This document shows positions 1 to 64,000 of a DNA stretch of 64,000 nt, piece after piece. The notes below the pieces were generated by a model, which was given only the letters and a program-made list of their open reading frames with translations, searched no databases and was not told where the DNA came from. The stretch lies in NCBI RefSeq assembly GCF_003073045.1, contig NC_037593.1:11912735-11976734 (forward strand), written 5' to 3'. Origin of the DNA: Pomacea canaliculata. Its lineage: Eukaryota > Mollusca > Gastropoda > Architaenioglossa > Ampullariidae. How positions within the stretch are numbered: the stretch's first letter is position 1; each line of letters opens with the position of its first letter. The position numbers were made by a program, and so were the translations under genes.

Positions 1-2112
1 ATTCATCTCTCAGTTCTTTTGATATTCCTCTGAGCACAAGCAACTGATCAGTCAGTTTGTAAATGTATGCTCTGGACTTTTTTGAAAAGCTGTTAAAAGT
101 AGAAAACTGCATGGGGCAATGAAGTGAAAACTGTTTGATGGGTTATTAGTGATGCAACAAGCAAACATGAAGCAACTGTAATTATTCCATCAGTTTGTGA
201 CTAGCGCAGGTCACTTCATGGTGCTTTCTTAAAGTACTATTTGTTTCTGGTTTATTATATTATGTATTTTGCTGGGATGCTTGCAGATATTGGCCAAGTA
301 GACAAGACAATGCTTTGGCAAAATAAGATTTATAATATGAAAAAGATTGTATGCATTTTGTAAATAGAATTTTAGCACATATCATGGTGTGAAGTATGAT
401 AGTAACTGGTTAACTGTACCACCTAGAAATTGTGTATTTGATGAGCATGAATTGGAGCACAAGTGTATTTTCTAACTGTATAGTTTGTATGTGTGGTTGG
501 TGGGGAGGGAGGATAAGAGTATTATTGCATTTTCTAAAAGCATTGTTTGTGCATTGCTTTAAGCTGTATAAAATATAAATATATATGTATAAATCACTGT
601 TAATAATTCCATCGATTTTTTTTTTATAGTTTAGACTTGTAAAGATATTAATATTTCAGAAACAAATTAAATAATTTTGAAACATTATTTGCAGTTTCTG
701 CTTTTGGACTTAAATTAGATTCATTACTGATGCTGGACAGATAGAGCCTTATGCAAACACACATTGGCAGCTATTTTGTCCTTGAAGATTTTCTTGTGTA
801 CTAGTTTGCATGGGAATCCTGTGACACAAAATGGTTGCTTTCTGTTGTGGTAAACAAATTTTAACTAAAGGCAAGTGAATTTTTTAAAAGTTTTGTAACG
901 TTTTTTAGGAGGTTGTCTTTGACGACTGTTTTAGTCTTTTTCATCTTCAGAGAAAGTGAATGATTATATACTGCAGACTAAAATTGCTTTTGGACATTTG
1001 CAGATTTGTGTCCAGGAAACTGTAGCGTGTTAATTCATTTGTTGTCAAGATGCATCCATGAAATTCTCTTTCAAGTAGCTGGTATTGACAAATTGCAATT
1101 TTTACATGTTTCATTGCTGAACATTCTTTAAAAAGTAATTTGAATATTGAGAGAAAACCTGTTGCAATTAAAACATTTTATAGGAATATGGTGTTGTTAT
1201 CTACTGTACGTGGCATATAATAGCTTTGTGGTTTGTATGCTTATGAAAAGAATTTAGACTCGCTTGAGTTATAGCAACGAATTATTCGGAGGAGAAATAA
1301 AGAATGCCAGAAAGTAGGGGGCGGGGGGGGGGGAGAGACCAAGAGATGCTTGTGCTGTTCATCGGAATGAACGATTTAGAAAAAAAGCAGATCTTCGACT
1401 TTTAGGGTGGGATGCTATTTGGCGTTAGATTGCAGGGTTGTTAGTGTTTCTTGGATCCTGAGATAGCTACACATATAGTTTGCAGAGGGAAGGGGGGGAG
1501 GGCGTAGTCGCGATTGGGACACATCATCATCCAGTCCTGCCGTTGAATCGTAGTGGAGTACTCCACAAGTGAGGCCAAACTCAGAAAATGATTTATGCTG
1601 ATATCCAGGTCACCAAATGCTACAGTACGATCTCCATTTCTAATTGAGCGATAATTTGCTCGACGCCTCAGTCTAGTGATGAGCAAGCTATCCTCGCGCT
1701 CGCTGCTCACCCAAGCACATCGCTTACACCTGTACCAGCTACTTACATTTACAACTATATCGTTATATAAACCTGACGATTTAGAAATAAACTGCAAAAT
1801 CGCCCACACATTATTTTAAAAACTGTCTATTTTCTCTCCCCTCCTACACCTGTCTGTGGACTCGCCCATATGTCGTTGTACCTGAACCAGTCCACCTGGT
1901 GCCTGAGCTATTGCGCATTTGAGCAAAACTGTTTTCCATCATTAAAGATAATGAATAACTGGTAAAAGGAACTTTTTAAGGACATTAAATAAGCCATCCC
2001 GTTAACACCGACGACTTATATTATACTTTCCATTGCGCGTGACATGACAGTGTCTGCCCGCGTCCAATCAATGATTAGAAACCAGTCTGTACCCTGACAA
2101 GGCGACGCCAAA
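1..2112. other. AT-rich non-coding stretch upstream of claudin-like gene A
   Basis: No exon with coding character could be recognised here. The first 1.3 kb is AT-rich and contains AATAAA-like words (for example near 1296), so it may be the 3' end of a gene lying left of the window, but nothing proves it. A G-rich run sits at about 1319-1334. The part from about 1450 to 2100 is richer in GC and CpG and is the likely promoter and 5' UTR side of the next gene. Confidence 0.4.
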
Positions 2113-3974
2113 ATGGCGGTGGGAAAACGGACGACGGTGTGGACAATATTGGGGACCATCACGGGTGCCTTGGGGATGGTCTTGACTATAATCTCCATGG
2201 CTACTCCCTACTGGATCCAGTCCTGGCTCGACAGGAAAACAGGAGTTGACAGCATGGGTTTGTGGGAAATTTGTTTCGGCAGTGATTTCGCTGCTCCCTG
2301 GCACGTCCAAGACGACCTGGGCCGACGGTACGCAGACTGCAACCATGTTTTGTCATACGAACTGCGAACCCTTCGAAAGTGGCTGTTTCCAGGTTTGTTG
2401 TCTGTTTATCTATAAGTATATAGCCTATAAGTACAGTACCTGTGGCTAAAATGTATTGTGCATTAACCTATATGCTTATGATTAGTTTATAAACACTACA
2501 TATATCAATAGCCCTTGCAGATCCATTTCCGGGTATCGGTGTACTCAATGAAAACTACAAGAGTTGGCGGATTCCAATATCTGTTAAGGTTGATCCGTAA
2601 ACAACTGCCCGTATTTACTTAATACCTTTAATAATTGCAAATTGGAATTTGAAAGTATCTGGTGATGTTCATCTGTGACGGCATTAGCCGTTTCACATCT
2701 TGAGCTTGTTAAACAGCACTGTAGGGTGGTGCTTGATTAGTTTAGTTTAGTCCTTGTTACTCCTCGAGGAGCACAAGGCCGCAGGTGCTTGATTAGAGCG
2801 CAGTTATTGTTAGCATTATACATAAGAGAAAGGCACCAGTATCTTTAAAAGTCTCATATTTCATTCTTGATGGATGCCAACATGCTACATCGTAGTATGC
2901 TTCAGGATCATTTATGTTTGAATTGCATGTGTATTGACATTCATATAGTTATGTTACAGAACCTGTTATTGCATTCCCAGTCAAGGGGCTTTCAAAATAA
3001 CCTGATGGACTTGAATTGATGCAAATGCTTGATATAAACAAAACTAACTCACAATATAGAATCAGTATCAGAGGCTGTTAAGGGACATTTCTTTGTGTAC
3101 CACATACAGTAAGACACACCCAGTAATGCTGCATTAAGCTGGAGGTACCTAGACATTTCACATCAGAATGATCTTTTTCATGTGAAAACAAGTTTGATAT
3201 GAAGACATGTCTGTTTTTTGTTTATCCAGTGTGGTTTATCATTGTGGAAATCATGGTAACTGGAGCATTGATTGCTCAGCTGGTGGGCTTGATTTTTGCC
3301 ATTGTGTACATCAGCAGTGCCTGCGCCCCACAACACGAGCACTTTACCCTCCTTGTTGCAGGCATTATGCAGTCTGTTTCAGGTAATTCCAGTAGCATTT
3401 GTTTAGACATCAAGTTTTTTTTCATTTCATTGATATGTCAGTTACTTTAATAGCTGAGGTGGTCACTGTATCTGACTCTCACCCACCCACTTGGTGCCTA
3501 GTGGCTAAACTGGACACACACAAACTTATATATATTTGCATATCATAGCATTCAATGCAAAAAAATATTATGAGATATTTATCATATTCTAAGATGTATG
3601 TAATAAAACTAACTGGTTTATCCTTGATTTTGGTAAATCACTTTTTTAAGTATTAAAAAAGATGAAAAGAGAGACATATTGGCAGTACTAGATTTCAGAT
3701 ATCTTTCATGAACTCGTAAAAGTGTGTTTTCTTTTCAGGAGCAATGTTGGCCATTGGCACCATGATCTACGCATATTTTTCTGGGATTGACGTCTTTTGG
3801 CTTCCCTCCCCTGACTCGAACTTTCTCTCTTGGTCTTTTGCGTTAGCTGTTGTTGCAGCTGGATTTGCTTTCTCATCAGCAATATTCCACTTCATTGACT
3901 TTATAAGATTGAAAATAGTGGTAGACCTGGAAAGGAGGGCAGAAACTTATGCACCTGGCTCTTCAAGGTATTAG
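2113..3974 (+). CDS. Claudin/PMP22-like four-transmembrane protein A (222 aa, 3 exons)
   Basis: Exons: 2113-2392, 3230-3382, 3739-3974; both introns are phase 1 with GT-AG ends (CAG/GTTTG, CAG/GTAATT), and the joined frame ends in TAG at 3972. The 222-aa product has helices at about residues 8-33, 96-122, 131-157 and 174-200. The first extracellular loop carries the claudin/PMP22 signature GLW (49-51) followed by Cys54 and Cys76, the pair that forms the loop disulphide in this family. Family members are plasma-membrane proteins of cell junctions or membrane organisation; which role applies here cannot be read from sequence. The ATG at 2113 follows AAA (A at -3) and is followed by G. A similar gene (B) lies 3.6 kb downstream in the same orientation with matching exon structure. 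AATAAA words lie at 4054 and 4782. Confidence 0.87.
2736..2787 (+). repeat. Palindromic dispersed repeat, copy 1
   Basis: Lies in intron 1 of claudin-like gene A. It has an ATTAGTTTAGTTT leader followed by a near-perfect palindrome centred on CTCCTCGAGGAG, with CCTTGT/ACAAGG arms outside it. A diverged relative is at 36796-36840. Family unknown. Confidence 0.5.
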
Positions 3975-5156
3975 AGAACAGTGTGCCTTTTGTTACAAAC
4001 TTTGGCATCTTGTCACTCTCTGGATACTCACGGACAAGAGCAGACAGTCTGAAAATAAACAGATGATGAAAGTTATGTTCTGAAAGACAAGTGTGGCTGA
4101 TAAATGATTGGGAACCCTTAAAAAAAATGTTCAGGTGCCTTTATTTGCTCATTTTGTAGTGGGAGTTGTGAGTTTAATTGACGTGAAATATGTGAAAGCG
4201 AATTTGAGATGATTTTAGAGTAAGGAGGACACTTGTGTAGTCTACAATAACATTCTGTACATCATCCCATCCCCTGCCACAATCACCAACACTTCAATCA
4301 GTTGTGATCACTGTTATCATTCAGTAGTTTTTATATTGGTTTACACCCATCTTTGTATTTTTAGGTGTGGTTTCACCATCACTCTCCACTTAAATATTAT
4401 GCAGAAAATATGTTTTCTATATCTGTATTTCATAAGGCATAGCCGATGTTGACACTGCATTAAGCATCAAAGACCAGCTATGTAGAACTGCACTTGTATC
4501 TATAATATGGTTTTGCTTGGTAGTTGCATTTAGTATATGGTTTCATTTTATTTCATTTCATTTTGGAAAACATACAATATTCATCATTAGTAAATTAGTA
4601 ATAAGCAATTGTGGAGAGTGGTAAAAAGAAAGAGTGTGTTGCCTGGGATCTTAATCATCTTTACATCCATTGGTGATCGTGTCTGAAAGAGAGACAAAAT
4701 ATAAAAATGATAATTGTAAAAAATATATACTGAAATATTAGGCAAAAAAACCCTCCTTGTACTTTATAATATTTTTATGTAAATAAATTTGCCAGATTGT
4801 ACGATTTTTTAAAAAATATTTCATGTATACACAATGTAAATACATTTTTTCAGAAAAATTACTTTCTATTAGTTATTTTGTATACATTGTGTGTGTGAGT
4901 GTGAGGTAAAGAAAAGTGTACATTTGCTAACTAATCTGAATAAAAAATAAGCTTATTGAAAACTAAGCCAGTTTTAAACTTCATGAAGTATACAACACCT
5001 TAAAACTGATGTGTGCATCTTATTTGCTCTGATGTGTGTTCTTACCATTGCTAAGTCCTCTGTAAGGACATGTTTGAAGTACGTTAAAATCAAGATGCTC
5101 CCACCACCAACTTTCTGCTATAATCACACATCTATTGAGCTGTTTCATCTTGCATA
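3975..5156. other. 3' UTR and intergenic sequence after claudin-like gene A
   Basis: AT-rich, no coding exon seen. AATAAA words at 4054-4059 and 4782-4787 are the candidate polyadenylation signals for gene A; the first is only 80 nt after the stop codon, so a longer 3' UTR is possible. Confidence 0.4.
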
Positions 5157-5205
5157 TCAAGTGATATGCAGGTGAAGGTTATAACCCTTCTGGAGGACAA
5201 ACAAC
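5157..5205 (+). repeat. Left arm of a 49-bp inverted repeat pair
   Basis: The reverse complement of 7150-7198, matching at 44 of 49 positions by hand alignment. The shared core is ATAACCCTTCTGGAGGACAA followed by ACAAC. The two arms face inward around about 2 kb that includes a LINE remnant. They may be the terminal inverted repeats of an old DNA transposon, or two opposed copies of a shorter repeat; no target-site duplication was found. Confidence 0.6.
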
Positions 5206-5777
5206 CTCCTTGACTTAGGTTGCTCAGTGCTTAATCAGAGGTTCTGATAAATTTGTTTTAATAGTAAAAGTTAATGTGTTCTTAATCTCATTATCTATAA
5301 AAGCGCACCTTAGCTAGTCTGGACTTAACCCTTTTTGACAAAATATGGAGGACAGTAACTGCAGTAAAGCATTTGGTGCATCTATTTGTAAATGACCAAA
5401 CTTATTTTTAACATATTCTTAATCAGCAACTTGCACTGACACTGATCCTCAAAAAATTAGTAAATAGTATTTCGCCAAAATAAAAACTGCATCTATATCT
5501 TGTATCTATAAAATCCCATATTGTTGTGACCTTCAAAACTCAAGTTTACAAAATTAGATATATATCTCATTTCAAAAAAGATTGTGAAAGTGATGCTTCA
5601 GTAATGTCACATAATGTGTTGTCACTAAAAAAGTAATAATAAGTAATATAAATTATAATGCATTTTACAATCTTTATTTTAAAAACTTCTGTTTGGGAAT
5701 TTTTCCCCTGAAATACGGTGAACACTATATCAATGTTTATACATCTTTGAGAATGTTTTGGGATGTCTAACTTAATA

Positions 5778-6535
5778 AAATGCTTGTTATTGACCCGCAT
5801 TACCTCCTTCTCCTTGATGTTGATGGTCAGGCCAGTCATCGCTGCTTCTTCTGCGAGCCGAGTGAGCTTTGTCTGTGCGTATTGTTGCTTGTGGAACAAG
5901 GGTTAGGGAATGTATTACAGTCTGACCGTTTCACCTACCTTGGCAGCATAGTCAGCAAAGATGGAGGTACAGATGAAGATGTAAGAAGTCGAATAAACAA
6001 AGCCAGGCTTGCATCCCACACCCTACGACCTATCTGGAACTCCAAGGCTTTATCTTTACACACCAAGATCAGCATCTTTAACACAAATGTAGTCCTTTAG
6101 TATGGATCTGAGACATGGCGAGTGACAGATGCCATCACTAGCAAGATACAGACATTCTTCAACAGATGTCTGCGCCACATCCTCAACATCAGATGGCCCG
6201 AGAAGATCTCCAATACAGACCTGTGGGAGAAAACCAACCAAAAACCTGCCAGCCAAGACATCAAGAAGCGGAAGTGGGGCTGGATTGTTCACACCTTGCA
6301 AAAGCCAGCCAACAATTTAACAAGACAAGCTTTGGGCTGGAACCCACAGGGGAGGCGCAGGGTTGGGAGACCCAGACAGTCATGGAGGAGATCAATCCAC
6401 AGAGAGACCGAGACAGCTGGCATGACATGGTCCCAACTGGAAAGAGACGCCCAGAACAATGTCCGATGGTGGGGTGTGATTGCGCCCCTATGCTCCACTG
6501 GGGGCGAATAGGAACAAGAAGAAGAAATTAATAAA
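5778..6535 (+). mobile_element. RTE-like LINE remnant with inverted 5' segment
   Basis: The + strand from about 5925 to 6510 encodes the C-terminal part of an RTE-type reverse transcriptase polyprotein, with the recognisable YLGSIVSKDGGTDEDVRSRI and a later GRRRVGRPRQSWRR block. The sequence just before it, about 5780-5900, encodes the piece that should precede this one (KLTRLAEEAAMTGLTINIK), but on the minus strand. The copy is 5' truncated and inverted at its 5' end, as twin priming produces. The coding sequence has one in-frame stop near 6100, so it is dead. Its 3' end is near GAAGAAGAAATTAATAAAATG. Confidence 0.8.
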
Positions 6536-7149
6536 ATGAGTTATTTATTTCTGTATGCTAGAATTTTGTATGCTCTGTTGAGAACAGAGGCCTACAGTAT
6601 TAACAGCATACCAAATGGAATGTGGAGAATCAGTCATTCATTATAGACAATTAAGGAAAACTTTAAGGTGTTGGCATCATGTAATGGTAGTGTCATATTT
6701 CACCTTAAAGCAAACAAATTTTCACTTACCTTGCGAACAAAGAAGATGTATATGTATGAGTGTAAAGTTGAGATGAAGTAATTAAGGTGGCACTGCAATA
6801 AACTAAAAATTAGACCTCAGTGAATTAATTGCAGAATTCTTAAAAACATATTACTATAGTTAATTTGTGAAATACTTATTAGATTATAAGAAGATCGAGT
6901 ACTTATTATAAGTGCCATAAAACTATCAATTCATTGATTATATATATACACACATTATAAGACTGTAGGGTCGGTTGTACGTATAATAATAATGGGTATT
7001 TGTAATGCGCAGCACCACGACCAATTAAGGTAGATAACACTTGCTGCGCAGACCAATAATGATAAATGAACAGATAGTGGACGGCACAGAATGCAAAGCG
7101 AAGGATGAAGAGGATGAACTTTTTGGAAAACCTCGGCTTTAAAACAAAC

Positions 7150-7198
7150 GTTGTTTGTCCTCCAGAAGGGTTATGACCTTTATTTGCATATCACGTGA
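7150..7198 (+). repeat. Right arm of the 49-bp inverted repeat pair, ending in an E-box
   Basis: Inverted partner of 5157-5205. Its outer end contains TCACGTGA (7191-7198), a palindromic E-box of the USF/TFE class, about 365 bp upstream of the start codon of claudin-like gene B. The left arm has one substitution in this E-box. Confidence 0.6.
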
Positions 7199-7562
7199 CG
7201 CGCAACGTAAAAATACTTAACACTGTCGCAGCTGCCGTCAGTCATCTTAAAAAGATGAATCGGCATCAGTCCTCATCTCCAGTGCAAAAATAAAAAGCTC
7301 CCAAGTCAAAGGTCTCCCTTCTCACCCCAAAAGAAAAATCCATTCAGAGATCTTTTCCTTTGACAGAAGGTCTTATCGATATATCCCCCCCCCCCTTTAT
7401 TTCCCGAATTGAACCCGTCCAGGTGTCGTGACCTACTTTTTGCGTCAACGTAATGCCATCTAGTGCGGGGGTCAATAGAAAGGCATGGTGGGAAGGGTGT
7501 TGAGGTAGATTTCCGCCGCTTGTCGCTCAGTTAGGAAAGTTTGTGAACACACAGTTTCCATC

Positions 7563-9433
7563 ATGGGGAGGGTAGTAGCCCTCGTCGGGTGTTTTTTCGT
7601 TGCAGGTGCTGTAGGTTGTATGCTGCTTGCGTTCGCCAGCCCGTACTGGGTGGAATCTTTCGGCGAGTTCGCTGACAACCGATTTGTGAAGGCAGGTCTC
7701 TGGGAGTTTTGTTTCGACGACTACACCTTTTATAAGGACCACAATGGCAAACGTTACCTTGGCTGCTTTTACATCTTCTCGCAAGAAATCAGACCTCTTT
7801 GGGAGTGGCTTTCACCTCGTAAGAAATTTTTCAAAATAATTTTAACCTTTTGTTATCTTTTTTCTTTGTAAATTGTTTACAGTTAACTGGTTTACCTGTC
7901 GGAATACCTCAGGCAGGTGACAATGCGGAAGCGAAGATAAAATGGCGACCGGAAACGCTCATTCAGATTGTTCGCTATGTAAAATTTATAAAATTCGAAA
8001 GTGCTTAGCTAATTTTGTAATGATATTTAATAATCAGTGTTTCGGAATTCTACTTCTTGGGTTGTATTTGTCGAATGCTTTCATCGCTTCGCATGAAGAA
8101 CACGCCTGTGCTGTGTTTACTCGTGCACAGGTGTAGCCTTGCGTTTCCCATTTCTCTCTCTCCCAAAAACAGGAAAAAAGAGTCAGCATTGGGCATATTT
8201 ATTTCTGACCATCAGCAAATACAGCCCCAAAATAAACCACAGTATAGTTATATATAGTGTATTGATAATATTCAAAGCGTTTTCTTTTGAAAAAAGGTGT
8301 TTTAAAAGATCCACATTAATTTGTTTAAATTGTGTTTGCCGTCGATGATGCATAGATGTGTGAATGTATATATTCTGTACATGTTTGCAAGTTAACTGTC
8401 TGCAAGAATAAAATCTGGATATCTTTTATATTTATTTTGAGCTGTGTTCAGGACCGTTCTCAACTGTTTGCCTCATTTATGCTATTGTGGCAAATCACCA
8501 CTTGCACCATTTGTATACTTGAGTAGTGTTTTTTCCTACGTATGTCATTAAATAAAACCTATCAAAAATCTTTTAAGTATAGAACTGCCTAAATGTTGTT
8601 TACTGGAGCTTATTGTTAAATAAATACGGAGTCTTTTGGGGCATGATTTATTACCTTAAAATTGCCATCAGGTTCTTTATTGGTACCTGTCTGTGTTTTG
8701 TTGCAGCCTGGTTTGTGGCAATGCAAGTGATGGTGAGCCTGTCATTGCTGGTTCAAGTACTCGATGCCATCTGCTTGGTTTTATATATCTTCAGGCTGTT
8801 TCCCGACTATCTCAACGCATCTGTTCTTAAGGGCTCATCCATAGTCATGCTATTTGCATGTGCGTAACTGTCTCTTGTACATTAGAGCAATGACACTTTT
8901 TTCTGAAAATCAAATACAATTTTTATTTTCTTCCATAATTTTGTTTTTCACCTTTTATGCATAACTAACCTTGTGTAGGGTTAGGGAAGCACAGTGTATT
9001 TCATAAACATTGTAAAGTAATATCAGTAAATAAGGAAAAATGCATTTGGAAACTTAGATTCATTAGAAACAAAAAACAAATAGTCCTGTTGGTGTTAAAT
9101 CCAAAGCTCAAATCACAATTTGTGAAGTCTTTTTGTTTACGCTAGACTGCAGTCAAATTTTCAATTTTTTTCCTAAGGAAATTCCATACTTAATCACTGT
9201 TTTTATTTATGCTTTACATTTCAGTGGCAATTATATTTGTTGTGCTGGTGGTGTTTGGAGTGAAGAAGGAGGACAGGAACTGGGTGCCACGACCTGATAT
9301 GAACTACTTGTCCTGGTCATATGGTCTTTGCTGTATCTCAGGATTTGCCACTCTGTTTGCTGCATTGGCTCTCTACAAAGCATCTCAGCAAGAGGATGAA
9401 AAGGACCCATACAACTATCCCAAGAACACATGA
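7563..9433 (+). CDS. Claudin/PMP22-like four-transmembrane protein B (205 aa, 3 exons)
   Basis: Exons: 7563-7818, 8707-8859, 9225-9433, joined by two phase-1 introns (CTC/GTAAGA; CAT/GTGCGT; acceptors TTGCAG and TTTCAG). The second donor was picked over a nearby GTAACT because only it keeps the downstream frame. The 205-aa product has helices at about residues 5-28, 86-113, 127-151 and 165-190. Loop 1 has GLW (45-47), Cys50 and Cys68, the claudin/PMP22 pattern. The short cytoplasmic tail is polar and acidic (ASQQEDEKDPYNYPKNT). It is a tandem paralogue of gene A: same exon number, same phases, and middle exons of exactly 153 nt in both. Start ATG at 7563 has C at -3 but G at +4. Likely a membrane or junction protein; exact role unknown. 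Confidence 0.87.
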
Positions 9434-10843
9434 TCTGAGTGCACAGAAGGCAGATGAGAGAGAGATTTTGAAAGACTATCAAGTTAAGAGAACTTTAAAT
9501 TGTTACATCTTTCTTTAATTCAACATATGCAGAACTAAAAATTTTATGGAATCTTAGTTTAGTTTACATTGTACTTGAACACATTTTGAAAAGAACCTAA
9601 AGATACTTTTGGCCTGATATGCCAATTTGGCCACTATTTTTGAAGCAGCTGCAGAGTGAGATTAGCAGTGTTGATTACCAAGAAGTAAACATCTATGTTT
9701 GTAAATAGGTGTATTAATGTATGTATGGTATTTGCATGTGTGTGATGTGTGATTAGCTCTGGTTTATATGGATACACTATTGGTTAGCAAATCAAACCAT
9801 GTTCCACCTTTATTATATTATTTTTTTAAAATGTTTTTTTCTATAATCTGAAAGGTTTTCAAGTGTAAATATATATCTACATGACACCATTTATCACAAG
9901 AAATCTAAATATCATGATAGTGTCCTTATTTTGGGGGCAGGAGCAAAGTGTATAAATCAATGAAAATCAGCACTCTAGGCCAGGGTGTCTTTTTGGTGAA
10001 CATGGTGTAAGATAGCTGTGTACTGTCCCTACGTTGGTCTGTAATATGCAATTACCTGGGGTACAGTGTGTTAATGATAGGCTACAATTACAGCAACTAT
10101 GCATACACACATTATGAACACTTTAAAGAATTCCAATAACTAGATTTCTTAAGTGAACATATCATGTACAAAAGCATGAGCACAATTCGATGGTCTGTGC
10201 CTTTCAATAATGAGAGATGTGTGCAAGTGAAGTATTGCTCATATGCCTTTAGTTGTGTGTAAATGCCAGACTTTACATAACACATTGACAGCATATTTTT
10301 TTATGTCTATATCACAGTGATGCTGCATACATATCATAGCGATGTAACTTGTATATCATTTTATGTTAGAAATTGGTTTATATAATTGTCCCCATTAATC
10401 TCAGACTTAAAGTGAATTTCTCCATGAAAAAAATGCTGTTACATATTCCATCCCGAAGTGTTTCAGAATGTTGTATATATATATATGATGACATGAATTT
10501 TTATAGATTAAAAAGTTTAAATAAACTTTATTTGGCTCTCTTTGCATAAATATTTGTGTGGTTGGAAAGAGTATGATTAAATAAGTTTTAAATATTGTGT
10601 ATAAACTGATCCAAGTAATTTGGTTTGTATTGAAAAAACAGTTAAAGGTACAGAGATGTGGCTGCTCAATCCATTGAAACAAACCAGGAAAGGTGGGCAG
10701 TTATGTTGTACATCTGTTATCAATGAGGAAAATGTGCAGACAATCCATGATAGCAGCAGAAGTAATTTAAGGTATAGTAAATATTGTAAGAAGTTTAAAA
10801 GAAAAAAAAGTAAGGTTATTAAATTAAGGGCAGGGAGGGGGTA
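9434..10843. other. 3' UTR and intergenic sequence after claudin-like gene B
   Basis: AT-rich and without recognisable exons. TTGTAAATA words near 9706 and 9859 look like Pumilio-type elements, and AATAAA at about 10519 is a possible polyadenylation signal if gene B has a 3' UTR of about 1 kb. Nothing else was recognised. Confidence 0.35.
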
Positions 10844-10962
10844 AGAACATGGAATATCAACAGTACCCAGGTGGTCACCCATAGGTACTAAACGTGCCCG
10901 ACGTTGTTTAACTTCAATGATCGGACGACAAATGATGTGTTCAACATGTATGAGTGTCGGCA
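10844..10962 (-). pseudogene. 5S rRNA pseudogene or 5S-derived element
   Basis: Read on the minus strand, this 119-nt stretch follows animal 5S rRNA closely in the middle: GTTGAA, then GTCGTCCGATCATTGAAGTT, AACAACGTCGGGC, TTTAGTACC and TGGGTGACCACCTGGG, in the correct order and spacing. The first 17 nt and the 3' end (the terminal stem) are diverged, and no T-run terminator follows directly; the nearest T-rich run on this strand is 30-50 nt further. It is most likely a dead copy. A 5S-headed SINE is the alternative. Most of the internal promoter (A box and C box) is still readable. Confidence 0.75.
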
Positions 10963-11526
10963 AAAGACATGGGATTATTAGCAAATGTAAAGAACTCAAC
11001 ACTGTTCTTAAAATTTAGTGATAAAAGTGAGGAGGCTTGGGTACATACCTTACTTAGTCAGGGCTCCCGAGGCCATGATACTTTTTACAAACCGGTAAAA
11101 AGTTAGGTGTTTTATGGCGTCCTTAACAACCTATAATCAATGTAAAGATCTTCCAGGCTGCGTTCAAGGTAAACCGATGCCCTAAGACTGTCGACAGTAC
11201 TAGAGAACGATAATACCTCCTTGGTCTTTCTGTCCCTTAACTGGCAAGACATTAACACCCAATTAGTGTTGTAGGTAAAGTAAGAGACTACAATAATAAT
11301 AATTAAAAATAAAGCATTGCGAAAGTCATCGAGCAGCCCAGACAATGATGTTTTCCAAAGAACCTACCACACGAACTGCTGTTCAAGGGAGGTAGCTCCT
11401 ATAAAAAAAAATCTTATCAACTAGTCTAGGATTTCTTTCCCTTTAAATTCTGACCACCTGTGATCAACGGGAGGGGAAGGAATTTAGCGTGCTAAGCATT
11501 TACGATTTGTGAAGGATATGATATGA

Positions 11527-11640
11527 CAGGGGTGTCCAACCCACGGCCCGCGAAGGTGCCTCATACGACCCGCTTATTTTAACCAGACACAATATAATTT
11601 CATTTTTTACCGTCAAGATTTCCGCCCGCGAGATTTTATA
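11527..11640 (+). mobile_element. hAT-like transposon end (single TIR)
   Basis: Starts with CAGGGGTGTCCAACCCACGG followed by CCCGCG, which resembles the terminal inverted repeats of many hAT elements. I found no matching opposite end (GGTTGGACACCCCTG) in the following kilobase, so the right boundary is unknown and the copy is probably truncated. Confidence 0.45.
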
Positions 11641-12476
11641 TCATGTCCTACGGTGCTTTAGTCTGTTGTGCCCTGTCCTTTGGCAGAAAATCATCCCCCG
11701 GTCTGATCTGAACAGGTGATGGTAGCTGTCTGGTGGCTTGTGTGGTCTGTGCAAAGCTTTGATGATGGTCTTCTTCTCTGTTAGGCTGATCTTGTTTTAT
11801 TCCTGCCTGGATTCAGCTCCTAGTTTTTCCGTCCTGTCGGCCTGCTTATTACCTTCATTACCTCAGTGTGAGAGTATCTATTGAAGTATCGTTCTTAGGC
11901 AATTGGTAATTTTCAATGCTGGTGTCATAATCATCTTATGCAGCTGGTTATTGTTAGCAGCTTGTACAACAGACAGGGCATATTAGTAGTACATTTTGCC
12001 TTTATATAATTTAATGAGTATATTATACATCCAGCATTCCTCAAGAAAAACAACACTAAGCCCTGTAAGTAAACACATTTTATGGACTACAGCAATAAAA
12101 AAAAAAACAACCTAATTTATTTCACGTGACCAAAGAAGCTGAGCAGATGCTTGATGCCAACGGTGATGTGGTGCACCTGGCTTTCGTCCTTGCTGTTGGG
12201 ATGAGGCCTAGTGACCTCCGGTAGAAATTTTTTGTTTTTTAAGTACAAACCGAGCAACTGCGTAGAAAGGACTTTGACCAGCACCTTTCCTTAATGCTAA
12301 CGGCAAAAGTCGTTTATCCTTTCTAGAACTGGAAAACAGTCCACAACTGGGCAACAGCTACCCTCTCACCGATTACTCTGTTATCAGTTCGCAACAGAGA
12401 TTAAAAATTATTTTCAAATTTTCTCCTACTGTCCTCTTTTTTTTTTTTATGTTACTCTCCAAGGACGCTGCAAATA

Positions 12477-12515
12477 AAACAAACAAACAAACAAACAAAC
12501 AAACAAACAAACAAA
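12477..12515 (+). repeat. (AAAC)n microsatellite
   Basis: About ten tandem AAAC units. A long pyrimidine-rich tract with CTAC/CTAT units follows at about 12826-12950. Confidence 0.95.
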
Positions 12516-14140
12516 CGGAAAAAGGGAACAGCACATACACCCCAAAAACAAAGACACACATGTCAAACAAGCAATGATGCAATCAAAGAATGTTGCAGAC
12601 TTGCAGAATGCAACGAGCTGTTTGGTGCAGCTTTTGGTTGCGTCGCGTGCACCAGACAGCAGGTGCACGCGCTGCACAAAATATATTCCACTAAACTGTA
12701 TATTCTCGAAGCACACGTCACTCCTCTTGATCGATGATGTAATATGTGTTTTGGCTGTACACAAAATCGGACGGTGCCATGATAGAACGCAGAAGTACAC
12801 ATCACCAATAAACTTAGTTCTCTTTTCTTCCATTCCTCCCTCAATCTTTCTCCTTCTGCACTTTCTTTTGTGCCTGTCTACCTGTCCGTTTCCCTCTCTC
12901 TCTCCCTATACCTACCTCCTACCTACCTACCTATTTGTCCATCTTTCTGTCTGCATCTGTCCACCTGCCACTGTTTATTTGTCATTCGCAGGCTTGCAAC
13001 AGAAAGCCAGGTGGCCGGTACAGCATCGTCCTCATGAACAGAAACATATTGATCTCGTGTTTCCCCCTTCCCCCAGTCAAAAACACCCTGCTTGAAAAAC
13101 AGTTTTTTTCTTTTGCCAAAGCAGTATTGCCTCACTGAAGTCTGCTGTGGCACATTAGGACTGACTGTTGAGCGTGAGATGCACCTCTACAAACATAACA
13201 ACGCACAGAGAAAGGTCAACATCGTTACGTCACATGTATACACAGTTAACACGTAGGGCGTAAGTTATGTCTTTGTAGATGGTAGGTACGAACTGTGTAC
13301 TGAGTTATTTGTAGAGGGTAGGGACTATCCCTTTCTCATGCCGGTTGCATGCGTAATAGCGGCCACTGGCGACTGGACCTTCAGAAGTCCAGAAGTTACG
13401 AAGTCGCCTGAGCCACCTGGGGAAACGATGACCAGACAGGACGGGGTGGGTGTGTCCACTGGCACCACAGGGGCCTGGGAAAGGTTGGGACGTAACCATG
13501 GGAAAGAGAATAAGTAGCGCTAGTAGCTTGAGAGTTGAGAGGGGCTTTTTGAATTTGGAAGGGAGAGTGGAGAAGCGGCAGTCCATCCGCTGAGGGAGAC
13601 TGAATAAAATCTACAGTTGTGCGGCATTTTCCATCTTTGTTGTGTTCTTGTACGACTAGCCCACCCCTACGTAGCCATCAGGGACAGACGTGTTGGTTAC
13701 AAACATTTAGTCTCATCTCTGCTATTGGCTGAGAGCTTGTGCGTTGTTGACCTTTTTTTGTGCAGCGTGATGTTTGTAAGCCTTTATTATTTTGAGAACG
13801 GAATTGAGGTATATATATTCACCCAGATCTTGAGAAACAGTATAGAACAGCTCTAGTTCTCTAAGTGATTATCATCTAACATCTGGAGTTGCCACTGAAG
13901 TCGTAAATTCAACAGTGAGACGACGAAAAAAAAAATGGTAAAAATACTTCAACTTCGGTGGAAAAAAAGAAATACACTGCCCAGTCTTTTGTAAGTTTTA
14001 ACAGTGATGATGTGAGAAAAGTGCCGTTTGAACTTTCTCCTTTGTCAGTAACATTAAGGAAACGATCGTGACTCTCGACGAAGGCGGTAAGTGGGAGGGA
14101 CGCGGAACCGAAGTGGGCGTGACCAAACCTAATTAAGATT
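12516..14140. other. Intergenic region before PYCR, with a possible small secreted ORF
   Basis: No known gene recognised. Between 13305 and 13586, on the minus strand, there is a 93-codon ORF that begins with ATG and whose N-terminus looks like a signal peptide: basic residues, then the hydrophobic stretch LKLLALLILFPMV, then TSQPFPG. The remainder is basic and aromatic (WLRRLRNFW). There is no homology I recognise and no splice context, so it is recorded only as a candidate. Confidence 0.2.
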
Positions 14141-14142
14141 CA

Positions 14143-14152
14143 CGCCTGCGCG
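14143..14152 (+). promoter_or_regulatory. NRF1-like element upstream of PYCR exon 1a
   Basis: CGCCTGCGCG, a one-sided variant of the NRF1 palindrome, 77 bp before the exon 1a start codon. NRF1 commonly drives genes of mitochondrial metabolism in animals. Assignment is by motif only. Confidence 0.35.
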
Positions 14153-14228
14153 AAGTGTCAATGTGAAGGCTTGTCTTGCGTCGTCTGCTACGACGGTACA
14201 CAATCAGGAGGGGAATGCAAGCAGCAAC

Positions 14229-14292
14229 ATGGTTGGATTCATTGGCGGAGGGCGAATAGCGCAGGCTATGGCCAGGGGATTCATCACTTCTG
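14229..14292 (+). CDS. PYCR3: PYCR alternative first exon 1a
   Basis: Encodes [21 protein letters not shown] plus one base. The ATG sits in strong context (A at -3, G at +4). The donor TCTG/GTCAGT is weaker than that of exon 1b. It supplies the nucleotide-binding loop directly at the N-terminus with no leader. It is 57% identical (12 of 21 residues, hand count) to the corresponding part of exon 1b, so the two probably arose by exon duplication. The frame upstream of the ATG is open to 14163 but has no other ATG. Confidence 0.7.
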
Positions 14293-17200
14293 GTCAGTTA
14301 CCTCAGTTCACGGCCTTATTTATAGCATTCTTTTCTTTGCATTAGCTGTAGTCACTATAAATAGTTATAGGGCTAGGCCAGAGAGTTGAGTATAAGCTGC
14401 AACACCTCGAACTCTGGCGCAAATGCAACGCACTGATTTCATCATCACCAGTACCGTTTTCTCACTTTCCATCTCAAAGCATCGTTTTGTTTGTTTTTCT
14501 TTTGTTTTTCTTTTTGTTACAACTAGCAGAGACACAACTAATATAACATTAAATATATATAGCAATATTAAGTCATCGATATCGTCTGTGATTTCGCTTT
14601 AATGTCAGTGATATGATCGGTCGATCACTGATTATGCAATGTTTTGGATTGGTAACTTTTGAAGAATGAAAGTTAAGATGATTTTAAACTTAGAACCACA
14701 AGAAAATTTTGAAATGCTTATATATGTACTTCGATCGATCGCGTCACAGTTGAAGACATATAATTTTAAAACTTTGCACACGGAAGAATAAAAAACAATT
14801 AAACTGTTGGTGTCTCAATGTCTATACTTGCACATGTACTAGTCTATAAGGCGTGTCCATGAATGTTTATTTGTATATTTGAGGCCAGAATACCTTTAAC
14901 GCTGCTTCATGCCTGCACTGGAATTACAGCAATTATCTCGAGGTTATTTTATAGACTGACGCTCCTCTATATTGTAGATGCTGATTATCTAATTACTGAC
15001 AATTGATTTTGGCACTAGTCTGCCGACAGTCTTTTGATCAAGTACACGTTTGCGTTAGATATACAGCGACACTTACGTGGACATCAGAATCATTTTAATT
15101 CGTATTCCTTTGCATAGCAAACACGTAGCGTGTCAATCAAGTTCAAGAATATTCGCCCAATCAGAAGTCAGTTTTTTCCACGCATGCGCAAGTTTTTCGG
15201 CGTGCGCTCGACACGAGATTGCAGAAAGTGACCGACGCCGGACAAAACAGATACATTTTCTAGTATTAATTTCACCATGGCATCAACATCAGAAACATGC
15301 TGTACAACGGATCTTAAAGTCGGCTTTATGGGAGCCGGCAGGATGGCCTATGCTATCACCCGTGGAATCGTCAATGCAGGTAGACTTGGCTTCCACGCTG
15401 TCGACGCCAACGTTGCGTGTGTTGTCCGCTTTTTGTCGAAACCTTGTCAAGCATTCACCGAAGACCATTGTTTACATTCTTCAACAAAATTGTAAATCAG
15501 ATAACGCATAAATTTCTAGCAGAAATATAGAGTAAAACATCTCGTTTGTATAGGGAGATAAAGAAAATTAAGCAGAAATTATGAAAAAAATAATACAGAT
15601 GTAAAAGCAATAAGCTAGCAGTAAAGGTGACATAAAAGAACCTATTTGTGAGCATCTTCAAAAACAGTATATTTTCCTAAAGGCGTTGGATTTCTCGCCT
15701 GCAATTTTCTGTGAGTGTATTTATTATACATGGTACAATTTAAAATATGATGATGCAATAATATAATTGACAGATTTAGGTTGTAAGAAATGTTTAGAAA
15801 TACAGTACAACCGAAAACAGCTATCCACCCAAACCCTTTAATATTAAGTAGGCTGAGAAACAGACATGTGGGCCAGCACAAGAAATATTAGAGAAAAACA
15901 TTAAATGATTCAGGCACCACCTCACCCTGTCTGTGATAAAGAATGGGGGAATATGCTTAGTGTAATTAATCTAATTTTAAAAGGCTGGCTCCAAAGACTT
16001 AACAGATTAATTTTTAATGCTTTATAATTTATAACCCTTGCCATATGCAGATTAAGAATATCTATACACAGGTGAACAGTAACCCTCACCACAAAAAAAA
16101 TGTGTCAAAAAATATACATATATGCAGAAGTAATTTCAAGTAAACAATTTTATCAGGAAACTTTGCTTTGGCTTTTAGGTCTGGTCAGACCATCAAACAT
16201 CATTGTCAGTGATCCAAGTCCACTTATGAAGAATGAGTTTGAGGTAGTTGGCAGTACACTTTTGAAGCTTCCAGTAATTCTAGGTTTAAACTGTTATGAA
16301 ATTTCAATATTGTTATTGGTTTTTTTTCCTCTTATTTTTTTTATTTTTTCAATTCTCTGACCTAATACTTGATCAAAGCTCAAGAAGACTGTATTGTCAT
16401 CATTGTAATATTAAAATGTGTATGTATATAGATAGAGTAGCTGCAGTCCATTTTGTTTTGCATGATTCCTTCTATTGAGCACAGTTAAGATTTATATTTC
16501 TTATTTATCTTATTTAAAGGAACTTGGAGTGGCCTTCACAGATGACAACAAAGAAGTAGTTGCTCGCAGCCAGTTGATTGTACTTTCAGTCAAACCAAAC
16601 ATGGTGAAACCAGTCCTTCAAGAAGTATCGTCACTCATTTCAAAAGACAATATTATTGTCTCTATTGCAGCTGGAATCAAGTTAGCTACAATAGAAGAGG
16701 TATACATTTGACATAGATCTTTTAAAATACACCTACTCTGTATATTTGAGCATATGAACAAAATTAAATGCTGCTGTTATATATTTTTAACATCCAATGA
16801 ATTGTTGGTTATGCAACTGTTTAGATAAATTAAATGAACTGAAAACACTTAATAAACTGCTGTGTGGTTGATAGTAAAGTAACAAATCTGAAAGTAGACA
16901 ACATTTGGATATTAAATGTCTTTAAATGTCAGAAGTTCTGTGGTCAGTTTGAAACTTCCTCAACTAAGAAACAGAAAAATGTCCTTATACCCAGAAGCAA
17001 ATAAAGCAGTAAAAGGCGGCTTTGCCCTCTGTGTATTGAACTGTATACATAGTCACTTACAATTCACCACCCATATGGCCACCAGGGCAAGGGATCTTCT
17101 TCTATTTTGCATCAATGTTCTTAAGCATCTTGCTTTTGTGTATCTTCTAGCTTTTACCGTCTGGCACCCGTGTTGTGCGAGTCATGCCTAATACACCAGT

Positions 17201-20200
17201 GCTAGTGCAAGCTGGTGCCGCTGTTCTGGCACCAGGATCTGCGGCAAACCCTCGAGATGCGCAGCTGGTGGCTCAGCTGCTTAGCAGTGTTGGAATTTGT
17301 GAACAGGCCAGTGAAAAGCTGCTGGATGCAGTCACTGGACTAAGTGGCAGTGGACCCGCCTATGTGAGTCTTCACACATTTATGATACACACATGTGTGC
17401 ACACACACACAAAGTAGCACTGGCACAGCACACATTCATAACACACACTAAAGTGATCAGCACAATGCAGATTCACCACACAAGAATTTACAGAATATGT
17501 GCACAACATATATATTAAGTACCTGTGAGGCATATACATCATATTTCATATATTATTTTGCTGTATAAATATTAATGTTCGCACAGTTGTATAGGCTTAC
17601 ACATGTATGTGCTTGCTCTCTCTTCTCTTTTCTCTCTCTCTCACACATACACACAAAGCCATGTAGACTACCTAAAGAATGAAGGTTTAGAGTGAATGTG
17701 ACTTGCAGGCATCTTGTATGTGCCACCCCCTACATCACACGTACTACGCTTCAAAAAGTTTGTGAAAATTTTTTTATTACTTGGCAGTACCAGGCTTCCA
17801 TGATAAAAGATACATGATCGTTGTTCTGCAGGCTTTCGCAGCAATTGAGGCTATGGCTGATGGAGGAGTGAAGATGGGGCTGCCCCGTGATTTGGCCATG
17901 AAACTTGCTGCCCAGACTATGCTGGTGAGTTTTTATCCCCCCCCCCCTCCTCAAGTTTCCTAAGTATGAGAATAAGAGTGTCCATGTGTAGAAATGCATA
18001 AAATCAGTGATAATCCCGGTGTATACATATTGAAACATTATGAGTTTTTTCTTCCCTTGTTGTATACTAAGCCCATAATTACAGCAGATTATACAGATTA
18101 AATTTGGTAAAAAATCTATAAAAGCTCAGTTTCTTGCCTATCACCATGATAAAATAATGTTAGTTATTTCAGTAAGGGCTAAATCAAGCTATGTAAGGTT
18201 TGTTCTTGCAAGAATTTAGCATTCACTTTGGCACATTGTGTTTACCAGCTATCTTTCTCTTTCACCTTCACCTTTTTCCATGTCCTTTCTGTTCTTCCTG
18301 GTCACTCAACTCACATTTAGGTCTGAAGGCCCAAGTTCATGGTGGTTGATGAAAATGTATTTTCAGATCAATAGGACAATTGTGAGGCTTGAAAACTGCT
18401 GATTATGGGGTTTAAAATATTGCCACAAATGACTTCCATAGCTGAAAAAGAAAGTGTTTTCAAACAGCAAAGAAATGCATTGAAATAATTTGTAAAAGAT
18501 TGTTTAACTGACTGTTCGTGCTGTAACATTTCAGCTTGACATCTCTTCTCATTACTTGTTGTGTACACTTTAAAAAAACTTTTTTTCTTCTCCCATAAAC
18601 TGAGTAAACTGATGGTACCAAGTGTGTAATTTTTATAGTCTAGTAACAATTTTTTTTTTTGTTCAAACATGTGGTACTTTAGCATTTGGAAAAGTATTTT
18701 TGCTTTCTTGAATTTGGTATAACAAGGTGTAGTCAACAGTTACACATTTTTTAAGAAAACTATTTAGAGGAAATGTTCCTGCTTCAGGCTATTCCCATTC
18801 TCAAGTTTTCATTGAATTGCATCATGTGAAAGAAAGCTGCTGGGATCCCCCCCCCCCCAAAAAAAAAAAAATAAAAAAAAATGTGTGTCTGAATCCCTGT
18901 TGCATTCTGATTTCATCATCCAACAGATTTTAGTGATTTTTCATCTTCTATAAGCTGTACTTACTTCATTCCCTTCTTGATAAGTATTTCATGTTGAATC
19001 ACGTACACAATTTTGACTCTGCCCTCTATAAAGGAAAAAAGGTTGGCTTGAAAAAATCTCTTTATTAGGGAAGCTCATTCACTTCAAAGAATAAAGGTCC
19101 ATTAAACATTTTGGTGCAGATGGTTGTACCAAAACATTGCTCTCCATTCTTTCAGATCGCTGTTAATTATTTAGAGGTTAGTGCGTTCATTAGTATACTT
19201 TGTGACTGTAGTATATATATATATCTTTTGCTGGAGATTTAAACTATTAGGTTTAGCCATGACGATGCGCCTTGCAGTAACCGATTTACGCCAAGATGGG
19301 TAGGCCAATATAGACTGTATACGCCGTGAAGTCTGTCATTCCAAGCAAGCAGATCAGCAGACGAGCTTTGCAGTGTTCGGTGGATGGGTGGGGAAGACTG
19401 TGGGAGGGTTTTTAAATCTGCTTAATCCACGTGCATGATGCAATCGTTCGTAGTGGCCGCACCTTGCTAACACCTGACCGACCTCCACCCCCCTTTCTGC
19501 CCCTCCCCCACCCAGGTCGCTGTCTCACTTTACACGTGCGAAACAAGACACGAACGCGCGTTTTCGACGCCAGTCATGTCAAAGGTCGCTCAGTGGCTTG
19601 TCTGTCATTCGTGATTGACGGCGTCCGGGGGGGTAAAGGGTGATACATGCAACACATGTCAAGGTGAACGACTTTAAAAATCACACCCAAATGAAATGCA
19701 GGGTTAAAACACATCTTGTTGCTGCGTAATTTAACTTTAAAATTCATTTAAAGTCTTTCAATAACTTTGACGAGCATATGATCTGGTAAAATATTTCTTG
19801 ACTAAAATTGCCAGCGTGGCAAATCCGTTTCACTTGGGGCCGCTAACTGCCTGGTTAAAAACGTAGCAGTCAGCTAACTGCATGCTTGGAGTTAACCATC
19901 CAGCTAGCGGATTGTGCACACGGCACATTTAAAATTTCTGGCGCGACGTACCCTTGCAGTCCCCCACACCCCAGTTCCTCAAGTTTCCTCCGCCTTTATC
20001 CCAGTCCTCTTGTTTCAATACAAATTTGTATGTGTGTGTGTTTTACGTTTTGTCATCGAACAACATCAGTAACAGATGATGATAATTCTGCGTTTTAGGG
20101 AGCAGCAAAAATGGTGGTGGAAACGGGCCGACATCCGGGGCAGCTGAAAGATGAGGTCTGTTCGCCAGGAGGAACCACAATCACAGCGATGCATGTGCTG

Positions 20201-20281
20201 GAGAAGAACGGGTTTCGAGCTTCACTGATCGATGCCGTGGAAGCAGCAACAAAGCGTGCAGAAGAACTGGGGCAGCAATAA
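14229..20281 (+). CDS. PYCR3: Pyrroline-5-carboxylate reductase, PYCR3-like, with alternative first exons
   Basis: Last enzyme of proline synthesis: reduces pyrroline-5-carboxylate to proline with NAD(P)H. Exons: 1a 14229-14292 or 1b 15277-15379, then 16179-16243, 16520-16699, 17151-17363, 17832-17924, 20099-20281. Both first exons end in phase 1, so either joins exon 2 in frame, giving 265 aa (1a) or 278 aa (1b). Visible: N-terminal dinucleotide-binding glycine loop ([10 protein letters not shown] or [10 protein letters not shown]), the LSVKPNMV strand, RVMPNTP, the family signature [14 protein letters not shown], and the C-terminal CSPGGTTI block. The protein stops shortly after [11 protein letters not shown], lacking the tail of PYCR1/2; this and the residues around RMA match the short PYCR3 type. 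Intron 5 is 2.2 kb and holds a GC-rich island. AATAAA lies at 20929. Confidence 0.92.
15181..15190 (+). promoter_or_regulatory. NRF1-like element upstream of PYCR exon 1b
   Basis: CGCATGCGCA, a near-consensus NRF1 palindrome, 87 bp before the exon 1b start codon, in a short CpG-rich segment. Similar placement to the weaker motif before exon 1a, which supports two separate promoters. Motif evidence only. Confidence 0.45.
15277..15379 (+). CDS. PYCR3: PYCR alternative first exon 1b
   Basis: Encodes 34 residues plus one base: a 14-residue leader ([14 protein letters not shown]) followed by [20 protein letters not shown]. Start context CACCATGG is ideal and the donor GCAG/GTAGAC is good. The leader is rich in Ser, Thr and Cys and has only one Lys, so it does not look like a mitochondrial targeting peptide; cytosolic location is likely, as for PYCR3. 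Exon 1b gives the isoform whose length (278 aa) is closest to human PYCR3 (274 aa). Confidence 0.85.
19255..19650. other. GC-rich, CpG-containing island in PYCR intron 5
   Basis: The surrounding intron is AT-rich, but this stretch contains many CpG dinucleotides, C- and G-runs, and words such as ACGCGCGTTTTCGACGCC. No coding or transposon homology was recognised. It may be a foreign insertion, an internal promoter or an enhancer. Confidence 0.35.
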
Positions 20282-22300
20282 TCCATACCTCATTTTTTGA
20301 GGCTAATCTCTTTTTGGTGCATTATGCATGCTGTCGCACTGCAGTTTTATATTTTCACGAACATTGAAGAAAAAAAGAAAACTGCATCAAGAAATAATAG
20401 AATCACTTAAGTGCATTTTGCATATAGCATTTCATGACATTGAACGTCTCATTTGATGTTTATAATGGCTTGCTGTCTCTAAGATTAACAATACTCTTGT
20501 GTCATTGAAAAATAGCTTTTGTTTTTTCTCCAAAGTTGCTTTGCTCACTTAATATTTGTTTAAATGTAAACTTTTGTCTCAAAGAGATTCATCTTTGATA
20601 GAAATATTTTATAAACCATTCTGTTACTGTGCCATTTTGCTAGTCAAGTGATTAAGCTGAGGTTGCAGAAGTACTTTTGGACCCAACGTTGCTAATAGAA
20701 TCTTCTGATATTCTTTTAAACCCACTTATCACAAGAGTTAATGAATTTGTGATGTGCATAAAAATCATTTTTGTAGACATTTTACTTCACACACCACTCA
20801 GGATCAATGTCCAATCTCATTGTTGCTGGAAGCTATTGATACTGTGGGACTGTACATAAAGTTTGTGCATATATGATCATGAATGCATGTTTCCTTAGAG
20901 TCTCATGCCTATCATTCCCCCCTTTCTAAATAAATAATCTGATTGTATACACGCCAGTACAGCAAGAATAATCACACCAAGTCAACTGATGTTTTGACTT
21001 TATAATTTTCCTCCACTTCCTGTAATGTGAAAATGAGTATGATACCTGTAGCAGTGGGTCATGACCACTGCACAGAATTCAGTCATGTTCTTTGTCAGAC
21101 ACTGAAATAAGCCACAACAGTGATCAGTTTGTGTCATTTACTTTTAATTAACATGTGTCTTCTCTTATGACATTTTAGTAGCCTGCTAAGATATTTAGTC
21201 CCACCCATTGAGTTCTATAATAGAAATGAAGAATACAGTATTAGATATTTTGTTAGATGAAAACTGTGTTTTTTTAAAAATGTTACTTTTTTGGTTGCTT
21301 CTGGTGAAGTCTTGTACTTCTTTCATAGCCAATATGCATAATCTTACTTTTGTGATTTTCATTTTATAAGTGTGTGGGTGGTGCATGTTCATTACTTTAT
21401 GAGGTTAGTATTTGAAAGGATGGTTGGGTTAGGTTTAATGTGAAGGTTAATAATTTGAAAATGTTGTCAGACCATGGCTAGTTGTTGATCTCTGGTGCTT
21501 TTCTTGACAATTTTTTTATAATTCATTTTTATGAATTTTTGGATCACTTTCTGAATTACAGGATTTTTTGTTATTAAACTTTTTTCAGCAGGGTATTTGT
21601 GGAACATGCTTTGAATAATAATCTATTATTCCTCGTTTAGAATAATCAGGATTAAAATCTATATTCAGATTGTAAAATGTTTAGGGAGAATCCATTAGTC
21701 TAAACTGAAAATGACACATGCAGAGCAAAGATGACTTTTTTGGTCCGACTTCGATATTCCCTGCCCATTATAGATGAGAAAAACGAAGTACAATTATTTT
21801 CATTGTGTGGAACTTAAGAGACTAGTAATGTAGACCAAGATTTTTTGCTTTTGAGTCTCTTTCCTCAGTTCTGCATTTTACTGGGTTTCTTTTTTAAACC
21901 CATGCCATTGATGATCTAATTAGAAAAGTGTTGCTGGGACCAGTTTACTATTTTGCCGTGTGCACCTTATTGTTGTTCATTACTCATAAAATTTTAGATT
22001 ATAAGTTAATGTATTCACTGAAGTAAAAAACAGTCTGAACTTATATTTACGAAAGCTGTGCTTGTTTTTGGTAAGGTGAAGCAGTAAAATTATTGAATAA
22101 AGATAAAAATATTTCCTCTCAAATGTGGAGTGACATTTTGATACACTGTATTTGATGCTTTTCTTATGTTGGCTTTAGAGCAATTGGTAATGCATTAAAA
22201 AAATGTAAGAGATGAACTCATCCATTTACAGCTGTCTGTATAAAGACTCATCCGACAGGTGGGATGCTCACAAAGTAAATCAGTTTTCTGTATTTTAATA
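20282..22300. other. PYCR 3' UTR and intergenic sequence
   Basis: AT-rich and non-coding as far as can be seen. AATAAA at 20929-20934, 650 nt after the stop codon, is a good polyadenylation candidate; another AATAAA is near 22096. No ORF with coding character. Confidence 0.4.
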
Positions 22301-22480
22301 GGGCGGTCCGGTGGCGTAACAGTTACACCTGTTACCAATACAGTAAAGGTTGGCTGTCCTGGGTTCAGCTCTTGTCTCGGGCAGGTTCTTTCTCTGCAAA
22401 TGGCATCTGTTTACAGGGCTGGCTGCCTGCTGTGATATAGCCTTCATTGCTGGCTCGGCTTAAAAAGCCAACCCCCACCC
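22301..22480 (+). mobile_element. tRNA-derived SINE, copy 1
   Basis: Starts GGGCGGTCCGGTGGCGTAAC. It has a tRNA-like A box (GTGGCGTAACAGTTA) and a B box (GGGTTCAGCTC) about 40 nt apart, then a body shared with the other copies in this window, including ACAGGGCTGGCTGCC, GATATAGCCTT and GCTGGCTCGGCTTAAAA. The end near CCAACCCCCACCC is C-rich. Confidence 0.8.
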
Positions 22481-24987
22481 TTCTCTGCATTTTAATGTTC
22501 AGAGCTTTCTTAAATCTTTATGCATAAATCCCATGAAAACTGCATCATCTGATCGTGTGTCAAAAATCTATCATCTTGTAGAAGCCATGCTTTTTTTCAT
22601 GTAAACCAAAATCAGTAGTTTTAAATATAAACCCTGAAATCAATTTTTATGTTTGCAATAGCACAGAAAAAACAGTCTAGGAATAGTGTTGAAGATATAT
22701 ATGAGCATAAACCCTCTGATTTGTAGGTTCCACCCATCCCATCCCTGGCGTTGTCTTGGCTAGTTTTTTGTCTTACTTGGCACTGGCAGACTACATATAC
22801 CCCCCCCCCCTCAAAAAAAGGCAGAGATAGAGGGGAGGAAAAAACATGAACAGTTATCGGCTTCATGTTATTATAATACTGTTGAGACTTTGCATGATAC
22901 AATCATCAACTTTAACAATAACTTTGATGCCTTAGAAGATTTGAACTGCAAGATCTCTGGGCAATGTGCAGTAGGCTTAGATGTGTACAAAATCCAATGC
23001 CTATAACCTACAATACAGCTGAAAATATTTTTCCTTAATATATCGATCAATGTTTGATACAACTATAAAATTTGTTTATAAAATGTATTCCGATAAAATG
23101 GAATTCTTTAAACAGTTGCAAGTAACAAGGTTGAACTGCACTGTAGCAGCATGTAAGAAAAGTCATGACGAATCAACATGTGCATGTGCAAAATAAATTC
23201 TCCCCATCTGACTGGAAACAAAGATGTGGACAGACATTTCACAGCAGCTTGACAAGGTCAGTCTTGTCTTCAACAAACAGTCCATGTCACTGGACTGAAC
23301 TCTTGCCAGCAAATGGATCAACCTGCCAATGAGCATGACAGTTACAACAGAATCCACGATGTGCTAGACTCGAAAGAATTTGAGCATTCTTTGTTCACTC
23401 TGACCCTCCATTTGTTTTGTCACAGTGCATTAGCTGCAGCTCACTGGTCATCTACAGCCGTATCAGTAACTAATGTTGAGATAGTGTGTCAGGCAAACAC
23501 ACAATGGCTGTATGTGTAGCCTTAAAATACACTAAAGTAACACAGTAATACACTAACACTAAAATAACAACACAACCTCTCAGTTCTTAGTTCAAAACTT
23601 GCAATGTATTCATTTTATAAAATAGAATGCTACAAGTCAGCAAATCAAAACACATGTTGAAATCATGTGGTGCTACAAAGACAGTTCAGATAGGAATATG
23701 ACAAAACATACAAACAGCAGATACAACTAAAACAGTGGATGAATACAAATGTACAATGACAATATGGATGCACAGCCAGGACATTGGTGTTATCAGCTAA
23801 GCAACTTTGATGGAGAATGTGAACTTTTTACTGAAATGTGAACACATTTTGGATGAAAACTTGTTATATTGAGCCACAATTCAGGAGTACACATAAGACA
23901 TCCTGTTCAGGGCACACATTTTCAAGCAGCATCATTAACTGAAGGCCTCTTTGCATCTCCAAAACCTTTAATCGATGCTAACAATCATGTCCTTGCCCCC
24001 AGTCAATTCTCTAACACATACACTGTAAATAAATGACTGTTGGCACAGAACAAGCCACTTAGAAGCTACCATTATTTTTTGTAAATGTAGGACTAACTTC
24101 CATCCAGTAATTATTAAAAAAATTAAAAAGTAGAAACAGTCTTACAGAATATTAAATGATCATTATGTACATCCAATAAAAAATATGACACTGCCCATTG
24201 CAGCTAACCCTTCCCATCTAAGGGTTCTTTAGAAATGTGTTGTCAAGGGCTATGCCCTCACTTTTTAAAAAACTGATTTAATGCTCAGCGTCATTAAGCC
24301 ACCAACTCCTAGCTACATTATCAGGCATAAGAATGTTACAAATGCAAGCTACCCATGTCATGCAGCGAACAATAATTTCATGCTGCTGAAAAGCAAACCC
24401 CCTCTCCAATCACAAAATAACCTTAAAAAAAATTTCACCTTTTTTTATCAATAACTTCAATCAGTGGCTTTTCAGTGCCTTCTATGCATTTGTTTTTGCA
24501 AAGGTGCCATTTTTGTGTCCATGCATGACAGAAATATTGGTCATTGCTAATTAACCATACCCATTGTTTTAAAGCTCACTGAGCTTGCTGCTGGTAGAGA
24601 AATGAATACTCTAGACTCTAGAGAAATGTTTTGATTACTATTAAGTTTGAAAATTACAAAAAAATCAACCAAAAAAGAGAAGAACTAGGTAGTCTGCTTT
24701 GTGACCAAAAAATAAAATAAAAAAAAAAACAAACTTTAAAATAGGAAAGTAAATGCGACCACTCAAAAAGATTCAGAAATTAATACTTTGAAATTATGCT
24801 GTTAATGAAATTTATCCTATCACACAGTTAACTCCTGACTGTAACTAATTTATCGTGTTAATCATGTAATTTTTACGCATTCTTATTCCCTTATCCCTCC
24901 TTACCACCGACACAGAACTGAAAAATGAAAATGACTGTACAAACACAAATCAATATGTGCTCTTTAAAAATTTGTTTAAAATTAAAA
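22481..24987. other. Intergenic region between convergent PYCR and RAD21
   Basis: No coding exon seen on either strand. AT-rich, with short A- and C-runs (C-run at 22801). Parts may be 3' UTR of RAD21 transcripts coming from the right. Confidence 0.3.
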
Positions 24988-25165
24988 GAGGGGGGAGGGG
25001 AGGAGAAACTGGTGTTTTATGCCAAGCCAGCAACAGAAGTTATATCACGGCAAGGCAGCCAGACCTGCAAACAGATGCCATCTGCAGAGAAAGAACAGTG
25101 CGCCTGAGGCAAAATCTGAAACCAGAACAGTCAACACTTGCCACATTGGTGACCAGAACGCCCTT
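24988..25165 (-). mobile_element. tRNA-derived SINE, copy 2 (inverted)
   Basis: The reverse complement of the 22301-22480 family: the + strand reads GGCAAGGCAGCCAGACCTGC, AAACAGATGCCAT and TGCAGAGAAAGAAC in the order expected for the inverted element. It is more diverged and ends at the tRNA A-box side near 25165, where an A-run follows. Confidence 0.7.
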
Positions 25166-25604
25166 TAAAAAAAAAAAACTGTCAAAATTAAGCAATCCAA
25201 GATCTTACCTGACCACCTACAAAAACTTTTAACCTCTTGATATAGTGAAATGATTTATCATGAGTAAAAAGTTCTAGTTACAAACAGCTGATTAAACAAG
25301 ATGGAAAGGTATGTGGCAGGTGCCTAAATGCAAGAACCTGCAATGCATTGGTAACAGTAACATTCTCTGGGTCTGCTATGAAACATTCGCTATCCTTCTT
25401 TAACGGTTTTCCTCACAGGACACGGACAAATATGGATGAAACATTTGATTCAGTTTTGAGCCTTTTCACATTTTTTGGGACTCAACAGTGAACCAACTTG
25501 ACAATAAATGCATGACTTGATTAGCCGTAGGTTTGCAAAACTGCTTGCTTGAAAACTTTTAAAAATAGGCCCCTCCATACTCAGTGTCTCTTATCTGTCC
25601 AGGA

Positions 25605-25675
25605 GAGGACTTTTGGTGTTTTACACAGAGCCAGCAACTACGGCAAGGCAGCCAGCTCCGTAAACAGACGCCACG
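25605..25675 (-). mobile_element. tRNA-derived SINE, copy 3 (3' half, inverted)
   Basis: A partial match to the body of the same SINE: GAGCCAGCAAC, GGCAAGGCAGCCAGC and GTAAACAGACGCCA on the + strand. The tRNA-like head is missing. Confidence 0.6.
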
Positions 25676-25984
25676 TCTTATCGGTCTAAGACATAAAATG
25701 ATAATGTACAAGTCCCCTGAACTTCTATTTCTCCCTTTCATTTTCTCTCTCTCACACACGCTCATATAGCCAAAGGTAAATACATTTGGTATTTAGAATT
25801 CAACTAGTCAATGTCATCAACATATAAACTCCCTTTCCTTATACTTTCAAAGCCTCTTTAACCTTAAGACATGCATTCTTTCTTTTTTTTTAAAATCAGG
25901 GTTGGGGGACAGAACTAAAGCTTTTCATCAGAATCTGTAACCATGTTTTTTAAGCCAGAATAATTTTGTTAGCATGGTCTACTT

Positions 25985-26370
25985 ATATTAGGTGCAATTC
26001 CAGGGGCGAAATGACAAAGTTCTGATGCATCTCGGTTGCGTCATAAAAGGACACAAGAAGAAGAGACCTGGGGGTTTTGAGAGAACGATAAAAGAAAAAG
26101 GAGCGTTTGGGAGAGCAAGAAAAGGACTAGCTGAAGACGAAGTATCGCTAACAAGAACGAGTAGAAACTTCTTAAGACAAAGACATACTGCGAGTCATTG
26201 ACAACAAGCAGCCCGGTTGTTTAAGGACTGTATTCTGTTTTGTATAAAGCGATATTTTGCAGGCGGACGGCAGGAGGTCCCTTAATTAAAAAGGTTTCAA
26301 CAATCTTTTCCAGAGTCAGGTATTGATTGTATGCAAGTGCGAGCTGGTCGCTAGGTCACCCTATTACATA
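25985..26370 (+). other. Compositionally distinct block, possibly a solo LTR relic
   Basis: Between AT-rich flanks lies a block with purine-rich sequence, a TATAAA-like word (GTATAAAGCG near 26240) and CpGs. The size and content would fit an old solo LTR, but clear ends and a target-site duplication were not found, so family and age are open. Confidence 0.2.
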
Positions 26371-27427
26371 CTGAGGAGAATTTATTTTTCTATATTATTT
26401 TAGATTTGATCAGGAATGGTTCTTATCATCAATACAGCAAAATCTGTCAAATTTTAAACTCAGAAGTGAGACACTCCCACTACTCAAATGGTTAACCTTA
26501 ACTACTTTTAGTACCTTTTAAAAAGACTAAACTTCTCCCCTATTTCTGTGCATTTAATTTACCTTCCCCTCCAACAGTGTTGCTTCGCGTTCCCTTCTTT
26601 GTCTTTCAAAACAGATCTCTATTACATCACTGGGAAAAGCAGCCACTCTCATAATTTTTCTTTTGTCACAACAGAGCAGCAATTGTGAGATGTTGAACAG
26701 TAAAAACAACAAAATGGAGAATATATGCACTGTTGCACACGCTGGAAGTGAACAGATAAATGATTGAAAAACTACACAGGATAAAGTAAGGGCACACAGT
26801 TTGCCCTGCTGCCTAACTGTCCAAAAGGGGTAGGGGAAAAGGGGGCAAAAAAATAATAGAACAAGAATAATGAATAGATTTATAAAACAGCAAAGAGATA
26901 AATTGTCAACTTTAACAAATTATTTTTGAAGGAAAATTATAAGGGATAAACATTGCACAGTCTTAATTTTACTTTTTTTAAATTTTTGTTTAAAAATCAA
27001 TCCTTAGGATGCATGGATGAGAGGAAAATGACAATGGGATCTGCAATATGACTTTGATATAAATGCCACTGAAAAGATGAGAAAAATATGAAATAAATTC
27101 TTTAGTGTCAAGTACAAATGTATTCTCACACTAAAGAACTTATTATGTAACCAGTCACCAAGAACACTTCATAAATCTTGTCCATTCAATTCTCATAAAT
27201 GTTTTTAACTATAAGACTTAAAATGTAATGTCTAGTTTTTGCATTTTGTCTTTTCCTACCATCTCTCTTACCACCCTGAACCCATGCATCAAAAACAAAG
27301 CTGTAATGTCAACCACAATCGGAGGCTACTCCACAGCTGTCACTGTTCTATGCTTTAGAAAGTGACAATCTATCTGAAGCTGTAATAACAGAGTAGCCTT
27401 TCATCCACAATCTTCAGGATAATCTGT

Positions 27428-30400
27428 TTAGCACACTTGGCCAAAGTGAGGTCCCTCTGTGATGATAATGTCCCCAAAGGGCTCTGTCTGCTGTACACAT
27501 GCAGCCTGATGTTTCTTTAAGACCAGCAAGGTGTAGAAACGAGAAGCCACTTGCTTGCGGTTAAGGTTTCGTGTCAAGTCCTTGAAAGAAAGGTTCCTGG
27601 AGTAGTTGAATGCAGATCTCAGAACATGCTGCATATGTTGTGTGCGCTTGTTGAGGCGCTTCTCATCCTGCTCCTCATTCTCTGGCATGGCTTCCAGGTC
27701 TTCAAGATCTTCAAATGCCTGCAATCAAATGAAATACAGCATTAGACAAAAGACTACACTAATAATAAGAAAAAGTTGCAAATAAACTTAAAAATAACAT
27801 GCTGATGTTAAAGTCACTTATGAAAATTTTTGCATCAAATTAAAATTCAATCATTATTTATCAAAAGCTTATACATTCAGATGTACGGATATGCATATTA
27901 TATTATAATATATCTCTCGTTCTCTCACCGTGATATAGCCTTAGTTGCCGGTATGGCTTAAAACTCAAATAACCAACCGCCCCCCACTCCCCACTGTTCT
28001 CCATGGGATTTAGGTATGTCTGAATATGCCAGCAAATGGGATCAAAACAGACCTTTCTAATAGAAAGACTGTCATGTAAAAAAAGCCGGTGTTTGTTTTT
28101 GTTGGCATTTTTTTCAGTCTGAAGTAGCTCCCAATTGCCCACTTTGAATGGATACTTTAGAAAATCAAGTATCTTCTGCTCCCTTTATGCAGAACTGAGA
28201 TATAAATACGGTAAAATACTAAGTGATAGACAACATGTACTTCTTTATATCTAAATGGTGTGTGTGTGTGTGAGACAGAGAGGTTGGCATGTGACTGGTA
28301 GTCATGTACATTTGCTTATAAAATCTCTCTCTCTCACACACAATGCAGCTTACTTCACAAAAGTAGGTAACCCATTCACAATTCACAAATTGGCAGACAG
28401 CACAAACACATGCTCGCAGACTTCTTGTGTCTGTGTTATACCAGGTTATCATTATCCCTTTTCTCTTGGCAAGTATATCTCTTGGCTTCACCTCTTCACC
28501 CAATTGCCTAATCTACTCACTCTTAAGTCTCATGGATTTCTACCTAATTCTTGCTATCTACCAAAGATTTATTTTTTAATACAAATATAACTACTCACAG
28601 GTGGAACAGATGCTGGGGCCACAGATGGGGGAGCATTGGACGGTGGTGGAACGGAGAACGGTGCCACAGAGGGAGGACCCTCCTCCAGGTTTGGATCTAT
28701 CGATGGCTCTATTGTTGTGGGATCGGCTGGCATGTCAACAATGACATCAGGGATCTGTGCAAACAGGTCGTGATGTGAAACTACAGGTTCGGGTTCAAGA
28801 TGAGGCACAGGTTCAGGTGCCGTTGAATGTCGTGGAGACTTTGCGGGGAAAGATTTATCTGCAAAGGATCTCTCACTTCTGCGGGTACGGGTGGTGCTTG
28901 TGGTTGTCGTTTCAACCACACTGGATGGTTCTTCAATTATTGTACTCATCTCTGAATGACGGGTCTGGTCTGCTGAAAAGATGACAGAAACAAGCTAACA
29001 GATAAAAAAATTTGATGAAAGTATTTAATTTTCAAGCTACTCTTAAAGTGGTTGTAACAGCAACACAATCCTACTCTGCTCTGTTCATAATATAAATTGA
29101 GCATCGAAGCAAATCCACACTAGAATCTTTTAAGGTAAGCATATAATAATTAGCACATTTATGTGCAGTTGGCATGGACTCCATTGCATAGAATCTTCCA
29201 TAAAAATTTGCTTCAAAAAGTAGCAAAGAAGTTTTTATGGTATTTGTATGGAAGCGCAAATCACAGTTCCTGGAAATGCAGCCCAGCCTTCACAGACAGA
29301 AGCATTGTTCCATCACACAATTGCTGTTCAGCAAATGGTCATTGCAAGATCAGCTTCCCAGAGAAGCACAATGTCAGCCATATCAGAAACTAGTCATCTA
29401 TTTACATTTCTATAAAGAGAGATGGTCTGTGCTTCTCCATACAAAAATTTGAAAGGAATGCATTATTTAGTAGTTTTATTGTCAATCGAATAACACAAGA
29501 AAATGCCATCTTGCAAAGTATATAATTAACAAATGCATCATATCAATCTACTGAAGACAATTATTTTACATCATCTAACAAGCGTCTTCCAAATTTTAAT
29601 TTTGCCCCATCTCTCCCCTTTATTTAAGGATTGTTTGATCTAAAAATATATTAACATTCTAGATTTTACTGTACTTATTTCACTTGTAGTAAACTTATAT
29701 TATCTATAGTTGATAGCCAGGACTCATTTATCACCTTGAGCATTTGGCACAGCTATTTGGTAGACAATATTTACAATATGACTATTTTAAAGTACCTGTT
29801 TTCTCCTCTTCTCGTGTGATCTCTGGAAGTGGTGCAGACAAATCTAACTGGTGTTCCTCACCAAGCTCAAGGTCATCAAGCACAGGCTTAGTAACTAGGT
29901 TCTTGGTGAACAGCTGTTAAGAAATACAATATATATAATCCACTTGACAGAGGTTCAGATGCATGTCACTCTATACCTCTATACCATTCAAGTCATGATT
30001 TTCTATAAAGATTTTGTTTGCTTCAAAACAAAACAAAAAAAATGGAATAAAACCATTCACCACAATGTAGTTTTGTATTGTCAGTAGTTCTAGAAGAGCC
30101 TCAAATTATAGCTTAAAAACTAAAACACAAATTCTACTTAAAGCAATGTATTAAAAGAAATCTAACCCAGGTTGTTGATTTGGAGACTATGGGTCTGCCT
30201 GACAAAGCAAACAGCTTTTCCACACCACCAGTTTCCTTCCAATGCATTAGTTTCTTTGTGGGTGGAGCAAGATCTAAGGTGGTGACAATGTCTGTGGTGT
30301 CAGACAGCTGAAGCTTCATCGTTTCACTTGGAATACCCTTCTGCTCATCAACAATAAGTTTACGCTTTCGCTTGCCTTTTTTCTCTATACCACCTGAAAA

Positions 30401-33400
30401 GCAACAGAATGAATTTCGTAGAAGTAATTGTTTAATTGCCTTTCACATTTTATTTTCTTTCTTAAGGACAAACAGAGCAAAGCCAAAAGGTAAGTTAACA
30501 ATAGCCATTTTTTAAAAAATACAAAAGCTTTAATTTTTTTGTAGGTGTATGCAAAAAAAAAAAATTGCTTAATGGTCAATTCCAAGTAAGAACTCACACA
30601 GGTCTGACCACATTTAAAAATAAGGACCTTTTAAAAGGACCGTACACACACTGCAAGTTTATAATAACCAAAACACCACCAAAGAGTATACTGAACAGTC
30701 TAGATGTATGACCATCCTGTCTATAATCAAAGCAACTGTAATAACTGTAACCTGGAACAGCCGTGACGTCTAATGGCTCAAGTGCAAAAGCTTCTTCTTC
30801 GTTATGTACCAAAGTGGTCTGCTCAGCAGAAATGCTAGAGGCACTGGCTGCTGCCTGAAGAGGTACTGTCTCCTCAGCATCAGCTGCTCCTCCAGATGAT
30901 CCTTTTGCATGCTCTGTAACAATACAGGTTGCGATAACAAGTTCCAATACTGCGGGTCATTACAACAAGTTGTAACAGCTACTTATCAAAATTTTACATA
31001 GCTCTTTCCCCCACTTTGGTTAATACAAGTAATTTTTATACGTTAAGCATACCATCAGATTTTCCCACTGCTGGACCTTCCTCTCCGTTATCATGGGATA
31101 TTGGTACCTCTGGCATTGGTGTATCTTCAAACAATCCACCTGTCTCCATGAAATCTTGCCCTGTAATTGATGCCCACATCAAGAACCATGCATTAACATG
31201 ACTGTAGGACAAATCATATTGTGGTAGACCAAAAATGTATTAAAATGTAAAATCTTACAGCACCATCCTGCTTCATAATCATGTATATATGCACATTATA
31301 AACTCACGAGCATACCGAAAATTGTTCAAGACATGGGGCCATCTGTGGCAAATATGGGTACTCTGGTAAATAACTAATAAAAATGTTATAAAATGATAAA
31401 AAGCTATTTTTTTTTTTTAGAAAACCTTTGTAATTGTAATTTGCATTCTAAACAACCAGCATTAAACTAAAAAAATAATTTAACTCAAAGACTTTGTCCG
31501 AAAAAAAAAATCTTACCAAAGAAATCTTGATCAACATCTCCAAAATTTCCATCACTGTCATCACCATCATCATCAGCCCCACCACCTAATTCAAACAAAA
31601 ATTACTGAAAGCTTTTGTTATACGTAAACAGCAGCAACCAGAAATGTCAGATCAAACATAAGAATCCTCTTTATGATATATGAGATATTTTCATCAGTGT
31701 CCACTGATTCTTTGCGTAAGGTGTGAAGCCACTGGTATTAATATGCATATTTAATAATTTTTAAAACACTCACTTTAAAGCTTATAAATAACAACACACT
31801 ATAAAACTGATGAAAATACTTGCAGCAAAGTCTTACCAATAAAGCCACCAACACCATCTTCATAACCATCTCCCTCTACAGGAGGTTCAAGATTGATGTT
31901 CATGGACTTTTCAGTGCGCGAGTCATTTGTTAGGGTTTTGTCGCGATCATCCATATGAACAGCACTGGTCACTTCAGGATTCTTGTAGAGAGGATCCTCA
32001 AGATGGGAGGTATCTCGCAATATTTCTCGTTCATCAAACCCTACATCTCCTGTTGTAGTGTATATTTAGATATCAGTTAACAACAATTAGCTGGAAAGTA
32101 AAGGGTAAGTCACTAACAATTGCAAAATAATGCATAAACACTTAAAACTGATTGTTTTAATGACTCTTTTATAATGAAAAAAAAGAAAGAAAATGATCGT
32201 ATGTCTTGTTGGCTCCCTTGAAAAGACCAAAATGATTAAATCAAACTAAATGAGTAACAGTGACAGACGGTACCCACCCAACATACTGCATGTCATCAGA
32301 ATGGGGATTCCATAAATTTGATAGAGCAATTACCTGCTACAACTATAGCAAGCGTTACTTACACTTGCTCTTTTGAGTGTGCCACCCTCTGAAACGCCAA
32401 GCTGTCCTTGGTAACAGTTTTTGTGTGCTACCATACTTTTAAAACTTGTTTGATTTTGACTGGTAAAAAAAAGTGCTGGTCCCTATTTAAGCCTGTCCTT
32501 CGTAAAATGGGAGAAGAGGCCCTTTTACCAGATCAAGTTATGAGACTCACTTCCATAGCACGTACATACACACACACAAAAAAAGGTCAGAAAAATGGTG
32601 TATGTGACCTTAATACTACTTGAGCCCTTAGTCTACCCACTTTTAAGCTTCTAGCTATTTAGGAAAGAGGTAGAGAGAAAAAGGATGAAAGATTGAGAGA
32701 AGTGAGAGCCCAAAACAAGCATTCTTGATGCCTAACACTTATCACGACAGAGCATACCAGAACACCTGCACCCCTAGAAGTTTATATAGCATCTTAACAT
32801 CCTTAGATAATACTATTTTTTAAAGTCTTGTACTTGGTTATTTTAAACAACTCCAGCCTAATGGCACCGAAAAAAAAAAAAAAAAAATCCCAATTGGAGT
32901 CAGGCATAATTACAGACAGGGAAGGGGTAAGGGTGAATAGTGGGCATTGGAAATTAGTTCTTTTGTAGCTCCACAAACAATTACAAATCCATTACATGAA
33001 ACATCCATAAACAACAAGTCATTGTTTCACTAGCACACCAGCAGGTAGAAGTCAACTTGGGGTCAAAGTCTTAAGAACAAGTGTGGTGTGTTTGCAAGAA
33101 TGGTGGCAAAAAGATTCTCCTAACCCTTTTCCACCAAAAGATAACCGGTGCATGTCTTTTTCTATGCCTGCCGGACTCCAATTGGAATCTTGCTGGAGAT
33201 GGACTGGTTCGAAGTCTTAAAAACGAGGATGGAATAAAAGGTAAGCTTTGACCCCAATCTAGCTGACTTCTTACCCTTTGGGTTGCCAGTGCCAGTCGGC
33301 GGACAAAAGTCAAGGTCACTTGTCTCATCATTGGAACCCATGTCCTCAGAGATCCCTGACTCAGCATCAAAGTCGTTGTAACCTGGATCACTACCAAGGC

Positions 33401-36400
33401 CAAGACTGCTGTCCAGACTGCTGACAATGGCCTTGTGTGGCTCAATGGTCTCTGGTTGCCACTTATAACTCTCAGCTCGTGATTTGCAGATTGTGGACGG
33501 CGGGCTTGCTGCGAATAATCTACGTGCTGCTTGACATGTCTGAGACTTCATACTACTACTACTTCTTTCAAAAGAAACATCTCGAGATAAAAACGAATCA
33601 GGGCTGCGAAATGCATCTGTGGAATGGCAAACATTCAAGCCATCTCTATGTCCTAGTGCAATAGTGGAAGTTGGACTTGCATCCATTTCACAGTTCGAAC
33701 AACAACTGCAGTCTTTGTCTGAAGAGACTGAATGTAGTCTTTGAAAATCACTGCCATAACCAGAGCTGGCCGCAGACATAGCACTAGTTCTTCTTAACAA
33801 CACTGCATTGCTTAATGGGTCATCTGTGCTCCATCTTTTTGAGACAGGAGAAATGACCATTAACCCAGCTTTTATAGTTTGCTCAGTGAGATAACTGGAA
33901 GGTTCATGCTCGTTAATGGATGGTGAGGCCGGTGACTGTCCAACACCCAACACACTGCAACTAGGTCTGCTGGTAATAGGTGAAATCCCTGAGGTATGTA
34001 CTGAAGAACTTGGAGGTATTTTGTTACTATTGATATTTAAGTTCGGTGAGCTGCCATTTGCTGCTGTAAAATGCCATTTGCTTCTTGTTTTATCATTTAC
34101 TGAAGCACAACATAAACAAGTCCTTTTGGCTTTAAATGGTATGTCTGTTAATGGAGAACCGAGTTTATCACAAAAAGGGGATGGGGACCTTGTATAATTC
34201 TCAGCACTGTCACATCGTATATTTTTATGGTGGGGATGTACAATATGGGATTGGTTACATATGACTGGAGATTCTGTGGGCTTATGGCTAATAACAATGT
34301 TTATCCATGACCCCTGGCAACTGCACCTGTTCTGGAGAGTGCTTTCAACAGTGTCTAATATTTGGGCAAAATCTAATGGGTGGCTTATGAAGTCAGTTTT
34401 GAACCCATGGATTATAAGTGTGAACTCTTCATCGTTGACTTCACCACCTAAGCTGTCCTCTTCTTCCAGATTATCTGTATACAATGACAAGACAGCAGCA
34501 ATGCATATCAGACATAAGAGTACCGCACATCTTTCACTGCACTGAACAGGTACTAGTCTGACTTAAGCAATGCAATAAAATTGCATCATGAAGCCAGCAA
34601 GGAAGACACTCACCAAATCCATCATCTCCCATAAGAGGGATGGAACCTAGGTCTTCTCGCATTGTAATCTCCTCAGGACGACTTTGGTTGACAGAAAACT
34701 GAGCTTGAACATCAATGTCCCTGTTTTGTTGTTGTTTTTTTTGGGGGGGAGGTAAAAAAAATAAAATTAGCACAACAAAATAATTTGCAATTTACTATTT
34801 CCCACCTAAGCCCAACATTTCCAAAATACAACTGGGCTTTTTAGTCATTTCAAAATCCAAATCCAGATGTTTAACTCTTTCTTTTTTGAATTTCCCATTC
34901 TGTCCTTTTTCGCAGGTCAGTTCCCTCCCATTCCCAAACTTTACAAATAATAATTTTTAAAAAAGAAAGAAGCATTGACATTCCCCCTTAGATCTGAAGC
35001 TAACCAATTTAACCTATTTATGGTTTGTCATTTACCAAATGCAGAATAAAACACTTAGAAAAACATCTTAGAAAATGAAAAAAATCTTCAACATAAACAA
35101 TAAACTCCTTATTTTCTAATTCACTTATGATTACAGTCAGATCATTTTCATATACAAAATACACCACTGCTCGAGGTGCATGAACACATAAACTTACTCA
35201 AGGTCTGCAAGAGCAGTCTCAAAATCATGAAAGTTTTCCTGAAGAGTGATGGCAGCAACTGCAGCTTCTCGGTTTTCTTCTGGTAGATCAACCACACCTG
35301 GCCGAAAAGCCATTTTTATTTTTACAAAGGCCTCATTGCAATCTGCTAGCAAGTATTTTGCTTTGCGTGAGTAGATTCTCACAACACCAAGCATAAGATG
35401 ACCTGAAGTGCGAAGTGCCATCTTCACCTGCAACATAGGTCAATACCAATGAGCATAACACCACAACAATATATATACAGCATCTTTTCACAGCACTAAA
35501 GCCAGGTTCAAATTGTTCTATATACAACATACAAACAACACTCATGAAGGTATTAAGAGCACACCTTTTTAAAGAAGGTATCAAAAACATCTAACAGCTG
35601 TTATATTTTGTATTGTCATAGGTCATGTTTACTGATCTGTGCGCTGAAGATGAAAAAAAAAAAGTATCCTCCAGCAATCTCTGTTTTTGTCAGTCAAAAA
35701 ATAGTATCCTACAAAAATTGCAATCAGTGTGCTAATTATATAGATCAGGACTGGCAAAATATGGCCAGTAAAATATAGAAAGTTCACACGTTTAATCCGC
35801 ATATTTTTTTTATAAAAAGGGATCAGGAAAAAAAAACCAGTTGTAAAGAAATAAATCCATCAAGAAAAAGCTTTAGATACAATAATCAAACAAAAGGCTA
35901 CAGAGACAGTGAACAGCAGAAATACAAGTAGAAATGAAGAGCCCACCAAACTGAAAGACATGAACACTGCTTATAAGATTTTAACTTCTTACAGCTGCTT
36001 ACCATACAATCATAGGTTTTAGAATTCTTACCTGGATAATTGAGGGAAAATATGCCGTTCCATTTGACATATTTTATTTATTGACTATAAGCCCTGGGGG
36101 CATCTTTAGCCATAAAATCAAACAGCAACAATCACACAATAACCATCTCTTATGTGCAACAATGTGAAAATATTAGATGAATGCATGATACTAAAAAATA
36201 TAGAGATTACTTAAACAGTGATATTGAAATCTGAATAAATTTGCTCAAGTAAATAAGTTTACTTTTGGGTTTGATAATCATCAGAAATTCCTCTGGATGA
36301 TGCACAAAATATACCAGAAGCAGCTCTTTCCATTAAATAGTAAACAAAAGGTGAGCACACAAAAACATATAATGAAATTTATCACCTACCTCATTTAGAT

Positions 36401-37512
36401 TACACGACAGACATGTTCTTAAATGTCTAAGTATATCAATATATCTTAACTGATGAATAGGGAATATATGGCAACTTAATCTAAATTTTATTAAATTTAT
36501 TAAGTAATTCCCCAAGCCAAAATAATCTTTAAACATACTGTATTTCATTTTTTTACCATTTCTTTCTTCCTGTAAATTATGAATGTGTCACGCCCTTAAC
36601 ACAGCTGTCAAGATTTCAAGTGGCATTTATTTTAGTTTAAAAGATAAAAATGTTTCTAATATGTTAATTCAACATCTTTCAGCCTTGCTTGATTTCTCAA
36701 ATTTTGAGTTTATGGATACTTTTCATCTGGGTTTATTTCAGAACACGTTCCCAAAGTTAACCTATAATCATAAACCAATGATCTTGTTTGAAGGAATTAG
36801 TTTAGTTTTTCTGCTACTCCTCAAGGACCGTAGGGCCTTGTTTGAATGAATTAAAAGCAAATGTAGTTGCAAGATGTATCAGACTGGAAAGGTTCCGCCA
36901 TCGCTTATTATCTTTCTTTGACCCAAGTATCATTACCTACTGGCCAATGTATCTTGTAAAGAGCAATAAACTCACATCCATGTGGGGGAACTGCACTATT
37001 AACATCCCATTATTATTATTATCTCTGTTATCATCATCTGTTATAAAATATGGCAGACTTGCAAAATCAAGAAAAAGAATATGCTGGAAAACAAAACCTT
37101 GCAACATGAAAGTAGCATATTTCTGCTTATATAAAGAAGAGAGCCTTGCTTATTAGTTGTTGCTTTTTATATATTTATATACACTTCATATCATACAAGT
37201 GATATAAAGGAAAACCTTTTGACTGTCTCCACACACACTAAAAAGGCAAAAATTAATGAAACTTGAATCAGTCATAATTGTTTCTTCACAACACTCTTCC
37301 CGTAACCCACTCTGTTATTTTGCATCAACACCAAGTCACCTTAAGTCATAAAGATGCTCTCTGATTACCTTTGGCTTCAATATAGCTTCCACACTGCTGT
37401 CTATGTTGGTCTCAAAGACATGAGCCTTGGTCAATTTCTTGTCCCAATGTGCAGCCAGCCATATCCGGGCCAGGGGCCCTCTTTTACTAAGCACAAAGTG
37501 TGCATAAAACAT
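27428..37512 (-). CDS. RAD21: RAD21 cohesin subunit (kleisin), 680 aa or 1080 aa with cassette exon
   Basis: Bridges SMC1 and SMC3 in the cohesin ring and is cut by separase at anaphase. Coding exons, 5' to 3' on the minus strand: 37369-37512, 35198-35427, 34614-34720, cassette 33275-34474, 31837-32049, 31517-31585, 31053-31160, 30752-30913, 30167-30393, 29796-29913, 28599-28972, 27428-27718. Without the cassette the frame gives 680 aa (human 631). The N-terminal SMC3-binding domain starts [20 protein letters not shown]; next come [20 protein letters not shown], the [10 protein letters not shown] separase site, the SA/STAG-binding region ([20 protein letters not shown], then [11 protein letters not shown]), a Pro/Glu-rich linker, and the C-terminal winged helix ([16 protein letters not shown], ending in GPHFGQVC) that binds SMC1. 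Start ATG lies 26 nt inside exon 2; exon 1 is non-coding. Confidence 0.95.
27925..27992 (+). mobile_element. tRNA-derived SINE, copy 4 (3' fragment)
   Basis: In the last intron of RAD21. GTGATATAGCCTTAGTTGCC followed by GGTATGGCTTAAAA and a C-rich end match the 3' body of the SINE at 22301 and 55064; the head is absent. Confidence 0.55.
33275..34474 (-). CDS. RAD21: RAD21 400-codon cassette exon
   Basis: An uninterrupted 1200-nt exon between RAD21 exons 3 and 5, with acceptor TGTATACAG and donor AAGG/GTAAGAA. It enters and leaves in phase 1, so it can be included or skipped without changing the frame. Exon 3 also joins directly to exon 5 to recreate the conserved [15 protein letters not shown], the equivalent of human RAD21 around the first separase site; this shows that inclusion is optional or derived. 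The insert is Ser-rich and probably disordered. It has about eleven Ser-Pro pairs, three Cys clusters ([24 protein letters not shown]) and an acidic end ([15 protein letters not shown]). I recognise no domain. No ATG lies at its 5' end, so it is not an independent gene. Confidence 0.75.
36796..36840 (+). repeat. Palindromic dispersed repeat, copy 2
   Basis: ATTAGTTTAGTTT followed by CTGCTACTCCTCAAGGACCG and TAGGGCC, a diverged match to 2736-2787. Lies in RAD21 intron 2. Confidence 0.4.
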
Positions 37513-38246
37513 TTTGCCAGGAAGCTTTGTCAACCTTTCTGAAAAAGGAAAAAGTACAACTCTATATTACTAATAATATATTATAAAAATACATTTTGTG
37601 GCTCCTGGCCACCTGCAGAATGCTGAGGAAAATGATACTAAAGTTATTTTCTGATTAAAAAAAAAACAATAAAAAACTCTAGCAGAAAAGAAATGCCCTA
37701 AACCTTCAGTCTGAAGTTGAATGGAAAACCCAATATTAGAGGCTGATCCAATTTCTTTTCTACAAGGGGCACACTGCTTATGACCTGTTTACACTATTCA
37801 CTTAGTGTTGATGTGATATGGTTTTCATCATGTTTCAAAACAAGTGCTTCTTGCATCTATTTCCACTTAGTGACTGTCCTATTTTTTTTTTTTACTCTTG
37901 TTGCTTTAGCCTTTTCAAACTTTTATTTGTGCAGGTTTAGTGTTAGCAAGTGAAATGCAGTGTGCCAAAACAGCATGTACTCTAACACATACTCTCACAT
38001 TATAATTTCCTTTTATATAAAGTAAAAAAATACAACTTGCATGGCAAAGGCATTTATCCAACTAAATAAGCTTAACCAATGTAAATACTGCTGGTGCACA
38101 TTTTGAAATCTGCTATTGCTGAATTTTATCTTATCTGTATTCATATTTTAAGTATCAACATTTTATTTTCTTATTTCCCTTTTTTTGGCGACAGTATGAA
38201 CACACATTATTACATAAATACCCTATTTAATAATAAAAAATAAAAG

Positions 38247-38386
38247 CAAAATTTGTAAAGCGCATACACACACTCCTAAGGAGCATGCTCTTAGAGCCTA
38301 AAAACAAGAATAAAACATGGACAGCATACAAGGGTCAGGAAACCAAACAAATAATACATGAACTATAAAAGAATAATCAACAGTAC
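38247..38386 (+). repeat. 140-bp dispersed repeat, copy 1
   Basis: In RAD21 intron 1. Contains TTTGTAAAGCGCATAC, the palindrome ACTCCTAAGGAGCATG and ACATGGACAGCATACAAGGG. The same sequence occurs inverted at 47929-48062. No terminal repeats or coding sequence, so the class is unknown. Confidence 0.75.
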
Positions 38387-39892
38387 TAACGAAGAATAAA
38401 ATCAAATACAGAAAACACAAAGAGGAACAAAATAACAAAAAACTTTAACGGCTGCTGGCATGTTTCACTTAAAATGAACCAACAAACCACATTGCAGTTT
38501 TGCCACAAGCCTCAGCAGCTCTTATATTATTCCAAACTCTAATTTTACTTAATATTTAAAGCACAGCTATGTGTTTCTTCACTGGTATTATGGGCTGCTA
38601 TATTAATCATCATATAATACCTGAACTTATGCCAAATATAGGACTTCCAAAATCATGACAGAAAAAGTTTAAAAGTTGTAACAGCTGGAACAACATGTGT
38701 AATGTCAAGATCCTGAATAAAGATGAAAATTATTTGCAACAGTATCAGAAAACGGATCAGAATGGCAGATGGAAACCAATGTATATTTGTTATATTTCAA
38801 CTGTGCCATGCAGTGTAACAATACAGTGACAAAATAAAACCTGCATACATAAACAAAAACGACAAATGTTTGCAGTGTAATGGAGATGTCCTACACTGAT
38901 ATTATTCTTTAAAACCGGAGAAGCTTGATGATTTTTTTCTCACTTAATCGAGTCCGACACTGAATCGAAACAGAAGGGGGTGGGGAAAGCGGTTGTGGTG
39001 AAGAAGGGTGAGTGCGTTTCAACATGTGTTCGTTCCTTCAGTCAATAAGCGCATTCTAACAGTCAATCCGATCACACGGAAAAAAAAGTATAAAATGTTT
39101 GAAATATGAAGTACACATCAATAAAACATACAATAATACAAGTATATTGTTCCACATTTTTGCTATGCTATGTCGCCCACGATAAAAAAGAAAGGAATAT
39201 AAAATTGATAGCACGTTTTTGTGGTGCTGCTCGCTGAAATTTGGACCTTAACAAGTTAATATTGTGGTAATAATGTACTATTTTGTTTTATTTTACGCTA
39301 GCACACTTTTTACAAACTTTCTCGGTGCAACTAACTCCACGACAGCAATTTACTTCCCACAGCTAACAAAATTTCCTGCATTGGTTCCTGGAACTAGAAG
39401 GCTCGAATTTCTACTGATAGTATTCAACAGTATTAGTAATGATCGCTCAACATTCTATAGCTTAGGGAAGTAAAATTACAATGTACAGATCCATTTGACG
39501 AGTAATTGAAAGTTAACAAGCCATTGCAAATGCAGGAAATTCGGATACATATTCAACTGAACGTAACTGACTATTGAGATTGTACTCGTAGCATAGGCAA
39601 GCGACAAAAGTATGTCTAATGGTGCTCGTCATATGATATTGGTGCTTCGAGGTAAACAGCATGCCAGATTTTGCCATGATTTATTATACACTAACATTAA
39701 GAAACAACGATTTTACAGTTTAAAATACTGCAGTTCAAATTGATTATGTGGTCCAAATTCTGTGATCAATAATTTGTAGCTACTAACACGAAGGTGATAA
39801 CATTGAGTTTGCATGCGACTGTTCCGGCGTTTTGCTTTTTGAAAATTAGGTCACTACTAAAATTGAATAAAAATAGTATACCGTATGCTCAC

Positions 39893-40050
39893 CTTGCCTC
39901 TATTAATGTGATATGTACTCCAAAGTTCAGAAACTAATATAACACAGAAATCAAACATCAATCAGGGGGTCTGTTGCAACGGTATCCACGAAATTCCCAC
40001 ATTCTTTCACGGAAGAAAAGAAGAACAAGATGGCGTCCCTTTTGTTTCCC
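39893..40050 (-). other. RAD21: RAD21 non-coding first exon (approximate 5' end)
   Basis: On the minus strand, GGCAAG/GTGAGC is an excellent splice donor at 39893/39892. The matching acceptor is CTTTTTCAG/AAAGG at 37538, 26 nt before the RAD21 start codon. The transcription start is estimated from the E2F-like site near 40045-40054 and is uncertain by some tens of bases. Confidence 0.55.
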
Positions 40051-40054
40051 GCCC
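40027..40054. promoter_or_regulatory. RAD21 promoter with E2F-like and YY1-like motifs
   Basis: TTTCCCGCCC (40045-40054) fits the E2F consensus, which suits a cell-cycle gene such as RAD21. AAGATGGCGTCC (40027-40038) fits the YY1 motif often found just inside the start of transcription. The region lies between RAD21 (-) and the BFR1-like gene (+), whose start codons are about 3.3 kb apart, and could serve both. Motif evidence only. Confidence 0.4.
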
Positions 40055-40661
40055 AAACATGACTTTCGAATACAGCCGCCTTACACCAACATAACCACCA
40101 GAAGAAAAGTAGTTTCTTATAAGTTTTTCCGCTTTTTAAAGCTAAATATTTTATTCATATCAGCAAATGAGCCACAACGCTAAATATTGTGATTTTATTA
40201 ATCTTTTCTTCTTCAATATTTTCAGATAACCGTTTTCTTCTCTCTTGTAAAATGATTCAGCGTATGAATTTATGCAAAAGTCTATTATGCAAATTGAAAT
40301 TGCCTCGTTGATTGTATACGTCAATTCAGGTTAAGTTAGATACGAGTAAATTTTTGGCAATCACTGTATAATTAAAATAAAGCAATTAAAAATATTAGTA
40401 TATATAACTGATTCGGTGACTTTTTTTTGGCCAAGCATATTTATTTAAAGCTGCTTCGGACGAGGCAAAATCGTTCTATGACTAAGGTCATTTTTTGTTG
40501 TTGCATTTAACATTCTTCCGCTACCCCTCGCAGCTTAAAAGCGTATCACTCGACAGTAGTTTTCTTTACTAATGAATGGCGTGGACGCATTCCCTCCCTA
40601 TTTCGTTCCACCAAATAAGAATAATTTTGACCTTGAAACCTGTCGGTAGTGACGAAATGCG

Positions 40662-40671
40662 GTCACATGAC
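40662..40671 (+). promoter_or_regulatory. E-box palindrome upstream of the BFR1-like gene
   Basis: GTCACATGAC, a palindrome of the TFE/USF type, 112 bp before the start codon at 40783. Confidence 0.35.
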
Positions 40672-40782
40672 TACGCAACATGGATCCCCCATGAGCTTGC
40701 AAACTGTTGACAGTGCACACGTTCCTATCACACAATCTAAAAGCTGAATCTGAAGGAAGACGACAAAGGACGTGATTGCATA

Positions 40783-43700
40783 ATGGATGAGGTGCAGGAT
40801 GACGAGGAGGATGAAAAAGAGCTGCATGGTAAGTGTTCTTACATTCCTCAGACCAGCTCCACTCAGTGGGGTTACTCAGTGGGAAATCGGAGTATCTGTT
40901 GCGTGCAAAGCTCTCAGTTCTCACTGCCAAGCATCGTGGTGGCTACATTGTTCACGCCTTACAAGAAACAAATTCATTATTGATAGAGTATGAACGCAGA
41001 TAGTTGATGTAACAGCATTTAAAAACAGATTATTTTTAACGAGCAATGATAATGTAACATCTTTTGTTTTTTGACATTCCACCATATTTTATTTCACTTT
41101 CCAAGCAACTCAGTTGTTCAGAAGTTCAGTGCAAGATCATGCTATGAAAGTATACAGGAACAAATCTGTAGTTGACTTATTCTTATCTCCAAGCCAGTTC
41201 TTTAATTGATATCTGTTTATGAAATAAACACAACGCCAGTGGTCACCAAGTGCTTCATGAAAGGCATCAAGAATTGTTTTCAGTACAACATATGACATAC
41301 AATTAGGACTAACCTAAGGAAGAGAGGGTGTAACTGTAAGCAGTGAAAACATTATGACAAAATGACAGCCATAGACAAAAGAGACGTGTTTGACTTTATC
41401 ATATAGAACTTCTATTAGAAGAGGAACAATATTACTCTCATAAATGGTGTAGTTATAAACACAAAAATATGTTTCAAAATTCAGAGTTTAGCCAGTCAAA
41501 TTATCATTGTTTTCTGCAGTAGAACTCAGGAAATGTATCTGTTGCTTAATGCTTATGGTGGTGGCTCTGAGCCTTATGTACCTGATGAGAATTAGTCCAA
41601 CATTTTGCAGGGGTGCAACATCATATTATTTCTTCCTGAGTCTCTTGCTGCATCATAAGAATATTTTATTTAATCCAGCCCTACACTTTTCAACAGACCA
41701 TTTTACAGAAGCTTACCCACAACGATCATACTTAGTATTTTTTTTATTTGGTCCTAAGTTTCAGCAGTAAAAAGATCTAGCAAGTTACAGCAGGCTGCAA
41801 ACCATTGTACCAACTCACAGACCTTTTTTTTCTAAATGTTTGAAATTTAAAGTCCTTGGCTGAACTGACGTCTGGTTAACTTAGAATATATGTAGACTGC
41901 AATGTTATAACTAATGTAACTATATCACCATTTTTTATGTCCATTAGTAACAAGTAGATAATGCTTCTATGTAGTCACTGATGTAGGAAAGTTTAGCTGG
42001 GGTTTGTTGTTGTTCTTGTTATGTCATTCATATGTTTAGCAGCTATCAGCATCCTTAATTGGGCAACTAAACCCATATACTCAGTTTATAGGAACATAAT
42101 CAGGAAGAAGTGTTTTAGTATTTTAGAAAGTTTGAAATACAGCTCCAAATCATTTTGTTGAACTGTGTGTATTTGAAGTTTGCTAATGCATAAATATAGA
42201 ATCAAAATTCAACTTAGATTTCTGTCTTTTATGTGCTGTCATAGTCATTAAAAGTTTAGCAGTCATCTCTATTCCTCAGTAGTTGGTTTAAGTGCATAGG
42301 TCTTGATACTACTATTGCACCAGTAAAAATAACAGTGATGATAATAACAGGATTCTTATATTGTGCCAGGCTCTAGCTTGAATCTGCTCATCACAAAAAC
42401 ATCCATACATACAATAGAGCCATTACTGGAAAACACATGTACCTACCTCTGCCTGGCTAAATTTGTCCTATTTTTAGAGCTTATTCAGAGAAACTAGGTC
42501 AGGGCGGTAAAACTTAGAGGTATTTTTTTATACAAACACACACATGCAGAGCATTTACTTTGTACCCATTCATCTTCCATGCCTCAATGAGGAGACTGAA
42601 TGCAGTATCATTCTGCAGGTATTTTTATCTTTGTGCGGTGGTCCCCAACCAGACTTCAGTGGTCTATTGCAAGTTGTCAAAACATTTTCTTTCATGCACT
42701 ATTATAAACTTTAAATCAGCATTTAATTTTTTTAGGGAAAAAACTCCAAAAAAGCAGATATTAAATTTGTAATGAATCATAAAACTTTGCAATTGGGCAA
42801 ATGTTGGTCATAGTCTTCAGATTGTCTCAGTCATCCTGAACCTGAAAGCGCAGTAAACATTCTAAATTTATTCATTTTTGTATGCTATCAAGACTCAAGT
42901 TATTATCTCTAAAGAAAAGAAAGAGAAATCAGCAACCTTAAAGGTTTTATTTGCTGTACAGTTTATTTCTAATATTTTAAATGAAAGAATGAGGTTAGGC
43001 CATAAAGTATTTCAAAAATAACTTTCCACCATATCATATATTGATGCCAGATAAGTACTGGGACCATTTATTGATGTTCTGTATAACTTGTTCCCATAAA
43101 CAAGGGGCAGTAGAACTAGGTCAATCCTATACAGGGTTGGAGGTAAACTGGTTTCAAACAGGTCATGAAATGCAAGTAGCTTTACTTGAGACTGTTGAAT
43201 ATCATTTCCACTCTCTAGTGTTCATATGACAAGTAGTGTGCATTGTATCACCAGAAATTACAGTGTTCATTAGAAGATTTGTGGTATTAGTGGGGAAAAA
43301 AGAGTGATTGGCAGCTTTTAATTTAGAAGTGTTTAAGCCACTGGTTTTTTAAAAATTATCATTAAAGAGCTCTGTTGTCGTTTGTATTAGATCCACATTT
43401 CCCTACTAGTTGCCACATGGAAGTGGCCATTTTTTTATATATTGCATATAATAATATCAGAGATACATTTTATGTGAAGTTTACAATCTGTTTACAGTAT
43501 AGCATGCAGCTGATGTTTTACATGCGTAGGTGGAGTTAAAATAAAGCATACATAAAATGTGACCAGAACAGAAATTCTTGTTTATTTGAGTGATGCCTCA
43601 GGTATCTGCATTCTTCTTTCTTAGAAAATTGTTGTATGTTGTAGATATATTTTGATGTAAATAAGCATAGGGCATTTCTTTTTGGCTAAATGAAGCTGAT

Positions 43701-46700
43701 CTTGAATTGTATTCTACACAAAGGGAAAAGGAGAAATGGTTTTGTTGAGTGTCAGACACCTGTCAAGCTATGTTTGTAAGGGAGCAGATGTTAAACAGTG
43801 TTGCCTGCAGCAGTTTGTTGCTTGTTTGGACACCTACGCAATTAAATCTGATTGTTTTTAACAGTGTTTTAGGCAAAATAGCGCTTCAATGTGTGGCTTT
43901 ACTGATTTGGAATAAAAATGTGTTTAATTTAAAACATTTATAGTGCAAGAGCAAAAACTTTGATCTAGCATTGTGTTTATGCATGCAGCTTAAAATTAGG
44001 TATTGACATGGGTGGGAAGGGCCCTGCTCATCTCTCCAAAATCACTTTTTCATGTTTGCTTTGTTGCAGAAGTATCATTGAACTGATGATGTGTGGTTGT
44101 TCCTTATCTTTTATTGTGCAGAAAAGATTGTATCTAATCCCCCTGCTTTCTAAGGTATCTTATACCTTCCTAGAACTTGAGGCTAAAACAGAGGATTTAG
44201 ACATCATTGCTAATATTATTAATATTATAATTTCATGATGCACAGAATTTATACTGAAGCAGAGTACAATACCCTTTTTGTCTGCAGACTCAAGGCGGCC
44301 GAAGGCACCGAGTAAAAAGAAGTTTGAAGAAGACATGGAGGTTCTTGGCAGCAGTATACGTGCCAAGGAGCAAGAGTTGGAAGCAAGTGTATCCTTGACT
44401 TGTCATCTTGAACTTTTTGTTACCTTTAGTTTGTATAAGCATAATATGCTGCATTAACTAACAGGGCTTTGGTGATAATATGGAGTGACTAAAGGTAACC
44501 ACACACAGGGCACAGTATGTTACGTATAGTTGCCACTTTGTGTTTCAAGCATAGCCTCTGTTGTCCTAAGGCAGAACCATAATCCATCTGTGAATTTTAT
44601 TCCAGATAAGAATCATGCTTAGTACTTCACCAGGAGTTATCTGTTTGGAATTTTGAACCACCATTGATAATATGCTTAGTACAGACTAATATGAGCATCT
44701 TCCTGTAGTCAGCTTTAACAGAAGAGTTTGTGAAGTAGCATCTGAAGAGTTCCTTATCACTGTCACAGAAAGTTGCAGGTATGCCAAATGCATCTGACCA
44801 GCTGAAAAACTTGAAGGTAGAGAAAAATGCAAGTATTGAACAGCGCAAGAAGATTGATGTGGACCTACAAAAACTGAATAAAGACATTTCAGAAATGGTA
44901 TAAACATCACTTTCCCGTCTCACTTGTGAACTCACTCTTTTATTCCCTCACAAGACCTGTTTCATCCAGTGTCATTTTATGTGTGTTTAATGCATATCAA
45001 TGCAGTTTTGAATTAATTCACTCATCCATATGTCAAGAATCGTTGTTAGTTGAGCATCTGTTGCTTTGTCATAAATATTTACCTTTAAAGCTTTGACTTC
45101 TAGGAACAATAGGTATAGAATGGAATGTTTAGTCTAGAGTAGAATGATGAACTTGGACAACTGTGTATGAAAAAGTTACTGACATGGATAAAAGAACTGA
45201 CCCTAGGCTGGGATCATCTAGAAGAAATGTCTTTGAGATTTGTGGTCATTTACGGAAGTAAGTGGTCATTTATGTCTTATTGAAGGTCAATGCAATACTT
45301 AATGACAGTTTGTTCTCAGAGGTGTGCTTAAAAAGTGTGATGACCCATATGCTTATTTTCAGATGTGCAACCTATCTCGTTTGGAATCCACGCTGCACTA
45401 CAGAAATGAAGACAAAATCAATGAAGCTATAAAGTAAGTTATTTTGTATATAAAGAAACAGTTACTAAAAACAGTTTTGCCACAGCAGTTACTTTTAGCT
45501 ATAGAAATTTATTTCTTGTTTTGTTTTAACCATGGCTATATTGTTGACATTGCTATTTTACGGTCCTATGACATTTTTGTAAGTGTATAAAATTCCAGGG
45601 TCAGTGGTGTTGATAGCTATCTGGTTTTATAAGCCAGCCTACAGGTTTTCCAATACAGTATGTGTTTCATTATATTTAAGAATAGGATGACTGTCTAAAA
45701 AAATGCATGTAACTGACATTTTTATGAGTAAGCAGTATCTGTAGGTATGAGGATGGGTATAATGATAATGTTTATATCTCTTTGTAGTAGAGACAGGGTT
45801 CCCAGGTCCTTGCAAGGTCCTTTTAAGTCCTTTTATATTGAATTTTTGCCAAAAGGCCTTTTAAGTCCTTTTATTTGCCATGCGGTCCTTTCAAATTCTC
45901 ACACAGGTCCTTACATTTTCTCTGTGACCCTTTTAAGTCCTTTTATCGATAAAATATTACCACAAATTTATTTCCGGAGTCGACTTTGGCGCAAAATACC
46001 GACGATTTTTCGCTGCATGTTTGGTCTACACATCTGTACAACACTAGTTGCCCTTCCGTATTCGCAAAAAGCACTCTTTTTTCAAAAGGTCTTTAGAAAC
46101 TTACTCTTTCTTGAACTTTGATCTTCTAGTACTACTGTGCATAGCTCTATTTCTCTCTCTCTTCCCGTTAGAGTGTGCGTGCGAGAGAGAGACACGTGAA
46201 CTGACTTTTGTATTACACCAAAGAATGGCTTTCAGGTTTTGCAATTATTATTACTTAGATTTCTAGAAAACTTGGAACATTAACGGTGTATGTTATCAGC
46301 GCGCTAAGGACACTTTTTAAGTTATCTAATCTAAATATGGCAGACAGGCATCAAAATTAACTCTTTGATTATTTATTACTAGAAATACATGTATTTGAGA
46401 ACATAGAGAAGACCACAGATTCATAAATAATACATCTTTCCGACCACACAAGAGAAAAACTTAAGCATTGATGACTGTCACTTAGGTCCTTACGAATGCA
46501 TGAAAGGTCCTTTTAAGGTCCTTTTTTGGCACCATCCCTGATCCCTGGGAACCCTGAGAGATCACATGTGTTTGTGGAAAAAGTAGGATAGTGATTCGCT
46601 TTATAACAAATAGAAGTACATCATCATTAATGGCAGATGATAAAGAAAGATCTGATTATGGTCAACTGTACATGTTAGGATTGTAATTTACAGTGGTTTA

Positions 46701-49700
46701 TTTCCTTTTTTTTTAAGACGCCTAGAATGGAATATGAGTGTGCAAAATTTCAAGCTTTCTGAAGAGAAAAAGATCGTGGCAGAGATAGACAGTCTGCGTC
46801 GTTCCAAGAAGACCCTTGCGTAAGCATTAAGCAGGCTGTACACTTACAGAATTTTACGTGACTGGGTTTTTGGCAAACTTTCTCATCTACAAACATTTCA
46901 TTTAGCTATTGGAAATCAGAGTTCAAGGTCACTTGATTTCATCTACATCATTTGTGATCAGTTGCTTCCCAAAATCAAAACCGGTGTTTTGTCTTACTAA
47001 CATTGGTTTGATACTTCCTGGACCAGGCAAGTGGGGGGAGGGGGGATTCTGCTTTTTTTTTTCAATCTTTTCATCAGTCCATCCCTTGATAAGTTTATGC
47101 AACTTTCGCACTGTTTCTTTCTTTCCCAAACGTGAAAAAAAGAATACTTAGTGCATTGCTTTTCATTGTTGTCTATGTCAGTGCCCTTTTGTCTGCATTT
47201 ACTTGTCATCCTTGACTGCTTCATCCATAAGTTATTGTGAGTTGTGTGGGTTTTTTGGTTGATGCTATTGCTTTTGAGAAGGTTACATTAGTGTGATAGC
47301 ACCATTGTATCGCGGTTTACAATCTGTTTTAAATAACAAAAAATAATAAATAACAAATCATTTTGTGCTCTCAGATGTGGCTTATTATTATCATCTTTTT
47401 TTTTTTTCTATCACCATGTAGACTTTACCTGAGTCTTAAAAAGGAAATGGAGCGAATGAGAGACCAGCAACGCTTTATGCGTGAAGAGAGAGATGTAAGT
47501 TTTCAGGCTTTGATAGTGTGCTCAAGATTTTCATCTGTTAAAATCCTGTTTACTTTCTGTGCTCTTTTACTCCATTTTTTGTATCAGAAAGATGTTGAAA
47601 TTTATAGTAAGATTGTTCCAAGGCACTGGCAGTCAACAAGGCTGAGGAGCCATTGATATATTCTAGGGCTTGACCTATTTTTATATCAGCAATGAATGTT
47701 TGAGCCAGTAGTTTTACACTGTGCTTTATGATTATCCTACTCCATGTCCCAGGTTAACTTAAAAAATGAACTCATGTCCTCATGTACATGTGAACAAATT
47801 ATAGCTTCTGATCAAACCCAGCCTACTGTTTCTTTTAAAAATAACACCAACAGCATTTTGACACAGGATTATTTTTGTTATTTGGTTCCCTCTTTGGGTT
47901 TTCTGTATTGGATGTTATTCTTCGTTTAGTACGGTTGTTTATTCTTTTATAGCTCATATGTCATTTGTTTGTTTTCCTGTCCCTTGTATGCTGTCCATGT
48001 TTTGTTCTTAAGCACTAAAAGTATGCTCCTTAGGAGTGTGAGTATGCACTTTACAAATTTTACATTTATAATTATTATGTTACATGGTTTCAAAAAGATG
48101 AGCACAAACCTGCTTAAGAAGTCAGTTTGTGTGCCCTTTGCCCCTAGTATTTGTGAACTGTATCAGAGAAAGACAGCTTTTTGTTACTTGAGTAAAGTTG
48201 CCACTTCTGTATGTTGTAGCACTGCTTTCACAATGTGACACAACTGAAACAGCAAGAAGAAAAAGTCCGCAGTGATGCTGTCAAAAAGAAGGCTCAAACA
48301 GAGAAGCTGAAGAAAGGTAATGGGAACATTTCCTGCATTGCTTTTTCCTGTTGTCTTTGCCCTCATGGCTTTACTTTTACTTGTTATCCTTGGTTTTTTC
48401 ATACATGTTAATCTATAAGTTAGGGATTCGTGTGTAATTATGTTGGTGCTGCTGCTTTGTCTATCTCACTACTAATTTTCATGTTCCTTCTTTAGAAACT
48501 AGTTTTATACACACTGTACTAAAAACAACACTTTACATTTGTCAGAGGTGGACGGTCTGTATGAGGCCAAGCGACAGATGATAGCCACATACAAAAAGCA
48601 GAGGGAGGAGTTCAATGACATGCGAGAAAAGCAGCGGCACGAGAGCTTCAAGAAGCGGGAAGAAGAAAAACGAGCCATTCAGGCAAGACTCAAGAAAGAG
48701 CTGTGAGTGATGAACTTTGTTAGAATTCTTACCTTGACCCTTGTATTAGTTGCCTGGTTAATAGCTGATGTTTTCAGATTTCCTTGACAGTTTGTAAAAT
48801 GCAACTTGTCATTTGCCAGTTGTGGCAGCTTGTCTTTCCAGGTGTGATAAAGGTTACATCTAAAACGAACAACAACAGATTGTAGTCCTTGACATTTCGC
48901 AATTTTAGTGATTTAATAAAAGTTGGTTCCATTATGCTATCTCATATTTATAGCTGTTCTGTGTTTATGTACAATTGTGACCTTTTGCATGTATTTGTAT
49001 CTGTTTTTCTTGTGAAGAAAAGTCCTTAAATGCAAATTTAAAAAACCTGGATCTGTAAAGAAGAGGAAAAACAAATCTTAGGGGCGCTACTCTGTGGCTT
49101 GACACCAGCTCACTTTCATCTTGTGTATGCTTGTAAGTGAGAAGCGGGCCATGAACTACACAGCATGGGTACAGAATAGTACTCCCCATCATGAGATACT
49201 GACAGTGTCCCTCAGGTCACACTATTTACCTTATGAATTTGGTCAAATCACTGTGATACTAACCTATATTCCCAGCCCAGACTTCAACCTCGCAGCTGAG
49301 CACATAGTGAACACATTCAATTGAGCGGTGACTAGATCAGTAGACCAGCCAATATTTTTGCTTGGGGACTTAAACCACTATCCTACAACACTTGGACACC
49401 TCTGGCACCTGTGTTCCGGTCCTGTTCATGGGTTTTTCTAGTGCCTTAAACACAGTCCAGCCACACTTCATAAAGCCCCTGCTAGACCTGGATGTCAACA
49501 CCAGCCTAGTTCTGTAGATATGGTCATTCCTGAAGGACCGACCACCAAGGATGGGTCTCAGAGTTCCACCAACAGGTACTGTAGGGTCTGGCTCATCTGA
49601 AAGGGTAAATCTGTCAATGGTTGGAATGATTTTGTCAGACGAGCAGATCCTCAACACATATACATCTTCAGGGATGTGTGCTTTCCCCTATCCTGTTTTC

Positions 49701-52700
49701 TGTATATACAAATGAGATTTCCATTAACAATGCTATTCTCAAACTTTTAAAGTATGTAGGTGACATGGCCCTGGTGGCCTGCCTCAAAGACGAACAGTCC
49801 CCTGTCACAGTACCTGGCCTGTTGGGGTGGGGGGGGATGGAAGACTGGTTTTACCACAGCTTTCGGGAGCTGAATGTTGAGAAAACTGAGGAGATGGCCT
49901 TCGGCCAAGCATTCAATGGAAGAGATCGCAGTACCCCTCTCTCCCCACCAATCCAAATCAAAGGACAGCAGGTACAGAGGGCTGCCAGTTTTAAGTACCT
50001 CAGTACAGTGATGGAAGGCTTTCTGTTAGTGATCACATGAACCAAGTGTACAAAAATGCCCAGCAAAGACTGTGCCTTTTGAGGAAACTCTGCAGTTTTA
50101 ATGTCAGCTCTGGGGTTCAGACTGTTTGCTGGTTCCTTGTTGAAAGCATTCTCACATTTAATATCGCTGCCTGGTATGGTCATATCCTTGTCAAAGACAA
50201 AGCAAGGCTGACCAAAGTTATCCACCACACAAATAGAATTATTGGTACAACACAGCTGCCACTTTCTGACTTGTACCTTCATGCAGTTAGAAAGATGGCA
50301 TACAATATCACATCATACCGAACACACCCTCTCCATCCCATATTTCATCTGTTGCCCTCAGGCAGGTGCTACAAAGTGCCACGTGCATGAAAAACTGCCT
50401 ATCAGAGGTCCTTCATGCCAGCAGCCGTCACTACTCTAAATAAGAGGTACAAATACTCATAAGGGTGCTCTATTACCTGGCATCCTCCTTGGGAGGTTCA
50501 CATGTATAGGTGTAGGTATGCGTGTGTTTTGAATGTCTTGTATGGGATTTGTGTCTGCCCATTATGTTATGTGTGTGTATATATATAGATATGTGCTCAT
50601 GTTATGTTTGTGTATGTGGTTTGGGTTTGTAAGCAAAAGAAAAATTTCTGTCTTGGACTTCCTTGGACAGACAATAAAATTTAATTTGATTTGTTAATGC
50701 TTCTCAGAGATGATCTAGAGGCCCAGAAGCGACCATATGAGGATGAGATTTGTCTCTGCAACACCTTGATACACTACCTGAATCGTTTTGTTGCCAACAC
50801 TGATGTTGAAACTGTCAGCCCTACAGGGTTTGCATCTACACCAGTTTCTTCTCCTGCCACGGAAGAACCAGCCCCACTGAATAACCAAGGTTTGTCGTTT
50901 GCTTTCGACCTCTTCAGTGTGATATTCACATTTCATGGCTGTTTACCTGTCATTTGCTAAGGAGACAAGGAAAGAAATTTTGTGTTAATGGACACTAAAA
51001 AGAAACTTAGTTTTATTATTTCTACGGAAAAAAGATTGTTAATCTTTTTGTCTTATTCTCCAAGCCAGAAAGAATTATAGGTTTTATGTGGCTATAAAAA
51101 GGATTAATGAATGAAATATAGAATAATCAGAGATAATAAAACAACATGGATAATATATTAATTACCATCCAACAAGTTCATGGCAATATTATAAGATTTT
51201 AGCGTGTATGTGTGTGTAAATCCACTTGTATTCTAACATGTGTCTTGTTTTTGACATGCTCGGCACAGCATCTGGGCTTGCAGAAGAGCTGGAAGATGGC
51301 CAGTATGTTCTCCTGAGAAAATGTGAAGACAGCAGCTATGTTTCCTGCTCTGCCAAACACTTAGCTCGCAAACAGCGCCGAAGCCGAAAGGCATCCATGG
51401 TCAGTTACGCCAGTTATATATAAAACAGCCTTATTTTTTGTGACCTTCCTCATCTTTCATCCACTTTATTAAGTTCTTGAGCTTGTTCTATGATTTTCTC
51501 TGCGCACAGTCACTTTAAAGTTAATAACATTGCATTGACCTTGTACCGCTCATGATGTCCCCTTCATGAAATGTAAATTAAAACAAAGACATTTTTGTTT
51601 AAAAAAAATGTAATATGTTCACATGGAGAATGATGTAGTTTAGCCATTAAATTTGTGTGTGTGATGTATGTCAGAATGACAGAAGAAACTATTTTGCAGG
51701 TGAAGCGAATCACTCATACACCAGAAGTACTATCCCAATTTTTAGCTCTCAATCTTAACGCACCTACGACTATGGCCGAGGTGCTTGCTTCTCTGGAGCA
51801 GCTGCGGGCAAGAAGGGTAATGCTTTATTGCAACGTTATTTGTCTTTTTCTTATTTTACATATCATCGGCCTTTCCCTTAGCTGTGTTAGTATCCATATA
51901 CAACGATTAGTGTTCCTTGATTAGTACTATGCCTTGGTAGATATGCTGTAGCCTGATTCTTTTAGCTTCAGCCTTCTAGAGTTTTATTATGGTTGATTAC
52001 CTGCTGGTCCTTTGCCCTGTACAAAAGGAGGAGTGTGTGCCAAGGGCTCATCTTGATAGATCTAGATGATTCTGTCATTGAATGCCTCAGTTGTTATTTC
52101 AGAGGAGGTAACAGTGCCATTTTTCTCACTGGCCTGTCCTTATCAGTTGTTCCAGGATTGATTATTGGTCCACTAATCATTTCACAGCTAACCTCTTTAT
52201 CTGAAGATTGTTCACCTGGAACTTGGTTGGGGAGGGTCACCTCACTGCCTGTGTGAATGTAATCTGCTCACAGAGTATCCAGATTTACAAAACTCCAATT
52301 TATTACTGCATAACACTTGTTCTTCAGCCTGATATAAGCAGTGTGCATTACACTCCACAAACCATCCCTATTCTCTCACCACTTTAGCATGGTTAATTGC
52401 AACCTGTTTTGTGCTCCAAAATGATATATTGCAATATGATAAAGATTTTATATTTCTTTGCTTGCCAAGAAACCAGAAATAAAAACAAGATAAAATGTTT
52501 GTTTAAAAAAAAAATTCAGGAAGTTTGTGCATTGATTTGTAAGTGCTGTTTTACTTGCTGCAGCTGCATTATGAAAGGGAGGCAGAGGCAAAAAGTGAAA
52601 CAGAGAGTGCGGTGTATGAGATGTCAAGGCAGGCCAGCCACACAGAGAGCTGCGACGGACAGTCAGAGGCACAGCTCAGTGACCAGGTGATGGAGGAACT

Positions 52701-53514
52701 GCTGCAGGTTAATGGTTGCTGGCAATCTGCAGAAAATGTTTGCTCACTGAAGCAAGAAGAGGCATCCAGTTCTGGCTGGGTCAATAACCATGCAGAACCA
52801 GACATTTTAAAAAATTGCTCCTCTACTAGAGAAGAAGGAGTTACCTTAGACAAGTGTTCTTTCCCATCTCTGCTGGAAACGGTTGCAGATTCTTTCAAAA
52901 GCAGCAGAGGACCACTTTTTAAACGGCCTGCCAGCATGTTTTTAGGGGAAGAAATGGATAGTTTTAATGGTGTTACGGATGTTGTGCATCGGCATCTTGC
53001 AGGATCTCCAGATTGTGTTGCTACCAGTTTTTCAAAGGCAGCTTGGGATAGCACACCACAGGGTATTCTGTTGGATCATAGAATATCTACTGTTCCTGTT
53101 GTTAATGGGGTCAGCAAATGCGATGATGTGATAGAACTCGGGAATGGCTGCCCTACTGTCCAATGGCAGGAAGTTGCTCAAGACATAAGTGACAAGGGAT
53201 CAGCCTGTCATGAGGAAGATGCAGTGATTCTGACAGGAAATGACTCAAACAGTGGTGGAATAAACAGATCCCAAATGGGATTTTGTAACAACAGCGAGAC
53301 ATACTGTAACATCCCCATTGCTACTGTCAGCCATCCTTCTGATTTCAATGATATCCTGATTGATGGAGCTGAAGTTGCATCTGAACTTGGCAAAGAGTCC
53401 GAAATTTGTGTAGCCTTAAACAGCTTGCATCTCAAAGGTGACGGTATGGTTCGAAAAGAGGCAAACTTCACAGACAGGGGCAATAAAAACAAGGATGGGG
53501 GAATTTTAATTTAG
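40783..53514 (+). CDS. BFR1-family coiled-coil protein (714 aa, 12 exons)
   Basis: Exons: 40783-40828, 44288-44386, 44779-44897, 45363-45433, 46718-46819, 47422-47494, 48220-48316, 48546-48702, 50708-50889, 51269-51399, 51700-51816, 52564-53514. Phases agree across all junctions; the stop is TAG at 53512. After an acidic start (MDEVQDDEEDEKE), residues about 17-260 are long charged coiled coil, including RLEWNMSVQNFKLSEEKKIV, a pattern shared by fungal Bfr1 and plant proton-pump-interactor proteins. A basic patch (ARKQRRSRKAS) and the block VLSQFLALNLNAPTTMAEVL then match the C-terminal BFR1 region. The 316-residue last exon is acidic, Ser-rich and not conserved as far as I can tell. Yeast Bfr1 associates with polysomes and mRNPs at the ER; a similar role is inference. 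Introns carry a hAT-like element and a Rex1-like LINE. Confidence 0.8.
45794..46556 (+). mobile_element. 763-bp non-autonomous hAT-like transposon
   Basis: Perfect 13-bp terminal inverted repeats, CAGGGTTCCCAGG and CCTGGGAACCCTG, flanked by the direct repeat AGAGA (45789-45793 and 46557-46561). Both ends carry several copies of AGGTCCTTTTAAGTCCTTTT-like words, typical of subterminal transposase-binding repeats. No transposase ORF. It lies in the intron between exons 4 and 5 of the BFR1-like gene. Confidence 0.85.
47929..48062 (-). repeat. 140-bp dispersed repeat, copy 2 (inverted)
   Basis: The reverse complement matches 38247-38386 over nearly the full length, including ACATGGACAGCATACAAGGG and the CTCCTAAGGAG palindrome. 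In an intron of the BFR1-like gene. Confidence 0.75.
49085..50690 (+). mobile_element. Rex1-like (Jockey-superfamily) LINE remnant
   Basis: In sense orientation within the intron between exons 8 and 9 of the BFR1-like gene. About 49140-49380 encodes part of an endonuclease domain (GQITVILTYIPSPDFNLAAE; FLLGDLNHYPTT). About 49410-50400 encodes reverse transcriptase and C-terminal parts (MLSPILFSVYTNE; KNAQQRLCLLRKLCSFNV; HPLHPIFHLLPSGRCYKV). The segment that should link them is missing, stops interrupt the frame, and the catalytic motif is altered (YVGD where YADD is usual). The 3' end is near GGACAGACAATAAAATTTAA. Confidence 0.8.
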
Positions 53515-55063
53515 ACTGCCCTAATGGGCACTGCATCACAGTGACATCAGTAAAATGCACCTGCCCACTTCCACTCACACTCCTCTTTGATATTGGTGGC
53601 TAATGCTGCCACCTCTGCATTATCATTCACTCTTGTTGTCTCCATAATTATCAGAAAAGGCAGAGCCATCTGACACTGTTAGTGAACTTCGAACTTTGCA
53701 AACTGACAGGAACATTTGTGCTTTGACTATACATATGTTCACGCACGCGCAGACATGTACTTATGCACACACAGAGCTTTGCACTGTGACGAACAGGTCT
53801 ATGAAAAACATGCAATGATTTTGTAGCTACTTTTGAACTACATGTATTGTATCCAACTTCTAATGAATGCAGTCCCTATTTTTTTTTTAAACACACTAAA
53901 GATCACATATTTACCAGAATAGTTGAACATCTCTTTTAGCATTTAGTATAATTATGGTTATTTATGAATATTTTTAGTGTGCTATTGATTGGGTGGAGGT
54001 GGTGTTGTGACCTCAGCACATGAAATATTGGAAAAGTGTGGCTGTTACATTTTTAATTAAGCATTTCATGTTGACAGGTTGCTTTCAGTGTTTTGAAATA
54101 TTAACCTGATGACTTATTTATTGATGATAAAAATGAGTGTGATAAAATCCAATTATGAATATATTTACATAAACATTGATTATGAGTAAGCTTATAAGTT
54201 TAGTGGAAGAACTAGTTGCAGTGTCCCTCCATTGTGCAACATGTTTCTGGTCAATATGTTGAGTTTCTCAACCTTTTCTGATAACTGCCTGGAAGTTGAC
54301 TAACATCAGTGGAGCTCAACCTCCTTCTCAGTTCGGCAGAGATTAATTGGAGTTTTTCCCCCCACAGAACTTGGTGAATATCATGTTGATCTTTATGATT
54401 CACTTTGTTATTGTATGTTTAAAAGTCAAGGTGGACAAAGCTGAGGTGATCACTCATCTCTTAGGAAAAAAAAGCTGTTTCTGTAGTTTCATTATAAAGT
54501 GATATAATGGATGACATCCTTACATTTTTCCTTCGAAAGCTTTGGTCCCTAGAAACGTGTTGGTGTAATAGAATGTTAAATTTTAACTTTTGGAACAGTA
54601 TTCATATTACATATTATTTCATGATTTTGACATTATGTTTACATGCTGACACATCATTGTACTGGGTGTCTCCCAGGTGTAGTCCAACTATTGATATCCA
54701 TCACATTTTTAATGGTTTCTTGATTTTCTTATCACTGCCCATGGAAGATTTTTGTGTGGACCTTCTCCAAATAGTGGTTTATGCCTGACAGCACTGTATT
54801 GATACTGTTGACTTGAACTGATGGTGATAACACACTTACGTCTTTTTTTAAAAAAATAGAGACTCTTGCATGGTTGTGGAATGCTCTGGGTTCTGCTGTT
54901 GAATATAACTCTTTGCAGACTTGCTTTGAGAGATGGAAAATGGTCTTTAAAGAAAGTCAAGGTTTTCTAGAATATAAATTTGATGGCTTACATTATTTGT
55001 CAACTTAGAATATTCCATCCTGATTGGTGACTGGTAAGGGAAAGGATGGTCCTCATTTCCAGA
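53515..55063. other. Probable 3' UTR of the BFR1-like gene
   Basis: AT-rich, without ORFs of coding character. No AATAAA word was found in this part; the first after the stop codon that I see is near 56228. The 3' UTR may therefore be long, or polyadenylation uses a variant signal. Confidence 0.3.
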
Positions 55064-55247
55064 GGGTGGTCTTGTGGCGCAGCGGTTAGTGCCTGTCACC
55101 AATACAGTGAAGATTGGTTGTCCTGGGTTCAGCTCTCGCCTTAGGCAGGCCATTCTTTCTCTGCATGATGGATCTTTTTACAGGGCTGGCTGCCTTGCTG
55201 CAATATAGCCTTAGTTGCTGGCTCAGCATAAAATATCAGTTCCCCCC
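55064..55247 (+). mobile_element. tRNA-derived SINE, copy 5
   Basis: The best-preserved tRNA-like head in the window: TTGTGGCGCAGCGGTTAGTG (A box) and GGGTTCAGCTCTCGCC (B box). The body matches the copy at 22301 (ACAGGGCTGGCTGCC, AATATAGCCTTAGTTGCTGG). It ends in a C-run near 55245. Confidence 0.85.
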
Positions 55248-55869
55248 TTCATTCCCAGACTTCTTGACCTGGCATTGATGATTTTGGCTTGGTTCTGAAT
55301 AAGAATTCCTATATGTGTGAATCAGAAGTGGAATATTTTGTTCTTCAAAGTTTCACTCTTTGTTTTCTTATTTGGTAACACTAACAGTCCATTGAGTACA
55401 GAAAAGATTAATAGAAAAGGAAATGACAGGTTGTGCTTAAAGGATAGATACTGACACTCTTAATCATTTCCATTCAAAATTTTAGATCGCAAAACAAATT
55501 ACAGTCTAAAACACAGGTTTTGGGCAGTTCACAGAGGCTTATGCAATGGAAAACATAATATTTCTTCAGGAAAAGTAAACCATTTAAAAACAATGTTACT
55601 TTCTGTCACGACAGTCTTGTCCGCTTTGCTAAGCTCTTTCTCACTGTACTCATCTTCAGAATTTTAGTGCACAGTACTTCGATTCTAGTGTTTTGATGAT
55701 TTGACAGCAAAACATGGCAGCATCTTTGTACCACCCCAGATAAGTGCTACAGATGTAATTATAAAGTAGATGATTGTTTTTGTAGCCCAACAGTTTGAGT
55801 GGAAATGATTTGGAACATCAGTTTCCATCATTTAAGCTAAGCTTGCCATTTCATGTTCCTTTTCCTTAG

Positions 55870-56145
55870 AAGAGTCAACAGGTAATCATCTACTCTCTAC
55901 TCTGCCATCAAATACTCTTTCTTGGTAATGACAAAGGATCAGCCTGTCATAAACAAGATACAGGGGTTCTCACAAGAAGCAAACAAGAGGTGGGTCAAGG
56001 TGAAGAGTCTTTAACAGACATCCTAAAAAATTGGCATTCCCAATTTAAATGGGTTTTTTTTCTAGGCTTTTTTGGTGTATTCTTCTCAAATGCCTGCATT
56101 ATTCCTTTTCCTGTTTTCATTGGATTGTGGTCTATATTCAGATAG
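55870..56145 (+). other. Decayed partial copy of BFR1-like last-exon sequence
   Basis: An open stretch of 91 codons between stops. Its middle (55929-55981) matches 53190-53243 of the BFR1-like last exon at about 77% of bases and keeps the same reading frame (DKGSACHKQD against DKGSACHEED). A second short block near 56020 (TDILKN) resembles another part of that exon (PDILKN) but lies in the opposite order. No start codon or splice context was confirmed. Confidence 0.4.
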
Positions 56146-57610
56146 CTTTGTACAAGTGTTCCAATCTCATGCTTGACTGTTGTTTGACAGATAGACATGC
56201 CAATAAGCAGTTTCGATAACCCTTCTAATAAAATATTTGGGGAAGGGGGGGTATTTTAAGTATAATCTATTTGACAAGCTGAAACTAAACATTGTACTAC
56301 TTCCTGTCTCATTTTTTTGTTTGCATATTCTGAATGCTTGGGTATTGTGAAAGCATTCATGAGTAAAAACAAACTGTACATTCAGAGATAGGGCATTCTG
56401 GAGTTTAAGGAAAAAAACATTTTTATGAAAATGGCATATCACTAGTATAAGCAGATCAGAATGCGCTTTTTTTCAATGTCTGCTCGAAACCATATATGCG
56501 AGGTATCAACAGTGCTGGACATGTTATAGTAGCTATTTGGTGGGCCAATAACTTGATCACATATCATGCATTCAAGAGCTCAGCTTTGTTGACAAGAATA
56601 ATGAATTTGATACATGTTAAGAGATATAATACTGGTTTCTAGATATATAAGATTTGTTTGTGGGATTATTTCTTTATTATGATTGCAAGTATGCTGTTGA
56701 CTAATCACTTTTCTACTGTTGGCCCAACTGTTGTACAAAAGGTATGTCATTAGCTGAAGTTTTTAGAGAGAATAATGCAGCAGAAAGATTTGATGGGGAA
56801 CAGAGTTTTGATAATTATGAAGCTAATATTGTTTGCAATAAAAGTAAATGTGAATATCATGTGAATTTGATGAAAGGTGCCCCACGTACAAGTAATGGGG
56901 GGATGTTGTTCTGGCTACATTTTCTGGAATTAAACATGTTTTACTTGTTTATAAACTTTTTGCCTATTCAGTCTATTGTTGAAGTTTTGTACTTTTCCAA
57001 AATATCGATCTTTAAGCTAGTTTTCTTTCCCCCGTTTTTTTTGTTTTGTTTTGTTTTGAAATGTGGATCCTAATCAGTTGACTTCACTTGATGGTTGATT
57101 TGGGAAAAACATGGACATTGTTGGGTGAAATTTGTAAGCAATGTGGACTTTATGGATTTTTTGTTCTTTCCTAGTCTGTTCAGTCATTACAACTTTTCGT
57201 ACCAGTTTTAGTGTGATGGTGAAATGTAATAGCACTCAAGGGTGAAACTTCTGTCCCTCAACCCACCCTTCCTTTTGCTTTAAAACTATACTTCCTCACA
57301 AGAATCAAATTCAGATATGGTACACTAATTTTTTTTGTTTCAAAGTTGGATGTACATTTCATTGACAACCTGTGCCTAGAAAATCCAGTCTGTTTAACTG
57401 CCAGTTATATCATCATTGTGTTTCCAGTGTAATTTCTCATAGTCAGATCTCATGGATCTTTTTGTTATGTGATTCAAATAGATTTTTGTTGTCTTCACTA
57501 TATTCCTAAACAGGCCTGCCTCTTCATAAAAATTTGTTGCAGTTGTAAAGTATGAGTTCTAAATAGGTGAGAGCACAAAGAACGCATCTATGTATACACT
57601 TGTGTTTAAG

Positions 57611-57816
57611 TAAGGTGACCAGACGTCCCGCTTTTGACCTCGTGTCCTGCCTGCTAATTGGGCGGGACGCCCAATGTCCCGCTTTCTGGCTTTCTGGCAA
57701 GTCCATCAAATGTCCCGGTTGTCTTTAAAAATCACTTTTTTCAGCGTTCTTTGACGGTGACGAAACCATCATCGGTACGTGTCCCGCTTTCGCCCCCGAA
57801 ACGTCTGGTCACCTTA
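57611..57816 (+). mobile_element. 206-bp TIR element (MITE)
   Basis: Ends TAAGGTGACCAGACGT and ACGTCTGGTCACCTTA are perfect 16-bp inverted repeats, flanked by the 7-bp direct repeat GTTTAAG (57604-57610 and 57817-57823). The interior repeats GTCCCGCTTT-like words. No coding sequence. The superfamily is not certain; the 7-bp duplication is compatible with P or hAT-type insertion. Confidence 0.85.
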
Positions 57817-58174
57817 GTTTAAGTGTACCTTTGTGTGTTTAGATGTGGTTCAAACATGCATTTGTATGCAATTCTTAAACCTCTTAAAAAATCTCTAACA
57901 TGATCGTGGGTTTTATTGAATGTGCATAGCAATAATGTCATTTCAAAAGCACTTTTCTTCACATCAGCATTCTGATGCAAGTGTATATGCACTGTTGTAC
58001 TTTTTTTTGCCATATAAAGTCAGCATCAAACAACTACTGAAGGTTATCATGTACATATTGGCATAGCCTGTATGCAAGCAGGCAAATTCAAGAATTGTTT
58101 GTTCTATGAGAACAAGCATGTCCTGATCTTGACAGACTTATGCCCATGTGCTCATGCAAATTGGAGAAAAGTAG

Positions 58175-58290
58175 TTTTCAATCCTCCACCATAAAACCTA
58201 TCTCCAACCTCTAAAATTACCAAAACCAGGATCTGTTAGCTTTGGTAATTTTAGAGGTTGGAGATAAGTTTTATGGTGGAGGATTGGAAA
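58175..58290 (+). repeat. Long near-perfect hairpin (50-bp arms, 16-nt loop)
   Basis: Arms 58175-58224 and 58241-58290 pair at 48 of 50 positions by hand alignment; of the two differences one is a G-U pair on one strand and the other an A-C mismatch. The loop is ACCAGGATCTGTTAGC. RNA from either strand would fold into a stem well beyond microRNA-precursor length, close to a hairpin-siRNA substrate or a foldback element. Confidence 0.85.
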
Positions 58291-60607
58291 TATACACTTG
58301 AATTAAAGCCACAGTGCTGCATGGAGGTGTGCTGATCCAGTAGCAGTATACAGCTGAATATGGGCTAAGGCAGGAGTGGGGAGGTGTCTCGTTATTCAAA
58401 GTTTTACTTAAAAGAAACTATTATTTTGTTTGCAAGGGAACTATGACTTTGCAATTGTATACAGTCCTGGGACTGCTAAAGCAGCAGTGGTGATCCTGAT
58501 GTTCTTGTAAGTGAAGTTGCTGTTTGCAGTGTGACACACTACATTGTTTGGTAGTTATGAGTGATACATATTTTTTATATGCTGGTGGATGACTTTTTGC
58601 AAAGGAACATTTGCGAGGCATCCTTACCAGAGAGGCTTGCTTTTTTTTTCTTCTTGTTATGGGAGTGGGTTGAACTTTTGACTTCATCTGTCACATTTAC
58701 ACCAGAGCTTATCATCCCATATCTCATGCCACTTGTCTATTCCAGAAATTGTGGTGAATGAAGGAAGTATACCACTGGGGATTCCTTTGATCAAATTGAC
58801 AATGACATTGTGTGGGGAGAGGTGGGTGAATCTTAATGCACTTTTAAGGTTGCTGTTAAATGACCCTTTGGCATACAAGTATGCCATAAATTCCAAGTAC
58901 TGAATACATATTTATTATGGTATGAAGTTCATATAGAGCAAGAAGTGTCACTTACCCTCAATATTAGTCATCACTTGTTAACTTCTTTAATTATTTGCAA
59001 CCTTTTGAATTTGACAGAAGTTTTAGGTACTCTTTATTTGGCATTTCTTACCTTTACCACTCCTTACCACTCGCCCTTATTCTGTAGTAAAATTAAATTA
59101 CTGTGACATCTATAATGGCTTTCAACAGAGACAGTTCTATATATATATCATTATACAAGAATTGTGCAAAGTTGATGACATTGTCATTAAACAGAACATA
59201 GTGTGTGATTTTACTAGGGCAAAAATAGTGATGGCATTGATTAAATTATTGGCCTTAAATTAACACACTTCTGGTGTTTACTTACGACTTCATTTCCTTG
59301 TTAATTTTGTGGCATTAGGACACACTAAACCACGATGTTATTGTTAGAACATTTTAAACAATATTTGGTGGCAGGGATTCTTAAAGGACGAAATGCAAAC
59401 TTTTATGTGTGTCATTTTGTTTATGCAGTGCACAAGTTATTTGCCAGTCACAAACTTTATTTTCAGAACTAGTATTTCACAGATCAGAATATACCATTGA
59501 CTGATAACGACCAAAACAGCTTTTGTTAAGCTGCTTCTGGTACTGTTTTCTGCTGGTAAGAGAACTTTGCTGTGCTAGATGATGTTGTTTGTTGAGTTTG
59601 GCTGAAATATGCAGATGGCAACTTGAGTGCTCTTATGTTCTGACAGACTGAAGTGAAGGCTTGTGATGATTCAAGTTTGTATCTGATGCTTACTTAAGTA
59701 TGTTTGTTGCAGAATACATGGTTGTCTGCTGGTAAAGCACTGTTTCATCATGCATTGTTATAGAACAGGCAATAAATGTGTGAGACATTTTTGTCTTTGA
59801 ATTTTATTTGACCTCCGAACAACAGGAGTCTGAAGGTTACTGTTCAGATAATTTTTATTTTCAGAGTGTTATAATACAAGTCTGCCTTGCATATCTCCAA
59901 ACACTACTGCCCTGTTTCACAGTTACAATGAAGATTGGAGGGAAAGTTACTTTACTGATGGCTGTAAATATGTCTGACAATGTCAGTGTAGTTAAAAAAA
60001 AAAAATGAGTAATGCTTCTAAAGAAATGAAAACTGCATGCACATTTGAAAGACAATTTACTGTCGTTAGTATCTTTCCCTCATGTCTTTGAAGCAGCTTG
60101 TGACATCTCTTATTACACATGTGCTGTCCAACATGCAAAAAAAATTAATGCAATATGCTTTGTATTTAGATACAAATTTTTAACCCTGCAAATAGCACCC
60201 TACTATTGAGTCATACACAAATGTTTTTCAATATGGAAAAATACCATTAAGAATGATAACATACACGTACTTGTTCATTGAATGATACCTTCCACCTTTT
60301 TGTCAAGAGAGACTGTCTTTGAAATAAGTGGACTGTTTACATCAGTTTGTCAGAAGCAAGATGAATAATGTTAGGAAAAAATATAATTTTCATAGAATGA
60401 CATTAGCAGGACACCATTCCTCTGCTTGTAGGTTCACTTCACACGCGATTTTCTCAGTTCATGTGTAACAGGAAAGCCTATATAGCATCCGAAGGCGCAT
60501 TTGCAGTGACCACTAGCCAGCGGGGAAGGAGGGGGAAAGGGGCTGGTCGGGGGGGGGGGATCCCTAGGATGGATGGGACATATCAGCCTCACCTTTCTCT
60601 CTTCTAG

Positions 60608-60676
60608 CCTAAGTCGGAAGAAGTTTTGCACTTATTCAGAGGAAACACAGCAGCTGAATTCAAGGACAACACTTAG
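60608..60676 (+). CDS. Orphan candidate terminal exon
   Basis: A strong acceptor (CCTCACCTTTCTCTCTTCTAG) is followed by 22 codons, PKSEEVLHLFRGNTAAEF then KDNT, and TAG, in phase 0. A phase-2 reading is also open for about 29 codons. Upstream partners in phase 0 could be exon 11 of the BFR1-like gene or a cryptic donor inside its exon 12 (GACCAG/GTGATGG near 52688). No homology is recognised, so this is a guess from splice signals. Confidence 0.2.
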   Translation, partial: PKSEEVLHLFRGNTAAEFKDNT

Positions 60677-63600
60677 GGCTGTGTACACTACTGGGGATTG
60701 ACGACCTATAGCTTTGTACATACTGTTGCGATTCATGGTTGTGAATATTTCACTTTCTTAATTATTATATTTTCGGTTCAATGGGTGCATTACTCATTAT
60801 CTGTGGAATTGTAACGTTTGTTTATTTTGATTTATTTTTATTATCTAAGAGTGTGTCTGTTTACATACAGTGTGAACGTATAGCTTGTTATGCTCTATTG
60901 ACAGAATATTTGAGGTTGGTTATTAAGAGATAATGCATATTAAGACCTATATGTTATATACCTCTCTAGTTGTCAGCAAACTCTGTCAGGCCGCACACAG
61001 AGCCAGCGGTGCTGGCTATTGGAATGTGTTTGGGCAGCACCTGTATACCAGGATTTTACTTCACGACTTTGTATTGTTAGCGTCAGCCTGTCAGCGTATA
61101 ACTCTTCGTACGTATAGGTTTGATCAACCATTAAAATTCAGTTCTGTGCTGTTATAATTAGTCCTGCACATGCAACATCGTATAAGACTGGCAAGACACG
61201 ATTCCAACCCAAATTAGATCGATCAGTGATTCTGAAGTTAAAATTAATTCCATGTTATATTTAAACATAATCACGGGGAGGTCAAAGACAAGATTAGTTC
61301 CAAAATATGACACATGTTTTGGCCTGCTAGAGATTAATTGCTTTTCTTTTCCTCGTCAAAAACACTTAAAAGATGTAAGCAGCGTGAATCGATAGATCAA
61401 CAAACAGATGCAGCAAAGCAGATATATTTTTCGGGAAGATTTTCTACGCGACTTTAAAACAGCTGTCGTAACAGTTATACGCGACAACACGTACTATCCA
61501 TAACAGAACTGAATTAAATTATTGTAGCCACTTTTTAATTCATATAGAGCTACCAGCATCACATTGCCAACACCACGTTGTACAGTATCGCACCCTTCTT
61601 CAGATGATGCTGATGACGGAAAGCGGGTGGTGGTGGTGACGGCATGTGCCAAAAATAGCACGCATCCTGCAGTGATCAATACTGGCTTTATGTGACGTGC
61701 TGCTGAAAATAGAAATGTTCTTCCGGCTCATCCGCCCCAAGATCGATCCCTCTCTAAACCCCCGCTCGAATTCCATTATCATCTGCTCCTATATATAACT
61801 GTGCATCTATAATTTGCTCCCGCACGTCCAAATCTAGAGTAGTGCAGTCCGTTTGCGCGAACAGTCGATCGTCTCCATAAAATAAACGCCGACTCTATAG
61901 GCATCGACCCATACAGTGCTGGCGTCACCTCTGCAACTTAATTAAAGTATTTTCACTCACTATAAAATAAACGTCCATTATAGTATAAGCTGCACACTCA
62001 AAAGTAACAAAAATAATTTTAAAAAGCAATTAAAATGGCATAAAACCTTACACCCGTGCACCCCTTTAATTTTTTTTTTTTCACTCCAAAAAGTGGGTAT
62101 TTTTAGTGAATATTTTCTTGTGAGATATGCTAGGGACGTGTGTGTGTGTGAGAGAGAGAGGGAGATATATATTACTATTATATGACATACTGATCTAATG
62201 ATTCTGATGCGACTGACAGGAACTTCATTGAATGAATAAATAGGATATAAATGTTCAGTCAGTCCGCCGTTGTAGTTGCGCTGGCCAGATATATACAAAC
62301 ATTTGACATTGTAAATTTCCTGTTGAGGCGTAATCCCCTTCCAACCGTTTCTCTGTTTTGCCACATTCTAAATCAACGAGAGAAGCCTCGAATCAATATA
62401 TAATGATGTGGTTAATTATGTCTTGACCATAGTGAAATTGGATCGTGTGGCTCCACTATAAAAGAAGGTTAAAATGATTTTGCAAAATTGTTACCAGAAA
62501 TGGGTGTCATCTCAGAACTACTTCCCTTTTGTGTATATATTTGCATGCATTTATAATATATGCCAAAGGATGAAGAAACTGCAAAGAAATGCACAAAATC
62601 ATACGTACATTCATACATGCTTACAAACCAATGCCTTTTGAAGTCATTATATAAGTATACATTTTTTTTTACATATTCATTTAAGTCTAAACAGTATAAC
62701 AGCTTGCCTGTCTTAACAACAACAAAGAGTAAATATTTTTTTATTTCATGGAGCAGAGCCCCTCAGTCCAGAACAAGGCTTAACTGCAGGCAAGTGACAC
62801 CAAGACTCATGTGATTAAGGTACAGCCTGAGATATATGTCATAATGTCATTTACAGTAGGATATTAAGATGTCATTCACATCTCAATAACTAATTTTTTA
62901 AAATCATTCTTTAGTCATTATTGGCTAATGTCTGGTATGGTTAGTTTTCTCAATATACAGACATTAACTGTAACTGAAAAAAGCTTGCACATCGACAAGC
63001 TGGGACATTTTTTGTGAGTTACTAATTGCAACCACAGACAACAATTATCTGTGCAAGTCTCATGCATTTACAGGTAGTCAGAGATAAGGAAGAAGTACAG
63101 TTTATCTGACTACCAAAAGAATCAAACCTGGAGTCAAGCAGATCTTCTATTGATGTGGAAAGTGGAGAAATCATGGTAACCTTAACAACCCAAGGCATGA
63201 ATATTGCTGACATATCTGCTGTATGCCTCTTATTATACTTTGGCAGAAAAACACTTACCTTTGATGTCACAAAAACCAAGTTCACTACTCCAAATTAAGA
63301 TAGAAAATTAAGTTCTTTTCACGTAAATTAATGAAATGCTAACATGAAAGGTCATCTTGATCAAATTATCTTTTGTTGATTTAACTGGCATATTGAAAAC
63401 AGACTAATCAGTTTATTGCTAGCCTGCAGTTGCGCAGTAAGTTCTGGAAACTTTGAAGGGGCCCAGCATTCAGGAGGAATATCACAGACTAACAATCTGA
63501 CCATCACACACACAAAAAAATTCCTTTTACAGAAGTAAGCTTGGTCTAGCTATCAAACAGCACAATCAACATACACATCAAGACATACTGTGTAATATTT

Positions 63601-64000
63601 TAAAGTTTTTTTTCTTTATAGTGTTTGTTCACAAAAACATTTTAAGTACATACCCATTTCACAAAAATGTTTGCCATTTCATCTGCAACAGAGGTCCTAT
63701 TTACTTCTCACGCAGCTTATTTAAGATTTTCAAGATTTTTTTCATATGCTAGCAAGATTCATGTTCAAGCATTTTGGCAGTTTTTGATTTATCTGAAACA
63801 AAATGCACATTCTGCTTGTTTGCAATAGAAGCATTTGATAAGATCGCAATGATTAGACTGATCACACCATCACATTAATTCAAAATAATTTGAAACCAAA
63901 ATTTAAGATTAAAGCAAGATTTAAGTTTAGAGGAAAAAAAATCCTTATTTTAAATGCATACATAATAAAGTAAAACTAAGATTTTCTCACTTTAATTAAA
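60677..64000. other. Right-hand intergenic sequence, no gene recognised
   Basis: A CpG-containing stretch at about 61580-61880 might be a promoter-like region. On the minus strand a donor-like AAAG/GTAAGT occurs at about 63257, but no acceptable exon with known protein similarity goes with it. The rest is AT-rich. Confidence 0.3.

What the first reader, a model, noticed from the sequence alone, without database searches (positions are those of the whole stretch)
33275..34474. RAD21 carries a 1200-nt, frame-neutral cassette exon encoding 400 extra residues
Seen directly: a 400-codon open stretch on the RAD21 strand, bounded by good splice sites, phase 1 at both ends, exactly 1200 nt. The flanking exons join cleanly without it and rebuild the conserved segment before the first separase site. 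Established knowledge: human RAD21 (631 aa) has no such insert. Inference: a lineage-specific isoform of a core cohesin subunit, with a Ser-Pro-rich, Cys-clustered disordered insert placed next to the separase site, where it could affect cleavage, phosphorylation or partner binding. A 400-codon stretch without a stop is unlikely by chance in DNA this AT-rich.
Basis: partly seen in the sequence, partly recalled or inferred. Interest (0 to 1): 0.78.

Follow-up and report, generated by a model that had tools for sequence, protein, structure and literature searches.

The report
Large optional-looking exon in snail RAD21
In the golden apple snail, the gene for the cohesin ring protein RAD21 contains a real-looking 1200-base extra exon that would add 400 probably disordered, phosphorylation-prone amino acids just ahead of the site where the ring is cut at cell division; whether it is used, and when, needs RNA data.

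Summary
The window lies in the Pomacea canaliculata genome (two contig lengths equal the published scaffold N50 and N90). On the minus strand, 34474-33275 is a 1200-nt stretch, phase 1 at both ends, between two RAD21 exons. The gene reads open without it (680 aa) and with it (1080 aa). Without it the protein aligns to human RAD21 with no gap across the junction. The stretch is coding, not chance: 0 stops in 399 codons where about 22 are expected, a period-3 signal above all 1308 (overlapping) non-RAD21 stretches tested in the window, good splice sites. It is single copy, and no homologue was found in the libraries searched, which hold no other mollusc. The product looks disordered: Ser-rich, 12 SP sites in 401 residues against 2 SP/TP in the other 680, clustered Cys. 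It ends 11 residues before the separase Arg, so the recognition elements known from human separase (P7-P1 and downstream docking) stay intact. I favour a regulated, phosphorylatable tether between the SMC3-binding domain and the cleavage region, not a change of the cleavage motif. That the exon is skipped at times (cassette) is inference: no transcript data were available, and constitutive inclusion is the main rival.

The parts
33275..34474 (-). the 1200-nt exon (INS), phase 1 to phase 1, residues 161-561 of the 1080-aa form counting both split codons
34475..34613 (-). 139-nt intron upstream; acceptor GTCATTGTATACAG|ATAATC
32050..33274 (-). 1225-nt intron downstream; donor CAAAGG|GTAAGA; no AATAAA found between 34720 and 31837
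34614..34720 (-). RAD21 exon E3, ends ...DDGF+G (phase 1)
31837..32049 (-). RAD21 exon E4, begins (G)[11 protein letters not shown]: separase site 1, Arg 172 (skip form) or 572 (inclusion form)
27428..37512 (-). RAD21 coding region, 11 conserved exons plus INS: 37512-37369, 35427-35198, 34720-34614, INS, 32049-31837, 31585-31517, 31160-31053, 30913-30752, 30393-30167, 29913-29796, 28972-28599, 27718-27428
   Evidence: Pfam Rad21_Rec8_N E 5.7e-42 and Rad21_Rec8 E 3.2e-15
33162..33274 (-). 37 further open codons after the donor, then stop: tail of a possible alternative terminal exon
32884..33257 (.). intron stretch with imperfect inverted repeats (32884-32906/33169-33191 and 33057-33068/33246-33257); single copy in the genome, no role found

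Best explanation
It is a genuine, large internal coding exon of the RAD21 (SCC1, alpha-kleisin) gene of Pomacea canaliculata, most likely used as an alternative exon. Shown by sequence: the exon is coding, fits the frame of its neighbours, and its absence gives the ordinary RAD21. Inferred: when included, it places about 400 mostly disordered residues between the SMC3-binding N-terminal part and the first separase site, giving a longer, more phosphorylatable kleisin tether. The separase recognition elements stay intact, so the long form should still be cut by separase. Its 12 Ser-Pro sites, with one RRLF cyclin-docking-like motif, suggest that a cyclin-dependent or other proline-directed kinase changes its charge and partners, tuning cohesin loading, release or partner binding in the cells that include it. 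The confidence given is for 'alternative exon of RAD21'; for the phospho-tether mechanism as well I would give about 0.25.
For: Both forms open (680 and 1080 aa). Ungapped human alignment across the skip junction. Stop-free and period-3 far beyond non-coding stretches. Composition differs from what the exon's own bases would give: D+E z +3.9, Ser z +3.9, hydrophobic z -3.9, SP/TP z +4.0, net charge z -3.5, 2000 simulations. Protein character changes at both predicted splice sites: 60% FILMVWYC in the 30 residues before the acceptor, 35% with 28% acidic in the first 40 after it; 22% acidic in the last 49 before the donor, 0% in the 37 after it. CpG observed/expected 0.34, like the other RAD21 exons (0.35), introns 0.26. 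No Met codon in about the first half of the frame, so it needs an upstream exon. SP/TP 12 of 401 residues against 2 in 680. Recalled motif patterns: RxLF once (shuffle P 0.028), CC/CxC five times (P 0.006), uncorrected over 21 patterns.
Against: No transcript or peptide evidence. No relative of the insert in Pfam, PDB, PHROGs, viral or prokaryotic contigs or elsewhere in the genome, so conservation cannot be shown. Its period-3 signal, though above all non-RAD21 stretches, is below every equally long window of the rest of RAD21 (51.8 against a minimum of 86.7), and the first third is weak (12.4 on 6 df). GC by codon position (0.436/0.509/0.358) is unlike the rest of RAD21 (0.611/0.405/0.394). 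Synonymous third-position GC (0.344) lies between introns (0.308) and RAD21 (0.376) and does not discriminate. Cys (4.3%) resembles open intronic frames (5.0%). No full CDK consensus [ST]Px[KR] (0 found).
Confidence: 0.55

Rival explanations
1. The exon is real but constitutive: apple-snail RAD21 always carries the 400-residue insertion, and the 680-aa form is only the ancestral one.
For: Good splice sites on both sides, donor third of 11 with each site left out in turn; no sign of regulated splicing was found, though apart from donor pairing none was sought; the protein outside the exon also differs in length from human, 680 against 631.
Against: The flanking exons still join into a conserved human-like segment, although this would also be true of a recent constitutive gain; the acceptor is the lowest of the 11 under a model trained on the other ten (6.9 against 8.4-16.4), a comparison biased against it, and fifth of 11 when each is left out in turn.
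Confidence: 0.3
2. Alternative last exon: E3 splices to it, and the frame runs 37 codons past the donor to a stop, giving a truncated N-terminal kleisin with a new tail, without STAG- and SMC1-binding parts.
For: The frame stays open to 33162.
Against: No AATAAA between 34720 and 31837; of three variants also sought, only ATTAAA at 32161 and TATAAA at 32786 and 32173 lie downstream of the exon; strong donor in frame with E4; the 37 codons have no acidic residue and look unlike the insert.
Confidence: 0.07
3. Not an exon of RAD21: a chance open frame, transposon remnant, or part of a nested gene in the intron.
For: No transcript evidence; no conservation shown; no homologue found; period-3 weaker than in the rest of RAD21.
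Against: A chance frame of this length is not expected even once in the genome; single copy by DNA and protein, so no sign of a repeat family (the DNA search skips very common words); no Met in the first half; splice sites and phases fit RAD21.
Confidence: 0.08

Closest known systems
RAD21/SCC1 (mitotic alpha-kleisin of cohesin), human form
   Same: Same domains and the same order; skip form aligns over residues 1-676 to human 1-628, E 3.7e-149; separase site 1 Arg also at residue 172.
   Different: Human protein has no insert at residue 161; the snail gene carries a 1200-nt exon there.
Big tau exon 4A (MAPT)
   Same: Works like: a single exon of about 1 kb (1065 bp), found in peripheral-nerve and retinal transcripts (passage in PMC9735940), inserts a long stretch.
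   Different: Tau is a microtubule protein, not homologous; the alternative use is demonstrated there and only inferred here.
Ankyrin-G giant exon (ANK3 exon 37)
   Same: Works like: very large alternative exon, included in neurons to give a 480-kDa isoform (passage in the preprint PMC12713133).
   Different: Not homologous; function tested there, not here.

Membership tests
RAD21/SCC1 alpha-kleisin | N-terminal SMC3-binding domain (Rad21_Rec8_N) | tested here: met
   Pfam E 5.7e-42, residues 1-103
RAD21/SCC1 alpha-kleisin | C-terminal SMC1-binding winged helix (Rad21_Rec8) | tested here: met
   Pfam E 3.2e-15, residues 626-676
RAD21/SCC1 alpha-kleisin | separase ExxR sites at the positions of human R172 and R427 | tested here: met
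   EILR ending at 172 and EITR ending at 454, aligned to human; cleavage itself not tested
RAD21/SCC1 alpha-kleisin | mitotic kleisin rather than REC8 | tested here: met
   aligns end to end with human RAD21; none of the 17 PDB matches is named REC8. No direct comparison with a REC8 was made; another Rad21_Rec8_N match of the genome is on C5
frame-neutral cassette exon | length a multiple of 3, same phase at both ends, both forms open | tested here: met
   1200 nt, phase 1/1, 680 and 1080 aa
frame-neutral cassette exon | functional splice sites | tested here: inconclusive
   sequence scores only: donor quantile 0.990, acceptor 0.976; use not shown
frame-neutral cassette exon | both inclusion and skip transcripts exist | not testable with these tools
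   no RNA-seq or cDNA available
large disordered alternative exon (big tau, ankyrin giant exon) | long, disordered, non-domain protein segment | tested here: inconclusive
   AlphaFold2 without alignment pLDDT 31.8, 0 of 399 residues at 70 or more; no Pfam family; low confidence from a single sequence is weak evidence of disorder
transposon-derived exon | multiple related copies in the genome | tested here: not met
   only the locus itself found by protein and by DNA; the DNA search skips very common words

The most novel reading that the evidence does not exclude
Apple snails make a second, cell-type-specific form of mitotic RAD21, nearly 60% longer, whose kleisin carries a built-in module, controlled by proline-directed kinases, between the SMC3-bound end and the separase site. 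Cohesin of some cells (for example germ line or neurons) would thus be tuned by splicing of the kleisin itself, not by swapping kleisin paralogues.
Probability: 0.25. Interest if true: 0.72.

Novelty: new variant of a known kind. Interest (0 to 1): 0.42.

Why it matters
RAD21 is among the most conserved chromosome proteins, and known diversity of cohesin comes mainly from swapping paralogues (RAD21, RAD21L, REC8, STAG1-3; recalled). A 400-residue optional module spliced into the kleisin beside the separase site would be a different route to cohesin diversity, and a natural test of how tether length and phosphorylation upstream of the cut affect the ring. Five searches of open-licence PMC papers bore on whether this is in print: three returned no paper, one returned 3 and one 133, of which 15 were listed. 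No listed title or abstract start mentions such an exon; I opened none of those papers for it.

Tried and rejected
Homology of the insert: Pfam at E up to 10 on the whole frame and on two parts (0 families), PDB (1 and 7 matches, best E 1.8 and 0.49, unrelated proteins, taken as chance), PHROGs (0), viral contigs (1 pattern match, 0 confirmed), prokaryotic genomes (15 pattern matches, 0 confirmed), own genome (itself only). Duplication of another RAD21 part: best E 0.78, rejected.

Donor hidden in a hairpin: I saw a possible pairing of the donor with CTTACC downstream, but its pairing probability (0.55 with 60-nt flanks) is ordinary; 62.9% of 599 GT sites reach it. Mobile element in the downstream intron from the inverted repeats: single copy, not supported.

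Codon preference: my first test used kinase exons in which minus-strand loci had not been turned (12 of 22 dropped), so I discard its likelihoods. Of the 30 kinase loci fetched I used the 22 without stops inside. The redone script (22 of 22) gave position composition only. Kinase exons vary so much in GC3 (0.349-0.879) that they are a poor yardstick for this AT-rich gene. Third-position composition is therefore inconclusive.

A strand-helix-strand-strand pattern appears in both models of the insert's first 77 residues, but pLDDT is 37.5 for the 120-residue piece, so no fold search was run. Bacterial promoter/terminator scan: counts below the shuffled means and not relevant to an animal gene. 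Tandem repeats at 27000-38000: none.
Full report
WHERE IT IS. The window lies at G000:C4:11912735-11976734 of a 440,159,624-base genome in 24 contigs. Contigs C6 (31,531,291) and C12 (23,662,357) have exactly the scaffold N50 and N90 lengths published for Pomacea canaliculata, the golden apple snail (passages of PMC6129957), although the paper's total, 440,071,717, differs slightly. I take the species as identified.

THE GENE. On the minus strand RAD21 has 11 conserved coding exons from 37512 to 27428. Without the exon in question the reading gives 680 aa with Rad21_Rec8_N (E 5.7e-42) and Rad21_Rec8 (E 3.2e-15), and matches human RAD21 over its whole length (E 3.7e-149). The alignment has no gap over the E3-E4 junction: snail [18 protein letters not shown] against human QENDFGDFGMDDREIMRE. 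Site-1 Arg is residue 172 in both (snail; human number from PMC12609080).

THE EXON. Positions 34474-33275 are 1200 nt, phase 1 on both sides, so that inclusion gives 1080 aa, also open. The intron before it is 139 nt, the one after it 1225 nt; the skip intron would be 2564 nt. With a small weight matrix from the ten other introns, the donor (AGG|GTAAGA) scores above 99.0% of 599 GT, the acceptor above 97.6% of 666 AG in the gene. Under that model the acceptor is the lowest of the 11, a comparison biased against the site left out; with each site left out in turn it is fifth, and the donor third.

IS IT CODING? Very probably, on four counts. (1) The open frame around it is 466 codons, the longest in the window. 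In 2 x 2000 simulations none passed 271 codons, and a stop rate of 0.0563 gives P = 9e-11 for 400 open codons. (2) Period-3 base usage: chi-square 51.8, and 0 of 1308 overlapping non-RAD21 stretches reach it. The 12 highest of these (37.9-47.3) lie at 52.4-52.9 kb, around a 323-codon frame that I take for an exon of a neighbour gene. (3) Amino-acid make-up departs from what the exon's bases give at random: more acidic, more Ser, fewer hydrophobic residues, more SP (z 3.9-4.0 in size), while Pro (z 1.0) and Cys (z 0.8) do not. (4) The protein character changes at the two predicted splice sites.

WHAT SPEAKS AGAINST. The period-3 value is below every equally long window of the rest of RAD21 (minimum 86.7, mean 127.4), and by thirds of the exon it is 12.4, 26.7 and 23.0, so the first third is the least certain. 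GC by codon position, 0.436/0.509/0.358, is unlike the rest of RAD21, 0.611/0.405/0.394; Ser-, Thr-, Pro- and Cys-rich sequence would give such a pattern (inference). Synonymous third positions do not help, and Cys content (4.3%) is close to that of open intronic frames (5.0%).

WHAT IT ENCODES. Ser 17%, 17 Cys (several as CSC, CLCC, CSCC), 12 SP in 401 residues, against 2 SP/TP in the other 680. One RRLF a few residues before an SP resembles a cyclin-docking site (pattern recalled). Two [DSE]SGxx[SDE] matches resemble phosphodegrons (recalled). The five patterns that stand out (SP/TP, RxLF, the phosphodegron-like one, CxxC, CC/CxC; shuffle P 0.006-0.028) are uncorrected for 21 patterns tried, and none of the SP sites fits the full [ST]Px[KR] pattern. 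AlphaFold2 without alignment gives pLDDT 31.8 and 37.5 for the first 120 residues: no fold can be claimed. No relative was found in the libraries searched, but these hold no other mollusc genome that I could search, so orphan status is not shown.

HOW IT WOULD WORK. The last insert residue is 561 and the site-1 Arg is 572. In the passages I read, human separase contacts run from P7 (D166) to R172 and then to sites downstream: S175, S185, S189, L191/E194 and NHLEYE; unphosphorylated site 1 also needs LPE 255-257 (PMC12609080, PMC6858450). All of these lie C-terminal to the insert. So the insert should not break site recognition. What it changes is the distance between the SMC3-bound N-terminal domain and the cut site, and it adds phosphorylatable, partly acidic sequence (11 D/E, 1 K/R in its last 50 residues). 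It adds no new ExxR. My preferred mechanism, a phospho-regulated tether, is inference.

CASSETTE OR CONSTITUTIVE? Frame neutrality and a conserved skip product make alternative use plausible, but would also be seen after a recent constitutive gain. I give cassette 0.55, constitutive 0.30, alternative last exon 0.07, not an exon 0.08.

NOVELTY. Large alternative exons are known (MAPT exon 4A, passage; ANK3 giant exon, passage). For RAD21 I saw none reported in the listings of five searches of open-licence papers (one search listed 15 of 133). It is a new variant of a known kind, of moderate interest until RNA data show use.

Noticed in passing
RAD21 exons 29913-29796 and 28972-28599 (-): The snail keeps ExxR (EITR, residue 454) at the place of human R427 but has no Arg at the formerly proposed second separase site (IIEEPSS against human IIEEPSR). 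This fits the 2025 reassignment of site 2 from R450 to R427 (PMC12609080).
   Followed up: partly
52543-53514 (+): A 323-codon open frame with strong period-3 signal and no Pfam match: probably a large exon of a neighbouring plus-strand gene.
   Followed up: partly
49630-50040 (+): Reverse-transcriptase-like fragment (RT_1, E 1.2e-4, under the curated cut-off), probably an old LINE-like remnant.
   Followed up: no
L004 (G000:C5:29971078-29971191): A Rad21_Rec8_N match elsewhere in the genome (27.9 bits), probably REC8 or RAD21L.
   Followed up: no
32884-33257: Interleaved imperfect inverted repeats in the intron just after the exon's donor (23 nt at 87%, 12 nt at 100%), single copy.
   Followed up: partly
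34427-34242 (-), residues 16-77 of the modelled insert: More hydrophobic stretch with a low-confidence strand-helix-strand-strand pattern in both models; might be a small domain.
   Followed up: partly
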